Below, piece after piece: positions 1-64,000 of a stretch of 64,000 nucleotides of DNA (position 1 is its first letter; each line of letters starts with the position of its first letter). The stretch is from Desulforapulum autotrophicum. Its GTDB lineage: Bacteria; Desulfobacterota; Desulfobacteria; Desulfobacterales; Desulfolunaceae. Where the stretch lies: NCBI GenBank assembly GCA_020723285.1, contig DYJE01000008.1, positions 62,001 to 126,000 on the forward strand. Reading direction: 5' to 3'. The notes below the pieces were generated by a model that saw only the letters and a list, made by a program, of their open reading frames with translations, had not been told where the DNA came from and made no database searches. The translations under genes and the position numbers were made by a program.

Positions 1-222
1 ACCGATTCCCAGGTCATGGCCACCCCCGTCCACTTTTTTGTCGGCGTTGTAAAAGATATTGTACATGGTGTAATGAAACCCCTGGGGCGGAAGCGATGCC
101 GCATTGATTCCCAGGGCTCCCGGCGTGTAATGTCCGAACCCCACGACTGTCCCTGAAAAACCTGCGACCAGAACCAATGCCAGAAAAACCGCCGAAAGAT
201 GCTTGTGCAATACGTGTCTCAC
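1..222 (-). CDS. SphA-like outer membrane transporter, N-terminal part (cut by window edge)
   Basis: The first 74 codons of a gene running off the left edge. It starts at a GTG with a GGAGG ribosome site 7 bases upstream; the nearby ATG at 227-225 is in another frame and stops after one codon. Residues 1 to about 27 form a signal peptide (basic start, then a hydrophobic run with FLALVLVAGFSG). The mature part begins with the pattern GHYTPGALGINAASLPPQGF, typical of the SphA / 'MetA-pathway of phenol degradation' family of outer membrane beta-barrels thought to move hydrophobic compounds. The family call rests on this short N-terminal signature only, since the barrel itself lies outside the window. 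It is divergent from leuB. Confidence 0.6.
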   Translation of the reverse strand, partial: MRHVLHKHLSAVFLALVLVAGFSGTVVGFGHYTPGALGINAASLPPQGFHYTMYNIFYNADKKVDGGGHDLGIG

Positions 223-392
223 GTCATTTCCCTCCACTTGAATGTTATCTCCTGCAACCCCAAAGGGTGCCACCCCTCCCATGCTCGGCGTCACCTTCCA
301 AAAAGACCTCAGCGGCAACCACCGAATGGCATCTTGTATATGGTGAAAGGGTTGGTGTCAAGCCGGACAGAATCCCGTCGGCATTTCCCGCC

Positions 393-1540
<1,148 letters not shown>

Positions 1541-1553
1541 AAACACCTCACTC

Positions 1554-1584
1554 GGTCGCCCCGGAATCCTCCGGGGTGGCCTTT
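1554..1584 (+). terminator. Hairpin downstream of leuB
   Basis: Perfect 7-bp core stem CCCCGGA / TCCGGGG (1559-1565 with 1570-1576), extended to about 12 bp by outer pairs including two G-T wobbles, followed by only three T residues. Probable factor-independent terminator of moderate strength. Confidence 0.5.
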
Positions 1585-1628
1585 CAACATGCCGCTTTTC
1601 ATCCGTTCTGAACCAGGGAGACTGAGCC

Positions 1629-2153
1629 ATGCTATACACCTTCGAAGGAAAAACACCGGTAGTGGGAAAGAACAGCTATGTGAGCGAGACCGCCCAGGTC
1701 ATCGGCGATGTGGTCATCGGGGATTCGTGTTACGTGGGTCACGGGGCCATCATCCGGGGTGATTACGGCCGGGTGATCATCGGCGAGGGAAGTGCCGTGG
1801 AAGAAGGGGTGATCATCCACGCGCCTCCGGACCACACCCAGACCATCGGCTGCCACGTCACCATGGGCCACGGGGCCATTCTTCACGGCAACGCGGTGGG
1901 GGATTACACCGTGGTGGGCATGGGTGCGATTTTAAGCCTTTTTTCGTCGACCGGCGAGTGGACCATCGTGGCCGAAGGGTCCGTGGTCAAAGCCAATCAG
2001 ATTATCCCTGGCGGAAAGGTGGCGGCCGGAAATCCTGCGGCGGTTGTCCGGGACGTGAAACCCGGCGACAAGGAGCTGTGGATGTTCGGCAAACAGGTCT
2101 ATGTGGATCTGGCGCTCCGCTATCTGAAATCCGGACTTGTCAGGGCGGACTGA
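1629..2153 (+). CDS. Gamma-carbonic-anhydrase-like hexapeptide-repeat protein
   Basis: A 174-aa left-handed beta-helix protein of the YrdA/PaaY/gamma-carbonic anhydrase family. The hexapeptide pattern (I/V-G-D-x-x-x) runs from about residue 10 to 140. The three metal-binding histidines of the family are visible as H64 (VIIHAPP), H81 and H86 (MGHGAILHG). Bacterial relatives bind zinc or iron and may hydrate CO2 or act as coenzyme A thioesterase-like accessory proteins, so the exact reaction cannot be read from sequence. A ribosome site (AGGGAGA) precedes the ATG. It sits alone between leuB and a helicase gene, with a terminator-like hairpin upstream, so it probably has its own promoter. Confidence 0.85.
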   Translation: MLYTFEGKTPVVGKNSYVSETAQVIGDVVIGDSCYVGHGAIIRGDYGRVIIGEGSAVEEGVIIHAPPDHTQTIGCHVTMGHGAILHGNAVGDYTVVGMGAILSLFSSTGEWTIVAEGSVVKANQIIPGGKVAAGNPAAVVRDVKPGDKELWMFGKQVYVDLALRYLKSGLVRAD

Positions 2154-2241
2154 AACATCATCCTTTATTAGGAAATGGTGTTTGTTCCATAAGCCGTGCG
2201 AATAATTCAATGCACTTAAAAAACAGCAAGGCCATGAAACC

Positions 2242-4374
2242 ATGAGACAGCGACACGGACAGGACCGGAGAAGACCCCACGCCAGAAAGCACAGAAGCGG
2301 ATCACGCCTCCAGGAAAGCGTCATCAAGCCGGGGGCTGACAAGCTTTTACGCGAAGTGTTCAGCCACATCGGTGTTCCTGAAAAAAAACCCTTTGTCCCG
2401 GACAGTTTCCAGATCGAAGCGGTGAACGCCATCAACCACTCGGACTGCCTTGTCACAGCCCCAACAGGTTCGGGGAAAACCTGGATCGCAGAACAGGCCA
2501 TCGAAAAAGCTCTGAAAATGAATAAACGGGTCTGGTACGGCACTCCGTTAAAAGCCCTCACCAACACCATTTACGCCCGTTTCATGGATATATTCGGCAA
2601 AGGCACCGTAGGCATCCTCACCGGAGACATCAAGGAAAACGCCGACGCCCCCGTGATCATCGGCACCACGGAAATTTTAAGAAACCAGCTTTACGACAGC
2701 ATGCACAGTGGCAAAGACCTGGGCTGCGACCTGGTGATCCTGGACGAAGCCCATTTCCTGGGCGACATCGAACGGGGCGTGGTGTGGGAGGAAATCATGA
2801 TCTACCTTCCTTCCCGAATTCCCCTTCTCATGCTTTCCGCCACCATCGGCAACACCCATCAGATCGCCGACTGGCTGTCCGGAGTCCGGAACAATCCCTG
2901 CCGCGTCATCGAAGAGACAAAACGTGCCGTGCCCCTTTACCCTCTTTTTTTTCACCCCAGCGGTACCCTGTATCCCCTGATGAACCCCGGAGGAAAAAGC
3001 GGTCTTTACAAAAAAACTGCCGAATTCGCGGCCCAGAAAAATCCACCGGTGATGGCCCGGCCCGGCAAGCTTCCGCCCTTGGGGGATATCCTCAGCGTTC
3101 TCAAGCATTACGACCTGCTTCCGGCCATCTTTTTCATGAAATCGAGACTGGACTGTGACATCGCCATCGAGCTGTGCTCGTCGGAAATCCTCGACGCCGA
3201 CCCCGAACGAAAAGACCGGCTCTTCAAACGGGTTGACGAATTGCTGTCGGGCAACACCCACATCAGACACCACAAACAGCGCTGGAATCTTGAAAACTGC
3301 GCCGTGGGATCCCATCACAGCGGCCAGCTTCCGGCCTGGAAAATCATCATCGAAACCCTGATGTCCGAAGGGCTGCTGGATGCCATGTTCGCCACATCCA
3401 CCGTGGCCGCAGGGGTGAATTTCCCGGCCCGGACCGTGGTGATCCTGAACTCGGACCGGTTCAACGGCGCGGATTTCATGCCGCTTTCCCCCACGGAATT
3501 CAGTCAGATGACCGGGCGCTCAGGCAGACGGGGCATGGACAACATCGGTTTTGCCGTGGCTTTGCCCGGCAAGTTCATGAACCTCCGGCTCATGGCCAAA
3601 CTCGTCAACCTGCCGCCGGAAGATGTCCTGAGCCAGATCAGAATCAACTTTTCCATGGTCTTGAACCTCCTTCTCTCCCACTCGCCGGGGCAGATCCGGG
3701 ACCTTCTCAAAAACTCCTTCGCGTCCTATCTTCTTTCCAAAAAAAAGGCGCTGACGCCGGGAAAATCTGTTTTCGGCATCAAAAACCAGAACGACTACCT
3801 GTGGAAAGATTTCCTCCTCCACCTGGATTTCCTGAAACGGGAAGGATTCGTGGACGAAAAGGACCGGCTCACCGAGGATGGGATCTGGGCTTCGCGGCTC
3901 CGCATCGACACGCCGCTCCTGGTGGCCGAAGGCTTCCGCATGAACCTTTTCCCGAAAAACGATCCGGCCCTTCTGGCGGGCATGATCGCCTCTTTCGTCA
4001 ACGAAAAGGAGTTCAGCGACAGTTCGTCCGAAAAACGCAACGCCCCGAAAAAACTGCTCACCTGTTTCGTAAAGATGAAACGGATGCTGACCCCATTCGC
4101 CCATACCATGCTTGACAGCGGGTTTGACGTGTCTCCCCTTTTCATCCAGCCCTCGGCCACCCTTTACGCCTGGGCTTCCGGAGAATCCTGGGACACGGTG
4201 TGTGAAATGTCCGGCCTTCCCGAAGGTGATCTGTCCCGCCTGATATTACGGACAGCGGACAATCTCCACCATGTGGCGAACCTGTCCGATCATTTTCCCG
4301 AAATCGCCAGGTCCGCCAGGGAAGCCAAGGACATCATCATGCGGGAGCCGGTGATGACGGGATACTCGGCTTAG
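2242..4374 (+). CDS. DEAD/DEAH-box RNA helicase, Ski2-like
   Basis: A 710-aa superfamily 2 helicase. Motif I (APTGSGKT, about residue 73), motif II (LDEAH, about 167), motif III (SATIGN, about 200) and motif VI (TGRSGRRGMD, about 423) are all intact. The order, spacing and QMTGRSGRRG form resemble the Ski2/Mtr4/archaeal Hel308 group, which unwinds RNA or forked DNA. The N-terminal 30 residues are very basic (many R, H, Q) and may be a nucleic-acid tail or a sign that the true start is slightly downstream; the upstream ribosome site is weak (AAGG, 10 bases away). The last 250 residues have no motif I can name. Substrate and role are unknown. Confidence 0.88.
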   Translation: MRQRHGQDRRRPHARKHRSGSRLQESVIKPGADKLLREVFSHIGVPEKKPFVPDSFQIEAVNAINHSDCLVTAPTGSGKTWIAEQAIEKALKMNKRVWYGTPLKALTNTIYARFMDIFGKGTVGILTGDIKENADAPVIIGTTEILRNQLYDSMHSGKDLGCDLVILDEAHFLGDIERGVVWEEIMIYLPSRIPLLMLSATIGNTHQIADWLSGVRNNPCRVIEETKRAVPLYPLFFHPSGTLYPLMNPGGKSGLYKKTAEFAAQKNPPVMARPGKLPPLGDILSVLKHYDLLPAIFFMKSRLDCDIAIELCSSEILDADPERKDRLFKRVDELLSGNTHIRHHKQRWNLENCAVGSHHSGQLPAWKIIIETLMSEGLLDAMFATSTVAAGVNFPARTVVILNSDRFNGADFMPLSPTEFSQMTGRSGRRGMDNIGFAVALPGKFMNLRLMAKLVNLPPEDVLSQIRINFSMVLNLLLSHSPGQIRDLLKNSFASYLLSKKKALTPGKSVFGIKNQNDYLWKDFLLHLDFLKREGFVDEKDRLTEDGIWASRLRIDTPLLVAEGFRMNLFPKNDPALLAGMIASFVNEKEFSDSSSEKRNAPKKLLTCFVKMKRMLTPFAHTMLDSGFDVSPLFIQPSATLYAWASGESWDTVCEMSGLPEGDLSRLILRTADNLHHVANLSDHFPEIARSAREAKDIIMREPVMTGYSA

Positions 4375-4381
4375 ACAGATA

Positions 4382-4918
4382 TTAATCCAGATCCATCAGA
4401 AGCGCATGGGCAAGGAGCAGACGATCCGGCACATCGCCCGGCTCAAAGGCTGATGCCGTGAAAAGAGCGTTGACTGCGGCGAGAGTGGTGTTCAGCTGTT
4501 CGATGTCCAGAATGTGATCCTTCTCGGGTCTTCGTCCCGAAGTAAAATTCAGGGGGCAGACATCCACACGGTGGCCATCGGGATCACGCACCAGCACCGG
4601 AAGCCCGTGTGTCCGGCAGATCACCGGACGGACAGGGTATAGGAGACATGTATTTTCATAAAGAAGCGGGCATTCTCCATCCGGATCGTTGTAAAGGTTT
4701 TCCGCTCGCTGCCTGATCATGGCCACGATTTCCGGTTCCAGCTCTTCCATAGCCAGACGGATATGAACCGCCTCCACAGGAAAAAGGTTCAGGTGCCGGC
4801 AGCATGAACCGCATCCTTTCCGGCAGACCAGGTCCTCTCCGAGAGCAGCAGCGGATTCAGCCCAGAATCTGTCGATTTTATCAAGAAAAATTTTGTAATT
4901 ATCAAACATCGTGTCCAT
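4382..4918 (-). CDS. YkgJ-family cysteine-cluster protein
   Basis: A 178-aa protein with the compact metal-binding cluster C32, C36, C39, C40 (CRKGCGSCC) and further cysteines in the middle (CPLLYENTC, VICRTHG), the pattern of the YkgJ / PF03692 family of putative zinc or iron-sulfur binding proteins. No biochemical role is established for the family. I chose the ATG at 4918 because GGGGG stands 7 bases before it; an in-frame ATG at 4924 is only 1 base from that site. It converges on the helicase gene with 7 bases between stops and is divergent from the fusion gene at 5128. It is one of three proteins of this general type in the window. Confidence 0.75.
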   Translation of the reverse strand: MDTMFDNYKIFLDKIDRFWAESAAALGEDLVCRKGCGSCCRHLNLFPVEAVHIRLAMEELEPEIVAMIRQRAENLYNDPDGECPLLYENTCLLYPVRPVICRTHGLPVLVRDPDGHRVDVCPLNFTSGRRPEKDHILDIEQLNTTLAAVNALFTASAFEPGDVPDRLLLAHALLMDLD

Positions 4919-5036
4919 ACTCATGCCCCCTTTGACTCTGGTGAACAACGCTGTCCAGCTTCATATAAAACTCTGTAGAAACACGCAATATTCCTTTTTT
5001 TCGCATCTTGGGATTTTTTTCTGTGATTCCTTGTCA

Positions 5037-5060
5037 TTTCATGTTGTTATTCACATGAAA
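5037..5060. repeat. Inverted repeat between divergent genes
   Basis: Perfect 8-bp inverted repeat TTTCATGT ... ACATGAAA with an 8-base spacer, in an A/T-rich 210-base divergent intergenic region (4919-5127). It could be an operator for one or both neighbours, but no regulator is identified. Confidence 0.3.
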
Positions 5061-5127
5061 ACAGGTTAAGAAAGAACAAATCCCTGAACAGTGTCCAGTA
5101 TTACAAGGATCATTCAAAGACGTAACC

Positions 5128-6249
5128 ATGAACGACTTTAAAACTCAGGTCAGACAAGACCCTTACGCCAGCCATCTGGGCATCTGTTTTGACAGAATGG
5201 AGCAGGGCTTCGCGGAGTGCTCGCTCACCATCAAAGAGAACATGCTCAATTTTCTCGGCCTGGTCCACGGAGGGCTTGTGTTCAGTCTGGCCGACGCGGC
5301 GTTTTCCGCAGCCAGCAACCATGATCATACACCGTCTTATGCCCTGGACATCAGCGGTTCTTTTTTAAGATCCGCCAGACCGGGGGATACCGTCAGGGCC
5401 GAAGCCGTTCTTGTCCACAGCACCCGGCGAACCGCCCTGTACCGCATGACGGTGATGAACGGAAACGATCTGATGGCCACCTTCAACGGGACGGTGATCA
5501 GGATGGGATCGGATAAAAAGCCTGAGGCTGTGGAACACGGTCAGACAGGAGTGTGGACAGAACCCTTGACGGGGATGGTTTTTGTATCTGTTCCGGGAGG
5601 TTCGTTCCTGATGGGGGACGCCTCAGGTGAAGGCCTTGAAAACGAGCGGCCTGTACATGAAGTGGCCCTTTGCGCCTTTCATATGTCAAAGACCCCGGTG
5701 ACCCGGAAACAATGGGCGGCGGTCATGGGCGAAGATTCAATCGGGGATAACGGAAAGCCCGATGATCCGGTCACCTATGTAACCTTTTCTGACGCTGAAT
5801 CCTTTATCTCCATTCTAAATGAACGGAGCGACGGAACAAGGTTCAGCCTTCCCACCGAAGCCCAGTGGGAATATGCGGCAAGGAGCGCCGGGAAAAACCA
5901 GTTATACGCCGGTTCCGGCGATGCGAAACAGGTAGCCTGGACCGGAGAAAACAGCGATGGCCATCTGCATGCTGTGGCCCTGAAAAAAGCCAATGAACTC
6001 GGACTGTATGACATGAGCGGCAATGTCTGGGAATGGTGCCTGGACGCCTTCGACGACGAAGCTTACGAAAATCATGAACCGCGGAACCCCCTGATCATGG
6101 GAGAAAAAGGGAGGGACCGTGTGGCCCGCGGCGGAAGCTGGCTGATGGACGCATGGAGCGCACGGTGCACCCGTCGATTCAGCTTCCCGGAAGACGTTTC
6201 CGGAAATGGACTGGGATTCCGTCTGGTCATGACAAGGGATGCGGCGTAA
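5128..6249 (+). CDS. Fusion: PaaI-type hotdog thioesterase + FGE/SUMF1-like domain
   Basis: A 373-aa two-domain protein. Residues 1 to about 130 are a PaaI-like hotdog thioesterase with the active-site helix region LGLVHGGLVFSLADAAFS (H47-G48-G49, D56); such enzymes hydrolyse acyl- or aryl-CoA thioesters. Residues about 145-370 match the formylglycine-generating enzyme / sulfatase-modifying factor fold: GGSFLMGD near its start, LPTEAQWEYAAR, MSGNVWEW and RGGSWLMDAWSARC at its end. In true FGE two copper-binding cysteines lie in GGSxxC-x4-C; here the first position is M340 and the nearest cysteine, C347, is two residues out of register. The second domain is therefore probably not a sulfatase activator and may bind a ligand or partner. 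The reading frame is continuous with no sign of a sequencing join. Confidence 0.8.
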   Translation: MNDFKTQVRQDPYASHLGICFDRMEQGFAECSLTIKENMLNFLGLVHGGLVFSLADAAFSAASNHDHTPSYALDISGSFLRSARPGDTVRAEAVLVHSTRRTALYRMTVMNGNDLMATFNGTVIRMGSDKKPEAVEHGQTGVWTEPLTGMVFVSVPGGSFLMGDASGEGLENERPVHEVALCAFHMSKTPVTRKQWAAVMGEDSIGDNGKPDDPVTYVTFSDAESFISILNERSDGTRFSLPTEAQWEYAARSAGKNQLYAGSGDAKQVAWTGENSDGHLHAVALKKANELGLYDMSGNVWEWCLDAFDDEAYENHEPRNPLIMGEKGRDRVARGGSWLMDAWSARCTRRFSFPEDVSGNGLGFRLVMTRDAA

Positions 6250-6325
6250 CGTAACGATCACCAGGCGCCTTTGGGGAAAGGTGGTGCCGTTATTATACAA
6301 AACAAGGGAAGGAAGAAACTGTTAA

Positions 6326-6706
6326 ATGATTAAACTGGATCAACTCAAAGACAACGATGTCTGGCTTGCTGTCAAAATCAGCGGGTCCTTCATGTTCATC
6401 AATGATACACCCTACTACGTGTTTGTCCTGATGGACGCGGTCAGCGCCAGCGTTTTCGGCCATGTCATCGTGGAGGCATTCGGAGGAACTCCGGACACCC
6501 GTGAGGTGGATTCCCTGTTCAGCAAAGCATATTCCGTGGCCAAGCGCTGGCCCGAAAAGCTCATCATCTCCGATAAATCGGCGGTTTCAGAGCTTTTTCG
6601 TTCCGTGGCTAAGAAAAACGGCATTGAAACAGACAACATCCCGCTCAACGAACTGTCCCCGGTCATCGCTCCGTTTGTGGAAGAGTTCGCCAACCATTAC
6701 AAATAG
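6326..6706 (+). CDS. Hypothetical protein, 126 aa
   Basis: I do not recognise the family. A soluble 126-aa protein with no signal peptide or membrane segment. The N-terminal half (about 10-55) is rich in beta-branched and aromatic residues, suggesting strands. The middle (about 60-115) is helical with SLFSKAYSVAKRWPEKLIISDKS, a pattern loosely like proteins that look up or assign a value to a nucleic acid or integrase-fold domain, but this is too weak for a call. It has an upstream AAGGAAG-like ribosome site and a 76-base gap from the fusion gene, so co-transcription is possible. Codon use is like the neighbours, so it is probably a real gene. Confidence 0.6.
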   Translation: MIKLDQLKDNDVWLAVKISGSFMFINDTPYYVFVLMDAVSASVFGHVIVEAFGGTPDTREVDSLFSKAYSVAKRWPEKLIISDKSAVSELFRSVAKKNGIETDNIPLNELSPVIAPFVEEFANHYK

Positions 6707-6750
6707 GCCCCACCCTTCCTGACCCGATGACATCTTTCCCCGATGCCATT

Positions 6751-6778
6751 AAAAAAGCCCGGTGATCCATCACCGGGC
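6751..6778 (-). terminator. Intrinsic terminator of the PEP-CTERM gene
   Basis: Perfect stem GCCCGGTGA / TCACCGGGC (9 bp, 4-base loop) which, read on the minus strand, is followed by six T residues (AAAAAA at 6751-6756 on the plus strand). It lies 33 bases past the stop of the minus-strand gene. Confidence 0.85.
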
Positions 6779-6810
6779 CGTATCATCTTCCAACGTCAAA
6801 CAGACATTCG

Positions 6811-7557
6811 CTATAGTTTCTTTTGCTTGCGTCTCACACCGGCAGCCCCCACAAGACCCGCACCAAGAAGGAGCAGTGTTGCCGGCTCGGGATTGGGAAT
6901 CGGTGCCTGGGTATCATCATATATCGCGTACCGGTCAGCCACGAGCATGCTGGCGTAAGGATTGCCCGCATCCGTAATGTAGATGCTGTTTCCACCTCTC
7001 TGGTACAGAGTGTCCACACCGTCAAAAATTTCATGATCGCTTTCAATATCGTAGAAACCGTTGGGACGGGTGCAGTCCGAGTTTATCCCGAGTCCGAAGA
7101 CATTGAGAAAATCGTTCCACTTATCCGAGCTTTTCCCATATTTCTTGGCAGCACCTCCTGCCAGGTAGACATTTCCGCCACTTTGAACATAGGAGACGAG
7201 AAGGTCGTTCGACACATCGGTTCCGCAAAGGAAAAGTCCGTCGTATCCCAAAAGGATATCAAGGGTCAGCTGCATCGTGGGATCAACGGTCCAGCCGTAT
7301 CCTGCCGATGTCACGGCGTTATTAAGATTCGTGCCCGTGAGGCCGAAGTTGTCCGAATACACCAGAAAATTTCCCGAATCCCCGGCAAACCAGGACGCTA
7401 CCTGGGTTGCGAACACGTACCCATCTTGATTTTCGTCCGGAACTTTATCCGAAAGCGTCCACTCATCCGGAGCCAGAACGATCTTTCCCGCACCTGCGGG
7501 TACGACCCCGGATAAAAAAACTGCAAAAGCCACTAATAAGATTGCTTTGATTTTCAT
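6811..7557 (-). CDS. PEP-CTERM sorting-signal protein, secreted
   Basis: A 248-aa exported protein. The N-terminus MKIKAILLVAFAVFLSG is a signal peptide. The C-terminus is the classical PEP-CTERM tripartite signal: NPEPATLLLLG, a hydrophobic span and a basic tail RRKQKKL. Exosortase (EpsH/XrtA type) would cleave at PEP and anchor or release the protein in the exopolysaccharide layer; no exosortase gene lies in this window. The region between (about 25-220) has no catalytic motif I recognise; it contains DILLGYDGLFLCGTDVSND and a glycine-rich GGNVYLAGGAAKKYG that could be a Rossmann-like or DUF4350-like ligand domain. I chose the ATG at 7557 because GGGGGG precedes it by 4 bases; the frame is open further upstream without a site. 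A sigma-54-like promoter lies about 80 bases upstream. Confidence 0.85.
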   Translation of the reverse strand: MKIKAILLVAFAVFLSGVVPAGAGKIVLAPDEWTLSDKVPDENQDGYVFATQVASWFAGDSGNFLVYSDNFGLTGTNLNNAVTSAGYGWTVDPTMQLTLDILLGYDGLFLCGTDVSNDLLVSYVQSGGNVYLAGGAAKKYGKSSDKWNDFLNVFGLGINSDCTRPNGFYDIESDHEIFDGVDTLYQRGGNSIYITDAGNPYASMLVADRYAIYDDTQAPIPNPEPATLLLLGAGLVGAAGVRRKQKKL

Positions 7558-7636
7558 AGAACCCCCCTGTTCAAAATCAAAAACTATTTTAAGGTTCACA
7601 AAAAACCTTATGCACAAAACCTCGTTCATACATTAA

Positions 7637-7653
7637 TACAATAAACGTGCCAA
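7637..7653 (-). promoter_or_regulatory. Sigma-54 (RpoN) promoter of the PEP-CTERM gene
   Basis: On the minus strand TTGGCACG-TTTA-TTGTA, against the consensus TTGGCACG-N4-TTGCW. The -24 element is perfect, the GG to -12 spacing is exact and the only mismatch is the -12 C (GT instead of GC). It lies about 80 bases upstream of the PEP-CTERM start codon. RpoN control with the PrsK/PrsR regulators is known for PEP-CTERM genes in other bacteria. Confidence 0.65.
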
Positions 7654-7764
7654 ATATCACAATATGGAATCTATCTTGTATATCAAATAATTATAATGAT
7701 TTTATAATTTTTGAACTTTATAATCACGAACAAAACACCCAAAATGTATGTAAAACTTAACACA

Positions 7765-7792
7765 GTTCATTATTTTTTGTCCACGTTCATTA
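7765..7792. promoter_or_regulatory. Two direct repeats GTTCATTA spaced 20 bp, possible activator sites
   Basis: Identical octamers GTTCATTA at 7765-7772 and 7785-7792, exactly 20 bp (about two helical turns) start to start, with similar bases before each (CACA / CCAC). They lie about 110-155 bp upstream of the sigma-54-like promoter, the usual distance for enhancer-binding proteins. The surrounding 7558-8019 region is A/T-rich and otherwise holds no gene. Confidence 0.35.
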
Positions 7793-7827
7793 CACACCCC
7801 TTTTCACGAAAGGCTTTCAATATCATA

Positions 7828-7844
7828 GCGGCACCCTTATTGAA
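7828..7844 (+). promoter_or_regulatory. Weak sigma-54-like site facing the C25 peptidase gene
   Basis: GCGGCACC-CTTA-TTGAA keeps GGCAC, the TTG and the exact 10-base spacing of a sigma-54 promoter but has GA for the -12 GC. It is about 175 bases upstream of the C25 start codon. A weak candidate alone; of interest because it is back-to-back with the better site at 7637-7653. Confidence 0.2.
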
Positions 7845-8019
7845 CTCCGGAACAATCCCATAGGAACCTTAAAAAAAACTGCCTCCGGCTGAAATTCATG
7901 TAACCATTCAAATCATCCTGTGGTATGGTCTCCCATTCTTTTCGCTTCAAGAATACACCTTGATTTGCCGATATATGTTCGTGTCACTTGAATCACCACC
8001 ATGCACGGGTTTTATCTGT

Positions 8020-11000
8020 ATGAATCACATCATCCGAACGATAGTCGCGGTCATGTTTCTCACCACGACGGCAACGGTGTTGCAGGCTGAACCGTTCAAC
8101 ACCCATTCTTTTTCTTCCGAGACGAAAACGGGCATTTCCCTGAGCGGTAAGGGATACAACGGCTTTATGGCTGTGAGCACACTGTCTTACGTCAACCTTT
8201 CCCAGGTAAGCAGCCCCCAGGGGACCTTCGCGGCCCTTGATACTGACGGATACACACCCGGCAAAGGTGTCAACGGAACACCCCTTGTCCCGGTCCTCGA
8301 ACGGCTCATTGAAATTCCCCAGAACGCCACGGTAGAAATCCGGGTACAGAACATCGAGGAACAGACCCTTGAACTGAACGAAAAAGCCGGAGGGCTGAAA
8401 CTGGCCCCCCGTCAGAAACCCCGCATCAAATCCAGATCTTCGGCGGAACAGCCTTTTATCGTCAACAAAAAAGCTTACACACGGAACACCTTCGACAGTA
8501 CCCAGAGAATCGGGGTGGACATTCTGGGCGGCATGCGCGGATCACGGGTGGCCCGTCTCACGGTCAGACCGTTCAGGTACAATCCCTCATCCAATGTTTT
8601 GAAAGTGGCCACCCGGATTTCCTTCCGCGTCGTATTTAAAAACGGAGACATGGCCCGCACACGAAAAATACGGGCAAAATACACATCTCCGCTGTTCAAG
8701 TCCGCCTACGACACACTGATCAACTATCCGGTTTCAGGAAACTCGAAAGACGCCCTGATCACGGATAACAGAACCTATCCCCTGACCTATGTGGTGGTTG
8801 CCTCCGATGATTTTCTCGAATCAGACAGCCTTAAAGAGTTTATTCAATGGAAACGTGACATCGGCTTCCATGTCATCGAGGCCGACACCCATCAGATCTA
8901 TTATCCGTCAGGGGTGACCTACCTCAGCAAAGACACCAAACGGAAAAGAATACAGGCTTACCTGAAGGACCTCTACGATAACGGAAACCATCCCCCATCC
9001 TACGTCCTTCTGGTGGGTGACTCAGACGACATCCCGCCTTTCGAGACAGAAGACCATGTGACAGACCTGTACTATTTCACCTTCAGTGGAGGTTTTTTGC
9101 CCGAAGCGTATTACGGCAGGTTTCCCGCCGAATCCCAAAGCGAACTGGACCGGATCGTCGCAAAAACCTTATCTTACGAGCAGTCCACCAGGGATTCAGG
9201 GAGTTACCTTGGACAAGCCCTGGTCATCGCCGGGGCCGACCAGGAATACAGCCCGACCTACGCCAACGGCCAGGTGGCTTACCTGATCAACGAATACCTG
9301 AACACCGGCAGTGGATATTCCCACGTTTACGCATATCTGTACAACACATCCTGGACCTGGGACGGCATAACCACAGGAACGACGGGTTCGACCCTCATCA
9401 CCACCGCCATCAAATCACGGTTCAACCAGGGTATCGGGTTTGTCAATTACTCCGGCCACTGTGGCGTGGACGGATGGTGGAATGGGGATGCGGACGCCTA
9501 CGAATTCGATTCAGACGACATCACGTCACTCACCAACGATGACGAATACCCCTTTGTGGTTGGAAACTGCTGTGAATCAAGCCGTTTCGAAGAAAACAAT
9601 CCCGATTCCTTTGGCGAGAGGATGGTCCTGGCCTCGGGAAAAGGGGCCGTGGCCTATATCGGTGCCAGCGACTTCACATTCTGGGATGAAGATTTCTATT
9701 GGGCCCTGGGCTACAAGGACACCATCGGAACGATGACCGAATCCGAAACCCGGAACCTGGATTACGGTGACACGGACCACGGCAATTTCGACGCTCTCTG
9801 GCACACCCACGGTGAAGACGACAGCGACTGGTACGTCACAACCGGACAGATGATCTACCGGGGCAATCTGTCCGTACTCCACACTTCTTCCGCATGGGAT
9901 TCGTATTACTTCGAAGTTTACAACCTCATGGGTGACCCGTCCCTCATGCCGTATCTGAGAATCCCCCAAATCATTCCAGACCCCACTGTCAGCAGCGACA
10001 TCACACCGTGCAGCACCAAAGAACTCGATATTACGACGGTTCCCTACGCCCAGGTGGCCCTGCTCCAGAACGGGGAGCTTGCCGCGTCGGCCTTTTCAGG
10101 AAGCAGCGGTTCCGTAAGCCTCAGCTTTGCGCCTTTTGACAATGGAGATGAGGCAGAACTCGTTGTCAGCAAACAGAATCATCAGATCAAACGTTGGAGG
10201 GATATCGAAGTCACAGGTCTTTCGGGCATGACGCCTGTGGCCGATTTCGTTCTGGGTAAGGATACATCGGCCACAGTGGTGGAAGTGACCTCCGGCGTTC
10301 CCATGACCTTCACCAACCTGAGCACAGGCTGTCCCAACAGTTTCAGCTGGATTTTCGAACAGGGGACACCGGGAACGTCACAGGATAAAAATCCCACCGT
10401 CACCTACAATGTTCCGGGGTATTTCGATGTGCAGCTCACCGCCATCAACGGAAAAGGTTCCGAGACCCTGGTCAAAGCCAACTACATCCACGTGGTCCCA
10501 GGAATCAACTTCTCGGCCGACCAGACACGGGTTCCGTATGGGACTGTGGTCACATTTACCGATCTTTCAAGCAACAGCCCGACGGCCTGGGCCTGGGAAT
10601 TTCAGGGCGGAACACCGCCCACATCCACATTACAAAACCCGATGGTGACGTATGCCGTGGACCCGGGCTCCATCGACCCGGAAAATCCTGTGGGTTCCGT
10701 ATCGTACCCTGTCAAACTCACCGTGACCATCGACGGGACCACCCACTCCCTGACCAGGGACGCTTACATCACCGTCACGGCCCATAAACCGGTCACCGGT
10801 TTCACGGCGAATGTGACAACGGTCAAGGGCGGCGAGCCCGTCGTCTTCACCAGTACGTCCACCAACAACCCGTCCCAGTTGTACTGGAATTTTTCTGGAG
10901 GCTCACCGGCCAGTTCCATCGCCGAAACACCCACGGTGACATACGCTAAAAAAGGAACGTACAACGTGGTTCTGGTCGCCACCAACGACGGCGGCAGCGA

Positions 11001-11121
11001 CACCCTGACCAGAACGGGTTACATCACCGTGACCGAAGACGCCCCTGTTCCGCCCACCCAAGGGGTTGAAGAAAACGACGGCGGTTGTTTCATCCGTTCC
11101 TCCCGATGGACATGGCATTGA
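8020..11121 (+). CDS. Peptidase C25 (gingipain-type) with three PKD domains and CFI-like tail
   Basis: A 1033-aa exported cysteine protease. I start at the ATG at 8020, just before a clear signal peptide (MNHIIRTIVAVMFLTTTATVLQA); the frame is open 20 codons further upstream. A propeptide-like region (about 25-250) precedes the C25 catalytic domain (about 270-655), with PSYVLLVGDSDDIPPF, the catalytic histidine in NYSGHCG (H480) and the catalytic cysteine in GNCCESSRF (C517 or C518). Three PKD domains follow (about 737-826, 827-925, 926-1013), each with a W-x-F core and (V/Y)T(Y) strand pattern. The protein ends with GGCFI at 1021-1025 and eight more residues, like a shortened CFI-box C-terminal signal. 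It faces away from the PEP-CTERM gene across a shared 460-base region. Confidence 0.85.
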   Translation: MNHIIRTIVAVMFLTTTATVLQAEPFNTHSFSSETKTGISLSGKGYNGFMAVSTLSYVNLSQVSSPQGTFAALDTDGYTPGKGVNGTPLVPVLERLIEIPQNATVEIRVQNIEEQTLELNEKAGGLKLAPRQKPRIKSRSSAEQPFIVNKKAYTRNTFDSTQRIGVDILGGMRGSRVARLTVRPFRYNPSSNVLKVATRISFRVVFKNGDMARTRKIRAKYTSPLFKSAYDTLINYPVSGNSKDALITDNRTYPLTYVVVASDDFLESDSLKEFIQWKRDIGFHVIEADTHQIYYPSGVTYLSKDTKRKRIQAYLKDLYDNGNHPPSYVLLVGDSDDIPPFETEDHVTDLYYFTFSGGFLPEAYYGRFPAESQSELDRIVAKTLSYEQSTRDSGSYLGQALVIAGADQEYSPTYANGQVAYLINEYLNTGSGYSHVYAYLYNTSWTWDGITTGTTGSTLITTAIKSRFNQGIGFVNYSGHCGVDGWWNGDADAYEFDSDDITSLTNDDEYPFVVGNCCESSRFEENNPDSFGERMVLASGKGAVAYIGASDFTFWDEDFYWALGYKDTIGTMTESETRNLDYGDTDHGNFDALWHTHGEDDSDWYVTTGQMIYRGNLSVLHTSSAWDSYYFEVYNLMGDPSLMPYLRIPQIIPDPTVSSDITPCSTKELDITTVPYAQVALLQNGELAASAFSGSSGSVSLSFAPFDNGDEAELVVSKQNHQIKRWRDIEVTGLSGMTPVADFVLGKDTSATVVEVTSGVPMTFTNLSTGCPNSFSWIFEQGTPGTSQDKNPTVTYNVPGYFDVQLTAINGKGSETLVKANYIHVVPGINFSADQTRVPYGTVVTFTDLSSNSPTAWAWEFQGGTPPTSTLQNPMVTYAVDPGSIDPENPVGSVSYPVKLTVTIDGTTHSLTRDAYITVTAHKPVTGFTANVTTVKGGEPVVFTSTSTNNPSQLYWNFSGGSPASSIAETPTVTYAKKGTYNVVLVATNDGGSDTLTRTGYITVTEDAPVPPTQGVEENDGGCFIRSSRWTWH

Positions 11122-11138
11122 GCATTGAGAGGTCAAAC

Positions 11139-11444
11139 ATGGCATCCCGGACCATATCTCTCGATCTCCGGCAACACTGCATCGCCACTGAAATCAGAAA
11201 AAAATACAACCGGCTCCTTTCCCAATGTTTGAAATCGAAACAGGATGATGAAACACGCGAACACGATCTTGAATTATTGAAGCAAGCCCTTGAAACCCTG
11301 GATTTCCCAAAATTGAGGGCGCACCATCCCGAGCTGGCCGGTGGGTCGGACATCCCGGTGACCCTCGGCTTTGAAAACGGTAAGCTCTCAATCAGTTCAG
11401 GACATAACCCCCTTGACCTTCCATACGTCAGCTTTTCCCCTTGA
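11139..11444 (+). CDS. Small hypothetical protein, 101 aa
   Basis: I do not recognise it. A soluble, largely helical protein beginning MASRTISLDLRQH, with a charged helix around KYNRLLSQCLKSKQDDETREHDLELLK and a proline-rich C-terminus. The ATG at 11139 has GAGAGG 6 bases upstream; the frame is open upstream to 11085 but without a ribosome site and overlapping the C25 stop. It begins 17 bases after the C25 gene, so it may be co-transcribed. Its end overlaps the end of the convergent dinB gene by 17 bases. Confidence 0.55.
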   Translation: MASRTISLDLRQHCIATEIRKKYNRLLSQCLKSKQDDETREHDLELLKQALETLDFPKLRAHHPELAGGSDIPVTLGFENGKLSISSGHNPLDLPYVSFSP

Positions 11445-12615
11445 CGGGTGTTTCCCCTAATTCTGCCGTCGTTGCCCTGGAAATCCTGATGCTTTCGAAT
11501 TTATTCATGATGGAATCCAGGGTACGTTCCGCTTTTTCCCATTTTTCATGACGAACAACGGCGGTATCCGTAAAAAGGGAGGCCTGGACCGGCCGGCTTT
11601 CATCCAGGAGACCCGCAGCACCCACTCCGATGAGCCGGATTTTCCCGTAAAACGTTTCTTCTTTGAAAAGACGGAGGGCTTCTTCAAAAATTTGTTCCGA
11701 GTTCTGGGCCGGATAATCCAGTGTCCGCCTCCGGGTGATCTGCCTGAAATCGGCGTAAGTGATTTTCAGGGTGACAATTCTGGCTTTGACGCCCCCTTTT
11801 CTGAGCTGCCGGGCCACTTCGCCGGCCTGTTCCAGGAGGATACGGGCAAGAAACTCGCTATCCAGGGTATCTTCGTCAAGGGTGGTCTCCGTGCTGTAGG
11901 ATCTCCGTTCATACTCTGTCACGACCTTTGCCGCATCATGACCCAACGACAGGTGTTTCAGGCGCGCCCCGAACACCCCGAATTTTGACTTTAAAATCCC
12001 GTCATCCAGAGCCCTGATCTGACCCAGGGTCTTAATGCCGAGAGACGCCATGGTTTTTAGGGCGGCCGCCCCCACACCCGGAACTTTCCCGATGGGCAGG
12101 GTTTCGATGAACGCAGGCATGTTTTCCTGGGTGATCACCGTGATGCCGTCGGGTTTGTTCATGTCCGAGGCAATTTTGGCAGCGAATTTCACCGGCGCGA
12201 TGCCGATGCTGCATGTGAGGTTTTCCTGGTTCAGAATTTCATGTTTAATGGTCCCGGCGATATGGAAAGGAGATCCCAGAAGACGCTCGCATCCGCTTAC
12301 GTCCACATAGGCTTCATCGATGGACACCGGTTCCACCAGAGGTGACATGTTCCGGAGAATTCGAAACACCCGCCCGGACACGTCCCTGTAACGGTCCATC
12401 CGGCCCCTGACCACCACCGCATCCGGACAGAGTTTCAAGGCTGTTGCAAGGGGCATGGCGGATTTCACGCCGAAAACCCTGGCTTCGTAACTGGCGGTAC
12501 TCACCACGGAACGCATGGACCGGCCGGAAATGATCACCGGTTTTCCCCGCAGTTCCGGGTTGTCCCGTTGTTCAACCGCAGCGAAAAAAGCATCCATGTC
12601 GATATGAAGAATCAT
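11428..12615 (-). CDS. dinB: DNA polymerase IV, Y-family translesion polymerase
   Basis: A 395-aa Y-family DNA polymerase that copies past lesions in the cytosol. The metal-binding residues are intact: D6 and D8 in HIDMDAFF, and D100-E101 in SIDEAYVDVSG. The thumb helix-hairpin-helix (KVPGVGAAALKTMASLGI) and little-finger domain follow. The length fits DinB (about 350-415 aa); UmuC would be longer with a different C-terminus. No clear ribosome site is seen before the ATG, and no LexA box is obvious in the short gap to bioD. The C-terminal end beyond the little finger is basic but lacks a canonical QLxLF clamp motif that I can pick out with confidence. Confidence 0.93.
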   Translation of the reverse strand: MILHIDMDAFFAAVEQRDNPELRGKPVIISGRSMRSVVSTASYEARVFGVKSAMPLATALKLCPDAVVVRGRMDRYRDVSGRVFRILRNMSPLVEPVSIDEAYVDVSGCERLLGSPFHIAGTIKHEILNQENLTCSIGIAPVKFAAKIASDMNKPDGITVITQENMPAFIETLPIGKVPGVGAAALKTMASLGIKTLGQIRALDDGILKSKFGVFGARLKHLSLGHDAAKVVTEYERRSYSTETTLDEDTLDSEFLARILLEQAGEVARQLRKGGVKARIVTLKITYADFRQITRRRTLDYPAQNSEQIFEEALRLFKEETFYGKIRLIGVGAAGLLDESRPVQASLFTDTAVVRHEKWEKAERTLDSIMNKFESIRISRATTAELGETPVKGKS

Positions 12616-12720
12616 GGGGGTCCAGGTTTTCCAAAAAACTCATTTTACGGATACCGCGCCGCCTGATATAGTCCTGACTTTGCAAGACGGCAAACAGCCT
12701 CAGGATCACACAGACGGAGT

Positions 12721-13413
12721 ATGACCAGAACGATGAACTATTTTATTCTTGGAACGGACACCGGGGTAGGGAAAACGGTTCTATCCTTTCTTTTCATGAC
12801 ATATTTTTTCAGAATCGGGAAAAAACCGTTTTACATCAAGCCTTTTCAGACCGGATGCGTCGATGCCCAAAGCCCTGAAAGCGACGCCCGGTTCATTTAC
12901 AGCAACGTCCCTGAGCTTCAGGGCCAAGACCCGTCATTGTCTGTCATCTACTGCCTTCCACAGCCTAAAGCCCCGTATTACGCGGCTATGAATAAAGGGC
13001 TCACCCTTGATCCTGATTTTGTGAGCCATTTCATCAATGCAAAGCAACAAACCCACTCGCCCATAATCGTCGAAGCGGCTGGGGGCATTTTCGTTCCTGT
13101 AACCGAAAAGGCCCTGATCATCGATCTGCTTCAAATCATCGACGTTCAGCCTGTGGTGGCGGCACGAGCCGGTCTTGGCACCATCAATCACACACTTTTG
13201 ACACTTCACGCCCTCAAAACACGTGGATTTAAAAAGCCCTCCGTGGTGTTTGTCAGCTCAGGTCATGACGACCCCTCCATGATCAGTGAAAACATGGCCG
13301 CCATCGAAACCTTTTCCGGCATCCGTGTGGCAGGTGTGGTTCCCTTTATAGCCGATTTTACAAGGATTCCTTCGCCATGCCTTGATGTGGTCAAAAGCGC
13401 GTTGAAGCCATAA
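12721..13413 (+). CDS. bioD: Dethiobiotin synthase
   Basis: ATP-dependent carboxylation of 7,8-diaminopelargonic acid to dethiobiotin, the penultimate step of biotin synthesis. The 230-aa protein has the P-loop GTDTGVGKT at residues 11-19 with K18, then KPFQTGC (substrate and metal region), VEAAGGIFVPV (EGAGG-like loop) and the ARAGLGTINHTLLTL helix, the standard BioD order. It stands alone without other bio genes and faces lpxB, with 12 bases between the stops. The ATG at 12721 has GGAG only one base away; the next ATG at 12733 has no better site, so the start is uncertain by four residues. Confidence 0.9.
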   Translation: MTRTMNYFILGTDTGVGKTVLSFLFMTYFFRIGKKPFYIKPFQTGCVDAQSPESDARFIYSNVPELQGQDPSLSVIYCLPQPKAPYYAAMNKGLTLDPDFVSHFINAKQQTHSPIIVEAAGGIFVPVTEKALIIDLLQIIDVQPVVAARAGLGTINHTLLTLHALKTRGFKKPSVVFVSSGHDDPSMISENMAAIETFSGIRVAGVVPFIADFTRIPSPCLDVVKSALKP

Positions 13414-13425
13414 GGTCACATACGA

Positions 13426-14517
13426 TCAGGCCGAAAGAACCTCGGACGCCGCAAGCCGCGCATCAAAGGGCCTTAAAAGCGAGTAAAGCCGCTTCAGTTC
13501 CGTCTGGACCGCAGCGTAGCGATCCGGGTCATTCAGAATGGCACAGGCGTGATCGGCGATATTATCGGGGTTTGCCTGGTCCTGGATCAGCTCAGGGTAC
13601 ACATGGTGACCCAGAATGATGTTGGGCATGGAAATGGCGCTGACTTTCACCATGGCCTTGGCGATAAAATACGTCGTGGGCGACATCTTGTACATCACCA
13701 CAGAGGGAACACCGGACAACGCCAGCTCCACCGTCACCGTTCCCGAACAGGCCAGGGCCAGATCGGTCCGGGCGAATTCTTCGAAAGGATTGCCTTCGAT
13801 AATATCGATGCCCGACTGCCTTGCCGACTCAAAAAGATCCATAGGAAGGTCCGGGTGTTTGAGAACGGCAAAATCAGCGGTGATCCGACGTCCCATCTCT
13901 TTTCCCGCCAGACACATGGTTTCGAGGTTCATACGGATTTCCTTGCGCCTGGACCCCGGCAGAAGCAGAACTCGGGGCACGGGATTCCTGATCCGTTCAA
14001 GCCCTCCGGCCTGCTGTTTGCGGATGGTGTTGACCAGCGGATTGCCCACGAAAGTGGCCCTCACCTTCTGTTTGCGGTAGAACTCCGCCTCAAAGGGGAA
14101 AATCACCAGCATCTTGTCCATGAGTTGTTTCACCAGGCGGATTCGGCCTTTTCTCCAGGCCCAGAGCTGGGGGCTGATGAAATATACGAGCTTTCGGCCC
14201 GGCTTTGCGATTTTGCCGGCCAGATTGAAGTTGAAATCCGGGAAATCGGTAAAGATCACGATATCGGGGTCGATTCGACCAATTTCCCCGGTGATGTGTT
14301 TTGACACGGCAAAAATCTTTGGAAGAAAACTTACCACCTCCATGAACCCTGTCACGGCGATTTCCGTCATGTCCGCCACCTGGATGGTACACGATTTCAG
14401 CTCCCGCCCCCCTGCGGAATAGAATTCCGCGTCAGGCCTTGCCTCTTTCAACGCTCGAATCAATTCCGCGGCGTGAAAATCACCCGACGGCTCTCCTGCG
14501 ACGATAAACAGTTTCAC
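13426..14517 (-). CDS. lpxB: Lipid-A-disaccharide synthase
   Basis: Glycosyltransferase (GT19) joining UDP-2,3-diacylglucosamine and lipid X to form the lipid A disaccharide at the inner face of the inner membrane. The 363-aa protein begins with VAGEPSGDFHAAELIRAL, the diagnostic LpxB N-terminus, and carries FPFEAEFYRK, FVGNPLV and LLPGSRRKEI. The acceptor-binding ALACSGTVTVELAL stretch is also present. It is slightly shorter than the E. coli enzyme (382 aa). The start is GTG at 14517, with AGGATGGG about 9 bases upstream. Its presence shows a Gram-negative envelope with lipopolysaccharide. Confidence 0.93.
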   Translation of the reverse strand: MKLFIVAGEPSGDFHAAELIRALKEARPDAEFYSAGGRELKSCTIQVADMTEIAVTGFMEVVSFLPKIFAVSKHITGEIGRIDPDIVIFTDFPDFNFNLAGKIAKPGRKLVYFISPQLWAWRKGRIRLVKQLMDKMLVIFPFEAEFYRKQKVRATFVGNPLVNTIRKQQAGGLERIRNPVPRVLLLPGSRRKEIRMNLETMCLAGKEMGRRITADFAVLKHPDLPMDLFESARQSGIDIIEGNPFEEFARTDLALACSGTVTVELALSGVPSVVMYKMSPTTYFIAKAMVKVSAISMPNIILGHHVYPELIQDQANPDNIADHACAILNDPDRYAAVQTELKRLYSLLRPFDARLAASEVLSA

Positions 14518-14601
14518 AGCATACCCATCCTGTCCGTCATGGACTTTTAATAATAATTCAGGACCTTAAAACCAATCCCCATCATTTCAATCATTTCAGC
14601 C

Positions 14602-14642
14602 AAAAAAACGGGCAAAGAACATCGTCCAGGTTCTCCGCCCGT
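14602..14642 (-). terminator. Intrinsic terminator of the usp gene
   Basis: On the minus strand a hairpin with stem ACGGGC ... GCCCGT (plus an inner GAAC/GTTC pairing) is followed by seven T residues. It lies about 34 bases after the usp stop, in the 158-base gap before lpxB. Confidence 0.75.
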
Positions 14643-14675
14643 CTGTATCGGTCTTTCAATCCGGCTTTCTTCAGG

Positions 14676-15155
14676 TCACGCTTTCTTTTCCGTCCTGTCC
14701 CGTGCGATCATCACCGAGCAATGAGCTTTGTGTGCCACACGCTTGGCCACGCTTCCGAAGAGAACGAGACCCATGCCGCTGAACCCGTAAGACCCCAGAA
14801 CCACCAGATCGATATCGTGTTCGTCAAGATAAGCGATGATTTCCGTGGACACATGGCCGTCCAGAACCACCATTTTCGCCCCCTTGAGCCGACTTGTCCT
14901 CGCCCCGTAGACTTCGCTCATCCGCTCCTTCATTTTCTGGGCAAGACTGCTCCGAACGTCAAAGGACATCTGGGGCATGGCCTCTCCCAGCAACGGGACT
15001 TCGAAATCCGAAACCATGGGGTTGACGGGCTGTGGCAGGACGTGAAGGACATCCAGCGTGGCGCCGAATTTCTCTGCCATCTCAACAGCAGCAGTGACGG
15101 CTTCTTCAGCGTTTTCAGAAAAATCGGTGCAACAGGCAATTTTACGGATACTCAT
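14676..15155 (-). CDS. Universal stress protein, UspA family
   Basis: A 159-aa single-domain UspA protein. It has the N-terminal strand KIACCTDFSENAEEAV, and the nucleotide-binding loop GSYGFSGMGLVLFGSVAKRV near residues 125-144 carries the G-x2-G-x9-G(S) pattern of ATP-binding members, here with hydrophobic changes in the loop. The C-terminus VAHKAHCSVMIARD is standard. The ribosome site AAAGGAGG is strong. These proteins help survival in stress or starvation; the specific role is unknown. It lies between lpxB and the HD-GYP regulator, all on the minus strand, but has its own terminator, so it is likely monocistronic. Confidence 0.9.
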   Translation of the reverse strand: MSIRKIACCTDFSENAEEAVTAAVEMAEKFGATLDVLHVLPQPVNPMVSDFEVPLLGEAMPQMSFDVRSSLAQKMKERMSEVYGARTSRLKGAKMVVLDGHVSTEIIAYLDEHDIDLVVLGSYGFSGMGLVLFGSVAKRVAHKAHCSVMIARDRTEKKA

Positions 15156-15282
15156 AACAAACCTCCTTTACCGGTGTTTGGTCCGATCATTGGCCCTGAT
15201 GATTGCCGAACAAAAAAATTATAGTCAAACATCCTATGGAAATCAAGAATCATGGCCTTTCTTTTTGGCTGTGGCGTCCTCC

Positions 15283-16863
15283 CTACACTGCCCCGTTTCC
15301 CCCAAGATACCTGAGGTCTTCCTCAAGGTTGGGGTTGGCCATGATCCCCTTGAAGCAGGCCACGATTTCCGGCAGACAGTCGAGAAACGCCTGAACCACG
15401 TTTTCGTCAAACCGTTCCCCCACACCTTTGGTGATGATGGACACAACCGTGGATAAAGGCAGAGGTTCAAAGCTCATGGTTTTATTGTCGATGTATTTGG
15501 GGTAATCCCTTTTGGCCGTCAGGGCGTCAAAAATATCCGCCACCGCCATGATCCGAGACGCCAATGGAATTTCCTCCCCTTTGAGCCCCAGCGGATAACC
15601 TGTCCCGTCCATCTTTTCGTGGTGGGAACTGGCGATCAGGGGCACCTGCTCGAAAACCAGGGGGAAATAAAAATTTTCAAGGATCTCCCGGGTCTTGAGT
15701 GGATGAATGTCCATCAGGGCCTTTTCTTCAGACGTAAAACGACCGTTCTTCAGCAGGATCTCGTCAGGAACCGCAATCTTGCCGATATCGTGCATCAGGG
15801 TTGCGAATTTCAACACTCGGATTTCACTTTCCGGAAGGTTCATTTTTCTGGCGATCAGGATGGAAATTTCCGTCACCCGTTCTGAATGGCCTGCAGTCAA
15901 TGGATGCCGGGCGTCCACCGTGGCCGACAGTGTCCGTATGGAGCTGTCAAAGGACAGGCGCAGTTCCTCGTGCAGAAGAGCATTCTTTATAATTCGGGCT
16001 GCCTGGTTGGCTATGGCGGTGATAAGCCCAAGATCCTTGATGGTGAACGCGTTGGTCATCTCAAGGGAGTAAAGGATCATCATGCCCAGAATCTCCTCAT
16101 CGATCATGATAGGGACTGCAATGGTGGATTTCACCCCTTCCAGCATGATGCTTTCGGAAATGTTGAACCGGTGGTCCGATGGAACGTCTGTGGAAATCAC
16201 ACCTGTTTTTTCCTCCTGGACATAACGGATCAGCGTGGAGGAAATCCTCAGTTTTTCATCTTTTCGCCGTGTTTTGTAACTGTGGGGAACCATGATCCCT
16301 TCTTTATCTGCCAGAAGAATCACGCCATGGTCGTATTCCAGAAATTCGAATGTCCGGGCCAGAATCCGGTCCAGGGTTTTTCCGATGTCACGTTCCAGGT
16401 TCATTTCGTTTTGAAGTTCGTAGGTCACCCGCAGTTTTTCGTAATCGGCCCTAAGGTCCTTCTCGTTTTCAATCCGGTCCTCGGGCTGAAAGCGCATCTC
16501 GTTCTGGGGGGACATGGTGGAGCTGAACAGCCCCTCATCCACATCCCCGATCTCCACCATCTGGGACACTTCCTTGTCGTCCCCCTCCAGAATGAGAATG
16601 ACATTGCCCAGACGGATTTCGTCTCCGGTGTAAATCGCGGTCTTGCCTTTGATCCGGCGGTTGTTCACAAATGTCCCGTTGGTGCTCAGACGGTCTTCGA
16701 TAAAACACATGTTGTTGGAATCCATGGTGATATGGCAGTGATTCTTCGAGACCGACGGGTCCTGAATCTGAATCCGGTTGCCCGAGTGCCTGCCGATGGG
16801 ATTCTGTTCCTGAAGATCCACCTTCTGGCGTCCGGACGTGGTGATAATGGTGATGATAGCCAT
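15283..16863 (-). CDS. FHA-GAF-HD-GYP signalling protein
   Basis: A 526-aa cytosolic regulator. Residues about 20-95 are a forkhead-associated domain (GRHSGNRIQIQDPSVSKNH), which binds phosphothreonine. About 130-310 is a GAF sensor domain. About 325-500 is an HD-GYP phosphodiesterase with the HD pair in MHDIGKIAVPDEIL (about 355) and HHEKMDGTGYP (about 412), all metal ligands apparently present, so c-di-GMP hydrolysis is expected. The ATG at 16863 is preceded by AAGGAAGA; the open frame extends 30 codons upstream without a site. An FHA input suggests regulation by a Ser/Thr kinase, but none is in the window. Confidence 0.9.
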   Translation of the reverse strand: MAIITIITTSGRQKVDLQEQNPIGRHSGNRIQIQDPSVSKNHCHITMDSNNMCFIEDRLSTNGTFVNNRRIKGKTAIYTGDEIRLGNVILILEGDDKEVSQMVEIGDVDEGLFSSTMSPQNEMRFQPEDRIENEKDLRADYEKLRVTYELQNEMNLERDIGKTLDRILARTFEFLEYDHGVILLADKEGIMVPHSYKTRRKDEKLRISSTLIRYVQEEKTGVISTDVPSDHRFNISESIMLEGVKSTIAVPIMIDEEILGMMILYSLEMTNAFTIKDLGLITAIANQAARIIKNALLHEELRLSFDSSIRTLSATVDARHPLTAGHSERVTEISILIARKMNLPESEIRVLKFATLMHDIGKIAVPDEILLKNGRFTSEEKALMDIHPLKTREILENFYFPLVFEQVPLIASSHHEKMDGTGYPLGLKGEEIPLASRIMAVADIFDALTAKRDYPKYIDNKTMSFEPLPLSTVVSIITKGVGERFDENVVQAFLDCLPEIVACFKGIMANPNLEEDLRYLGGNGAV

Positions 16864-17311
16864 AAGTCTTCCTTGTGGTACGATGACCGTTTGAGCATTG
16901 CCGATCTGGCTGTTATCTATAGGGAATAACCCGTTGCTTTCAATTCCTATCACAACGTGATTGCGTTTGGAAGACCGGGTTTACTCTTCGGGCAATCTCG
17001 GGGTACCTTCGCAACCGGAGCAAGGTTTCTGTGAACACAAAATAATTTTCTGAATGGTTCGACTTTTGCTTAGTATCGTGGTATAGCTTGTTCCTGGACT
17101 GTAAAGCTCATGACAATGCTTTGATAACAGAATTATTGACTGAGGATTGACCCTTTACAGGATACACAAGACAATTGGACAGATTATGGCCGGGATAAAC
17201 AGGTTAAATGACAAAATATGTCTCACACTAAAACGTCCATCGGATATGAGACACACACTGACGCGCTTGTCGAGGGGAAAGTGTTTGGGGAAGTGTTTGA
17301 TAAGATGAAAA
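16864..17311. other. Intergenic region without recognised gene
   Basis: About 450 bases between the HD-GYP gene and the tRNA. Stop codons interrupt all frames except short ones, and I see no strong hairpin or repeat. Just past the tRNA 3' end a short direct repeat (CAAACACTT followed by CCCC on the minus strand, twice) occurs at about 17276-17302, of no clear meaning. Confidence 0.4.
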
Positions 17312-17388
<77 letters not shown>

Positions 17389-17558
17389 ATCGACAGGATG
17401 AGGTATTTAGCAGACATCGGTCCCTTTGTCCATAAAAAAGCTTCGAAAAGATAAAAAGCTCGATCAGCGTAACATTACACATGATTTTACGATGAAAGCC
17501 AGCGTTTTTAAGACCATACGGACCTGTAAACAAACAATCACACGCACAGACAATCGGC

Positions 17559-18584
17559 ATGACCATGAATTACAACACTGAACATATGGATGATGAAGAA
17601 GATTTCGGAGACGATCCGGCGGATTCCGGGAACGATTTCGGCGAGGGCCCGGACGAGACGACAAACGATGCGACTCCGGGACCTTACGAACGGAAACTGC
17701 TGGGCAAACTGCCCCACCACTCTCTGGTCAAATACGACCCCCTCCAGAGCTACCTGACTGAAATCAGCAAATACAAACTGCTGACACGGGATCAGGAAGT
17801 GGAGCTGGGGCGAAGGGTTCAGGAGGACAACGACTCCGAAGCGGCGTACACGCTGGTCACAGCCAATCTCCGGCTTGTGGTGAAAATTGCTCTGGATTTT
17901 CAGCGGGTCTGGATGCAGAACCTCCTTGACCTCATTCAGGAAGGCAACATCGGACTCATGCAGGCCGTCAGAAAATTCGATCCGTATAAAAACGTAAAAT
18001 TTTCTTATTATGCATCGTTCTGGATCAAGGCTTACATTCTCAAATTCATCATGGACAACTGGCGCATGGTGAAAATCGGAACCACCCAGGGCCAGAGAAA
18101 GCTTTTTTTCAAGCTGAAAAAAGAAAAACAAAAGCTTATCGAGCAGGGTTTTGACCCAAAGCCAAAACTCCTTTCCGAGCGTCTCGGAGTGTCTCAAAAA
18201 GAAATTATAGACATGGATCAGCGCCTTGACGGCTGGGACGTGTCACTGGATGCGCCCCTCAAGGAAGACTCGGACACGGAACGTATTGAATTCCTGAACT
18301 CCGACAGCGATTCCGCGGAAGACATCATCGGTAACAAAGAAGTTGAAAATCTTGTTCATGAAAAAGTGGCCGCTTTCAAGAAAACACTGTCCGACAGGGA
18401 ACTTGAAATCTTCGAACTGAGAATCTATTCCGACGAGCCCTTAACACTTCAGGAAATCGGAGAAAAATACGATATATCAAGAGAAAGGGTACGACAGGTT
18501 GAAAAAAGCATCACCAAACGGTTGAAGGATTTCTTCAAAAAAGAAGTTCCGGATTTTCATCTGTATTCAGATTTGAACGAGTGA
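17559..18584 (+). CDS. rpoH: RNA polymerase sigma factor, RpoH (sigma-32) type
   Basis: A 341-aa alternative sigma factor. It has an acidic, low-complexity N-terminus (about 1-45), region 1.2/2 (DPLQSYLTEISKYKLLTRDQE, then NLLDLIQEGNIGLMQAVRKFDP), the RpoH box GQRKLFFKLKK just after region 2.4, and a region 4 helix-turn-helix (TLQEIGEKYDISRERVRQVE). The RpoH box separates it from housekeeping RpoD and from RpoS. The acidic leader of about 45 residues is longer than in enteric RpoH. It overlaps the next gene by 4 bases, forming an operon with a TPR lipoprotein and a LolB-like lipoprotein. A small heat shock gene (hsp20) lies 3.4 kb downstream and is a plausible target. Confidence 0.88.
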   Translation: MTMNYNTEHMDDEEDFGDDPADSGNDFGEGPDETTNDATPGPYERKLLGKLPHHSLVKYDPLQSYLTEISKYKLLTRDQEVELGRRVQEDNDSEAAYTLVTANLRLVVKIALDFQRVWMQNLLDLIQEGNIGLMQAVRKFDPYKNVKFSYYASFWIKAYILKFIMDNWRMVKIGTTQGQRKLFFKLKKEKQKLIEQGFDPKPKLLSERLGVSQKEIIDMDQRLDGWDVSLDAPLKEDSDTERIEFLNSDSDSAEDIIGNKEVENLVHEKVAAFKKTLSDRELEIFELRIYSDEPLTLQEIGEKYDISRERVRQVEKSITKRLKDFFKKEVPDFHLYSDLNE

Positions 18585-20371
18585 TTTTTAACACTATGAA
18601 TTTAAAAGCATTACACGTTATCCCACACCCCGGTGCAACCTACCGGATTCTGATGAGCCTGATCTTCGTTTTCATGGTTCAGGGCTGCGCCCATGCAAAA
18701 ATCAAAGGGGTTGAACCCCAGGTGACCGAAACCGTCAAACATTCCGTGCCGGTGATTTCACCCGGCCGGAAACCCGAAATGACGTACTTCCTGATCTCCG
18801 AAGCCTTGAAACGCAAAGGTGATATCTCCAGCGCCTTGATTTATCTCAGGAAATCTTCGGATTCAGATCCCGGTTCGGTTTTTTTGAAAAAAGAACTGGC
18901 ACGGCTGCATGTTCAAAAAAACGAGCTCGCCGAAGCCCTGACCATCCTTGACAAAAGCCTTAAAGAAAACCCTGATCACATCGAACTTTTAGGTGTCCTT
19001 GCACAGATCAAGCTCATTCAGAACAAAGAAGATGAGGTCCCGCCCATATTTGAGAAAATCCTTGCGGGCGATCCCGATGACCAGGCTGTTTATTATCTTC
19101 TGGGCGGGCTTTATACCAAGATGAACAACGCGCCCAAAGCCATAGAGACTTTCCAGCGCCTGACTGACAGGTTCCCCGATTCTTTTTCAGGCCATTACTA
19201 CCTTGGCAAGCTGTATACCCTCACGGAGAAATACGATCAGGCTGAAACGGAATTCATGGACGCATACCGTTTGAACGGGGATCTGGTCGAAGCCCTTCAC
19301 GGGCTGGTGCACATCTATGAAACCCAGAACGAGCAGGATAAACTCAGAGGCATCTTTCAAACCATTCTGGACAGAGACCCGGAAGACATAAGGTCCTGTC
19401 TGGCTCTGGCCCTCATGTACCACAAGGCCAAAAGCGACTCGAAAGCCCTGACCATGCTTGAACGGCTGGGGAAACGGGCGGAAGACACTCAGGAAATCCT
19501 TAAAACCGTTGTCAAATATTACATCAAGAGAAACCTCTGCAAAGACGCCCTGTTTTTATTGAACGGCATGATCACCAAGGCGGTTTCAAAAGGAGACTAC
19601 CACTACTTCATCGGCGTCTGTCATGATGAGCTGAAAGACAGCAAAAACGCGATGCTTCAGTTTGAGAAGGTTCCCAAGGAATCCACGTTTTTTGAAAAAT
19701 CCGTTTTGATCAGGGCCTTTCACCACATGGACAAAAACGAGCATCAAAAGGGCATCGAAATCCTTGAAAAGGCCCATGCCCAGCTCCCTGACAACACGGA
19801 AATCATCCTTTACCTGGGTTCGTTTTACGAAGAAATCGAGCTGTATCAGAAAGCGGTGGATATGTATGTCCTGGGCCTGTCCATCGACAAGGACAGCGCC
19901 AAACTTTATTTCCGCCTGGGCGTTGTGTACGACAAGAAAGGCGACCGTGTCGCCTGCATCAAGGAAATGAAAAACGCCGTCCGGTTAGACCCCGAAGATC
20001 CCAACTCTTTGAATTACCTCGGCTACACTTACGCCGACCTCGGGATGAATCTCGAAGAGGCTGAAGAGCTGATTTTAAGAGCCCTTAAACTGAAGCCCGA
20101 CGACGGATACATCACTGACAGCCTGGGATGGGTTTACTATAAGAAGGGTCATTATGAAAAAGCCCTGGCCACCCTTGAAAAGGCCGTAATCCTCATTCCC
20201 GACGACCCGATTCTTCTGGAGCACCTGGGCGATGCGTTCATTAAAACACACAATGCAGAAAAAGCTCTTGAATATTATAAAAAATCCCTTAAGCTGAAGA
20301 AAAAAGACACCAAGGATCTTGAAATCAAGATTGAACGATTGACCAACAAACAAGCCATATTGACACAATGA
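18581..20371 (+). CDS. TPR-repeat lipoprotein
   Basis: A 596-aa protein with a lipoprotein signal (hydrophobic MSLIFVFMVQGC, lipobox VQGC near residue 36) followed by about 13-14 tetratricopeptide repeats to the C-terminus. Typical repeats are YYLLGGLYTKMNNAPKAIET and LNYLGYTYADLGMNLEEAEE. Such proteins are scaffolds for outer membrane or assembly machines. The start overlaps rpoH by 4 bases (in-frame ATGs at 18581 and 18596), and its stop overlaps the next gene by 4 bases, so the three genes are translationally coupled. The linkage to a sigma-32 factor is common in delta-proteobacteria-like genomes as far as I recall, but the reason is not known. Confidence 0.85.
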   Translation: MIFNTMNLKALHVIPHPGATYRILMSLIFVFMVQGCAHAKIKGVEPQVTETVKHSVPVISPGRKPEMTYFLISEALKRKGDISSALIYLRKSSDSDPGSVFLKKELARLHVQKNELAEALTILDKSLKENPDHIELLGVLAQIKLIQNKEDEVPPIFEKILAGDPDDQAVYYLLGGLYTKMNNAPKAIETFQRLTDRFPDSFSGHYYLGKLYTLTEKYDQAETEFMDAYRLNGDLVEALHGLVHIYETQNEQDKLRGIFQTILDRDPEDIRSCLALALMYHKAKSDSKALTMLERLGKRAEDTQEILKTVVKYYIKRNLCKDALFLLNGMITKAVSKGDYHYFIGVCHDELKDSKNAMLQFEKVPKESTFFEKSVLIRAFHHMDKNEHQKGIEILEKAHAQLPDNTEIILYLGSFYEEIELYQKAVDMYVLGLSIDKDSAKLYFRLGVVYDKKGDRVACIKEMKNAVRLDPEDPNSLNYLGYTYADLGMNLEEAEELILRALKLKPDDGYITDSLGWVYYKKGHYEKALATLEKAVILIPDDPILLEHLGDAFIKTHNAEKALEYYKKSLKLKKKDTKDLEIKIERLTNKQAILTQ

Positions 20372-21126
20372 AATCCCTAAAAAAGTTTTGCTATGCCCCG
20401 GCCTTTGCCCTTTTGACGTTATTCATTGTCTCAGGCTGCATGACGACAAAAGAAAAACCCGCTCCGGAAGATCCCCGAGTCATCGCCCTTCTGGCTGTCC
20501 TGAAAAATCACAATGACGGACTAAAAACCTTCAACGGGCAAGGGGCTATTTCCATCACCGAACAGTCCCGGACACGTTCATACCGACTGGCCTGGGCTGC
20601 CGAAAACCCGGACCGCATCCGACTGATTGTCCTTTTTTCAGGGAAACCCATTGAAACACTGGCGGCGGACGGTCATTACCTGTACCTCAAATCCCATACC
20701 GGAGGTCATGTCCCCATCAAGCGTCAAAGAAAAAACCCCAGCCTGGAACCCTTCATTGCCGTTCCTTTGACCACCGGTCAGATCACCTGTTTTCTTTCGG
20801 GGAAAGTGCCGATTCCGGACTATCGGTCGGCCCGATTGGAAAAAACGGAAAGCGGAAAGGGTTCCCTTCTCCGCTTTTATGAGAATGATACCACCGTCAT
20901 CCAGACGGTTTCTTTCGATGATAACGACCGGGTTCTCGGCTATGATGTGACGGAAAGCCGAAACACGCGTTACACCGTGACTCTGGGTCAGGCGGACGAA
21001 CTCCATGGTTTTGTCTTTCCAAGGGAAATCCAGGTGACCCAGAACAACCGGTCCTGTCTGATCCATGTGGAGAGCAACACGCCCAATCCCGAGCTCCCCC
21101 CGGACACCTTTGTTATCATTCCCTGA
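20368..21126 (+). CDS. LolA/LolB-like (DUF4292-type) lipoprotein
   Basis: A 252-aa lipoprotein with lipobox VSGC (about residue 24) after a hydrophobic signal. The mature part has the beta-strand pattern of the LolA/LolB fold: FNGQGAISITEQSRTRSYRLAWA, RIRLIVLFSGKPIETLAADG and a long series of strands ending FPREIQV. LolB accepts lipoproteins from LolA and inserts them in the outer membrane; this protein could do so or be a related lipid-binding protein. The assignment rests on strand pattern only. It overlaps the TPR lipoprotein gene by 4 bases (ATGA), indicating shared assembly work or at least co-regulation. Confidence 0.65.
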   Translation: MKSLKKFCYAPAFALLTLFIVSGCMTTKEKPAPEDPRVIALLAVLKNHNDGLKTFNGQGAISITEQSRTRSYRLAWAAENPDRIRLIVLFSGKPIETLAADGHYLYLKSHTGGHVPIKRQRKNPSLEPFIAVPLTTGQITCFLSGKVPIPDYRSARLEKTESGKGSLLRFYENDTTVIQTVSFDDNDRVLGYDVTESRNTRYTVTLGQADELHGFVFPREIQVTQNNRSCLIHVESNTPNPELPPDTFVIIP

Positions 21127-21153
21127 CGGTCCATTCCGGCGGATGATCCGGTT

Positions 21154-21762
21154 TCAGTACCCTTCGATCATCCGCCCTTTTTCGAGAATATCCTCAATTT
21201 CCCGAAACGTGTGAACTTCCGACTCCATAAGCCGTTCAAGACTCCGGCACAGGACATCGTCATTCCCCAGCCGTTTTCTGGCCTTTTCAAGAAGCTCCCT
21301 GGCCCGGATGACATGGGCCTCCACATCTCCCATCAGTGCTTTCCTCAATTCATGCTTGTCCCTTTCCACCTTGATGACGGCTTCCAGCCTCTGAATGGAA
21401 TATTCCACCAGAGCGTCCCTTGGCGCGTCAAACGTCCTTGAGATCTGCTCCAGGGCGTTCAGAGTCTTGCGGCTGAGGACAAACGTTTTCTGAATCCTGG
21501 GATGATTCTGGTTTTTCACCTGAGCCAGATTCCTGGCAATGGCGTTCAACGTCGTCGCATCGTCCATAAGATGGTCAAACAGGGACTTTTTCTTGATCCC
21601 AAGATGCCCCGCCACAATGGCGATGGCATCGATGGCCCTTTCGGAAAGCCTGAACGTGGCCCGTACCGACTGCCTGCCCAACAGGTCTGAAAACGAGGCT
21701 TCGGGCAATTCAAACGCCTCGTCATCTCTGCCGTTATCATGATGATCACCGTGATCCGCCAT
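21154..21762 (-). CDS. Hypothetical protein, possibly a ribbon-helix-helix regulator
   Basis: A 202-aa protein. Residues about 30-65 (VRATFRLSERAIDAIAIVAG) could be a strand plus two helices, like a ribbon-helix-helix DNA-binding domain. A second copy-like stretch follows (QKTFVLSRKTLNALEQISRTF), with the pattern strand then helix then helix. This would make two RHH units in one chain. The rest (about 130-202) is a charged helical region. The ribosome site GGGAGGG stands 5 bases from the ATG. It is divergent from hsp20, and the large inverted repeat at 21794-21828 lies just upstream of its start, a natural place for self-repression. The RHH call is inferred. Confidence 0.55.
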   Translation of the reverse strand: MADHGDHHDNGRDDEAFELPEASFSDLLGRQSVRATFRLSERAIDAIAIVAGHLGIKKKSLFDHLMDDATTLNAIARNLAQVKNQNHPRIQKTFVLSRKTLNALEQISRTFDAPRDALVEYSIQRLEAVIKVERDKHELRKALMGDVEAHVIRARELLEKARKRLGNDDVLCRSLERLMESEVHTFREIEDILEKGRMIEGY

Positions 21763-21793
21763 CGTTACCCTCCCGTTATTCCCGCCTCTATAT

Positions 21794-21828
21794 CATTACC
21801 GCAATACGTTTATTGTATTTTGGTAATG
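21794..21828. repeat. 35-bp inverted repeat in hsp20 divergent region, candidate operator
   Basis: Halves CATTACC-GC-AATAC and GTATT-TT-GGTAATG flank the 7-base centre GTTTATT: 12 paired positions with one symmetric two-base break. It lies 31 bases upstream of the RHH-like gene and 25 bases upstream of the hsp20 promoter. Confidence 0.5.
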
Positions 21829-21853
21829 AACATGAAAAATAATATTATTCTCA

Positions 21854-21881
21854 TTGACACAATAAATATGGTGACTATTTT
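21854..21881 (+). promoter_or_regulatory. Sigma-70-type promoter of hsp20
   Basis: TTGACA (21854-21859), 16-base spacer, TATTTT (21876-21881), about 70 bases upstream of the hsp20 ATG. No sigma-32 (CTTGAAA ... CCCCAT) element is visible. Confidence 0.45.
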
Positions 21882-21948
21882 AATTTCAAACAAGAAATAA
21901 TATGAAAAAAATGTTTTAAAACAACCTAATAACACAGGAGGAAGCGTT

Positions 21949-22392
21949 ATGACACTGGTAAGATGGAATCCCTTGAAAGAAGTGCCTGTTCTTCAGAATC
22001 GTATCAACCGCCTTTTTGATGATTTTTTCCCGGAGACGTTCATGGACAGCGGCAAAAGCATGGCAGGCGTCTGGAATCCCGTGGTGGACATCTACGACAC
22101 AGCAGATACCACCGTCATCAAAGCGGACCTGCCCGGCCTTAAAAAAGAGGACATCGCGATCAATATTGAAGGGAACGTGCTTTCGCTGACCGGCGAACGG
22201 AATCTAGATGAAGAGGTTAAAAAGGAAAACTTTTACCGGAGGGAAAGGGCTTACGGCATGTTCAAACGTGAATTCACGCTGCCGTCCACAGTGGACCACG
22301 AAAAAATCAAGGCGGATTTCAAAGACGGGGTGTTGAAAATCGAAATCCCCAAACCTGAAGAAAAGAAACCGAAGACCATCACGGTTCAATGA
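21949..22392 (+). CDS. Small heat shock protein, Hsp20 family
   Basis: A 147-aa ATP-independent holdase chaperone. The alpha-crystallin domain spans about residues 40-138, with VVDIYDTADTTVIKADLPGL, IEGNVLSLTGER and the conserved FKREFTLPSTVDHEKIKADFKDGVLKIEIPK region cut here to its core G-V-L-x-I-x-I-P. The short C-terminal tail KKPKTITVQ carries an ITV near-match to the I-x-I oligomer motif. The ribosome site AGGAGGA is strong. It lies downstream of an A/T-rich region with a sigma-70-like promoter and next to the rpoH operon; despite that, no sigma-32 box is seen. Confidence 0.93.
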   Translation: MTLVRWNPLKEVPVLQNRINRLFDDFFPETFMDSGKSMAGVWNPVVDIYDTADTTVIKADLPGLKKEDIAINIEGNVLSLTGERNLDEEVKKENFYRRERAYGMFKREFTLPSTVDHEKIKADFKDGVLKIEIPKPEEKKPKTITVQ

Positions 22393-22430
22393 TCATATAC
22401 GGCATGACGGCCGGATGATCGGACAACAGA

Positions 22431-22462
22431 GCGGTCAACCCCTACCAAGGTTGGCCGCTTTG
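22431..22462 (+). terminator. Probable terminator of hsp20
   Basis: 10-bp stem GCGGTCAACC / GGTTGGCCGC (one G-T wobble) with an 8-base loop and a short T run (TTT). Confidence 0.5.
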
Positions 22463-22485
22463 CCTGACACAATGAAACCGTTTCG

Positions 22486-22773
22486 TCAGAAACGGATATT
22501 GAAATCGGTAAAATCGCCGGTATAATCTTCCCAGACAACGTCGACGCCTTTGACCACCGCCATTGCCGGGCCTTTTTCACACCATCTGAGCAGGGAGTCC
22601 ACCTGGGATTTGTCTCCTTCAAAAACAGCTTCCACGCTTCCGTCAGCCTTGTTTCTGACCCATCCGGTCACGTCGTGCTCACATGCAGCGCCTTTGGTCT
22701 TGTACCTGAAAGCAACCCCTTGAACCCACCCTTTGATAATCACATGGGCTCTCACCTTTTCAGACATGATCAT
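22486..22773 (-). CDS. Acylphosphatase
   Basis: A 95-aa acylphosphatase hydrolysing acyl phosphates. The conserved pattern HVIIKGWVQGVAFRYKT contains the phosphate-binding arginine, and GWVRNKADGSVEAVFEGD contains the catalytic asparagine. The first ATG (22773) overlaps the stop of the upstream thioesterase gene as ATGA, with GGAGAG before it, so the two are translationally coupled. An in-frame ATG two codons later is possible. The three cysteines are unusual but not diagnostic. Confidence 0.9.
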   Translation of the reverse strand: MIMSEKVRAHVIIKGWVQGVAFRYKTKGAACEHDVTGWVRNKADGSVEAVFEGDKSQVDSLLRWCEKGPAMAVVKGVDVVWEDYTGDFTDFNIRF

Positions 22774-23210
22774 CTCTCCTTGTCAAGGATCGCGTTGGTC
22801 ATCCGGCTGACACAGACCAGCCGGTCTTCCTCATCTTTAATCTTTATTTCCCAGATGTGACTGGATCGTCCGAGGTGAAGCGGGGTGCACGTGCCCCTGA
22901 CCCTTCCCTGTTTGACGCTCCGGACATGATTGGCGTTGATTTCAAGCCCCACCACATCGCACTTTTCCGGGTCCACACAAAGGTAGGACGCGATACTTCC
23001 CAATGATTCCGCAAGCACGCATGACGCTCCGCCGTGGAGAAGCCCCATGGGCTGCTGTGTCCGGGTGTCCACCGGCATGGTGGCCACCAGTGCCTCGTCG
23101 GTCATATCGACAATCCGGATATCCAGATGTTTGAGCATATTGACTTCGATAAAACTCTTTAAATCATCAAACCCAACGTCATTGTAAAACGGAAACCAAA
23201 TCTTGCACAT
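22770..23210 (-). CDS. PaaI/YdiI-type hotdog thioesterase
   Basis: A 146-aa hotdog-fold thioesterase. MGLLHGGASCVLAESLGS is the conserved active-site region (HGG followed by the catalytic acid in AES). MenI/YdiI enzymes of this shape hydrolyse aromatic or 1,4-dihydroxy-2-naphthoyl-CoA; the true substrate is not known. It has a 4-base overlap with the acylphosphatase downstream. The N-terminal 20 residues (MCKIWFPFYNDVGF) are of unusual sequence; a later start would lose part of the first helix. Confidence 0.85.
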   Translation of the reverse strand: MCKIWFPFYNDVGFDDLKSFIEVNMLKHLDIRIVDMTDEALVATMPVDTRTQQPMGLLHGGASCVLAESLGSIASYLCVDPEKCDVVGLEINANHVRSVKQGRVRGTCTPLHLGRSSHIWEIKIKDEEDRLVCVSRMTNAILDKER

Positions 23211-23335
23211 AAACCTATTTCATTCCCCCAAAATCTTGACACTTGACATAGAAGTGAGTTTTAAGACATATCGTTCATCAAATCAATATCTGTTTTTTAA
23301 CGGTTTGAACAAATTTCTGGACACTGGAACACGAC

Positions 23336-24061
23336 ATGGTCAAGGATACAATATACTCCGAAAAATATGGATCGGTGCCGCCCTTTGAATTCAACAGCAA
23401 GGTGGTGGATGTCTTCGATGACATGATCAACCGTTCCGTCCCGCTCTACAGTGAAAGCATCCGCCGCATGGCCCAACTTACGGAAGCGTATTACACCGAA
23501 CAATCGGTCATTTTCGATCTGGGTTGTTCCAACGGGAATTTCGGCCTCACGTTTCTTTCGGCCATGGGTAAAAAACCGTTCACCATGATCGGCGTGGACA
23601 ACTCCATACCCATGCTGGCCATGTACAAGGAACGGCTGGATAAAAGACCCAACGGCGACAATGTCCGCCTGATCTGCGGGAACATGGAGAACATCGCCCT
23701 TACCAATGCCTCGGTGATCGTCATGAACCTGTCTCTTCAGTTCCTCCCCCTGGCCTTGAGGGACGATCTCATGGCTCGTGTTTACCAGGCCCTTCGCCCC
23801 TCAGGTATCCTTCTTGTCACCGAGAAAACGGTTCAGACCCACGAGGGGTTCACCGACCTTTTCCGTGACTGCTATTACCGCTTCAAGATGGAAAACGGGT
23901 ATTCAAACCTGGAGATCAGCCAGAAACGGGATGCCCTCGAAAACGTCCTCATTCCTGAAACCGTGGAAACCCATGTGGACCGTTTCAGCAGGTCGGGGTT
24001 CACCCACATCGACATCTGGATGAAATGGTTCAACTTCACGTCGTTCATCTGCCAGAAGTAA
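23336..24061 (+). CDS. cmoA: Carboxy-S-adenosyl-L-methionine synthase
   Basis: Converts S-adenosylmethionine and prephenate to carboxy-SAM, used by CmoB to make 5-carboxymethoxyuridine at tRNA position 34. The 241-aa protein has the CmoA signatures: an N-terminal YSEKYGSVPPFEFNSKVVDV, a class I Rossmann SAM site VIFDLGCSNGNFG, and IGVDNSIPMLAMYKERL with the second nucleotide loop. It is followed 30 bases later by cmoB, the expected pair. Confidence 0.93.
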   Translation: MVKDTIYSEKYGSVPPFEFNSKVVDVFDDMINRSVPLYSESIRRMAQLTEAYYTEQSVIFDLGCSNGNFGLTFLSAMGKKPFTMIGVDNSIPMLAMYKERLDKRPNGDNVRLICGNMENIALTNASVIVMNLSLQFLPLALRDDLMARVYQALRPSGILLVTEKTVQTHEGFTDLFRDCYYRFKMENGYSNLEISQKRDALENVLIPETVETHVDRFSRSGFTHIDIWMKWFNFTSFICQK

Positions 24062-24091
24062 TCACAGGAACTCATTTCAAGGAGTCAGACC

Positions 24092-25063
24092 ATGGAAAAA
24101 CTTGTCCGTGACGCGGCTATGCTGGGGTTGTCGTTCATGTCCGATGGACTTGAGAGGAGTGTGGCCTCCCTGCGCTCATATCTTTCCGCCGATTACGGCA
24201 ACGAAAAACTGTGGAGGGAGGTCCTTGCCGGGCTTCCGTCGCTGGTTTCGAATCATGTGGATTTCAAAGGAGACAGGGTCGTCATCGGCGCATCCGGTGA
24301 AATATCCGAAGACCAAAGGCAGTCTGTTTTACGAAGCATAAAATCCCTGAGTCCCTGGAGAAAGGGGCCTTTCGATGTTTTCGGCATACCCCTTGACTGT
24401 GAATGGGCGTCGAACATCAAGTGGGACCGGGTTAAAGACCATATCCGCCCGCTGAAAGGAAAACGGATCTTCGATGTGGGATGCAGCTCCGGCTATTACA
24501 TGTTCCGCATGCTGGCCCAGGAACCTTTCATGGTTCTGGGTATCGACCCCCAGATCCTTTATTACTCCCAGTTTCTCCTTCTTCAGCATTTCGCGGCCAG
24601 GGACAACCTATATTACCTGCCGGCCAAACTGGAGGAGCTTCCCGATTTCACGGATTATTTTGACACGGTGTTTTTCATGGGAGTCATCTACCACCGGAAA
24701 TCCCCCATAGACACCCTGGGCCAGCTCAGGAAATCCATGATCAAAGGCGGTGAGCTGGTCATCGAAACCCTGATTATCGAAGGAGATAAGCCCCATGCCC
24801 TGTTCCCGGAAGACCGGTACGCCAGCATGAGAAACGTGTTTTTCATCCCCACGGTGGCCTGCCTGGAATCCTGGCTGAAACGTTCAAAATTCGGAGACAT
24901 CCGACTCGTGGACGTATCCCGGACCTCGGAAGACGAACAGCGGACAACACCGTTCAGCGGTGTCATGTCTCTCAACAACTATCTGGACCCCGAAGATCCG
25001 TCCAAAACCATCGAAGGATACCCCGCTCCCATAAGGGCCATGGTCGTTGCCCGTGCCGTATAG
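24092..25063 (+). CDS. cmoB: tRNA U34 carboxymethyltransferase
   Basis: Transfers the carboxymethyl group from carboxy-SAM to 5-hydroxyuridine at position 34 of tRNAs. At 323 aa it matches family length. Signatures are FDVFGIPLDCEWASNIKWDR in the substrate region, a Rossmann SAM site IFDVGCSSGYYMFRML, IDPQILYYSQFLLLQ and the C-terminal AMVVARA. The ribosome site AAGGAG lies before the ATG. Together with cmoA it forms a two-gene operon that widens wobble reading of synonymous codons. Confidence 0.93.
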   Translation: MEKLVRDAAMLGLSFMSDGLERSVASLRSYLSADYGNEKLWREVLAGLPSLVSNHVDFKGDRVVIGASGEISEDQRQSVLRSIKSLSPWRKGPFDVFGIPLDCEWASNIKWDRVKDHIRPLKGKRIFDVGCSSGYYMFRMLAQEPFMVLGIDPQILYYSQFLLLQHFAARDNLYYLPAKLEELPDFTDYFDTVFFMGVIYHRKSPIDTLGQLRKSMIKGGELVIETLIIEGDKPHALFPEDRYASMRNVFFIPTVACLESWLKRSKFGDIRLVDVSRTSEDEQRTTPFSGVMSLNNYLDPEDPSKTIEGYPAPIRAMVVARAV

Positions 25064-25071
25064 CATGTGTC

Positions 25072-25725
25072 CTAAAAACCCAGATCCTCATTGATCAGCA
25101 CCACCGTGATGCGTCCTTTTGGAAAACTCTTTTCCGTGATGACCCAGGTGTTGCAGATTCTGTCCGGACTGTTGCAATCCGCGCACACCGACGTGGCGGT
25201 ACAGGGGGTTTTCTTGTCCAGGCGCATGGTGTTCACCGGGGCCGCGTAATTCTTGATCCGGTTCATGGCGCTCTCCAGATCCGGCACCAGCTTGTTTCGC
25301 CCGACAAGAATCACCACATGTTTCGGTCCGAACGTGATGGCGGCCACACGATTGCCGATCATGTCCAGGTTCACCAGACAGCCGTCTTCGGTGACGGCGT
25401 TGGTTCCTGTCAGGTAAAGATCGGTCAACAGGGCGCGTCGCCGCCGTTCCAGCCCCTCTTCCGGCGAAAAATTCTTGTCGTAGGTGTCGAGAATGTCCAG
25501 CTGAACCGATGATTTGAGGACGTCATAAAGGCCGGTCTGGACAAACGTCGCCGATCCGCCCCAGGAAACCGTTTTCACGCCTTTCCCGGGAATAAGGCTC
25601 TCCATGACGTACCTCCTCGCTTCTCCCACGTTTGCCGCCACGTAAACGCCGAAATGATTTTTTTCAAGGGCGTCCTTCAGCATCTCCAGGCGTTTTTTCC
25701 AGTAGTTTTCCATGGGGTTTTCCAT
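25072..25725 (-). CDS. LUD-domain protein (LutC/DUF162 type)
   Basis: A 217-aa LUD-fold protein. Visible family features are GVKTVSWGGSATF and TGTNAVTEDGCLVNLDMIGNRVAAITFGPKHVVILVG, and the tail has three cysteines (C-ATSVCADCNSP) that could bind metal or iron-sulfur. LutC-like proteins act with LutA and LutB in lactate oxidation; those partners are absent here, so the substrate is unknown. Stand-alone LUD proteins with this long C-terminal half are common in sulfate reducers. The first ATG is favoured by GGAGG 6 bases before it. Confidence 0.8.
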   Translation of the reverse strand: MENPMENYWKKRLEMLKDALEKNHFGVYVAANVGEARRYVMESLIPGKGVKTVSWGGSATFVQTGLYDVLKSSVQLDILDTYDKNFSPEEGLERRRRALLTDLYLTGTNAVTEDGCLVNLDMIGNRVAAITFGPKHVVILVGRNKLVPDLESAMNRIKNYAAPVNTMRLDKKTPCTATSVCADCNSPDRICNTWVITEKSFPKGRITVVLINEDLGF

Positions 25726-25803
25726 TTACAACCTCCAACCAAATGATTTTATAGCCATTGTCATTGATCCGTTCCGATTCATGCCCCCGGCGGCCCTGCC
25801 GGG

Positions 25804-26007
25804 CTATGCTGTTGGTTTAAGAGATGGGCACGGCTTCGCCTTTGCCCATCCTTCGGGCTGGACTTCCTCGGGGGTTTTCGCCTGGATGGTGTACTTGAGT
25901 GACCACTCACCCGGTTTTTCATGAAGGAATCCGGATGCCTCGTCCACCGATGGAGGGATTGAAATCAGCAGAGCCCCAATAATCAGAAGGGATTTCAGGT
26001 TTTTCAT
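25804..26007 (-). CDS. Small secreted ORF whose end is a REP-like element (possible remnant)
   Basis: A 67-aa frame beginning with a good signal peptide (MKNLKSLLIIGALLISIPPS) and about 30 residues of ordinary protein. Its last 17 or so codons (GWAKAKPCPSLKPTA) are read through the hairpin repeat at 25823-25850, found again at 51886-51913. The mature sequence therefore probably ended elsewhere before the repeat arrived, or the gene is a decayed remnant. The upstream region is weak in ribosome sites. I do not recognise the non-repeat part, and the whole frame may be non-functional. Confidence 0.35.
   Translation of the reverse strand: MKNLKSLLIIGALLISIPPSVDEASGFLHEKPGEWSLKYTIQAKTPEEVQPEGWAKAKPCPSLKPTA
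25823..25850. repeat. REP-like hairpin, family A copy 1
   Basis: 28-base unit with outer stem GATGGGCA / TGCCCATC and inner stem GGC-TTC-GCC. It matches 51886-51913 at 26 of 28 positions. Confidence 0.65.
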
Positions 26008-26040
26008 TATGTCAATCCACCCAATGAATGTTAAAAGTTA

Positions 26041-26523
26041 TCATTTCAGCACATCATGTGAAACGATCCGCTCAACGCAGACACCGTCAACAGGAAAGCG
26101 TTTGTCGACAATAAGCCGAGCCCCTGAGGCCGAAACCAGGCTGTTATCCAGCTCCATGGTCGCCTTGCAGGCCGCAAAATGCCCGATCCGGCAGTGTCCC
26201 GCCGGGCACGCATGAATGGTGTACCGTCTTTCACCGTGAGAGATTTCTTCGACGTCGTAGGACGCCCCGATCAGCCCAAGAAAAATATCCCAGTTATGGA
26301 CCGCATTTTCATACGATGCTTCCCGCCTAAAACCAAGAAAAGACAGCCGGGGCATAAGACGTCCCGCCACCCTGTTGGTCATCCCGACCATTCCGCCAGC
26401 AAGAGGAATCCGCACAGCACCCCGGCAGTACATTCCGAAGAACGGGGTGGTTTTCTGTATGGTCCATGATAAGACCCGGGCTGTTACCTTCTTTATCATC
26501 TGTGCACCGTCCTTTTTATCCAT
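26041..26523 (-). CDS. Hypothetical protein with cysteine motif (possible ATC hydrolase-like)
   Basis: About 160 aa, no signal peptide. The C-terminal part has HACPAGHCRIGHFAACKATMEL and DGVCVERI, a spacing of cysteines like the L-2-amino-thiazoline-4-carboxylic acid hydrolase family, but I would not press that. Two plausible starts are ATG 26523 (MDKKDG) and ATG 26499 (MIKK); the frame is also open to a TTG slightly upstream. No co-transcribed neighbour is clear; gaps of 33 bases and 49 bases separate it from the small secreted frame and the lipoprotein at 26573. Confidence 0.5.
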   Translation of the reverse strand: MDKKDGAQMIKKVTARVLSWTIQKTTPFFGMYCRGAVRIPLAGGMVGMTNRVAGRLMPRLSFLGFRREASYENAVHNWDIFLGLIGASYDVEEISHGERRYTIHACPAGHCRIGHFAACKATMELDNSLVSASGARLIVDKRFPVDGVCVERIVSHDVLK

Positions 26524-26572
26524 CCTGATCTGCAAAGCCTATTCTATAATTGTGACGCCCCCGCTATAATAG

Positions 26573-27490
26573 TCAAAAATCATAAAATGCCGCTGTCCCT
26601 GCTGTGTTATCGACAACGATAACGCCATAAACCGGCCAGAAAGAATCATACTCCACAAACACTAAATCAGGACTCGCCAACACGTCGACAAACCCCAAAT
26701 CAGGATAATAGTATCTGCCTGACATTTCGAGTGATATTCCTGAATCCCCCTTTACGGCCGTTATTTTAAAATTCTTGAACATACCGTATGTTTTGTCATC
26801 CACGTCGTTTATCGTGACATCCAGGGTCATATTTTCAGTCATGTCCCCATCATCAAAATCCCAGGCAATCGTACCAGTAACAACAACTTCACCGGAATTG
26901 TTGAATATCAATTTCAGTTCATAAAATGATAACGTGATCTGTGTAAAAACTCCCCGCTGGAGATCGACAACACCAGACACGAGCGCCGAGCCTTTGGCGA
27001 CACATTCATAATTTTCTTCATAACACAGCAACCCATAAGAACCGTTTAGCCTGTAGTTATTCCAGGTTATGCTCCCTTGGGCCTTACCGGTCATGCTATC
27101 GATGTCGATATCGGAAATGAGGCTACCCCCATTCCCATCCGTGTATTCAATGCCTTTTGTGCGGACCGCGGAGAGTTCCATGAGTCCATCAGCGTCATCC
27201 TTTCTGGCACCAGAATTTTTCCGGGCCTGGTCCACGTTTTCACCTAACGGCACATCGTGGATATCTCCAAACTGAGTCGCGTTCAAATACATCTCAAACA
27301 CGATTTGACGCACATCATGACTTGTAATTTCCGCCGGAGTCACCTTGCCGTGATAAACGGAAAAAGGGTCGTAAGGATTAGGAGAAGCGGCCGGATCTTT
27401 TCCGCATCCGGATGCCATAAGAAAAAGAATGAACACTGTAAAAATAGATAATAATTTCATAAACAAACAACGATTTCGTGTCACTTTCAT
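26573..27490 (-). CDS. Lipoprotein of unknown function, 305 aa
   Basis: A lipoprotein with signal MKVTRNRCLFMKLLSIFTVFILFLMASGC and lipobox LMASGC. I start at the ATG at 27490 (AGGGA with 5 bases spacing); another in-frame ATG lies 10 codons inside. The mature part is largely beta-rich and acidic with many N and D (SLISDIDIDSMTGKAQG, VTGTIAWDFDDGDMTENMTLDVT), as in lipid-facing or adhesion beta proteins. I do not recognise the family. It stands alone, 113 bases before a 450-bp unit with another lipoprotein. Confidence 0.6.
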   Translation of the reverse strand: MKVTRNRCLFMKLLSIFTVFILFLMASGCGKDPAASPNPYDPFSVYHGKVTPAEITSHDVRQIVFEMYLNATQFGDIHDVPLGENVDQARKNSGARKDDADGLMELSAVRTKGIEYTDGNGGSLISDIDIDSMTGKAQGSITWNNYRLNGSYGLLCYEENYECVAKGSALVSGVVDLQRGVFTQITLSFYELKLIFNNSGEVVVTGTIAWDFDDGDMTENMTLDVTINDVDDKTYGMFKNFKITAVKGDSGISLEMSGRYYYPDLGFVDVLASPDLVFVEYDSFWPVYGVIVVDNTAGTAAFYDF

Positions 27491-27684
27491 GGATTTCCCT
27501 GACTTAACTTGCTTGACGATCAAGTTCAACCGGCTTTCAACGATGACCGGCTGGCCTCCCATTATTTTAAAACTAATACAATTCTCTCAATAGGCTCAAT
27601 ACCATTATCACACCAGTAAGTCATTCATTATGACCAGACGATGACTTTGATCCTGTGGCAAACAGATTTCATATCACATCTCTC

Positions 27685-28137
27685 TCACTGGGCGTTTTCC
27701 GGCTTAAGACCGGCCATGCGTCTCCGGATATCCTCAATCCGTTTCCGGTTCACCCCCAGATCGGAATAGCCCAGGCGGGATGCCGAGCGCACGTCGATGA
27801 CGCCGTCTTTGGAAAAGAGAAATTCCACATCGTCCACGAACCTGAAAACACGGGTCCTGAACTCGAACCGAAGGTAACCGTTCCCCTCGTCCACAAGGGT
27901 TGCACCGTCCAGGTTTTTCACCATATCCCGGAACAGGGGAAACACTTGGTCTTTCTCACCGGCATAGGTCAGGGGGGCGATGCTGTGCTTTTCGTCACCG
28001 TTCTGGCTGCCCACGCAGTTGGGGCTTGACGGGCAGGGCAGAAGGTTTCCGTTAGCAACGCCCAGGGCGGGTTTTTTACCGGAGCATGAGACGGAGAGGA
28101 AAGACAGGGCAAGGCAAAGAACGATGGTTTTTTTCAT
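27685..28137 (-). CDS. DUF1499 lipoprotein
   Basis: A 150-aa lipoprotein with lipobox SVSC at the end of a hydrophobic signal. The mature protein matches DUF1499: LPCPSSPNCVGSQ near its start, and RSASRLGYSDLGVNRKRIEDIR near its end. The family is widespread and functionally undefined. It runs opposite pepN, divergent with a 151-base gap that holds no clear element. Confidence 0.85.
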   Translation of the reverse strand: MKKTIVLCLALSFLSVSCSGKKPALGVANGNLLPCPSSPNCVGSQNGDEKHSIAPLTYAGEKDQVFPLFRDMVKNLDGATLVDEGNGYLRFEFRTRVFRFVDDVEFLFSKDGVIDVRSASRLGYSDLGVNRKRIEDIRRRMAGLKPENAQ

Positions 28138-28288
28138 GGGTATTTTCCTTGATTAATTGAAGGGCAGACATTATCATGACTGACTGTTTTTATTGACCCT
28201 AAACGGAAACCGGCACTGGGCGCAACGGTTTTTTTCATTCCCTGCGCAGCATTGGGCCGAACCGGGATTCCGATTCACTTAACCAAGG

Positions 28289-30949
28289 ATGACACGCCAC
28301 GCTCCTATGAAAAAACCTCAGATCCGATACCTGAAAGACTACCATGTTCCGTATTATCTGGTCGACAGAATCCATCTTGATTTCGACCTGTTCGACGATC
28401 ATGCCATCGTGGATTCAACACTCGACATTAGGCGGAACGAGGAAGTTCAGACCGTTTTCCCCGAACTGTTCATGAACGGCAAAGAACTGGAACTCCTGTC
28501 CATCACCCTGGACGGCCGGACGCTTTCGCCGGGAGAATATGAAATCCTGGATGAAGGCATCACCGTTTCAACGCCCGCCTCCCCGTTTGTCCTCCGTATC
28601 CGGACAAAAATCTTTCCCCGGGAGAACACCTCCCTTGAAGGCCTTTACATGGCGGACGGAACATTTTTAACCCAGTGCGAGGCCGAAGGGTTCAGGCGTA
28701 TCACCTATTTCCCGGACAGACCCGATGTGATGAGCCGGTACACGGTGACCCTCACGGCGGACAAAACAAAATACCCGGTGCTTCTGTCCAACGGGGACTG
28801 TGTCTGGACAAAAGACCAGGACAGCAACCGGCACACCGTCTGCTTTGAGGACCCCTATCCCAAACCCTGCTACCTTTTCGCCCTGGTGGCCGGAAATCTG
28901 GCCATTGTGGAAGATTGTTTCGTCACCCGGGAAAGACGGAACGTGGCTCTGAAGTTCTACGTGGATCACGGCGACGAGGACAAATGCGCCCACGCCATGG
29001 AATCCCTGAAAAAATCCATGGCCTGGGACGAGGAGGTTTTCGGCCTCAGCTACGATCTTTCCACGTACATGATCGTGTCCACCCATGCATTCAACGCCGG
29101 AGCCATGGAAAACAAGGGCCTCAACATCTTCAATTCCAAATACGTCCTGGCACGGCCCGAAACCGCCACGGACACGGATTTCCAGCTTATCGAAGGGGTC
29201 ATCGCCCACGAATATTTCCACAACTGGACCGGCAACCGGGTGACCCTGAACAGCTGGTTTCAGCTGAGCCTGAAAGAAGGTCTCACAGTGTTCAGGGACC
29301 AGGAGTTCTCCTCGGACACCGGATCGCGGGCCATCAAGCGGATCACCGACGTCCGTTCCTTACGGGCCTCCCAGTTCCCGGAAGACGCGGGCCCCATGGC
29401 CCATCCCATCCGGCCCGAATCCTACATCGAGATGAACAACTTCTACACGTCCACGGTGTACAACAAAGGCGCGGAAGTGATCCGGATGATCCACACCCTT
29501 CTGGGCAAGGACGGCTTCCGCAACGGCATGGACCTTTATTTCAGAAGGTTCGACGGCAAGGCCGTGACCACCGAAGATTTTGTGAAGTCCATGGAAGACG
29601 GCGGCGGCGCGGATCTTGCCCAGTTCAGGCTCTGGTATTCCCAGGCCGGAACGCCCCGGATCACCGTCAAACGGTCCTATGACAAAAAAAACAGGGCCTA
29701 CACCCTGATCTTCGACCAGAAAATTCCCGACACGCCGGGCCAGACCGACAAGCTGCCCATGATGATCCCCGTCTCCACGGCCCTTCTCGACCCTGACGGC
29801 CGGCCCCTGCCCCTTTGCATGGACCATGAAACAGGCGATGACCCTCCGATGGAACGAACGCTGGTTTTACGAAACAGCCGGGAGACCTTCCGTTTCAGAA
29901 ACATCCCTCATAAACCGGTGCCTTCGCTGTTCAGGGGTTTTTCCGCGCCGGTGGTGGTGGACGCCGGATACAGCGCGTCGGAGCTGATGTTTCTCATGGC
30001 CCATGACACCGACGCTTTCAACCGCTGGGACGCGGCCCAGGTCCTGGTGTCGGACACCATTTCGGATCTGATCGCCCTGCGAAGGGAAGGTAAAGATCTC
30101 ACGCTTTCACGGGATCTTGTTTCCGCCTTCAGCAAAACCCTCACCGACGAGAACGCCGACAAGGCCCTCATCGCCCAGATTCTCACCATTCCCAGCGAAA
30201 CGGAACTGGGAGACCGGATGGAATCCATCGATGTGGACGCCATCCATGCTACACGGGATTTCTTTATCCGGCAGCTTGCCCAAGACCTCCAGGGCACGTT
30301 CAGGGTCGTCTTTGAAATCAACCGTGAAAAAGGCGCTTACGCCATCGACCCTCAAAGCATCGCACGGCGGAAGCTGAAAAACACGGCGCTCACGTATCTT
30401 GCCCATGTTGAAAAAGACAGGGAGGAATTCATATACCGTGAATTCATGAACGCCGGGAACATGACGGACAAGCTGTCGGCCTTCACCCTTCTGGCAGACA
30501 TGGAGCACGACCTTTCCGACAAAGCCGTGGCCCAGTTTTACGACACCTGGAAAAACGACACCCTGGTTCTGGACAAATGGTTCGCGACCCAGGCGGCTTC
30601 CCGAAGGTCCGACACCCTTGAAAAGGTGGTGGCCCTCTGCGGCCACCCGGATTTCTCCATGAAAAACCCCAACAAGGTGAGATCCCTCATCGGAACCTTC
30701 GCCCAGGCCAACCCCGTGTCGTTTCACAGCATCGACGGAAAGGGCTACACCTTTCTGGCGGACCGCGTGATCCTTCTTGATAAAATCAACGCCAGCATCG
30801 CGGCCCGGATGGTTTCGGCATTCAACAAATGGAAGCGCTACGATCCTGAACGCTCTGCCCTGATGCAGAAGGAACTGGAACGGATTCTCGCGTCGGACCG
30901 CCTGTCCAAAGGGGTTTATGAGGTGGTGTCTAAAGCTCTGGATGGATAA
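28289..30949 (+). CDS. pepN: Aminopeptidase N (M1 zinc metallopeptidase)
   Basis: An 886-aa broad-specificity cytosolic aminopeptidase. The exopeptidase motif GAMEN is at about 270-274, and the zinc-binding HEYFH (H307, E308, H311) is followed by the third ligand glutamate about 19 residues later. The overall length and order match gamma-type PepN (870-ish aa). The annotated ATG at 28289 has no good ribosome site; an in-frame ATG six codons later (28307) starts MKKPQIRYLKDYHVPYYLVD and may be the true start. No partner gene is adjacent. Confidence 0.93.
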   Translation: MTRHAPMKKPQIRYLKDYHVPYYLVDRIHLDFDLFDDHAIVDSTLDIRRNEEVQTVFPELFMNGKELELLSITLDGRTLSPGEYEILDEGITVSTPASPFVLRIRTKIFPRENTSLEGLYMADGTFLTQCEAEGFRRITYFPDRPDVMSRYTVTLTADKTKYPVLLSNGDCVWTKDQDSNRHTVCFEDPYPKPCYLFALVAGNLAIVEDCFVTRERRNVALKFYVDHGDEDKCAHAMESLKKSMAWDEEVFGLSYDLSTYMIVSTHAFNAGAMENKGLNIFNSKYVLARPETATDTDFQLIEGVIAHEYFHNWTGNRVTLNSWFQLSLKEGLTVFRDQEFSSDTGSRAIKRITDVRSLRASQFPEDAGPMAHPIRPESYIEMNNFYTSTVYNKGAEVIRMIHTLLGKDGFRNGMDLYFRRFDGKAVTTEDFVKSMEDGGGADLAQFRLWYSQAGTPRITVKRSYDKKNRAYTLIFDQKIPDTPGQTDKLPMMIPVSTALLDPDGRPLPLCMDHETGDDPPMERTLVLRNSRETFRFRNIPHKPVPSLFRGFSAPVVVDAGYSASELMFLMAHDTDAFNRWDAAQVLVSDTISDLIALRREGKDLTLSRDLVSAFSKTLTDENADKALIAQILTIPSETELGDRMESIDVDAIHATRDFFIRQLAQDLQGTFRVVFEINREKGAYAIDPQSIARRKLKNTALTYLAHVEKDREEFIYREFMNAGNMTDKLSAFTLLADMEHDLSDKAVAQFYDTWKNDTLVLDKWFATQAASRRSDTLEKVVALCGHPDFSMKNPNKVRSLIGTFAQANPVSFHSIDGKGYTFLADRVILLDKINASIAARMVSAFNKWKRYDPERSALMQKELERILASDRLSKGVYEVVSKALDG

Positions 30950-31000
30950 GTGTATTATGATGGAGGAGATTGTTCTCCGAATGAGGGGCACCGAATGATA

Positions 31001-31046
31001 AGGATGGGGCCATGTGTCGGCTTTCGTGCCTCAAGCCGACCTACGA
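31001..31046. repeat. REP-like hairpin, family B copy 1
   Basis: Unit beginning AGGATGGGGCCAT, then stem GTCGGCTT / AAGCCGAC with a 9-base loop (31016-31040), then CTACGA. Similar to 51951-51991. It lies between pepN and tesB. Confidence 0.6.
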
Positions 31047-31089
31047 GAGAGTGTTTTAAATCATTGATGAATCAGGGAGGGGATCAGAC

Positions 31090-31968
31090 ATGGGAACATG
31101 CACGCCGCGAGAGAACGTCTTGCAGGAACTGCTCGATCTTCTGAAACTGGAAAAGATCGAGGAAAACATCTTCAGGGGGCGAAGCCAGGACCTGGGTTTC
31201 GGTAACATCTTTGGCGGCCAGGTGCTGGGTCAGTCCCTTTCCGCCGCGTCCCAGACCGTGACCGACGAGCGGGTGGTCCACAGCCTGCACGGCTATTTTC
31301 TCTGGCCCGGTGATCCGGCCCTGCCCATCGTCTACGAGGTGGACTGCATCCGTGACGGCAAGAGCTTTACCACGCGGCGCGTGGTGGCTATCCAGAAAGG
31401 GCGGCCCATTTTTTCCATGTCCGCATCGTTCCACCGGCGGGAAAAGGGCTTCGAACACCGGGACGAGATGCCCGAGGTGCCGCCGCCGGAAGAGTTGATG
31501 TCGGAGCTGGAATACTCCCGGCTGAACAAGGACCGGATTCCCGAAAGCATCCGGGGGAAACTCACCTGCGACAGACCCATTGAAATCCGCACCGTGAACC
31601 CCGTGAACCCCTTCAAACCGGACAAACGTCCGCCCATGCGATGTTCCTGGTTCAGATCCATCGATCCTCTGGGCGACGACCTGTCCGTCCACCGTTACAT
31701 GCTGGCCTACGCCTCGGATTTCGGACTGGCCACCACCTGTCTGGGACCCCACGGCCACACGTTTTTCGAACCCACCATGCAGGTGGCGAGCCTGGATCAC
31801 TCCATCTGGTTTCACCGGGATTTCCGCCTGGACGACTGGCTGCTCTACGCCATGGAAAGCCCCAGCGCATCCAATGGTCTGGGCATGAACCGCGGCCGGG
31901 TGTTCACACGGGACGGTCTTCTTGTGGCCACCGTGGCCCAGGAAAGCCTGATCCGGTACAGAGGCTGA
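31090..31968 (+). CDS. tesB: Acyl-CoA thioesterase II
   Basis: A 292-aa double-hotdog thioesterase hydrolysing medium to long acyl-CoA. Features are the N-terminal FGGQVLGQSLSAA, VHSLHGYFLWPGD, and C-terminal-half SLDHSIWFHRDFRLDDWLLY with the catalytic aspartate followed by the conserved GRVFTRDGLLVATVAQE. Length and motif order are those of E. coli TesB. The ribosome site GGAGGGG is clear. It is followed 5 bases later by a cysteine-cluster gene, so the two are likely co-transcribed. Confidence 0.93.
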   Translation: MGTCTPRENVLQELLDLLKLEKIEENIFRGRSQDLGFGNIFGGQVLGQSLSAASQTVTDERVVHSLHGYFLWPGDPALPIVYEVDCIRDGKSFTTRRVVAIQKGRPIFSMSASFHRREKGFEHRDEMPEVPPPEELMSELEYSRLNKDRIPESIRGKLTCDRPIEIRTVNPVNPFKPDKRPPMRCSWFRSIDPLGDDLSVHRYMLAYASDFGLATTCLGPHGHTFFEPTMQVASLDHSIWFHRDFRLDDWLLYAMESPSASNGLGMNRGRVFTRDGLLVATVAQESLIRYRG

Positions 31969-31973
31969 ATCCC

Positions 31974-32816
31974 ATGATCGACCATCCATGCGACAGCACA
32001 ACACCCGGCGGCGTCTACCTGTGCCAGACCGATGAAAACCTGTCCTGCGGAGCCTGCTGCGGGTTGTACAATGTGGCGGACCCAGGCTTTGAAAGCCTCT
32101 CGGCCCTGCTCAGATGCCGAACGGAGCTTTTCCTTAAAACCGAAAGAAATTTCGATGCCCTGGTGCATTTCAAAGAGCAGGTGGAACGCATGGAAAACCA
32201 GAACCGGCCCTATCCTGAATTCCATCACTGCCCTTACATCGGGCTGGTGGGCTCTTCGTTGTCAAGGCCGGGCTGCCTTCTTCATCCCTTGAATCCGGGC
32301 AACCGGTCCGTGGATCACCGGGGATTGAGCGACTGGGGCGGCCTTGCCTGCGCCACATATTTCTGTCCGACCTGCAGCACGCTTCCGGCCCGGTACAAAC
32401 GGATTTTACGCATGTGCTGCGACTCCTGGCATCTTTTCGGACTCATCGTTCCGGAAACAGCCATGCTCGCCTGTTTTTTCCAGGCTATCGAAACCCTCGC
32501 CGGGCAAATCCTCGATCCTTCCGTCCTTTCCGGCCACGAACCGTTCAAGATGGCGGTACGCCGATTTTTCGCCCTGAAAACGGACTGGTCATACAGGCCT
32601 AAAGGTTTCAACAGACTGGGCAACTATTTTTTCAACGACAACCTGTACCCGAGAATCCCCGTAAATTACCGGGGTTTCGATTGCGAACCGTCCGGACTGG
32701 ACCCTATCCTGACAGCCCTTGGCTCGGAATTCACTGATAAATCCAGCCTGGAATCGGCGGAGCAAAGCCTTCATGACATCATCACGTCTGCGGCTTTCGC
32801 CATGATTTCACCATAA
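31974..32816 (+). CDS. Cysteine-rich protein with YkgJ-like cluster, 280 aa
   Basis: A protein starting MIDHPCDSTTPGG, ATG 6 bases after the tesB stop. The frame is open further upstream through tesB, which I reject. It has a CGACC motif (residues about 23-27) followed by many more cysteines (CPYIG, CLLH, CATYFCPTC, MCCDSW), enough for one or two metal sites. I place it loosely with the YkgJ-like putative iron-sulfur or zinc proteins, with a long C-terminal half (about 140-280) of unknown fold. Function is unknown; co-transcription with tesB and mgsA (19-base gap) may not be meaningful. Confidence 0.65.
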   Translation: MIDHPCDSTTPGGVYLCQTDENLSCGACCGLYNVADPGFESLSALLRCRTELFLKTERNFDALVHFKEQVERMENQNRPYPEFHHCPYIGLVGSSLSRPGCLLHPLNPGNRSVDHRGLSDWGGLACATYFCPTCSTLPARYKRILRMCCDSWHLFGLIVPETAMLACFFQAIETLAGQILDPSVLSGHEPFKMAVRRFFALKTDWSYRPKGFNRLGNYFFNDNLYPRIPVNYRGFDCEPSGLDPILTALGSEFTDKSSLESAEQSLHDIITSAAFAMISP

Positions 32817-32834
32817 GAACCCTCGGAGAAACCC

Positions 32835-33245
32835 ATGAATCAGAAAAAACGCATCGCCCTCATCGCCCACGACGGAAAAAAAAAGGAACTCCTGACCTGG
32901 GCCATGACCAACAGGGAAATTCTCAAAAACCACGATCTCTGTGGAACCGGAACAACCGGGGGGCTTATCGCCGAAAACACCGGCCTTGATGTCAGGCGCT
33001 ACAAAAGCGGCCCTCTTGGCGGTGATCAGCAGATCGGTGCCCTGATTTCAACCGGCGACCTCGATATCCTGATTTTTTTCTGGGATCCCATGACCGCCCA
33101 GCCCCACGACGTGGACGTAAAAGCCCTTTTGCGGATGAGCGTCCTTTACAACGTGGTGGTGGCCTGCAACAAGGCGTCGGCGGATTACCTGATCTCAAGC
33201 CCCCTTTTTCACAATGCCTACCCCGACTCGGACATAGACGCATAG
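32835..33245 (+). CDS. mgsA: Methylglyoxal synthase
   Basis: A 136-aa enzyme that converts dihydroxyacetone phosphate to methylglyoxal and phosphate, a bypass of lower glycolysis under phosphate stress. Features are [10 protein letters not shown] at the start, LCGTGTTGG phosphate loop, [11 protein letters not shown] and the catalytic aspartate in FFWDPMT. Family length is about 130-155. It has a GGAG ribosome site. It follows the cysteine-rich gene by 18 bases. Confidence 0.93.
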
Positions 33246-33336
33246 ACGCATGTTTTTTTCTGAAGGATTGTCCGCCGTCTTCCGATACCATTAACAGGAT
33301 GTTTTTTTTATCACTTCAACATGAAAGGCGGGTCGG

Positions 33337-33642
33337 ATGGCAAATCCTGGGGTCCATATATTGTTAACTGGTGGTCAGACGGTTCTCGCCGCCTGCGGAG
33401 CCATGGTGGTTTACGGATTTATCAGGGTCAGGCGCGCCGTCTCGGCCCTTTCAGCCTGTGATATGGACGGATGTGAGCTGAGACGCATGTATTCGGAATT
33501 CAAGACCGAAGTCGAAACCCTGCGCCAGGTCAACGTCCCAGGGACCGGGTCAGGCTCTGAGCTGAGACTTGACATTGATCAGGATGTTCTTGAGGCTTTC
33601 TTCAATGAGACCCCGCCGGAAGACAAAAGTCTTCTCCATTAA
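33337..33642 (+). CDS. Small membrane-anchored hypothetical protein, 101 aa
   Basis: A 101-aa protein with one N-terminal hydrophobic segment (about 8-28: LLTGGQTVLAACGAMVVYGF) followed by a charged, cytosolic or periplasmic tail including LRRMYSEFKTEVETLRQV, possibly helical. I do not recognise the family. The reading frame has a GAAAGG-like ribosome site nine bases upstream. It sits alone between mgsA and the phosphatase. Confidence 0.45.
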   Translation: MANPGVHILLTGGQTVLAACGAMVVYGFIRVRRAVSALSACDMDGCELRRMYSEFKTEVETLRQVNVPGTGSGSELRLDIDQDVLEAFFNETPPEDKSLLH

Positions 33643-33786
33643 GATTCCAATGCCGGGTGATAATCCCGTTGTTTTCTAAACTGAACCGGGTTACACTCGA
33701 AGCACTGATAATGATCTGTAGATAATCCAACACACCGTGCCCTTGCAGTCCATCGGGCCATTACACGAACAACACAGTTGATTCCC

Positions 33787-35220
33787 ATGACCGATTCACC
33801 GCCTGATATCAAAAATGAGCAAAAAAGGTTGAGGCTGTTCAGGTATTCGCTTCTTGCCATGGTATCGTACCAGATTCCCATGGCCATCGCCTACCTTGCC
33901 AAATATCTCGGCATCACCGGCTATGAATACAAGGTGATCTACATTCCGTATTTTCTGTTTCTGACGTGCAGCATCACGGCCTTGTCCATGATCCGGATAA
34001 AAAAAAACATTTCTCGGGGTTTCATTCATTTCATATTGCATTATCAGGTGGTTTTCTGCCTGGTTGTGGCAGCGTACATGACGTTTGCCATGGACGATCA
34101 GAGACATCTTGTCCCCATCGGCTGCCTGCTCGTCCTGATCTTCGTCTTTATCCAGTCGCCTCTTTTTGTATCTTTTGCCTATATCGCGCTTCAGGTGATT
34201 CTCTACATGTCCGCTTCATACCTCGGCATCCGGGCATCGGCATCCGGGGCACCCTTTCTCAGCGAGGTGTTGTACATTTTCATGTATGTCCCCATCTGCC
34301 TGTTCATGGCGTACCTTTCCAAAATCATGCAGGACCAGCGGAAAAAAATCAACAACGCCAATACCAAACTGAAATCCGCCCACACCGAACTTGAAACCAC
34401 ATACTCCGCCCTTGAAAATGCCCATGAAGAACTGGAATCCCATAACGAGCGCATGGTGGAAAGCATACGCTACGCCGAAATGATCCAGCGCTCCCTTCTG
34501 CCAGGACTTGACCGCCTTAAAGCGGTAAGCCCGGACAGCATGTTCATCTGGATGCCCAAGGATATCGTCGGAGGCGACATCTTCTACACATACACCTCGC
34601 CGGAAAGAAGCATCATCGCCCTGATGGACTGCACCGGACACGGCGTTCCCGGAGCGTTTCTCACCATGATCGCCTATTCGGAAATCAGAAAAATCGTTCT
34701 TGACGACGCGTATTTTTCACCTTCCGATATCCTCCAGCGGCTGAACAGAGCTGTGAAAAACGTCCTACATAAAAGTGCGGAACGCAGTGAGACCGATGAC
34801 GGACTTGACGCTGCCATCTGTCAGATCGATCACATCAACCGAAAGGTGATATACGCCGGGGCGCGTCTCCCCCTGTTTTATGTAAAAAACCAGATGCTTC
34901 ACAGGAAAAATGGGGACAAGCACAGCATCGGATACAAAGATTCCGATGAGCATTTCCATTTTACAGATCATGTCATCACCGTGGGGGATCGCTGCTCGTT
35001 CTATCTGAAAACGGACGGTTTCACCGATCAGCTCGGAGGCGTGAAAAATCTCCGGTTCGGTACAAAACGTTATACAGCCATGATCATGGACCATTATGAC
35101 AAATCATACGGGGATCAGCGCAAGATATTCCTGAAGACACTTCTTGATTACAAAGGGGCGGGTCCGCAGATTGACGATATCACCCTCATCGGATTCAGTG
35201 TGGGGGGAGAACCGGCGTAA
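33787..35220 (+). CDS. Membrane PP2C-type (SpoIIE-like) serine phosphatase
   Basis: A 477-aa protein with six hydrophobic segments (about 25-185) forming a membrane sensor, a coiled-coil linker (about 190-230: STEL/ENAHEELESHNE), then a SpoIIE/RsbU-type PP2C phosphatase. Motifs: LLPGLDRLK, the metal site KDIVGGDIFY (GG instead of the usual SG), DCTGHGVPGAFLTMI, GLDAAICQID, KTDGFTDQ and DDITLIGFSV. The domain order resembles stress or partner-switch phosphatases that dephosphorylate STAS-domain proteins. I start at the ATG at 33787; a TTG nine bases earlier opens the frame. It faces a STAS-like protein gene across 11 bases. Confidence 0.85.
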   Translation: MTDSPPDIKNEQKRLRLFRYSLLAMVSYQIPMAIAYLAKYLGITGYEYKVIYIPYFLFLTCSITALSMIRIKKNISRGFIHFILHYQVVFCLVVAAYMTFAMDDQRHLVPIGCLLVLIFVFIQSPLFVSFAYIALQVILYMSASYLGIRASASGAPFLSEVLYIFMYVPICLFMAYLSKIMQDQRKKINNANTKLKSAHTELETTYSALENAHEELESHNERMVESIRYAEMIQRSLLPGLDRLKAVSPDSMFIWMPKDIVGGDIFYTYTSPERSIIALMDCTGHGVPGAFLTMIAYSEIRKIVLDDAYFSPSDILQRLNRAVKNVLHKSAERSETDDGLDAAICQIDHINRKVIYAGARLPLFYVKNQMLHRKNGDKHSIGYKDSDEHFHFTDHVITVGDRCSFYLKTDGFTDQLGGVKNLRFGTKRYTAMIMDHYDKSYGDQRKIFLKTLLDYKGAGPQIDDITLIGFSVGGEPA

Positions 35221-35231
35221 TATTCCGATTA

Positions 35232-35825
35232 TCAGTTCTGAAGGTATTTCCCATCATTTTCCAAAGCGGCTTCAGCGTCTTCCATGGTTTTCACCACCAT
35301 GATTTCCTGCCCGTGCTGGAAATGCTTTTTGAGAATCGAGGTCACCAGCGATTCCTTTTCCTTGTCGATTCTTACCGTTCGGTTGACCCCGGCCTGCACG
35401 ATCAGAAAGCGGACCTTCCTCAGGTGGAAAATTGTCCGCATGTCTGTGATGGTTTCGAGTTCCGTGATGTCGTTGATGACATCAAAATCCTTCTCCACAT
35501 TTTCAAGAACGCTGATGACGGCGTTTGACGCCATTTTTGCAGCTTTGATATCAAATATACCCATCAACTTGATGAGCAATCTGTTTTTCTTCATATCATA
35601 GGTCACACTCCACTCCGCTTTCCCGCAGGAGCCATGGCGTTTGTCCGGAGGCCGTTTTTTTTCGAGAGCCTTGATGTAATTCCTGTATTTTTCGATATCT
35701 TCCTCAAGCCTGCATATCTCCCGGACCAAAACGGGCACCATCACCTGAAGCTGGTCGATGTCAACGACGTTGGCCCGTGTTTTCTTTTTGAACTTTTTCT
35801 TCAGATCCTCGATATCGAAATCCAT
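35232..35825 (-). CDS. STAS-like protein, possible target of the SpoIIE phosphatase
   Basis: A 197-aa protein. Residues about 1-60 include a coiled helix (EICRLEEDIEKYRNYIKALEKK). Residues about 75-190 have the alternating strand and helix order of a STAS or SpoIIAA-like domain (SVTYDMKKNRLLIKLMGIFD, then a helix, FDVINDITELETITD, and RKVRFLIVQAG). The usual phosphorylation site D-S is not obvious in a STAS loop, so phosphorylation is not shown. Convergent with the membrane phosphatase, stops 11 bases apart. The link is inferred from neighbourhood. Confidence 0.5.
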   Translation of the reverse strand: MDFDIEDLKKKFKKKTRANVVDIDQLQVMVPVLVREICRLEEDIEKYRNYIKALEKKRPPDKRHGSCGKAEWSVTYDMKKNRLLIKLMGIFDIKAAKMASNAVISVLENVEKDFDVINDITELETITDMRTIFHLRKVRFLIVQAGVNRTVRIDKEKESLVTSILKKHFQHGQEIMVVKTMEDAEAALENDGKYLQN

Positions 35826-36118
35826 GATTTCTCCTTGTTCGGCATGCCCAGCACGAGAAATGTAACGTTCAGTGTTCGTTCGATCATGGCGGATGCCGAT
35901 TGACGGAATGGCGCAAGATAATGTCTCGACAGATGGATGAAATCCTTTAATTCAGGCCATTATAACGAAATGACTTTTCGAGGTCAATTCCATAGAACGT
36001 TATCCTTGATTTTGGAATACGTTGCGGATAAGATCGGCCCGTTTTGTTCCACCGTGCGTCACATCAGTGACGATAAGGCGGGGTTCAGCATCTTAACGTG
36101 TTTATATGGAGGATTATT

Positions 36119-36559
36119 ATGAAAAAGCTGTTCATCATGGTCTGCATTCTTGCCATGCCAAGCCTGGGCCTCGCAGCTCAGGGAGGTCCCTTGGGCCTTG
36201 GCATCATCCTGGGTGATCCAACCGGCATAAGCGCGAAATACTGGCTCGATAAAACCCATGCCATCGATGCGGCCATCGGTTTTGACAGATTTTCTGTCCA
36301 TGCGGACTATCTGTTTCATTTCTGGAACATCATTCCCCAGACAGGCGGCGGGGAGCTTGGGGCCTATGCAGGTCCCGGTGTCGTTTTCAAAGACAAGAAA
36401 GAAGACAACATGGTGGGTATCCGGCTGGCCCTTGGGGCGGCGTATGAACTGAACCAGTATCCGGTGGAGATCTTCGCCGAAATCGTTCCGGTTTTTGAAA
36501 TATCCCCCGACTCCGATCTGAATCTCGATGGTGGCATCGGCTTCCGGTATTTCTTCTGA
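36119..36559 (+). CDS. Small outer membrane beta-barrel protein
   Basis: A 146-aa exported protein with signal peptide (MKKLFIMVCILAMPSLGLAAQ) and alternating strands (GGPLGLGIILGDPTGISAKYW, YAGPGVVFKD, ends GGIGFRYFF), the size and pattern of an eight-stranded barrel. The terminal phenylalanine is a typical Bam signal. The ATG at 36119 is preceded by GGAGG; the frame is open 7 codons further. A hairpin follows. Function is unknown. Confidence 0.75.
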   Translation: MKKLFIMVCILAMPSLGLAAQGGPLGLGIILGDPTGISAKYWLDKTHAIDAAIGFDRFSVHADYLFHFWNIIPQTGGGELGAYAGPGVVFKDKKEDNMVGIRLALGAAYELNQYPVEIFAEIVPVFEISPDSDLNLDGGIGFRYFF

Positions 36560-36570
36560 TCAAATAAAAC

Positions 36571-36593
36571 GGGGCGTTTGATTAAAACGCCCC
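36571..36593 (-). terminator. Terminator between the barrel and acyltransferase genes
   Basis: Stem GGGGCGTTT / AAACGCCCC with a 5-base loop. On the minus strand it is followed by GTTTTATTTG, a T-rich tract, so it likely ends transcription of the acyltransferase gene; read on the plus strand it lacks a U tract but may serve both convergent genes. Confidence 0.6.
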
Positions 36594-36630
36594 GAAACAG
36601 TCACTTCCTCACAGTATCTTCGCCTAAAAA

Positions 36631-37527
36631 TCAGGCTTCACTCCCAAGCATGGCCGCCATTTTTTTATCTTTGCTGATCCAGAGATTGTTCACCCAATTC
36701 TGAAATTTTTCTCTGAAATGATCATCCTCAAAGTAATCCCCGATCATTTCGTCGGTGACCGGCAGGACCTCCACATTCACCTTGACATCACCCACTCCTC
36801 CGCAAAGAAACTGCCAGAATGTTTTCGGGCCCTGGGGATAAGCGATGGTCACGTTGACGATCCCCGTAATCATATCCCGCATGGAGCCAAGAACGAATGC
36901 AATTCCGCCGGCCTTGGGTTTCAGAAGGTGTGTGAAGGGGCTTTGCTGCCGCTGGTGCTTCACAGGCGTGTACCGCGTCCCTTCCATGAAATTGACGATG
37001 GACACGGGGATCGTTTTAAATTTTTCACAGGCTTTTCTCGTAATTTCAATATCTTTGCCCTTAAGATGCGGGTTTTTTTTCAAAAAGCTGCTGGAGTACC
37101 TTTTCATGAACGGAAAATCCAGCGCCCACCAGGCAAGCCCCATTAAAGGCACCCAGATCAGTTCCTGTTTCAGAAAGAATTTCAAAAACGGGATCCGTCG
37201 AAGCAGGAGCTTCTGAAGAATCAGAATATCCACCCAGGACTGGTGATTGGACACCACCACGTACCATTTTCCGTTTTCGAGGGAATCCAGGCCCTTGGCG
37301 TCAATTCTGATATTCTGGACAAGCCACAGGTTGAAACTGTTGAAATCCACCCAGCATGTGGCGATGAAATCAATGACCAACCGTGAAACATACTGCCAGA
37401 ACTTGAATGGAATCAAAAGTTTAAGAACTGAAAAAACAACAAGAGGTCCAATCCAGAACAGCGTGTTTAAAAAATAAAGTGAAAAAGCGATGAAAGCCCG
37501 AACCGGCCCCGGTAAAAATGAAAGCAT
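36631..37527 (-). CDS. Lysophospholipid acyltransferase (PlsC/YihG-like)
   Basis: A 298-aa membrane acyltransferase with two hydrophobic segments near its N-terminus (about 5-45). The catalytic NHQSWVD box (H-x4-D) is at about residue 94, followed by FLKQELIWVPLMGLAWWALDFPFMKR and the glycerol-3-phosphate-type FMEGTRYTP block. YihG/YihG-like enzymes acylate lysophospholipids at the inner membrane. It has an ATG with a weak upstream site. It converges on the barrel gene and is divergent from the hybrid kinase across 370 bases. Confidence 0.85.
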   Translation of the reverse strand: MLSFLPGPVRAFIAFSLYFLNTLFWIGPLVVFSVLKLLIPFKFWQYVSRLVIDFIATCWVDFNSFNLWLVQNIRIDAKGLDSLENGKWYVVVSNHQSWVDILILQKLLLRRIPFLKFFLKQELIWVPLMGLAWWALDFPFMKRYSSSFLKKNPHLKGKDIEITRKACEKFKTIPVSIVNFMEGTRYTPVKHQRQQSPFTHLLKPKAGGIAFVLGSMRDMITGIVNVTIAYPQGPKTFWQFLCGGVGDVKVNVEVLPVTDEMIGDYFEDDHFREKFQNWVNNLWISKDKKMAAMLGSEA

Positions 37528-37811
37528 GACACATTCTCTCCCATGTAACTTGAACGAACACCGGGGCTCACCTTATCCCCCCGGACAAATATGGGCGAAA
37601 AATTCAGCAAATTGCATACCGCCCTTGGATTATTTTTTTTCAACCGACTGTATTCAATGGATTTATTATAATCGTTAATCGTATAAGTCTTTTATCAGGT
37701 TGGCATAAAATGAGCAACAGCATTCAATTCATGCGCCCACGACTTAAAAACATAGCCAACTTCATGAAGAAAGTTTGGTAACCCCCAAATAATACAAGAT
37801 TATGTTTGTCC

Positions 37812-37840
37812 TTGACACTCCCCGATCTATCCATTATGTT
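37812..37840 (+). promoter_or_regulatory. Sigma-70-type promoter of the hybrid kinase
   Basis: TTGACA (37812-37817), 17-base spacer, TATGTT (37835-37840), about 58 bases upstream of the start codon. The rest of the 37528-37897 gap is A/T-rich with no gene. Confidence 0.5.
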
Positions 37841-37897
37841 CACAATGCTTAATCACTTTACAATTTAATGTTTTCAACCTTTATACAAGGGTCATCC

Positions 37898-40800
37898 ATG
37901 ACTTTGACGGGTATTCATCGTCTCCGGGCCATCGCTGTTTTTTTTCTGAGCTGCGCGATTCCAGTGGCCCTTTCCATGGCCCGGACCTGTTATTCCGAAC
38001 CCGAATCCCTGATCATCGGCCATGCTTTCACCCGTGAAGTTCTCGGAACCCATCTTTCGTATTACAAGGACACATCCAAATCCCTGACCATTTCGGACAT
38101 GGTCCATAAAACAAAGGCTTTCTCACCGGTCAAAGGAAAACGGCCGTCCTTCGGATTCGAAACCTGTCCTCTTTGGCTGACTTTCACGGTACGAAACACG
38201 TCGGATAAAACCTCGGACTGGATTCTGGAGTGCACCTACCCCCTGCTCGATGAAGTGGATTTTTACGCCCCGGAACCCGACACCCTGTCAGGTAAAAGCC
38301 ATTATTCCATATTGTCCGCCGGCGACCAGAGACCGTTCAACCTCTGGCCCGTCAACTACCAGAACATCGTATTTCCCGTAAAAACACCGCCAGGTGTTCA
38401 CCGTTATTTTCTGAAAATCAGATCACAGGGGTCTTTGTCCGTGCCGCTGAACGCCTGGTCACCCCCGGTGTTCAGCCGTGAGTCATCATCCGCCATTCCG
38501 CCCCAGTGGATATTTTACGGCATCATGCTGGCCATGGCGTTTTACAACATCTTCATCTATTTTTCGACCCGTGAGATCTGCCATCTGTACCTGATGCTGT
38601 TCACCCTGTTTATCTCACTTCACGCTCTGTCCCATTCCGGCCTCGCCTATCAGCTGATGTGGCCCGGGAATCCCCGGTTCGCCAACACATCCTATCTGAT
38701 ATTCATGATTTTCGCCGGAATATTCGGCATCCAGTTCACCCGCTCATTCATGAACATTGAATCGGAACACCCTCCCACGGACCGGCTTCTCCACGCCCTT
38801 TATCTGGGACTTATGATTCTCTTTATCGCCGTGTTTCTGATCAATTACTATGTCATGGTTCAGGTGACGACATTCTATATCTTCATCACCCTCCTCACCC
38901 TGTTTGCCTGCGGCATTCATCTGGCCTTGCGCAGGACACCCAGCTCACGGCTGTACCTTCTGGCCTGGTCCGTTTTTATCGTCGGCTGCCTGCTTTCGTC
39001 CCTGAGGACCTTCGGAATCCTGGAATGCAGCTTCATCGCGGACTGGGGCGTCCAGATCGGATCATGCCTTCTGGTACTGGTCCTTTCATTCGGCATCGGT
39101 GAAAAATTCAAATACATTCTGGAGGAAAAAAACAGGGCTCTGGTGGCCCTCAGGGAATCGGACGAAAAATACAAGACCCTGGTTGAAAACGCCAACGACG
39201 GCATCGTGGTCCGGGTCTACGACCAGCCGGTATACGCCAACAAAGCCATCATCCGCATCAGCGGCTACACCGAAGAAGAATTCTACAATAAAAAAATGCT
39301 GGATTTTTTCCCCAACTCCATGCTGGGCAAGCGGCTGATCCAGAAAAGACACCGGGATCACATGAGTGGCAAACAGGTTCCCAGTCAGTACGAAGCGGAG
39401 CTTTTGAGAGGCAATGGTGAAATCATTAACGTCATCATTTCTGACACCGCCATCTCCATCAACGGGAAATCCGGGATTCTGTCCATCATCACCGACATCA
39501 CCGACCAGAAAAATGCCGAAGCGAAAATCAACCGTCAGAACAAGGAACTGATCCGGCACAGGGCCCACCTGGAAGAAATTGTCAACGAGCGGACATTCCA
39601 GCTCGAAGAAGCCAACCGGAATCTGGCCAAAGTGAACAACGACCTTGAAAAAGCGAACCAGGACCTTGAGCAGATGAACAAGGATCTTGAGGTCTCCAAG
39701 AAAAAAGCGGAAAGCGCCGCCGAGGAAGCCCTGGCCGCCAATGAAGCGAAAAGCACGTTCCTCGCCAACATGAGCCATGAAATCAGAACACCCATGAACG
39801 CCATCATCGGGATGAGCGACCTGATCATGGGCACCGAACTCACCCGGAAACAAAGCGAATACCTGTCCGTGGTGCGTTCATCGTCCAAATCCCTGCTCCA
39901 GCTCATCAACGACATTCTCGATTTTTCAAAGATGGACGCGGGCAAGCTGGATTTCGAACATATCCCCTTCTATCTTCATGAGCTGGTGGACGCAGTCACC
40001 GATCTGTTCCTTGAAAAATGCATTTCAAAAGACATCGAACTGATTGTGGACATCGATTCCGATGTCCCCCGCGAGCTGATATCCGATCCGCTCAGACTGC
40101 GTCAGGTTCTCGCCAACCTCCTGAGCAACGCGTTCAAGTTCACCAGCAAAGGGGAAATCTGCCTGACGGTGAAGAAGCTGTCCAAGTCCGATGAAAACAC
40201 CAAACTCCTGTTCAGCATCAAAGACACCGGCATCGGCATTCCCGAAATCGCCCTCAATTCCCTGTTCGACGCTTTTGAGCAGGGCGATGACAGCATGACC
40301 CGAAAATTCGGGGGCACCGGCCTTGGGCTTGCCATCTGCAAGAACATCGTGGAGCTTATGGACGGCGAAATCTGGGTGACCAGCGCCACCGGTGTTGGAA
40401 GCACGTTCTTTTTCACCGCGGTGTTCCGGACAGGCCTTTCCGAAAAGCAGGACGGCTCGGAACTTCCACCTGCTCTCAAAGGTTCCCGCGCCCTGATCGT
40501 TGAGGACAACCTGTCTACGGCCATCGTTCTCAAGCGGTATCTGGACACCTTCGGATTCCACACCCAGGTGGCCTCCAACGCCGAAGCCGCCCTTATCAAG
40601 TATGAGAACGCCATCGACAACAACAGTCTTTTCAGCATCATCCTCATGGACGTGAAACTTCCCGGAATGGACGGGATAGACACCGCTCACATTATCATGG
40701 AAAACCCCAGGGTTCAGGCCCCGCCCATCATCATGATCAGCGCATACGGGCGTGAAGCGGACATCCAGAGGGCGAAGAAAATCGGTATCGAGCATTTCCT

Positions 40801-41956
40801 CCTCAAACCCATCAAACAGTCGGTGCTTTTCGACTCCATCATGGAAATATTCGGCTACACCCTGAACCGGTCCGAAAAAAATCTGTCCAACCGGATATTT
40901 CCTGAAGACTTCGCCAACACCCGTGTTCTTCTGGTGGAAGACAACCCCATCAACCAGATGGTGGCCCTTGAGATTCTCAGTTCAGCGGGTGTGATCGTGG
41001 ACAGGGCCGAAAACGGCCGCGAAGCCATCGAAAAACTGAAAACAAATTTTTATGACGCGGTTCTCATGGATGTCCAGATGCCCGTGATGGACGGTATCGA
41101 AGCCACCAAAATCATACGAAACGACCTGAAACTCCATGACATTCCCATCATTGCCATGACCGCCCACGCCATGTATGGAGACAAGGAACGCTGCCTTGAG
41201 GCGGGCATGTCGGACTACATTCCGAAACCCATTGAAAAGTCACATCTTTTCAATGCCATTCGCCGCAACATCTCCCATTTGAAAAACCTGTCCGTGGTTT
41301 TGAAAGACAAACTGATCAACGGGAATGCCTACTCCCTTCCAGGCCTTGATATCAGCGAAGCACTGAACCGCCTGGGGGGTTCCTGGGAAGTCCTCAACGC
41401 CGTCCTCACTCGCTTCCACGACAACTATCGGCATTTTTCAGAACATTTCAGGACCCTTGTGGAATCGAAGAACTACGACAAGGCCCGCATCGAAGCTCAC
41501 AGCCTCAAAGGTGTGGCCGCCAACATTTCCGCCAATGACCTGAAACTCGCCGCGGCGGCTCTTGAAGAAGCCTGCGGAAACCAGAATATCTTCAAGACCC
41601 TGGTGGCCCTGAACGCCGTTGAAGACAAAATCAACCAGGTTTTCAAGTCCATCCGTCTTACCATAGCACCCCAGACCCAGCCTGTTTTCCACCCGAATGA
41701 CGAAAACGCCAGGGTACACATCATTCAGAGCCCGGAAGATCTGGTCCTCCTCCTCAAATCGCTGGATGCCCACCTCATGGATTCGGACCCTGTGGAAGCG
41801 TCGGCGAGTTTTCAAAAACTGAAGGATATTTTTGGCGGATCTCTGGGCAACAGCGAGGCCGGGGCCATTCTTCTCGATCTGGAACACGAGGTCAGCCGCT
41901 ACAACTACGACGAGGCGCGGATTCTCCTGAACACCTTTGCCGGGAAACTGAAATGA
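37898..41956 (+). CDS. Hybrid sensor histidine kinase (7TMR-DISM, PAS, two receivers, Hpt)
   Basis: A 1352-aa multidomain kinase. Signal peptide and extracellular 7TMR-DISM sensor (about 30-190), seven hydrophobic segments (about 200-400), a PAS domain (about 420-540), a coiled coil (about 550-610), HisKA with phosphorylatable H627 ([11 protein letters not shown]), HATPase (about 730-850, with DTGIGIPE and GGTGLGLAI), receiver 1 with D918 ([11 protein letters not shown]), receiver 2 with D1058 ([11 protein letters not shown]) and an Hpt domain with H1201 ([11 protein letters not shown]). This is a complete internal phosphorelay. The start at 37898 follows AAGGG by 7 bases. The 7TMR-DISM type suggests sensing of a carbohydrate or small molecule. 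No DNA-binding response regulator is adjacent, so the output is unknown. Confidence 0.93.
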
Positions 41957-42327
41957 CTGTTTCCCACCCCGACTACCCCTACAGCTTCAATCCCGATGCC
42001 TGTAAAACATGCAGCGGAAGATGCTGCAACGGCGAAAGCGGAAACATCTGGGTAAATCGGAAGGAAATCGGGGCCATTGCCCGGGTGCTGTCCATGGACA
42101 CCGATCCGTTCATTCAGACGTATCTCAGGAAATCGGGATATCGCTTCACCATCAAGGAATTGAAATCAAAAGACAATTACGCCTGCGTATTTTTTGATGA
42201 AGATAGAAACGGATGCGTGATTTACGAAGCGAGGCCCGAGCAGTGCCGGACCTTCCCTTTCTGGCCCTATTTTAAGGAGCATCCCGAAGAAGCTGCAGCG
42301 GAATGCCCGGGTGTTCAGTGCGAATAA
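41953..42327 (+). CDS. YkgJ-family cysteine-cluster protein
   Basis: A 124-aa YkgJ/PF03692 protein. Cluster C17, C20, C24, C25 (CKTCSGRCC) near the N-terminus, then [11 protein letters not shown] and [10 protein letters not shown], ending CPGVQC. The ATG lies inside the last codons of the kinase gene (4-base overlap), so it is translationally coupled to the kinase. The functional link is not known. A palindromic repeat follows its stop. Confidence 0.85.
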
Positions 42328-42339
42328 TGGTGTGAAACC

Positions 42340-42367
42340 GTAGGGGCAATTCATGAATTGCCCCTAC
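42340..42367. repeat. 28-bp perfect palindrome between convergent genes
   Basis: Two 14-base halves, GTAGGGGCAATTCA and its exact complement. No T tract, so it may be a REP-type element or a weak bidirectional terminator rather than a standard intrinsic terminator. Confidence 0.5.
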
Positions 42368-42390
42368 AGCACATGGCGGCGTTCATTCCT

Positions 42391-43164
42391 TCATTCCCCG
42401 CAGGTATTGCAGAGAATCCCCTCTTCCTTGTGCCAGAACGCCATCCAGGTTCCGTCCCACCGGGCAGAGTAAAGAAGCCCCCGCTGATAGAACCGCGTTC
42501 CCAGGAAATCTTCCACAGACACCGTAAGAACGCCTTCCTCGCCTTGCAGAGAGTCCACATAATAAACCTCTCCCGCATCCCGGTCGTAGCCGATAAGGGT
42601 GATGTAGTGGCCGAATCCGTAAATACCGCTGTTCAGGTGGATGATGACCGGCGTGTCGTTTTCAAGGACATTCTCAAGGATGTAATCCAGGCGCTTGCGC
42701 CGGATGTCCACCTGTTCGGTTTTGGACGACCTGGAACAGACATAGACGCTGTAAAGCCGGTCATTGAGGTTTTTCGTGTAATAAAGATCGCCCACATTAT
42801 CCAGCAAAGACCAGCCTGCCCCACGCTGGGACGGCTGGATGAACAGGCCGAAAGCCGTCTCGCTGATGAGTTTCAGATTGCCTGTGGTGATTCTCGGGAG
42901 TTCGATGGTTCCAGAGCCCCAGTAAGTCCGGAACAGGCTCTTGGCCCTGTAGTGGTATTCTCCGTAATCCCCGAAATAGTTGATCACATGATACAGGGCT
43001 GTGGGTCCGCACCATCCGTAATCGCGGATCGGAAGGTTCCATTCCCATTTTTCAGCGTGTTCATAGGGCTGGGTCCGGGAAGCCCCTGCTGCAAAACGGG
43101 GAATCCAGGTTGAAGATAAAAGCAGGGCCAAACAGGCCGTTGTGACAATCGTTCTTTTTTTCAT
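42391..43164 (-). CDS. Secreted C39-like cysteine peptidase
   Basis: A 257-aa exported protein with a signal peptide (MKKRTIVTTACLALLLSS) and the papain-like C39 triad: C52 in YGWCGPTALYHV, a histidine in GFGHYITLIGYD and an aspartate in VYYVDS. Peptidase C39-like domains (double-glycine peptidase fold) normally process peptides; without an ABC transporter domain it is probably a stand-alone hydrolase. Convergent with the YkgJ gene. A ribosome site AAGGA lies about 11 bases from the ATG. Confidence 0.75.
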   Translation of the reverse strand: MKKRTIVTTACLALLLSSTWIPRFAAGASRTQPYEHAEKWEWNLPIRDYGWCGPTALYHVINYFGDYGEYHYRAKSLFRTYWGSGTIELPRITTGNLKLISETAFGLFIQPSQRGAGWSLLDNVGDLYYTKNLNDRLYSVYVCSRSSKTEQVDIRRKRLDYILENVLENDTPVIIHLNSGIYGFGHYITLIGYDRDAGEVYYVDSLQGEEGVLTVSVEDFLGTRFYQRGLLYSARWDGTWMAFWHKEEGILCNTCGE

Positions 43165-43358
43165 GGTTCGGCATCCGGTCCTTTCCTGGGCAAACCCAGA
43201 GAAAATCTGTGATCACAGTCGAATGTAGAACCCCATCCCCAACATCATTGTCAATAAAGATAACTTTGTTTACCTGTTTATACAATCAACAGTCCCTGGT
43301 CAACACTTTTTCGAGGTGGACGTTTAAGGACCTGGGGTATTCAGGTCTCACAGATCGT

Positions 43359-43865
43359 TTAACCCTGCCATTTTCCCGGCTGTGGCTCATGCCCCTCCCT
43401 CGCGGTGTCACACACGTTCCGGTCGCTCATCCGGAGCAGTTCCCTAAGGCTTCTGGTCCTGACATCGGTGCAGAACTCGATGGGAATGCCGTTGGGATCA
43501 AAGGCATAGACCGAATGAATAAACCCGTGATCCACCACCGGTGAAGCATGAAACCCGGCATTTCTCAGGATTTCCCGGATATGGCCCAGAGACTCGTCAT
43601 CTTCCACACCAATGGCCACATGATCAAAAGCAAGAGGCTCTGACGTCGGTTCTCCGTGATCCTTTTCTTCGGGATTGACCGCTTCGGGCCATTCAAAAAA
43701 AGAAAGGATGTTGTTGTGGCAAATTTCAAAAAAATACTGCCGGTTCCGGCCGTCCCCGGTGGCGGCGAGCATCCGCATCCCCAGAAGATCCCGCCAGAAA
43801 CGGATGGTCTTGTCCATGTTGTCTGTTATCAGGGCAAGGTGATGGATCCCTGTGAATCTGACCAT
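43359..43865 (-). CDS. VOC-family (glyoxalase-like) protein
   Basis: A 168-aa VOC fold protein: GIHHLALITDNMDKTIRFWRDLLGM, a central HVAIGV strand and C-terminal AFDPNGIPIEF, the metal-site pattern with histidine and glutamate. Families include glyoxalase I and dioxygenases; the substrate cannot be told. The start at 43865 is favoured by GAGGAGAGGG; the frame is open 45 codons further upstream, over the epimerase gene, which is rejected. It lies 10 bases after the epimerase gene, so they probably form an operon. Confidence 0.8.
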   Translation of the reverse strand: MVRFTGIHHLALITDNMDKTIRFWRDLLGMRMLAATGDGRNRQYFFEICHNNILSFFEWPEAVNPEEKDHGEPTSEPLAFDHVAIGVEDDESLGHIREILRNAGFHASPVVDHGFIHSVYAFDPNGIPIEFCTDVRTRSLRELLRMSDRNVCDTAREGHEPQPGKWQG

Positions 43866-43875
43866 ATCCCTCTCC

Positions 43876-44778
43876 TCACCCGCGCCCCAGGATCTGCCCC
43901 AAAGCTTGTTCCACCTCAGGCCATCCAAAGGTGAATCCAAGATTTTCAAGGGTTGATGATGACATCCGCTGGCTTCCAAGAAGAACGGCCCCCAGCTCAC
44001 CCATGAGCCCCCTGATCAGAAACGACGGGACATGAAAAAAAGCGGGTCTCCCAAGGACTGCGGCCAGGTGCTTCGTGAAATCACGGTTGCGCACAGCGAA
44101 AGGCGCACAGAAATTCACCGGGCCTTGGGCCTTGTTCTCTTCGATCAGAAACAGAACCGCCGAAACAAGGTCTTCGAGATGCATCCAGGACATCCACTGA
44201 TTGCCCCGACCAAGATTCCCGCCCATGCAAAGTTTGAACGGCGTCAGCATTTTATCAAGAGCCCCGCCCCCGCTCCCCAGAATCATGCTGAAACGCATGC
44301 ATACCACACGGGCGCCTTTTTCTTCGGCTTTCAGGGCTTCCGCTTCCCAGTCCCTGCAAAGATCGGCAAGAAAACCCTGCCCCCTGACGGATTCTTCAGA
44401 AAGGAGTTCCTCTCCCCGGTCACCGTAATACCCCGAAGCCGAGGTGCTTAAAAAAACGATGCCCGTCTTTTCAGGCATCGCATCGACAAGATTCCGGGTG
44501 GTCAGAATCCGGCTTTCGCGGATCTCATGCTTTGTTCTGGGATTCCAGGGTGTGAAAATATTCTTTCCCGCGAGATTGACGATGACATCCGACGTAGCCA
44601 CGGCATCCTGCCACGGCCCGTTCTCCGTGGTGTCACAGACCAGCCGGGTCAATCGATCCTTTTCTGGACGGTCACTCTGTGAACGCCCGGTCAGGGTGAC
44701 ATGCCATCCTTGGTCAAGCATGGCCTGGGCCAGACGGCTTCCGACAAAACCTGTACCTCCGGTGATCAACACATTCAT
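43876..44778 (-). CDS. TIGR01777-type NAD-dependent epimerase (YfcH-like)
   Basis: A 300-aa short-chain epimerase/dehydratase with Rossmann motif VLITGGTGFVGSRLA at the N-terminus and the STSASGYYGDRGEE signature (serine and the Y-x3-K-type region with Y-Y-G-D), ending with the HVPSFLIRGLMGELG and GQILG domain typical of the TIGR01777 family. The start at 44778 has GAGGAA 6 bases upstream; earlier in-frame ATGs lack good sites. The family is linked to cell division or pyrimidine stress in other bacteria, but the reaction is unknown. Directly upstream of the VOC gene. Confidence 0.88.
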   Translation of the reverse strand: MNVLITGGTGFVGSRLAQAMLDQGWHVTLTGRSQSDRPEKDRLTRLVCDTTENGPWQDAVATSDVIVNLAGKNIFTPWNPRTKHEIRESRILTTRNLVDAMPEKTGIVFLSTSASGYYGDRGEELLSEESVRGQGFLADLCRDWEAEALKAEEKGARVVCMRFSMILGSGGGALDKMLTPFKLCMGGNLGRGNQWMSWMHLEDLVSAVLFLIEENKAQGPVNFCAPFAVRNRDFTKHLAAVLGRPAFFHVPSFLIRGLMGELGAVLLGSQRMSSSTLENLGFTFGWPEVEQALGQILGRG

Positions 44779-45035
44779 GATAGGTTCCTCCATGTGAGGT
44801 TTTAAGGACAACAAAACAGACCTTTATTATATCCGATTCCCAATGTTTGATCATTTTTTTAATAATTTGTTTTGCATAATTTTTTTTAAGACTGCATAAT
44901 CGGCATCGTCCGCAGGGTGTTCAGCCTCAAAAAGCACTTTTCGATCGCACCTGTCGATACGAATGAAATGATTTAGCGCGTCCGGAGAACATCCGGACCA
45001 CACTACAAACACACTAAATAGGGAGAAAAAAACAA

Positions 45036-45221
45036 ATGGGTAAAAAAGTTATTATCGATGAAGAAGAATGCATGGGTTGTGAAGCCTGTATTGAAATCGC
45101 TCCTGAAGTTTTCCAGTTCAACGGCGAAAAAGCTTATGTTGTCAAAGAAGATGTCTCCGATGAAGGACTGATCCAGGAAGCCATGGATTCCTGCCCCGCA
45201 AGCTGCATCAAAATAGAATAA
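45036..45221 (+). CDS. [4Fe-4S] ferredoxin, single cluster
   Basis: A 61-aa electron-transfer ferredoxin. C12-x2-C15-x2-C18 plus C53 form one [4Fe-4S] site; C57 is a spare cysteine near the end. Length and CP-x2-C terminus are typical of Desulfovibrio-type ferredoxin I. Ribosome site GGGAG. It is monocistronic with a strong terminator 13 bases after the stop. Confidence 0.93.
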   Translation: MGKKVIIDEEECMGCEACIEIAPEVFQFNGEKAYVVKEDVSDEGLIQEAMDSCPASCIKIE

Positions 45222-45234
45222 GAGCGTCATTCAT

Positions 45235-45275
45235 GCCGTGTTCAAGCCTTAACGGCGGGAACACGGCTTTTTTTT
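45235..45275 (+). terminator. Intrinsic terminator of the ferredoxin gene
   Basis: Stem GCCGTGTTC / GAACACGGC (9 bp) with a 15-base loop, followed by eight T residues. Confidence 0.9.
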
Positions 45276-45294
45276 CTTTAAAGCCCCTGAACGT

Positions 45295-46224
45295 TCAGAC
45301 CAGATACCGGAGATCGGCAGGATCGAGGACTTGATGTCTGTTCAGTTCAAGAATAAAACGCACCAGATCATGCCTTCGTCCGCTGAGGGTCCGTCTGGCC
45401 ACATCAAAAACCACATCCCCGAATCCGAAAATCCCCGGTGAAATACCGCAGAGCGGCCACGAAACGCCATTACCGTCCAGGCGTACGGCGGATTTGCCGT
45501 CGTACTGAAACACAGTTGACAGGAGGTCGCGATACGCATCCGTTTCAACCGGGACCTGATAATAAGGCACCAGCTCCGGAAACGGCCGTTCGATCAGCTG
45601 CCGCACAGTGACATGGGACAGGACAATGGAGGTCATCACGTCAGATAAAAGGTACACGCAGTCGGCGTAACCACCGGGGCTTTCAAAATCGAGCTGGCCC
45701 ACGGAACCGGCCATGGCCTCAGGATTTACATCATTCTCTTCAGGTTCATCACCGGACGCATGGCCCCAGCCTTCCCACTTTGAAAAAAAACGAGCCGCCG
45801 GATGGTCGGGGTGATCCGGTCCGAAAATATCCATACACCGGACGTCCCTCCTGAGCTGTGACGCGGCTCCGATAAACATCAGAAACGAAAGCGGTCTGTA
45901 AAAAGCAAGGCCCTGATCGGAAAACATGTCCGACGCCATAAGGGTTTTCACCAGGGAGTTTTGCCCCAGGTTATGCAGGCGGTTCGACCTGAAAAACGCG
46001 GGCCGGTCCCGGTGGCCTTTGGCGATGACGCGTCCCGGAGGATTTTCGTAAAACGAAAACCCGTAATGGGGAAAAAGAAGGCGAGACTTGGCCATATGAT
46101 CCAGAAGACCAGTGTTCAGGGTTGCATCGCAGCCGTGGTGCAGACAAAGAAGGGTCTCAGGTTCCAGCCGGTGCCTGCCGGAAAAGGTCTGGACGAACAT
46201 GTATTTCTTTTTTAAAACATTCAT
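45295..46224 (-). CDS. Hypothetical protein, 309 aa
   Basis: I do not recognise the family. A soluble 309-aa protein with no signal peptide or membrane segment, with several histidines and an aromatic-rich central region (FPHYGFSFYENPPG, DIFGPDHPDHPAARFF). The C-terminus has GKSAVRLDGNGVSWPL, GISPGIFGFGDVVFDVARRTLSG. The ribosome site AGGA lies 5 bases before the ATG. It converges on the ferredoxin terminator. Base use is like the neighbours. Confidence 0.6.
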   Translation of the reverse strand: MNVLKKKYMFVQTFSGRHRLEPETLLCLHHGCDATLNTGLLDHMAKSRLLFPHYGFSFYENPPGRVIAKGHRDRPAFFRSNRLHNLGQNSLVKTLMASDMFSDQGLAFYRPLSFLMFIGAASQLRRDVRCMDIFGPDHPDHPAARFFSKWEGWGHASGDEPEENDVNPEAMAGSVGQLDFESPGGYADCVYLLSDVMTSIVLSHVTVRQLIERPFPELVPYYQVPVETDAYRDLLSTVFQYDGKSAVRLDGNGVSWPLCGISPGIFGFGDVVFDVARRTLSGRRHDLVRFILELNRHQVLDPADLRYLV

Positions 46225-46301
46225 AGGATTCCTGTGGGCATTCTCGCCCCTATGATTTCAAAACCCAACACCGCCAGATTTGGCGAGAAACCGAGGCCGG
46301 C

Positions 46302-46676
46302 ATGACAGAAAACCATCACACCCTTTCGTTCAACACCATTCTCTATTGCCGGCGTTTTGAAGCTACGGTCCGGTTTTACAGGGACGGCCTCAGCTTCACG
46401 CCCGTTCTCGTCAAACCCTGGTTCGTGGAATTCGCTGTCAACGCGCTGTCCCGCATCAGCGTGGCCGACGAAAGCCGCGCCTCCGTCAAAAGCTCGGGTG
46501 GACTTGGCGTCACCCTCACATTCCAGCTCGCTGATCTTGATGCCTTTCATGCCCGGCTGACAGCCTCGGGCTTTGAACCCGGCCGTATCATGTCCCATCC
46601 CTGGGGTGCCCGGCTGTTTCATATCCTGGACCCCGAAGGGCACCGCCTGGAATTCTGGTCACCTGTGGAGCCGTAA
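46302..46676 (+). CDS. VOC-family protein, 124 aa
   Basis: A compact VOC (glyoxalase/bleomycin-resistance) fold protein: HHTLSFNTILYCRRFEATVRFYRDGLSF, central VTLTFQLADLDAFHARL and C-terminal LFHILDPEGHRLEFW, the usual two-module pattern with a metal-ligand glutamate. The substrate is unknown. It is divergent from the 309-aa hypothetical and not related closely to the other VOC protein at 43359. Confidence 0.8.
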   Translation: MTENHHTLSFNTILYCRRFEATVRFYRDGLSFTPVLVKPWFVEFAVNALSRISVADESRASVKSSGGLGVTLTFQLADLDAFHARLTASGFEPGRIMSHPWGARLFHILDPEGHRLEFWSPVEP

Positions 46677-46760
46677 AGCATCTCAGGCCATGGCCGATCA
46701 AACTCCTATATACATCATAAATCCATATATTCCGAATATCTAAATGGTTTTTAAAAAACA

Positions 46761-46804
46761 TTGACAACGATGCACAATCAAATTAGGTTAGTCTATCGGA
46801 CTAA
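46761..46804 (+). promoter_or_regulatory. Promoter and likely operator of the toxin-antitoxin pair
   Basis: -35 TTGACA (46761-46766), 17-base spacer, -10 TAGGTT (46784-46789). Overlapping the -10 is a perfect inverted repeat TTAGTC-TATCG-GACTAA (46788-46804), well placed for the antitoxin to repress its own promoter. Confidence 0.6.
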
Positions 46805-46818
46805 TTTTGGAGGCATCA

Positions 46819-47043
46819 ATGAAAACGTTCAATATTCATGAAACGAAAACGAATCTTTCCAGCATATTGGCAAATATTGAAATGACCGGGGAAACCTACC
46901 TGATATGCCGGAATGGAAAGCCGATCGCGGAAATTGTTCCGCATAAAAAAAAGAGCCGGCTTAAACCGGATCCTTTTTTAAGCCGGATAAAGATCACCTG
47001 TGATTTAACGGAACCCTTAACCGAAGAGGATTGGGATGTCTGA
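46819..47043 (+). CDS. Antitoxin, Phd/YefM family
   Basis: A 74-aa antitoxin starting MKTFNIHETKTNLSSILANIE, with the Phd/YefM N-terminal DNA-binding fold (T-K-T-N-L-S, then GETYLICRNGKPIAEIVP) and an acidic C-terminal toxin-binding tail (LTEPLTEEDWDV). The ATG at 46819 is preceded by GGAGG; an in-frame TTG upstream is rejected. It overlaps the toxin gene by 8 bases. Confidence 0.85.
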   Translation: MKTFNIHETKTNLSSILANIEMTGETYLICRNGKPIAEIVPHKKKSRLKPDPFLSRIKITCDLTEPLTEEDWDV

Positions 47044-47425
47044 TTCTCTGTTGCTTGACACATGCGCCCTGATCTGGCTTTCGGAAGGCGGGGGAGGCCT
47101 GTCCTCCCAGACCCTTGAACGCATTGAGAACGCGAGCGCCGTTTTTGTGTCTTCCATATCGGCCTTTGAAATATCATTGAAACACAAAAAAGGGGGAATC
47201 GAATTACCCTGCGATGCCCAAAGCTGGTTTTCAAAAATAGTGGCCCACCATGATATCTCCGTCGTACCGATAGATCATCACATTGCGGTCATGTCTGTTC
47301 AATTGCCGGATTTCCACAAGGATCCATGCGACAGATTCATCATTGCAACGGCAACGATACATCGGCTTCCGGTTGTAACAGGTGACAAAATGTTCGCCAA
47401 TTACGATATCTCCATCCTGTTTTAA
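47036..47425 (+). CDS. PIN-domain toxin, VapC-like
   Basis: A 129-aa PIN ribonuclease. Acidic residues for metal binding are D8 (LLLDTCALIWL), a glutamate in SAFEISLK and the aspartates in KDPCDRFIIATA, with a further D near the C-terminus (VTGDKMF). VapC toxins cleave tRNA or rRNA. The pair is a type II toxin-antitoxin module in which the antitoxin is of Phd type rather than VapB. Convergent with the radical SAM gene. Confidence 0.85.
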   Translation: MSDSLLLDTCALIWLSEGGGGLSSQTLERIENASAVFVSSISAFEISLKHKKGGIELPCDAQSWFSKIVAHHDISVVPIDHHIAVMSVQLPDFHKDPCDRFIIATATIHRLPVVTGDKMFANYDISILF

Positions 47426-47450
47426 TCATTCAATAGCATCCACCTTATTC

Positions 47451-48968
47451 TCAATCGAAAAAAAACGCCGCGTGGTTGGAGTTGAACACCGGCGGGTCCC
47501 GGTTGATGATCGCTGAAATATCCGGGTGCTTCTTGAATTCCCTGGCCAGGAAATCCCGGATATCGGAGCGGTTCCAGCCCATGGGATGGTTGAACTCCTT
47601 GTACAGTGACAAATCCCCGTCGTAAAACTGGCTGGTTTCCAGGTATTCCCATCCTCTGGCAAAATACGGCAGGTTGAACAGGGCGATGTTGAGGTACGAA
47701 ATCAGGTGTTTGTGATCGCAGACAAAATCCATGGTTTTCCGGGCCGCGGCCTCGGTTTCCCAGGGTGTGCCGAAAAGCAGGTACACATAGGTGGCGATGC
47801 CCGCACGCTTGAGCTCGGTAAGACTCCGTGACACAGTGCCAAGGTCGATGCCTTTGGTCAGATGATCCAGCACGTTCTGGTCCCCGGACTCGATGCCCAG
47901 CTTCAACATCCTACAGCCGGAGCGTTTCAGACTGCGGCAGAAGGCTTCATCCCCAAGCTGCCCCGTGATCCTGGCAAAGGTGTACCAGGGCGTATTGAAT
48001 CCGCTGCGTTCAAGACGGGTCATGAATTTCGGACTCAGGGCGTTGTCCACGAAATGGAAAAGGGCCGGTTTGTAGATGGCGTCAAGGGCTTTGACCTGGT
48101 CAACGGCCCGGTTCACATCAAGGGGTTCGTAAGGATTGTTCTCCGCTTGTTCGGGGCAGAACGTGCATTTTTTCCAGTAGCAGCCGTCCGCCGTGCAGAA
48201 AGGAATCACCAGCCCCGGACTCAAATACCGTCCGCCTGCGACCATGTCCCCGTAATCGGGCAGAACATCCGCTTCCTTGCGTTCAAACCCGAAAAGATCA
48301 AGGAGCGGGCCTTCGCCTTTTCCCGCGATCATCACATCCACGTAGCCGTCGAAGGGCGAGGCAAATCCCGGTTTGCGCATAAAGGAGGTCACGAGGCCCC
48401 CTCCCAGAACGATGCGGATGCCGGGGTTCAGATGCTTCAGGTATCCGATCATGGCAAAGGTGCACAGGGCCTGGTTCAGGTAGTTCAGGGAAAACCCCAC
48501 CGTGTCAAGGGCCCGGCCGTCTTTCGACAGCAGATCCTTGAAACGTTCGCTGAAATACGGGTAATAGACGTTTTCACGAAAATGCGCGGCAGCGTACAAC
48601 AGATCTTCGCTTTTCAGCGGAGACAGGGTGTCGCTTTTATAGTTGGCCAGAGTCACCAGAGACCCGGAGGGCCGGGACACCATAGCCAGAACCTTGTTGA
48701 TGTCCAGCACCGCGTTTTTGTAGCGGTCACGGTTGGCATACCCTTTTGATCCGGTGACCAGATCGAGGTTTTGCTCCCTTTTTTTAAGGGCCCGCTTTCC
48801 CCAGAGATCACCGGCCAGGGCCTTCTGATTGAAAAGGTAGTGAAACCCTTCAAGATTCATGTCAATGGAGTGGACCGGAACACCGTGGTGTTTCAGGGTG
48901 CCGTGGAGTCTCGCAAGGCCCGGAGGAGGCTCACAGGCCTTGGCGGACGGGGGAAAAATCAAAAGCAT
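47451..48968 (-). CDS. B12-binding-type radical SAM protein
   Basis: A 505-aa radical SAM enzyme. The N-terminal half (about 1-240) resembles a cobalamin-binding B12 Rossmann domain, with FPPSAKACEPPPGLARL and a glycine-rich RIVLGGGLVTSFM strand. The Fe-S motif is C263, C268, C271 (GCYWKKCTFC), a C-x4-C-x2-C variant of the usual C-x3-C-x2-C. TIM-barrel features follow (HFVDNALSPKFM, KLGIESGDQNVLDHLTKGI). The ATG at 48968 overlaps the ATPase stop (TGATG), so the two are translationally coupled. The substrate is unknown. Closest known groups are B12-dependent methyltransferases and RiPP enzymes. Confidence 0.8.
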   Translation of the reverse strand: MLLIFPPSAKACEPPPGLARLHGTLKHHGVPVHSIDMNLEGFHYLFNQKALAGDLWGKRALKKREQNLDLVTGSKGYANRDRYKNAVLDINKVLAMVSRPSGSLVTLANYKSDTLSPLKSEDLLYAAAHFRENVYYPYFSERFKDLLSKDGRALDTVGFSLNYLNQALCTFAMIGYLKHLNPGIRIVLGGGLVTSFMRKPGFASPFDGYVDVMIAGKGEGPLLDLFGFERKEADVLPDYGDMVAGGRYLSPGLVIPFCTADGCYWKKCTFCPEQAENNPYEPLDVNRAVDQVKALDAIYKPALFHFVDNALSPKFMTRLERSGFNTPWYTFARITGQLGDEAFCRSLKRSGCRMLKLGIESGDQNVLDHLTKGIDLGTVSRSLTELKRAGIATYVYLLFGTPWETEAAARKTMDFVCDHKHLISYLNIALFNLPYFARGWEYLETSQFYDGDLSLYKEFNHPMGWNRSDIRDFLAREFKKHPDISAIINRDPPVFNSNHAAFFFD

Positions 48969-51163
48969 CACAAACCTTCAGTCCGGACAGGAGTCTTCAT
49001 CATTTTTTTCAATTTCAGGGCGGAGCGGATCAGCAGCGCCTCTTCAGGCCGTCTGTCAAGAAGCCTGCCCACGGGTTTCCCGGCCATGAGATCGGCCCGT
49101 TCCCCGCTCTCTATATCCTTGAAACAGAATCCGTAAAGGCATTCCAGGGTTTTTGGGATGACAGCCGCAGGTCCGTGAACGACGCTCAGCACCCGCTGGA
49201 CGACCTGAACGTCCAGGGCGTCGGTCCAGGTGTCGAACACACGGGGATGGTCCAGGGCGTCCCAGGCCAGGTAAACGTAACGCAGAATATCGAGAATCAC
49301 CCGGTTGCCCAGCTCAAGCCCCGCTGTTTCAAGAATGCCGGAAAGAACGCCCAGACAGCCGGACAGGGCGTCCATCACATGGCCGTCTGCCGAGGTGTCG
49401 GCCCGGACGTCCCGCATGAGTTTCCGGATGTCTTCGGGCTTCAGATGGTTGGCCATAGGGGACTCCTGAAAATTCAGATCCCGCGCCATGGACCGTTTCC
49501 GTTCTTTGACCGTCAGGTGTTCATCGGGTCTCAGGCTTTCCAGCTCGATGACATTGGCCTTGGACAGCACCGCCAGATCCGGTTTTTCATACAGTGCACC
49601 GTCCGCCAGGGTTCCGATGATGAACAGATTGGACGGAATGGACAGGTCCTTGGGGATTTCCGAATACTGGGCAATATCGTCATCCATGTGAAGATGGACG
49701 TTCTCCCCGGTTTCCCAGGCGCAGAGGATATCGGCCAGATAATGCTCCGCCTGTGAATGATTCATGTTGTCAAGGATCAGGAAAAACGGGTTGTCCATGC
49801 CCCGTTTAAGGACGTGCCCCGCGTTGATGATCAGCTCAAGGGCCTGGGTTGTTTTATACTGTTCCCCCCGGCTGTCCAGACTCCCCAGAAGATGCGTCCG
49901 GTCCGTCCAGTTCCGGCCCACGGGGATGATTTCATACGTCCTTGACCGGGTGTGGACACCGTGTTCGTTGATCTGGATGTCCCGGGTGTACAGGTAGTCG
50001 GAAAACAGACGGATCTGGTCGTCCGTGAGCCGGTGGATGGCGTCGCCCCACATGCTGAAGGCGGGTATGCGTTGATCGTCCAGGTAGAAATCGCTGATTT
50101 TCAAAGGTCCCTTGAACAGCCAGTCGATTCGGACAAAATTTTTCGTGGATTCAAAATACGAATCAAAGGCGTCTCCGGAATCATCGAAAAAATGGGGCTG
50201 AAGCACCACGCCGATGCCACCCACGGTGTACCCGCCCTGATAGGCGATGATCACGTCGCCTTCCTTCAGGTCCTTCATCATTTTCTTCTGGTTCATGTCG
50301 ATGTTCTTTTTGCTGTCCAGGCCGTACAGCGACATGATGCCGTCTTTCAGCATGGTCTTTCGGACCAGGTTGATCTTTTTGTCCGATCCCTCGAAAGCGT
50401 TGACGATGTCCTTGTCGTTGTAGCTGATCTTGAACCAGCGGCGGCTCAGAAGGTCGCTCTCTTCGGTCAGGGATTCGTCGTTCCGCTTCTTTTCGTCCAT
50501 GTACTGGGCGAACAGATGGGCCAGGGCTGTTTTTCCGCTGCCGGAGGCCCCGGAAAGCATCACGAAGGGCTTGGTTTTGAGGGAAAGGATCAGACGCTGG
50601 ATGATGTCCTGATGGAAAAAAAAGCCCCGGTGATCAAGGAAAGTGGAGAATCGTGTGTCCGGCCCCATGCCCAGGACAGGTTTGAGGCTTTCGGGAAGAC
50701 GGTCGGGAAAACGCTCCACAATCATCCGGAATCCGTCGGTGCTGAAATTGAAAAGGTAGCCCTGGTTGACACCTTTCAGCGTGTTGAACGGCTTGTTCGT
50801 TTCAATGGACGCGCTGATCATGTCCATCATGGGCTTGATTTCCTCAAGTCCCACAGGCCGTGAAAGATCGTAAAAATCCAGGTCGATGCGATACCCTTCC
50901 TTTTTGATGTTCACATGGCTCCGCGCCTTGTCCTTGGCGATGGAAAAGGCCATGATCTCCTTCTGGGCGAAACAGATCACCATGTCCCCGGCCTCGACCT
51001 CTTTCATGGCGTCCCAATGTGGAAAGGATTTCCCGCCGGCCACAGGCGACGGAGCCCAGATGTAGCCGTCCATCCTGGCCCTGGCGTAGGTGTGCCCCAG
51101 ATTCACCCACCAGACATTGAAATAGTAGCTGACTTCAAAACCCCAGTCGTCCCTTCCGTCCAC
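48968..51163 (-). CDS. EVE-domain McrB-like AAA+ ATPase with degenerate catalytic motifs
   Basis: A 731-aa protein. Residues about 1-170 match the EVE-like N-terminus of McrB-type proteins (NVWWVNLGHTYARARMDGYI, GDMVICFAQKEIMAF, VNQGYLFNF), a modified-base or RNA reader fold. Walker A GASGSGKT with K211 is intact. A second EVE-like segment (about 285-345, GDVIIAYQGGYTVGGIG) is inserted before the AAA core. The McrB Walker B site is LILDNMN with D465 but N466 in place of the essential glutamate; sensor-1 GTxN is GTLA (A520); the arginine-finger position of SPKVLDRA is LAVLSKA with K535. ATP binding is likely but hydrolysis doubtful. No McrC nuclease is adjacent. It is translationally coupled to the radical SAM gene downstream; a zinc-knuckle gene lies 156 bases upstream. 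Confidence 0.75.
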   Translation of the reverse strand: MDGRDDWGFEVSYYFNVWWVNLGHTYARARMDGYIWAPSPVAGGKSFPHWDAMKEVEAGDMVICFAQKEIMAFSIAKDKARSHVNIKKEGYRIDLDFYDLSRPVGLEEIKPMMDMISASIETNKPFNTLKGVNQGYLFNFSTDGFRMIVERFPDRLPESLKPVLGMGPDTRFSTFLDHRGFFFHQDIIQRLILSLKTKPFVMLSGASGSGKTALAHLFAQYMDEKKRNDESLTEESDLLSRRWFKISYNDKDIVNAFEGSDKKINLVRKTMLKDGIMSLYGLDSKKNIDMNQKKMMKDLKEGDVIIAYQGGYTVGGIGVVLQPHFFDDSGDAFDSYFESTKNFVRIDWLFKGPLKISDFYLDDQRIPAFSMWGDAIHRLTDDQIRLFSDYLYTRDIQINEHGVHTRSRTYEIIPVGRNWTDRTHLLGSLDSRGEQYKTTQALELIINAGHVLKRGMDNPFFLILDNMNHSQAEHYLADILCAWETGENVHLHMDDDIAQYSEIPKDLSIPSNLFIIGTLADGALYEKPDLAVLSKANVIELESLRPDEHLTVKERKRSMARDLNFQESPMANHLKPEDIRKLMRDVRADTSADGHVMDALSGCLGVLSGILETAGLELGNRVILDILRYVYLAWDALDHPRVFDTWTDALDVQVVQRVLSVVHGPAAVIPKTLECLYGFCFKDIESGERADLMAGKPVGRLLDRRPEEALLIRSALKLKKMMKTPVRTEGL

Positions 51164-51277
51164 GATGCGTCTCCTTTTCCCGGTTCTTTATCGCCTTTCT
51201 TTTTTTCCATAAACAACCACAACAGGCAAAAAAACACAAAGGGAAAACGTCAGGGTCTTTCCGTGGAAATATTCAAT

Positions 51278-51312
51278 CGCCTCCGCCGTTTTTCGAAAAA
51301 CCGACGGAGGCG
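51278..51312 (-). terminator. Hairpin after the zinc-knuckle gene
   Basis: Outer stem CGCCTCCG / CGGAGGCG (8 bp) and an inner stem GTTTTT-CG-AAAAAC. It has few T residues after it on either strand, so it may attenuate rather than fully terminate transcription into the ATPase gene. Confidence 0.45.
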
Positions 51313-51319
51313 GTGTCCG

Positions 51320-51550
51320 TCACAGAATGGCCACAGGATTGCAAAGATCGTCGTTAACCTCCGAACCCTTTCCGCATCCACCGCAGTAGTATTTCAGATC
51401 CACCTTCCGGGGGTTGACAAGGCCGTCGGGGCTGCACGCATTCTCCCCGCAGCGGCTGCACTGGTAAACCGTATCCACGGGCCTGGGTTCACAGAGGCTT
51501 TCGATATCGATGCCCACTTTTCCACATTGTCCGCATCCGTATTGTTTCAT
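51320..51550 (-). CDS. Triple CxxC zinc-knuckle small protein
   Basis: A 76-aa protein built of three short copies of the pattern Y-x-C-x2-C-G ... C-x-P: cysteines C6, C9, C20; C31, C34, C39; C56, C59, C70. Each could bind zinc or iron together with neighbouring residues. The ribosome site AAGGAGG is strong. I do not know the family. It lies 156 bases upstream of the EVE ATPase on the same strand, with a hairpin between, so co-regulation is possible but not shown. Confidence 0.7.
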   Translation of the reverse strand: MKQYGCGQCGKVGIDIESLCEPRPVDTVYQCSRCGENACSPDGLVNPRKVDLKYYCGGCGKGSEVNDDLCNPVAIL

Positions 51551-51885
51551 GGTGTCCTCCTTGATGTATCAGGTTTTGACCCATTCACCGGCAGATGGTT
51601 TCCCGGTGTTGTGAGGACCCTCCGCCGATGATCATGGTCATAAGGATAAGGCGGTTTATCGGGCGGGTCAAATTTCCGCCCCCAGCAGCCGCTGGTGGGA
51701 ACCCCGAACATAAAAACATATCCCACTGATATCATGATCTATTCATTAGCCATTCGTTCACATTGCCCTGGGTTTGTCATTTTTTTGTCAGGCCATAAGA
51801 CCATCGGAAGCCATCGCCGATTTCGCTATCGATCAACGTCATAGCATATCTAAATTGTTTCGGTCATTGCCCAGGATCATTGTGT

Positions 51886-51913
51886 GATGGACACGGCTCC
51901 GCCTTTGCCCATC
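51886..51913. repeat. REP-like hairpin, family A copy 2
   Basis: 28 bases, 26 identical to 25823-25850; GATGGACA / TGCCCATC stem with one mismatch and an inner GGC-TCC-GCC stem. Confidence 0.65.
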
Positions 51914-51950
51914 AAGTTTCCTGACACAGAATAAACAGCCGATTAGTTAA

Positions 51951-51991
51951 AGGATCGGGCCATTTGTCGGGTTTTTGAACCCGACCTACAA
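51951..51991. repeat. REP-like hairpin, family B copy 2
   Basis: AGGATCGGGCCAT followed by stem GTCGGGTT / AACCCGAC and CTACA. Compared with 31001-31046 the stem has changed on both sides (C-G pair to G-C pair), a compensatory change that shows it is kept as a hairpin. Confidence 0.6.
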
Positions 51992-52100
51992 AGGGCCGCG
52001 TGATGTGTGTCTGAGACATATCCCGCCCCCACCCGTTTGCCCAGCTTTTCAAGCTTGTCCTCACGAAAGTGGGGAAGCTGGCCGCCGGAGGCAGGAATAT

Positions 52101-52140
52101 AAAGAAAATCCGGAAGCCCTTACAACGCGGGCTTCCGGAT
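52101..52140 (-). terminator. Intrinsic terminator of the polyketide synthase gene
   Basis: Perfect 12-bp stem ATCCGGAAGCCC / GGGCTTCCGGAT with a 9-base loop; on the minus strand it is followed by TTTTCTTTAT. It begins 12 bases after the stop codon. Confidence 0.85.
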
Positions 52141-52152
52141 CACTAAAAACCA

Positions 52153-55100
52153 TCACGAGGAGGCGATGGCGGTCATGCGGAGACTGAAGTTTTTCATCTG
52201 GTAAATGAGGAGGCCGTCCACGGTGAGGTAGCCGTCGGCGGTGATGACGGGGTTTTCGCCGTCCGCAACCGCCGTGATCAGGGCTGTGACCTCCACTTTT
52301 TTGTTGCGTGGAATGACCTGGCCCCGGTAGAGCCACTGGTGTTCCGTGCCGGTGACGAAATCCAGGCGGTGAGTGTCCGCCAAGGGTTTGAAGCGTTCCA
52401 GAGCCGCGAACTTCATCAGCTGAATAAAGGATTCGATGCCCAGGGAACCGGGGCAGACCGGGTCCTGATAAAAATGGGCCTTGAAGAACCATTCATCCAC
52501 GTCCACGGTCTTGTATCCCCGGACATAGCCGAGACCGTGGGGTCCGCCGTCCGGGATGTAGCATTCCACGCCATCCACCATCAGAAGAGCCTTGGACGGC
52601 ATGGACGCGGGTTTGAACGGATCGGCGTTCGTGTCGTCGGGGGTCAGCGGGGCTTCCTTCGGGAAATCCATGGCCACGGCCCGTCCCATTTCCGCTTCCG
52701 TGGGCCGGTAAACGATGGTTTCCGGGTTACGGATGCCCACCTGCTGCTCCATGGTTTCGTTGGTGAAGAACCCGAAATTCGTCACGCCTTTGTACAGCAT
52801 GTCGCCGTCATGGAGAATTTCAAGGTCGAAATCCTCGATGATCATGCCGGCGGCTTCGGACACTTTGGTCATGCGGGTGCGCATGGTGAGGGTTCCGAAG
52901 CCCCGTTTCACTTCCTTGTAAAGGATGGCCTTGCCGCCCAGGTTTCGGAACTTCAGCTGTTTCTCGTTTCTCAGGGCCGATCCGGCGTAGGCCGCCAGCC
53001 AGCCGCAGGGCTGGAGGGCGATTTCCAGAAGCACGCAGAACGGCATGTTGTCCGAACGATTGGCCCTGAAATACCACTCGTCAGCGGGAACACGGTATTC
53101 GGCTTCGATCCAGCCGCCGGATTTCAATTCCCAGGCCTTGTGATCGGCCTTTGTGACACAGTCCATAAAAAAGTAGGGCGGTCCGGGAAGACGGGCGATG
53201 ATGCGGTCCGAATCGAACACCTTGTACTTATCACCGAACGCTTCGGACGGTTTGCCCACGGCGTAGGCCAGGAGTTTTTTCCGGTCAAACAGCACGGATT
53301 TTTCACCGGCCTCTTTTCCTGCGCTGTCTTTGCCGAAGGAACCCAGGAGGCGTTCGTCCATCACCGCTTCGTAGCCGGAAATGGTGGCCACCACGGCGTT
53401 CTTTTTGTCAAGGAAGTAGAAATCCGACGTCATTTTATGTTCGGTCAACGATTTTACCTCCATCACCACGGTCATGCCGTCATGGGGGAATTCCCGGCTG
53501 TACTGGCGGTACGAAGCGCTATAGCTGGGCAAAGACACCACTCCCTTCTGCTCGTAACACCAGAGAATGGCCATCTGATAGGCAGAATCGATAACCAGAG
53601 GATCGGCGACCCAGTTGGTTCTTAAAGGATCGGCAATCCATGACGAGGGCGGAGGCGCGGATGCCACGTCCGCCACCATGCCCCGTTCGGAGCAACCCCT
53701 GACCGTCTTGATGCCATGGAGATCCGGCCCGTGGAACAAAACCTCGTTATAAGCTTCTTGGATTTTCCGGCCGTAGGAACTTGCCAGGATTTCAACCGGA
53801 ATAGCATACTCCGGTGCTTCGGGCAGCCGTTCCACAAGCACGGCGTTGGCCCTGGAATGAAGGACTTCCCTTTCCTGGTTGCCGTTACGGATCTCCATGT
53901 CCACCTCAAAGAGCCCACCGTCTTTTTTCACGGGTTTGCCGCTCATCAGCCGGATGGTTTTGGTTTCACCTTCTATTTTAATCCCTTGAAGCACACGCAT
54001 GTTATCCAGGCCATGAAGCAGAAAGCCGGGGTTTTTGTGCAGCGCACCATGACCAAACCATTCGGTCATCAGGGCGAAGGGCACCACGGGCTTATCCTTG
54101 ATCACATGGGATTTCAGGACCGGATACAGCTCGGCGTCCACCTCCTTTTTGAAAGACACGCCAAGATGGGCGGCCATGGGCTGTGGTTCGGGCTCGGCCG
54201 ATGTCTCTAGTGCCTGATCCATCGCCGCCAGTTCGTCCATGCTGGTGGGGAACGTTCCGCCGATCACCACTTCCACCGGGTCGGAAAGGGGTGCCGCCAT
54301 TTCCGTCACCATGCATTCCGCCCCCTCTTTCAGGGGAATCAGTTCCACATGCTTTTTCGCGAATTCCTTTTTCAGGCTTTCGGTGACCATGCCGCCGTCC
54401 CAGGGCCCCCAGTTGATGGACACCACACGGCAGGCTTTGTTATGCTCCGCGTAGGCCCTTCCGGTTTTGTTCAGCACCTCGTTGGCCATGGCGTAGGCCA
54501 CCTGTCCGGTGTTGCCGATCCGGGCGCTCACCGAGGAAAACAGCACCAGGTATTTGAGGTCCTCTTCGGGTATGGTTTTCAGAAGATTTTCAAGGCCGTG
54601 GACTTTGGTGTTGTAAACCCGGTCGAACTGCTCCCGGGTCTGGTCCACGATGAACCGGTCTTCCAGCACACCCGCCCCGTGAATCAGGGCTTTCACCGGA
54701 CCGAAGGAGGCTTTCACCTCTTCCATCACCCGGCTCAGACTGGCCGGTTCGTTCACGTCCGCCGGAAAATAGTACACATTGGACCCGGCCTGTTTCAGGC
54801 GGTTCAGGGTCCCTTTGATTTCCCGGTTGCCCATGATGGTTTTGAAAGCCTTGTCCACCTGGGCCGGCGTGACTTTCTGGCCCTTGAACTGATGTTCGAG
54901 GATGGCTTTCTTGATGGCCGGAATATCGGTCAGCGAAGCGAGCCAGGACGGTTCGGAAGGCGGTTCTTCGGTTCTACCCAGAAGGACGATGGTGGGTCTG
55001 GCTTTCCGTGCAAGGGCGATGGCCGCTTCGGCGGTGACCCCTTTGGCACCGCCTGAAACCACCACCACATCTTTGGGGCCAAGGGCCAGAGAGCCCTTCC

Positions 55101-58100
55101 CGGCTTCCGCTTTTTCAAGATGCAGGATAAACCTGTCCAAATCGGTGAGTCCCACTTCCACGGCCCCTTTGTGAAGGAGTTCATCCACGATGCGGCTGGC
55201 CATCCGTCCGTTCGCTTTGGCGTTCAGGTCCACGTCAAGGGCTTTGCAGCTGACGTTTTCCCATTCCAGGGCCGCTGTTTTGGCAAGACCGGACAGACCA
55301 CCCAAGACCGGTGCGGCCAGTTTGCCGCCGCCAAAACCGAAGGTTCCGTCAAGGCGGGTCACCGTGGCGAAAAATGCTCCGCCTTTGCCAGCGGATTCCA
55401 TGAGGGCCGCGCCTGTTTTATGGGCCAGCTCAAAGGCTTTTTTCAGGATTTCTTCGTGATGCCTGTCCCAGATGTCCGAATCCTTTTTCTTGAAACCGGC
55501 AAGGTTTGCGAGTCCTCCTTTTTTCTTCAGATCCGGAACGATGACAAGACCTGCGGCGTCCGGGGTTCTGTCATCCGGCTGGATGAGGGACGCGGAAAGC
55601 TTCCGGGCTTTGAGTTCATTCACGATGGCCGATGAAAGGCCGGTTTTGTCGTCGGTGACGTAGATCTTTTTCCCCGGAGGAAGGGTGATCCGGGTCTGGC
55701 CGTCAAGCGGCCGTTTTTCAAGGACCACCACCTGACGGTTGACCGTGACCGGTTCTGAGGGCACTTCCGCCGCATCTTCCTGTTTCACGGCCGTAACCGA
55801 AACTGTCGGAGCGGCTGCGGCAACGGTCGTTCCGGCACCCGACGATCCCACGTAATCCAGGATCTGCTGAAGGGTTTTAAGGCTGCCCATGACTTCAGGG
55901 TCCACCGACGGCAGATCGGGCATGAGGCTCTCGAATTCGCTCATGATCTCCACACGTTTGATGGAGTCGATCCCGAGGTCCGCCTCGATGTCCATGTCAA
56001 GGCCAACCATGTCTTCGGGGTAGCCGGTGAGGCGGCTCACCACGTCTTTCATGATGGCGGTGATCCGGCCCATGTCCACGGCGGGTGTCTGTGTCTGAAC
56101 TGCGGGAGCCATGGGCTCTGCCGATGTTTGAGAGGCATTTCCGGCCACATGAGCCACGATGTCTCCCAGGGTTTTGAGCACCGCCATGTCGTCCGGGGAC
56201 AGCGGGGGCAGATCGGGCACACGCTCTTCAAAAGCGCTCATGATCTCCACCCGTTTGATGGAATCGATGCCCAGGTCCGCCTCGATGTCCATGTCAAGAC
56301 CGATCATGTCCACGGGGTAGCCCGTGAGTTCGGAAACCACGTCCAGCATGGTCGCCGTGAGTTTTTTCAGATCAACGGAAGGAGCCGAAGATTTGACGGC
56401 CGTCACAGGCTGTGCCACTGCAGGGGTAAGAGCCGCAAGGGATTCGGTGACATAGGCGAGGATTTCGCCCAGAGTCTTGAGGGTGGCCATGGCTTCAGGC
56501 GAAATGCTGGGAAGATCGGCGCTTCGTTCTTCAAAAGCGCTCATGATCTCCACGCGCTTGATGGAATCGATGCCCAGATCCGCCTCGATGTCCATGTCAA
56601 GGCCGATCATGTCCACGGGATAGCCCGTGAGTTCGGAAACCACGTCCAGCATGATTTTCGTCAGATGCCCGGTGTCCACGGCGGCTGCCGGGGCCGACGC
56701 TGCGGATGACGGAACAGATTCGGCCGAATCCGCTTCTCCGGCCACATATTCCAGAATTTCGCCCAGGGTCTTGATGGTGGCCATGGCTTCGGGAGAGATG
56801 GGGGGCAGATCAGGCACACGCTCTTCAAAGGCGCTCATGATCTCCACACGTTTGATGGAATCGATGCCCAGATCCGCCTCGATATCCATATCAAGACCGA
56901 TCATGTCCACGGGATAGCCCGTGAGTTCGGACACCACGTCCAGCATGGCCTGTGACAGCTGCTTCATGCTTACGGCCTGTTTTGACGATACCGGAGACGG
57001 TACGGCGGCAGACTGTGTTTCAGCGCCGCTGTCCGGTGACGTTTCACACACGTAAGCCACGATCTCGCCCAGGGTCTTGATGCCGCCCATGACTTCGGGT
57101 GACATGGGGGGCAGATCCGGCACACGCTCTTCAAAAGCGCTCATGATCTCCACACGTTTGATGGAATCGATGCCCAGATCCGCCTCGATGTCCATGTCAA
57201 GGCCGATCATGTCCACGGGATAGCCCGTGAGTTCGGAGACCACGTCCAGCATGTGTTTTTCCACGTTTTTCCTGAAATCACCCGAGGGTTTGGGCGTCTC
57301 GGCAACCGCCCTGACAGGCGCAGCCGCTTTCACCGTCTCACGGAGTTCAGGAATCCGGGGTTTCGGGGCTTCGGCCCTGGGAGCCGGTGCGGGCACGGCT
57401 TTCACAGGCGGTACGGCCGGACGGGGAGTCTCGACAGAGACAACAGCGGCTGCAGGTTCGGCAGGCGCTCCGCTGAAAACCCTGGGTCGCGTTTCGCCGG
57501 CCATCATCTGACGGGCTTTTTCCATGATATCCTGAAGCGTCCGGCCCGCATCGGCCTGGGCCGCAAGGAAACGGTTGTGGGCCTCGGCGGTCTGGCTCTG
57601 GATGGCCTGCATGGATTTCAGGCCCTCGCTGATCACGGCGAGGGCGTCATGAACCGGAACAGCCGGGCTGGCCGTAACGGCAGGCGCAGCATGCAACGGG
57701 CCGGATACGGGTTTGACATCCTTGTTTTCGGAAGGTTTCACTGAATTTGGCATGGTCTTGTTTTCCACGGGTTTGGCCACCGTTTCCGGTTTGGCCGTCA
57801 AGGCAGCCGGCGCAGGGACAGATGTTGGAAGCGTGAGGGTGGTTTTGGGTCTGGGTTTCACCGGGTTCCTGTAATTGGCACCGGTGATGGGAATGCTCAT
57901 GCCCTGTTTTTCCGGCTTGGACACCGGGTCCTCCCAGACTGAAAACTGAACGGGACACCCCAGGGCCGCCAGACGGCACAGGGCTTTGGCCAGATCCAGC
58001 ATGCCGGATTTCTTGCCGGATGAGGGATCGAGGGCCACCACATGAACCCCCTTGTCCGCAGTCATGGCTTTCACCAGCCCGGTCAAAACCGGCTTGGGCC

Positions 58101-60678
58101 CCACTTCCACAAAGGTCCGTATGCCGCTTTTGCAGAGATTTTCGATATCCGCCACAAAATTCACAGGGTTCAGCAGCTGGTTCCCCAGAATCTTCCGGAC
58201 GGCCTTGATGTCGTTGGCCGGGTACGGTTCGCCGGTGGTGTTGGAATACACGGGAACAGCGGTGGGTTTGATGGAATACCCCTCCACCTCCTTGCCGAAG
58301 GGTTTGGCCGCCTTTTCCACCAGACTGCTGTGGAAGGCCGCGGCCACGGGCAGTTTCGTGGTCCTGTATCCTTTTTCACGGCAGAGGGCGTCGGCTTTGT
58401 CGATGGCTTCGAAACTGCCTGAAAGAACGCCCTGATCGTAGCAGTTGCGGTTGGCCAGCACCACGGGAATGCCGCTTTTTTTAATCAGCTGGTCCAGTTC
58501 GTCCAGGGGCGCTTTCACCGCCAGCATGGTTCCCGCGTTCTCACCGCAGGCCGCCATGTGTTTTCCACGGGCCACGGCAAGCTTGAGAAAATCGTCGCAA
58601 CTGATCCATCCGGCGGAGCACAGCGCCGTAAGCTCACCGAAACTGTGGCCGCACACGGATTTGGGTTTCAGGCCGAACCGTTTCAGAACCTTGTCCATGG
58701 CAAGACTGACCACGCCGATGGCAGGCTGGGCCTTGTCCGTTTTTCGTAAGGCATCTTCCGCGACTTTGGGATCAACAATGTGGCCGGGCAGCGGATACAT
58801 GATGTCCGATAGCCGTTCCGCGTCCTCGGGAAACAGGCTGTCGGCTTTCTCAAGAATATTCCGCGTTTCGGCAAACCCGTTGATCATGTCTTTGCCCATG
58901 TGGGCGTACTGACTGCCCTGGCCGGGAAAGATGAACGCCAGATTGTCGGACACGGCCTGACCGCAGCCGAAATACATAAACGGTTTCTCGATATCTTCCC
59001 CGTTGTTTGCTTTGAGCAGCGCAAGGGCCTGATCCACGATCTGGATAGGTTTTTCATCTGTTGTGACGATGAGAAGAAGCCGCGAACCTTCCTCGGCGTT
59101 GAACGTCTGGCGGGTCAGACTGGCCTGGTAGCGGAAAAAACCGTCGCATTCGAAAAGCGGCAGGTCCATGGTTACAGCCGCTTTGAAATCCTCCAGCTTC
59201 TTCACCACGTCCTCTTTGGAATGGCCGGAAAAACTCAGGATTTCCACGGAACCGTCCCAGGATGATTCGGGTTTTTCCCTGGCGTATTCTTCGAGAATCA
59301 CATGAAAATTGCTGCCGCCGAAACCCGAAGCAGTGACACCGCAGCGCCGGGGATGGTCTTTGGGCGGCATCCAGGGCCGGGACTGGGTGAGGAAATAGAA
59401 CGGGCTTTCCTTGACGTTGATCTTGGGGTCCAGGGTGTCGAGGTTGATGATGGGCGGCATGACCTTGTGATGCAGTGAAAGGATGCCTTTGATGAGACCG
59501 GCGATGCCCGCCGAGGCCTTGGCATGGCCGATGTTGGATTTCACGGTGCCCACGCCGCAGCGTCTCTTGCGGTCTTTTCCTGAACCGAACGCCAGGGTGA
59601 GGCCGTCGAATTCCACCACGTCGCCCCGGGTCCCCGTGCCGTGGGCTTCCACCATGTCCACGGTGGCCGGATCGATCCCGGCCTCGTCGTAAGCCCGTTG
59701 GATGGCCCGGGCCTGGCCTTTGGCGCTGGGGGCATAGATGCTTAAAGATTTTCCGTCGCTCGACGATCCCACGGATTTGATCACCGCGTAGATTTTATCC
59801 TTGTCTTTCTCAGCCTGGGCCAGGGGTTTGAGGATCAGGATGCCGATGCCCTCGGCCAGAACCGTTCCGTCAGCTTTGTCGGAAAAGGCCTTGACGCTGC
59901 CGGTATGGGAAAGGACGCCGGTCTGGGCGAAACACATGTGCATGAAGATGTCGTTCAGGGTGTCCACGCCGCCGGTGACCACCATGTCACTGCGGCCGGT
60001 CTGAAGTTCCATGAAAGCGAGGTTCAAGGCCGTGAACGAGCTGGCGCAGGCTGCGTCAAGGGTGGTGTTGGTGCCGCCGAAATCGAAGCGGTTGGCGATA
60101 CGTCCGGCGATGACATTTCCCAGCAGACCGGGAAAGGAACTTTCCTGCCAGGGGGCGTAGGATTCCGATATCCGTTCCACCACTTCCTGGGTTTTGTCAG
60201 CAGGGATTCCTGAATCTTCCAGGGCTTTCCTCCATTTGGGATGGCCCAGCCTCGACCCCAGGGAAATGACCAGCTCCTGGGTCACGGTGGCCCCGATCAT
60301 CACGCTGACCCGGCTTCTGTCATAATCCCGTCCTTTTCCGTAACCGGCGTCGTCCAGGGCCATGCGCGTGGCCACAAGCCCGAGAAGCTGGGACGTGTCC
60401 GTGGCTTCCAGGATGTTGGGAGGAATGCCGAATTCCGCAGGGTTGAACGGAACAGCCGAAAGATACCCGCCATGGGTGCAGTACGTGTGGTCCTGGGTTT
60501 TCGGATTATCCGAATAATAATCCCCGGCGCTCCAGTGGGTCTCGGGCACCTCTTTCACGGCGTGTTCGCCCTGATACAACAGTCTCCAGTATTCTTTCAG
60601 TCCCGGCGCTTTCGGAAAAAGACAGCCTATGCCGATCACGGCCACAGGCGACGGCTTCTTAACGTGATTCATACTCAA
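52153..60678 (-). CDS. Polyketide / PUFA-synthase-like megaenzyme (KS-AT-ACPx5-KR-DHs)
   Basis: A 2841-aa iterative synthase resembling PfaA with the dehydratases of PfaC fused on. KS about 1-450, active cysteine C211 in DAACASSF with VEAHGTGT and KSNIGHAKAS. AT about 560-890 with S679 in CGHSFGE. Proline/alanine-rich linker about 950-1120. Five ACPs with phosphopantetheine serines S1172, S1274, S1372, S1473, S1572 in LGIDSIKRVE. KR about 1870-2110 (VVVSGGAKGVTAEAA, then a tyrosine in GQVAYAMANE). Hotdog PS-DH about 2150-2430 (LKSHVIKDKPVVPFALM). FabA-like DH1 about 2450-2640 (RANRSDNMPFCVLLEIALQP) where the catalytic histidine is not evident, and DH2 about 2660-2841 with AHFYQDPVCPGSLG. No CLF, enoyl reductase or phosphopantetheinyl transferase nearby. 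Product unknown: fatty acid or polyene. Confidence 0.85.
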   Translation of the reverse strand: MSMNHVKKPSPVAVIGIGCLFPKAPGLKEYWRLLYQGEHAVKEVPETHWSAGDYYSDNPKTQDHTYCTHGGYLSAVPFNPAEFGIPPNILEATDTSQLLGLVATRMALDDAGYGKGRDYDRSRVSVMIGATVTQELVISLGSRLGHPKWRKALEDSGIPADKTQEVVERISESYAPWQESSFPGLLGNVIAGRIANRFDFGGTNTTLDAACASSFTALNLAFMELQTGRSDMVVTGGVDTLNDIFMHMCFAQTGVLSHTGSVKAFSDKADGTVLAEGIGILILKPLAQAEKDKDKIYAVIKSVGSSSDGKSLSIYAPSAKGQARAIQRAYDEAGIDPATVDMVEAHGTGTRGDVVEFDGLTLAFGSGKDRKRRCGVGTVKSNIGHAKASAGIAGLIKGILSLHHKVMPPIINLDTLDPKINVKESPFYFLTQSRPWMPPKDHPRRCGVTASGFGGSNFHVILEEYAREKPESSWDGSVEILSFSGHSKEDVVKKLEDFKAAVTMDLPLFECDGFFRYQASLTRQTFNAEEGSRLLLIVTTDEKPIQIVDQALALLKANNGEDIEKPFMYFGCGQAVSDNLAFIFPGQGSQYAHMGKDMINGFAETRNILEKADSLFPEDAERLSDIMYPLPGHIVDPKVAEDALRKTDKAQPAIGVVSLAMDKVLKRFGLKPKSVCGHSFGELTALCSAGWISCDDFLKLAVARGKHMAACGENAGTMLAVKAPLDELDQLIKKSGIPVVLANRNCYDQGVLSGSFEAIDKADALCREKGYRTTKLPVAAAFHSSLVEKAAKPFGKEVEGYSIKPTAVPVYSNTTGEPYPANDIKAVRKILGNQLLNPVNFVADIENLCKSGIRTFVEVGPKPVLTGLVKAMTADKGVHVVALDPSSGKKSGMLDLAKALCRLAALGCPVQFSVWEDPVSKPEKQGMSIPITGANYRNPVKPRPKTTLTLPTSVPAPAALTAKPETVAKPVENKTMPNSVKPSENKDVKPVSGPLHAAPAVTASPAVPVHDALAVISEGLKSMQAIQSQTAEAHNRFLAAQADAGRTLQDIMEKARQMMAGETRPRVFSGAPAEPAAAVVSVETPRPAVPPVKAVPAPAPRAEAPKPRIPELRETVKAAAPVRAVAETPKPSGDFRKNVEKHMLDVVSELTGYPVDMIGLDMDIEADLGIDSIKRVEIMSAFEERVPDLPPMSPEVMGGIKTLGEIVAYVCETSPDSGAETQSAAVPSPVSSKQAVSMKQLSQAMLDVVSELTGYPVDMIGLDMDIEADLGIDSIKRVEIMSAFEERVPDLPPISPEAMATIKTLGEILEYVAGEADSAESVPSSAASAPAAAVDTGHLTKIMLDVVSELTGYPVDMIGLDMDIEADLGIDSIKRVEIMSAFEERSADLPSISPEAMATLKTLGEILAYVTESLAALTPAVAQPVTAVKSSAPSVDLKKLTATMLDVVSELTGYPVDMIGLDMDIEADLGIDSIKRVEIMSAFEERVPDLPPLSPDDMAVLKTLGDIVAHVAGNASQTSAEPMAPAVQTQTPAVDMGRITAIMKDVVSRLTGYPEDMVGLDMDIEADLGIDSIKRVEIMSEFESLMPDLPSVDPEVMGSLKTLQQILDYVGSSGAGTTVAAAAPTVSVTAVKQEDAAEVPSEPVTVNRQVVVLEKRPLDGQTRITLPPGKKIYVTDDKTGLSSAIVNELKARKLSASLIQPDDRTPDAAGLVIVPDLKKKGGLANLAGFKKKDSDIWDRHHEEILKKAFELAHKTGAALMESAGKGGAFFATVTRLDGTFGFGGGKLAAPVLGGLSGLAKTAALEWENVSCKALDVDLNAKANGRMASRIVDELLHKGAVEVGLTDLDRFILHLEKAEAGKGSLALGPKDVVVVSGGAKGVTAEAAIALARKARPTIVLLGRTEEPPSEPSWLASLTDIPAIKKAILEHQFKGQKVTPAQVDKAFKTIMGNREIKGTLNRLKQAGSNVYYFPADVNEPASLSRVMEEVKASFGPVKALIHGAGVLEDRFIVDQTREQFDRVYNTKVHGLENLLKTIPEEDLKYLVLFSSVSARIGNTGQVAYAMANEVLNKTGRAYAEHNKACRVVSINWGPWDGGMVTESLKKEFAKKHVELIPLKEGAECMVTEMAAPLSDPVEVVIGGTFPTSMDELAAMDQALETSAEPEPQPMAAHLGVSFKKEVDAELYPVLKSHVIKDKPVVPFALMTEWFGHGALHKNPGFLLHGLDNMRVLQGIKIEGETKTIRLMSGKPVKKDGGLFEVDMEIRNGNQEREVLHSRANAVLVERLPEAPEYAIPVEILASSYGRKIQEAYNEVLFHGPDLHGIKTVRGCSERGMVADVASAPPPSSWIADPLRTNWVADPLVIDSAYQMAILWCYEQKGVVSLPSYSASYRQYSREFPHDGMTVVMEVKSLTEHKMTSDFYFLDKKNAVVATISGYEAVMDERLLGSFGKDSAGKEAGEKSVLFDRKKLLAYAVGKPSEAFGDKYKVFDSDRIIARLPGPPYFFMDCVTKADHKAWELKSGGWIEAEYRVPADEWYFRANRSDNMPFCVLLEIALQPCGWLAAYAGSALRNEKQLKFRNLGGKAILYKEVKRGFGTLTMRTRMTKVSEAAGMIIEDFDLEILHDGDMLYKGVTNFGFFTNETMEQQVGIRNPETIVYRPTEAEMGRAVAMDFPKEAPLTPDDTNADPFKPASMPSKALLMVDGVECYIPDGGPHGLGYVRGYKTVDVDEWFFKAHFYQDPVCPGSLGIESFIQLMKFAALERFKPLADTHRLDFVTGTEHQWLYRGQVIPRNKKVEVTALITAVADGENPVITADGYLTVDGLLIYQMKNFSLRMTAIASS
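55900..57260. repeat. Five tandem ACP-coding repeats inside the synthase gene
   Basis: Units of about 300 bases. The core of about 150 bases (residues from VVSELTGYP to about SAFEERV) is nearly identical between units 1-4 at the DNA level, while the alanine/proline linkers differ. Unit 5 is more diverged. Homogenisation by recombination is likely. Confidence 0.8.
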
Positions 60679-61112
60679 ACCCCTCGGTAAATGGTGTTTC
60701 TGTCGTCCGGACGCCTTCCGGACAAGCGTGTTTTATCCTTATGTGATCAGATAACGGTGTGCAATGATGTGCCAAACGATAATCGCATTTCATGGAATTG
60801 AACACAGAAAATCGACGGCTTACATTTATTTTACATTGATAAACCACTGGAATAAGAAGAAAAAACACAAGCCCAACAAACAATCGTACACATGCACAAA
60901 CCCGATGATTTTACTATTTTCAACCCTCCTGAATCATGTTAGATTCTGCTTGTTTGCCCGGTATCGCCCGTACAGGCAGCCCCGGTAAAAAATACAAGTT
61001 CAAGCCAACCGCATGGATTTAACCATGCTGAGGCATGGTTCATCCTATCAACTGTTGACCCGATTCCTGACCAACGACATACCCTAAGGCTCTGCCAGTA
61101 AGGAGACTGACC
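60679..61112. other. Intergenic region upstream of the synthase
   Basis: 434 A/T-rich bases between divergent genes. It should hold both promoters; a near sigma-54 site (60761-60775, one base short) was rejected. No gene is recognised. Confidence 0.4.
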
Positions 61113-62348
61113 ATGCGTTTCTTTGGAATTCTTTTGATCATGATGACAGCCGTCGCCTGGCTGACACCATCCGCCCGTGCATTCGACACGGGACCGGTTG
61201 ACGTTCACGGCTTTGTCAGCCAGGGCTACCTCCTCTCATCCGAGAACGATTACCTCGCCAAGACCGAAGCGGGAAGCACCGAATTCAATGACGTGGCCGT
61301 CACATTGTCCAAAGAGCTCACCGACAAGCTCCGCGTCGGCTGTCAGTTTCTGGCCCGGGATTTGGGTGATGCCGGGAACGACAAAGCCGGTCTTGACTGG
61401 GGTTACGGGGATTACCGCTGGCGCGATGAGCTGGGCATCCGCATCGGAAAAGTGAAACGCCCCATGGGATTGTACAACGAAGGACGGGACGTGGATGTCC
61501 TAAGGACCTGCATTCTCCTTCCCCAGAGTTTGTACCGGGAAGACATGCGGGATATCATGAACGCCGCCAAAGGGGGATCGGTTTACGGCACCTTGCCCGC
61601 CGGAACGCTGGGGTCCTTTGATTACCAGCATGTCTACGGATCCAAGGATATGGACCTGGAATCCATGGCGCTGAAAAAACAGGTCGCCGTCCGGTTTACC
61701 GGCGTCGACGTCAGTGACATCCAGACCGATATCCGCTACACCGACACCAGTCATGTGGTGTGGAACACCCCTTTGAGGGGGCTCAAACTCTCCGCGTCCC
61801 ATGAAACGGCCCGAGTCGAATTCCACTCGCGCCCGGTCGCCGCGGTGCCCACCAGCGACCCCGATGTGGTGATCCCCGCGATTCCCGCCAAAACATTGAA
61901 GATCGATCTTGAAAAAGTCTGGGTCGCCTCTGCCCAGTACCAGTCCGGAGACATGACCCTGACGACGGAATACGCCGATACGGTCCAGGAATTTTCCCTG
62001 TCTGCCGGAGCCGATTCATACCGTGTCAAAGGTCACAGCACAGGGTATTACGGAAGTGTGGATTACCGGTTCACGCCCTGGTTCAACCTGGCGGCTTATT
62101 ACAGCGTCTACTACCCGGATAAAAACGACAAGGATGGCCGTAAACTGGCGGCCCATGGAGCCCCCGACTTCATGGCCTGGCAGAAGGACGCCTGCCTGAG
62201 TTTGCGTTTCGACCCCATGCCGGACTGGGTTGTAAAAATTGAGGGACACAGAATCAATGGCGCGGCCCAGGTGTTCGATTACGAAACCATGGCCGATCTG
62301 GCTGAGCGATGGAATCTTTTCGCCGCCAAAATAACCTACGTTTTTTAA
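61113..62348 (+). CDS. Outer membrane porin
   Basis: A 411-aa exported beta-barrel protein. Signal peptide MRFFGILLIMMTAVAWLTPSARA, then DVHGFVSQGYLLSSEND, a frequent start of porins of Desulfobacterota; alternating strands run to the end and the last residue is phenylalanine (AKITYVF), the usual Bam signal. The region GIRIGKVKRPMGLYNEGRD resembles the phosphate-selective O/P group. The substrate is unknown. It is followed 14 bases later by a PstS-like gene and 25 bases after that by a sensor, which looks like an operon. Confidence 0.8.
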   Translation: MRFFGILLIMMTAVAWLTPSARAFDTGPVDVHGFVSQGYLLSSENDYLAKTEAGSTEFNDVAVTLSKELTDKLRVGCQFLARDLGDAGNDKAGLDWGYGDYRWRDELGIRIGKVKRPMGLYNEGRDVDVLRTCILLPQSLYREDMRDIMNAAKGGSVYGTLPAGTLGSFDYQHVYGSKDMDLESMALKKQVAVRFTGVDVSDIQTDIRYTDTSHVVWNTPLRGLKLSASHETARVEFHSRPVAAVPTSDPDVVIPAIPAKTLKIDLEKVWVASAQYQSGDMTLTTEYADTVQEFSLSAGADSYRVKGHSTGYYGSVDYRFTPWFNLAAYYSVYYPDKNDKDGRKLAAHGAPDFMAWQKDACLSLRFDPMPDWVVKIEGHRINGAAQVFDYETMADLAERWNLFAAKITYVF

Positions 62349-62362
62349 AGGAGGAGAAGCTC

Positions 62363-62782
62363 GTGAAAAAAATCATCCCGCTTTTGCTGATCCTCTTTTT
62401 ATCCGCGGCCGTCGAAAGTACCGCCGGATCGATCGTCGTCATCGCCCATAAAGATTTCCCCACCGATGTCCTGACGGTAGAAGAGGTCCAGCGAATATTT
62501 CTTGGGAAAAAAACAACCTGGAAAAACCAAGGGAAAATCATGCCCATTTGCCTGAAAAACGGAAAAAGCCACGAATCCTTTGTTCGCACATTCCTGGATA
62601 TGAACGCCTCTCAATTTGATATATTCTGGAAAAAAGCCGTGTTCATCGGAACGGGAAGACCGCCCCGATCCTTATCGGGAGAGACGGATGTGGTCAAATC
62701 CGTGATGATGACACCCGGTGCTCTGGGATACATCGACTCGGAGACAAATCATGACGCGGTCAAAACCATTGATATTAAATAA
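62363..62782 (+). CDS. PstS-like periplasmic substrate-binding protein, short
   Basis: A 139-aa exported protein with signal peptide VKKIIPLLLILFLSAAVESTAG and a single PBP-like domain: VVIAHKDFPTDVLTVEEVQRIFLGKKTTWKNQG, a helix, then SVMMTPGALGYID. This is the compact phosphate-ABC-type (PstS-like) fold with the typical ...PGAIGY... end, but only one lobe of the usual two. The GTG start follows AGGAGGAG. The short form often goes with a sensor kinase rather than a transporter. Confidence 0.75.
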   Translation: MKKIIPLLLILFLSAAVESTAGSIVVIAHKDFPTDVLTVEEVQRIFLGKKTTWKNQGKIMPICLKNGKSHESFVRTFLDMNASQFDIFWKKAVFIGTGRPPRSLSGETDVVKSVMMTPGALGYIDSETNHDAVKTIDIK

Positions 62783-62807
62783 ACGGGTTTAGCCATAGGA
62801 GGTGTGC

Positions 62808-64000
62808 ATGTGGCGATCCATGAGCATAGCGAACAAAATTTTATGGTCCATCAGCATTCTTGTCCTGGGTTATTCCCTGACCATTGTGTATGGTTTTTTT
62901 ATGGGCATCCAAAACAACACCCAGCTGAACGTCCTGTCGTCTAAAATTGTTCCCGCATCCCAGATCAGCCAGAAAGCGCTGAACCTGTTTGAAGAACAGA
63001 TCAAAATCTATCAGGATATGATTGCTGCCGGGGATAAGCAACTGGGACCCAAAGCAAAAAACAAGGGCGAGGATGTTCAAAACACCCTCGAAGCCCTGAA
63101 ACGCATCACACCGAACAGCCCGACAAAAAACGACATCGACCGAACCCTTGTTCTTTTGAAGTCTTTCAACCTGGAAGCACCCGAAGTTTATGAAGAAATG
63201 AGGGGCTCCGCCTTGGGCTATACCCCCGCCATCATGGACAAAGCCAACATTCTGTCGAAAAAGCACAAAGCCATCCTTCAAAGCCTCACCCAGTACCGGG
63301 ATCATTTCTCCGACACGCTCCAAAAAGAAATGCTGGGGCTTGGGCAAATGCTCAAGCACATGGCCTTCATGAACGTGGTTATTTTCATCGTGGGGGTTAT
63401 GACCTCCATCGTGATCATCATATTCATCATCTCGCGGTTTATCCGTGCCCCGCTTCAAAAAACCATCGCTGCCTTTTCCACGGGCGCCATGGGTGATTTT
63501 TCCGTCAGGCTCGATGAATCGGAAGGTGACGAATTCAGTCAGCTTGCCTTTTACTTCAACCGTTTCATGGAAAAGCTCGACGTTTACAACCGGGACCTCA
63601 GGGATGAAATCAAAGGACACCAGCAGGCCGTAGACCGCCTGCGCAAAAGCGAAGAGCTCTACACCAAACTGGTCAACACCATCCCCGAAGTGGTGGTCCG
63701 AACCGATATAGAAGGCCGCATTCTTTTTGCCAACGACTTTACCATGGAACTCCTGGGCTACAGCCGGGACGAAATCATCGGCCAGAGTGTATTGATGTTT
63801 GTTGCAGAGGATGAACACGCTCGGGCTGTCACGAACATGGCCAACATGCTCTTTCAACGCCAGCCCCTTCATGAGTACCAGGTGATCCGCAAAGATGGTG
63901 AACCTCTCTATTTTGAAATCGGCGGGGATATCCTCCGCCACGAAGATGGCCAGCCCTTCGGTCGTGTGTACGTCTGCCGGGATATCACCCTTCGCAGGCA
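62808..64000 (+). CDS. Membrane sensor with HAMP and PAS domains (runs off window)
   Basis: The first 397 codons of a sensor, open to the window end. TM1 about 10-35, a periplasmic helical region (about 40-185) like the four-helix-bundle MCP type, TM2 about 190-215, a HAMP domain (about 215-270), a coiled coil and a PAS domain (about 285-395: NTIPEVVVRTDIEGRILFAND, LLGYSRDEIIGQSV). The kinase or cyclase output domain lies beyond the window. Ribosome site AGGAGG is strong. With the PstS-like protein just upstream, the periplasmic protein probably reports a ligand to this sensor. Confidence 0.85.
   Translation, partial: MWRSMSIANKILWSISILVLGYSLTIVYGFFMGIQNNTQLNVLSSKIVPASQISQKALNLFEEQIKIYQDMIAAGDKQLGPKAKNKGEDVQNTLEALKRITPNSPTKNDIDRTLVLLKSFNLEAPEVYEEMRGSALGYTPAIMDKANILSKKHKAILQSLTQYRDHFSDTLQKEMLGLGQMLKHMAFMNVVIFIVGVMTSIVIIIFIISRFIRAPLQKTIAAFSTGAMGDFSVRLDESEGDEFSQLAFYFNRFMEKLDVYNRDLRDEIKGHQQAVDRLRKSEELYTKLVNTIPEVVVRTDIEGRILFANDFTMELLGYSRDEIIGQSVLMFVAEDEHARAVTNMANMLFQRQPLHEYQVIRKDGEPLYFEIGGDILRHEDGQPFGRVYVCRDITLRR

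What the first reader, a model, noticed from the sequence alone, without database searches (positions are those of the whole stretch)
47451..51550. EVE/McrB-like ATPase with dead catalytic motifs, coupled to a radical SAM enzyme, no McrC
The ATPase keeps Walker A (K211) but has lost the Walker B glutamate (N466), sensor-1 asparagine (A520) and the arginine finger (K535). It has two EVE-like segments, one inserted in the AAA region. Its stop overlaps the start of a B12-type radical SAM gene (TGATG), and a triple zinc-knuckle gene lies upstream. Known McrB proteins act with the McrC nuclease, which is absent here. The set may be a modified-base or RNA-sensing system in which the ATPase is a nucleotide-binding switch and the radical SAM enzyme the effector or the modifier.
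Basis: partly seen in the sequence, partly recalled or inferred. Interest (0 to 1): 0.75.

Follow-up and report, generated by a model that had tools for sequence, protein, structure and literature searches.

The report
Hydrolysis-dead McrB relative beside radical-SAM gene
A bacterial protein descended from a DNA-restriction motor has kept its nucleotide-binding motif but lost the residues for breaking nucleotides down, has no partner nuclease, and sits in an operon with a much older radical enzyme, which suggests that a defence protein has been put to a new use.

Summary
The 731-aa protein is McrB-type AAA+, with K211 intact and N466, A520 and K535 where 21 of 21 aligned relatives keep E, N and R. 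The loss is selective: all 8 near-invariant catalytic/trans residues are gone, against 4 of 31 others.
Its N-terminal domain is a VcaM4I-type EVE reader; the inserted second EVE is probable, not proven.
Relatives sit beside a DUF2357 McrC gene; the closest in architecture (G699) is an intact EVE-McrB with McrC next door. The window's genome matches none of three McrC families.
Coupling to radical SAM is only partly supported: that gene is widespread (74 of 291 genomes near full length), the ATPase is in 2. In the second genome both genes are cut at contig ends in the geometry adjacency predicts; the junction is missing.
The zinc gene is unrelated.
Best reading: an exapted, hydrolysis-dead EVE-McrB acting as a nucleotide-binding nucleic-acid reader; whether it serves the radical SAM enzyme is open.

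The parts
48968..51163 (-). EVE-McrB-type AAA+ protein without catalytic residues, 731 aa
50699..51124 (-). N-terminal EVE domain (aa 14-155), VcaM4I type; keeps T, W, P, Q, Y of the pocket, has lost the E15 and W82 equivalents
50528..50551 (-). Walker A GASGSGKT (aa 205-212), intact
49934..50488 (-). insert between the Walker A helix and the next strand (about aa 226-410), probable second EVE/PUA domain
49760..49771 (-). Walker B region DNMN (aa 465-468), E to N at 466
49589..49612 (-). NxD/sensor-1 block TLADGALY (aa 518-525), N to A at 520, D to G at 522
49556..49567 (-). arginine-finger position LSKA (aa 533-536), D to S at 534 and R to K at 535
47451..48971 (-). radical SAM protein, 506 aa, widespread single gene of the order, overlapping the ATPase stop here
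48156..48182 (-). radical SAM cysteine motif CYWKKCTFC (CX4CX2C)
48966..48970 (-). TGATG stop/start overlap of the two genes

Best explanation
The ATPase is an exapted McrB. It descends from an EVE-McrB/McrC type IV restriction system (shown by homology and by the intact relative G699). In the ancestor of two genera it gained a probable second EVE domain inside the AAA+ module and lost two contacts of its modified-cytosine pocket (both seen in G000 and G001). The window's copy has also lost McrC and the residues for GTP/ATP hydrolysis (shown in sequence; of the second genome only the first third of the protein is held). It has kept the P-loop, the Mg-binding aspartate, most structural positions and an open frame. 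I infer that it binds a nucleotide without turning it over and acts as a nucleic-acid reader or scaffold rather than a motor. Its gene overlaps that of a radical SAM enzyme that predates it in the order. The most economical inferred role is to recruit or gate that enzyme, or to tie its expression to a nucleic-acid signal; this last step is a guess resting on one certain and one likely case of linkage.
For: Residue losses against 21 of 21 aligned relatives. Of 39 near-invariant columns in 18 relatives, 27 are kept, including G205, G208, G210, K211, D465 and R621; 12 are lost, 8 of which form the whole catalytic/trans set. Published McrB work: alanine at the Walker B Glu abolishes hydrolysis, Asn of NxxD orients the water, its Asp is in the network touched by McrC, and alanine at either of two paired Arg impairs hydrolysis and hexamers (PMC7680126, passages). 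A DUF2357 McrC gene beside 15 of 16 relatives whose flanks were read (in one of the 15 a transposase lies between), the 16th by eye only; no match in G000. G699: EVE-McrB, intact, no insert, McrC 14 bp away. G001 shares the lost W82 loop, the E15 change and the start of the insert. N-part pN 0.29 against saturated pS 0.81 between G000 and G001; divergence of the two genes is alike, dN 0.37 and 0.34. Contig-end geometry in G001, with the missing parts found nowhere else there.
Against: The G001 protein is seen only to residue 244, so the dead state itself is known from one genome. R535K keeps a positive charge. The radical SAM link is certain in one genome only, and 5 of 6 near relatives have the enzyme alone. 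G001 has an McrC of another type elsewhere (PF10117, C156), so a partner in trans cannot be excluded there. The inserted EVE and the AAA+ fold were not confirmed by structure. No biochemical data exist.
Confidence: 0.55

Rival explanations
1. Linkage without function: the ATPase is a real, possibly defensive, reader or scaffold, and the radical SAM gene is only its operon neighbour because the ATPase gene landed in front of it.
For: The radical SAM gene has mixed neighbours elsewhere (18 neighbourhoods), is placed with its own family in the tree (93/87 support), and is kept without the ATPase in G002-G006. The stop/start overlap needs nothing more than a compact insertion.
Against: G001 contig ends fit the same order in a different gene neighbourhood, and the two proteins have matching divergence. 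By my own rough arithmetic (330 contigs, 6.8 Mb) the contig-end pattern is some tens of times likelier if the genes are adjacent than if they are not.
Confidence: 0.3
2. A decaying remnant of a restriction system: McrC was lost first, and the McrB gene is now losing its catalytic residues without replacement function.
For: No McrC match in the genome, catalytic residues lost, and only 2 of 8 family genomes hold the gene.
Against: 731 codons open, no stop; protein changes held back in the part that can be compared (pN 0.29, pS 0.81); losses fall on catalytic positions, not at random; G+C at third positions 0.73, as in the radical SAM and fatty-acid synthase genes (0.70, 0.71); shared derived features in two genera.
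Confidence: 0.15
3. A working type IV system with an unrecognised partner: the protein still translocates or cuts DNA with a nuclease encoded elsewhere, using other residues for hydrolysis.
For: Some AAA+ proteins tolerate changed Walker B residues (recalled); G001 has an McrC on another contig (C156).
Against: The Walker B Glu, the sensor-1 Asn and the McrC-network Asp are all gone, and G000 has no McrC family match.
Confidence: 0.06

Closest known systems
EVE-McrB/McrC type IV restriction systems (nearest found: G699 contig C67)
   Same: VcaM4I-type EVE followed by McrB AAA+ module in the same order
   Different: G699 is longer at its N-terminus, has intact motifs, the W82 loop, no insert and a DUF2357-PDDEXK_7 McrC next door
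VcaM4I EVE-HNH endonuclease (PDB 6yex)
   Same: EVE fold and the pocket residues T11, W22, P24, Q128, Y130
   Different: no HNH domain; E15 and W82 equivalents lost, which 23 of 23 comparison EVE domains keep
McrB census and CoCoNuTs (PMC11090510)
   Same: McrB GTPase modules that frequently hold inserts, likely specificity domains, are described there (section 6)
   Different: no DUF2357 McrC partner was found here; I saw no hydrolysis-dead McrB in the passages read
Cobalamin radical SAM gene next to EVE in Alteromonadales (PMC7641849, passages)
   Same: a radical SAM gene of the B12 kind beside an EVE gene
   Different: there an EVE protein, not said to be McrB; relation of the two radical SAM families not tested. 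[quoted passage not shown] 7 legend)

Membership tests
McrBC type IV restriction system | McrB-type AAA+ module | tested here: met
   27 of 39 near-invariant columns kept; best phylum relatives 28-35% identical over residues ~405-720
McrBC type IV restriction system | Walker A | tested here: met
   GASGSGKT, K211
McrBC type IV restriction system | Walker B glutamate, Nx(x)D signature, arginine finger | tested here: not met
   N466, A520/G522, K535; 21 of 21 aligned relatives keep E, N, R
McrBC type IV restriction system | McrC nuclease next door | tested here: not met
   radical SAM gene in its place; no PF10117, PF09823 or PF04411 match in G000 (no control rang)
McrBC type IV restriction system | GTP-dependent cleavage of modified DNA | not testable with these tools
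   needs biochemistry
EVE modified-base reader | EVE/PUA fold | tested here: met
   6yex Z 18.2, 147 residues, rmsd 2.7; sequence E 9.5e-7
EVE modified-base reader | VcaM4I pocket for flipped 5mC/5hmC | tested here: not met
   5 of 8 contact positions kept; E15 and W82, invariant in 23 of 23 comparison domains, are A and I; Q10 (18 of 23) is H
EVE modified-base reader (inserted copy) | EVE fold of about residues 226-408 | tested here: inconclusive
   Pfam E 0.064, hhalign 76%, structure model failed
Radical SAM superfamily | radical SAM domain with three cysteines | tested here: met
   PF04055 42.5 bits over 29.5; C264, C269, C272, spacing CX4CX2C in the window and in 18 of 18 full-length orthologs aligned
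B12-dependent radical SAM | B12-binding domain | tested here: inconclusive
   PF02310 22.1 bits, below its cut-off of 32.1; NCBIfam B12 families far below cut-off
CoCoNuT | coiled-coil McrC-type nuclease partner | tested here: not met
   no DUF2357 match in the genome (no control rang; PDDEXK_7 also without a match)

The most novel reading that the evidence does not exclude
A restriction motor has been turned into the targeting subunit of a modification enzyme: the hydrolysis-dead EVE-McrB binds nucleotide and a marked nucleic acid and brings the radical SAM enzyme to it, so that a cut-if-modified system became a modify-or-repair-if-marked system.
Probability: 0.12. Interest if true: 0.8.

Novelty: new variant of a known kind. 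Interest (0 to 1): 0.48.

Why it matters
McrB is described as a GTP-driven motor stimulated by McrC (PMC7680126, abstract in the listing and passages). A copy that has shed hydrolysis residues, McrC and part of its base pocket but kept the P-loop offers a natural separation-of-function case, and a test of whether restriction readers are recruited for other work. In the searches made, one paper held 'EVE domain', 'McrB' and 'radical SAM' together, and its passage speaks of an EVE gene beside radical SAM, not of McrB. Of the searches I saw listings only, apart from papers opened elsewhere; papers such as PMC10853773 and PMC7159879, which hold some of the terms, were not opened, so the pairing may be mentioned there.

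Tried and rejected
Zinc-knuckle gene as part of the set: rejected. Radical SAM as a dedicated partner across genomes: rejected as a general rule. Import of the radical SAM gene together with the ATPase: not supported, it sits in its family's clade. Phage or plasmid origin of the whole gene: no match in phages (full protein; EVE part), only partial matches in plasmids (183 records, none covering 80%), none in viral contigs by the full protein. One genome-contig scan gave a single P-loop match. PADLOC gave PDC-M26A (E 1.1e-18, two stretches, the best in the AAA+ module); no paper found under 'PDC-M26'. Structure: AlphaFold of the insert alone failed; the full-length model is good only in the N-terminal EVE (mean pLDDT 55), so the AAA+ part and the insert were not tested by fold. 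PDB sequence search with the insert gave chance matches only. PMC6344862 and PMC12923530 were looked into (passages) and gave nothing used here. Taxonomic names: genomes bear handles only, so no organism is named.
Full report
What is there. On the minus strand, 48968-51163 encodes a 731-aa protein whose stop overlaps the start of a 506-aa radical SAM protein (47451-48971), and 51320-51550 encodes a 76-aa protein with three CxxC repeats.

The AAA+ module is McrB. Phylum-wide search (395 genomes) gave matches in 18, the best at 28-35% over residues ~405-720, mostly with a second piece over the P-loop. Order-wide (291 genomes) gave 10 with a match and class-wide (389) gave 15; the samples overlap. 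Fifteen ORFs were aligned; one (L061) is an ABC protein and was dropped. The other 14, four plasmid relatives, L083 and the viral-contig L096, and G699 make 21, all with the Walker B glutamate, the asparagine of the Nx(x)D signature and the arginine, where the window has N, A and K. Seven weak matches were checked by motif alone: two have all three residues, three have the glutamate with the rest unread, two were unreadable. In one search, 18 of the 21 were aligned with the window protein less its insert; L175 and L096 (which have inserts) and G699 (found later) were left out. Thirty-nine columns are near-invariant (17 or 18 of 18); the window keeps 27 and loses 12, while each relative keeps 36-39 of the 39-46 columns judged without it. 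The lost ones include all eight of E466, N520, D522, E523, T525, K531, D534 and R535; of the other 31, four are lost (T209S, L469H, S481C, K657R). P-loop residues, D465, N468 and R621 are kept.

What these residues do. In Thermococcus McrB, alanine at the Walker B glutamate abolishes hydrolysis; the Nx(x)D asparagine and that glutamate place the water; the aspartate is in the hydrogen-bond network through which McrC acts; alanine at either of two paired arginines impairs hydrolysis and hexamers (PMC7680126, passages read). The NxD and NxxD branches and frequent insertions in the GTPase are described in PMC11090510 (passages; section 6 in full). So no hydrolysis is expected; nucleotide binding is likely but not shown, and the R to K change may weaken ring formation.

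Readers. The N-terminal domain is an EVE of the VcaM4I type: phmmer to PDB 6yex E 9.5e-7, model pLDDT by ten-residue block 62 to 96 over residues 11-160, VIA-align Z 18.2, rmsd 2.7 over 147 residues. Of eight VcaM4I contact positions (from PMC7897488, passages), five are kept (T11, W22, P24, Q128, Y130). E15 and W82, present in 23 of 23 comparison domains, are A and I in the window and A and R in G001, with a ten-residue loop missing in both. The 23 are not a random sample: 20 come from viral contigs found with an EVE alignment that included the window, whose search patterns contain W22 and P24, and were picked for coverage; E15, W82 and Y130 are not in those patterns. The pocket has therefore changed in a way that two genera share. 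The insert (about residues 226-408) starts in G001 too (its last visible residues). It is absent from G699, where the window's residues 229 and 410 align two positions apart. Inserts at the same site occur in Thermococcus barophilus (L175) and in L096. Evidence that this one is EVE: Pfam E 0.064, 0.18 alone, phmmer to EVE-HNH ORFs 0.00017 to 0.013 for whole sequences but weak per domain, hhalign 76%. Against: nothing in PDB by sequence, failed model. Probable, not proven. [quoted passage not shown] 7 legend, section 9 read in full), so two would be unusual.

McrC. Of ten phylum relatives whose flanks were fetched, nine have a DUF2357 gene by Pfam, in one of them past a transposase (L079) and in one cut by the contig end (L074); in the tenth (L080) the next frame looks McrC-like by eye. 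Four of four plasmid relatives opened have an annotated DUF2357 gene adjacent, L096 has one, and G699 has one 14 bp away. Flanks of L083 and of the weaker matches were not read. G000 has no match to PF10117, PF09823 (no control rang in that call) or PF04411 (three known holders rang). The genome is 97% complete, so a small chance of a missed gene remains. G001 has a PF10117 McrC on contig C156, not next to the ATPase piece.

Radical SAM. Orthologs near full length are in 74 of 291 genomes of the order, with fragments in 8 more (my count of the list, by E-value and range). Their neighbours differ (18 neighbourhoods read besides the window and G001); none carries the ATPase. The tree of 20 rows over residues 268-506 puts the window with its family (93/87). 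The cysteine motif is CX4CX2C in 18 of 18 full-length orthologs aligned and in the window. Named relatives are far below family cut-offs; the best solved relative is an apramycin-pathway enzyme (6fd2, E 3.4e-9). Its substrate is unknown.

The link. Relatives: 3 of 58 genomes gave an ATPase match: the window's own, G001, and G041 with a lone EVE. G001 has ATPase residues 11-244 at the start of contig C203 (minus strand) and radical SAM residues 268-506 at the end of C256 (minus strand), each running off the contig in the sense that adjacency in the window's order needs, with about 2.3 kb missing. The rest of the ATPase matched nowhere else in G001 (6 of 6 candidates scored); the first 267 residues of radical SAM gave only two weak paralog matches there (31-35%, 10 of 10 candidates scored). 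Gene neighbours differ from the window. By rough arithmetic of my own this pattern is some tens of times likelier if the genes are adjacent. Divergence is alike: dN 0.37 (ATPase N-part, 235 codons) and 0.34 (radical SAM C-part, 239 codons); synonymous sites are saturated or nearly so. G002-G006 have the radical SAM gene and no ATPase; G007 has a fragment and no ATPase.

Zinc gene. Ortholog in G001 on C21, and a match in each of the 8 family genomes with or without the ATPase, two in G000; a terminator-like hairpin follows it at 51322-51302 (such hits are common by chance, 11 against 7.7 expected). Not part of the set.

Judgement. An EVE-McrB with neither nuclease nor hydrolysis residues that stayed under selection at least in its first third is best explained as exaptation. 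Pure decay is less likely. The role with radical SAM is open. Literature: only the searches were made; subscription papers are mostly not held.

Noticed in passing
window 47451-48971 and L027-L044: A radical SAM family with the cysteine spacing CX4CX2C (unusual as far as I recall), present near full length in 74 of 291 genomes of the order in changing neighbourhoods, with no close named family.
   Followed up: partly
window 46807-47425: Phd/YefM antitoxin and PIN toxin pair pointing at the end of the radical SAM gene.
   Followed up: no
window 52153-60678: A 2841-aa PfaA-like polyunsaturated fatty-acid/polyketide synthase with five tandem carrier domains, read by eye from the translation.
   Followed up: no
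window 51320-51550: Small protein of three CxxC repeats, with a match in each of the 8 family genomes, two in this genome; function unknown.
   Followed up: partly
L163 2524-4134: Viral-contig ORF that looks like two EVE domains in a row followed by an HNH-like part; the first EVE resembles the inserted domain of the window protein weakly.
   Followed up: no
L096 3-1637; L175 1722-4598: McrB relatives with inserts of about 160 aa at the same place between the Walker A helix and the next strand, one on a viral contig with McrC next to it.
   Followed up: partly
L079 1329-2558: A transposase gene sits between an McrB relative and its McrC.
   Followed up: no
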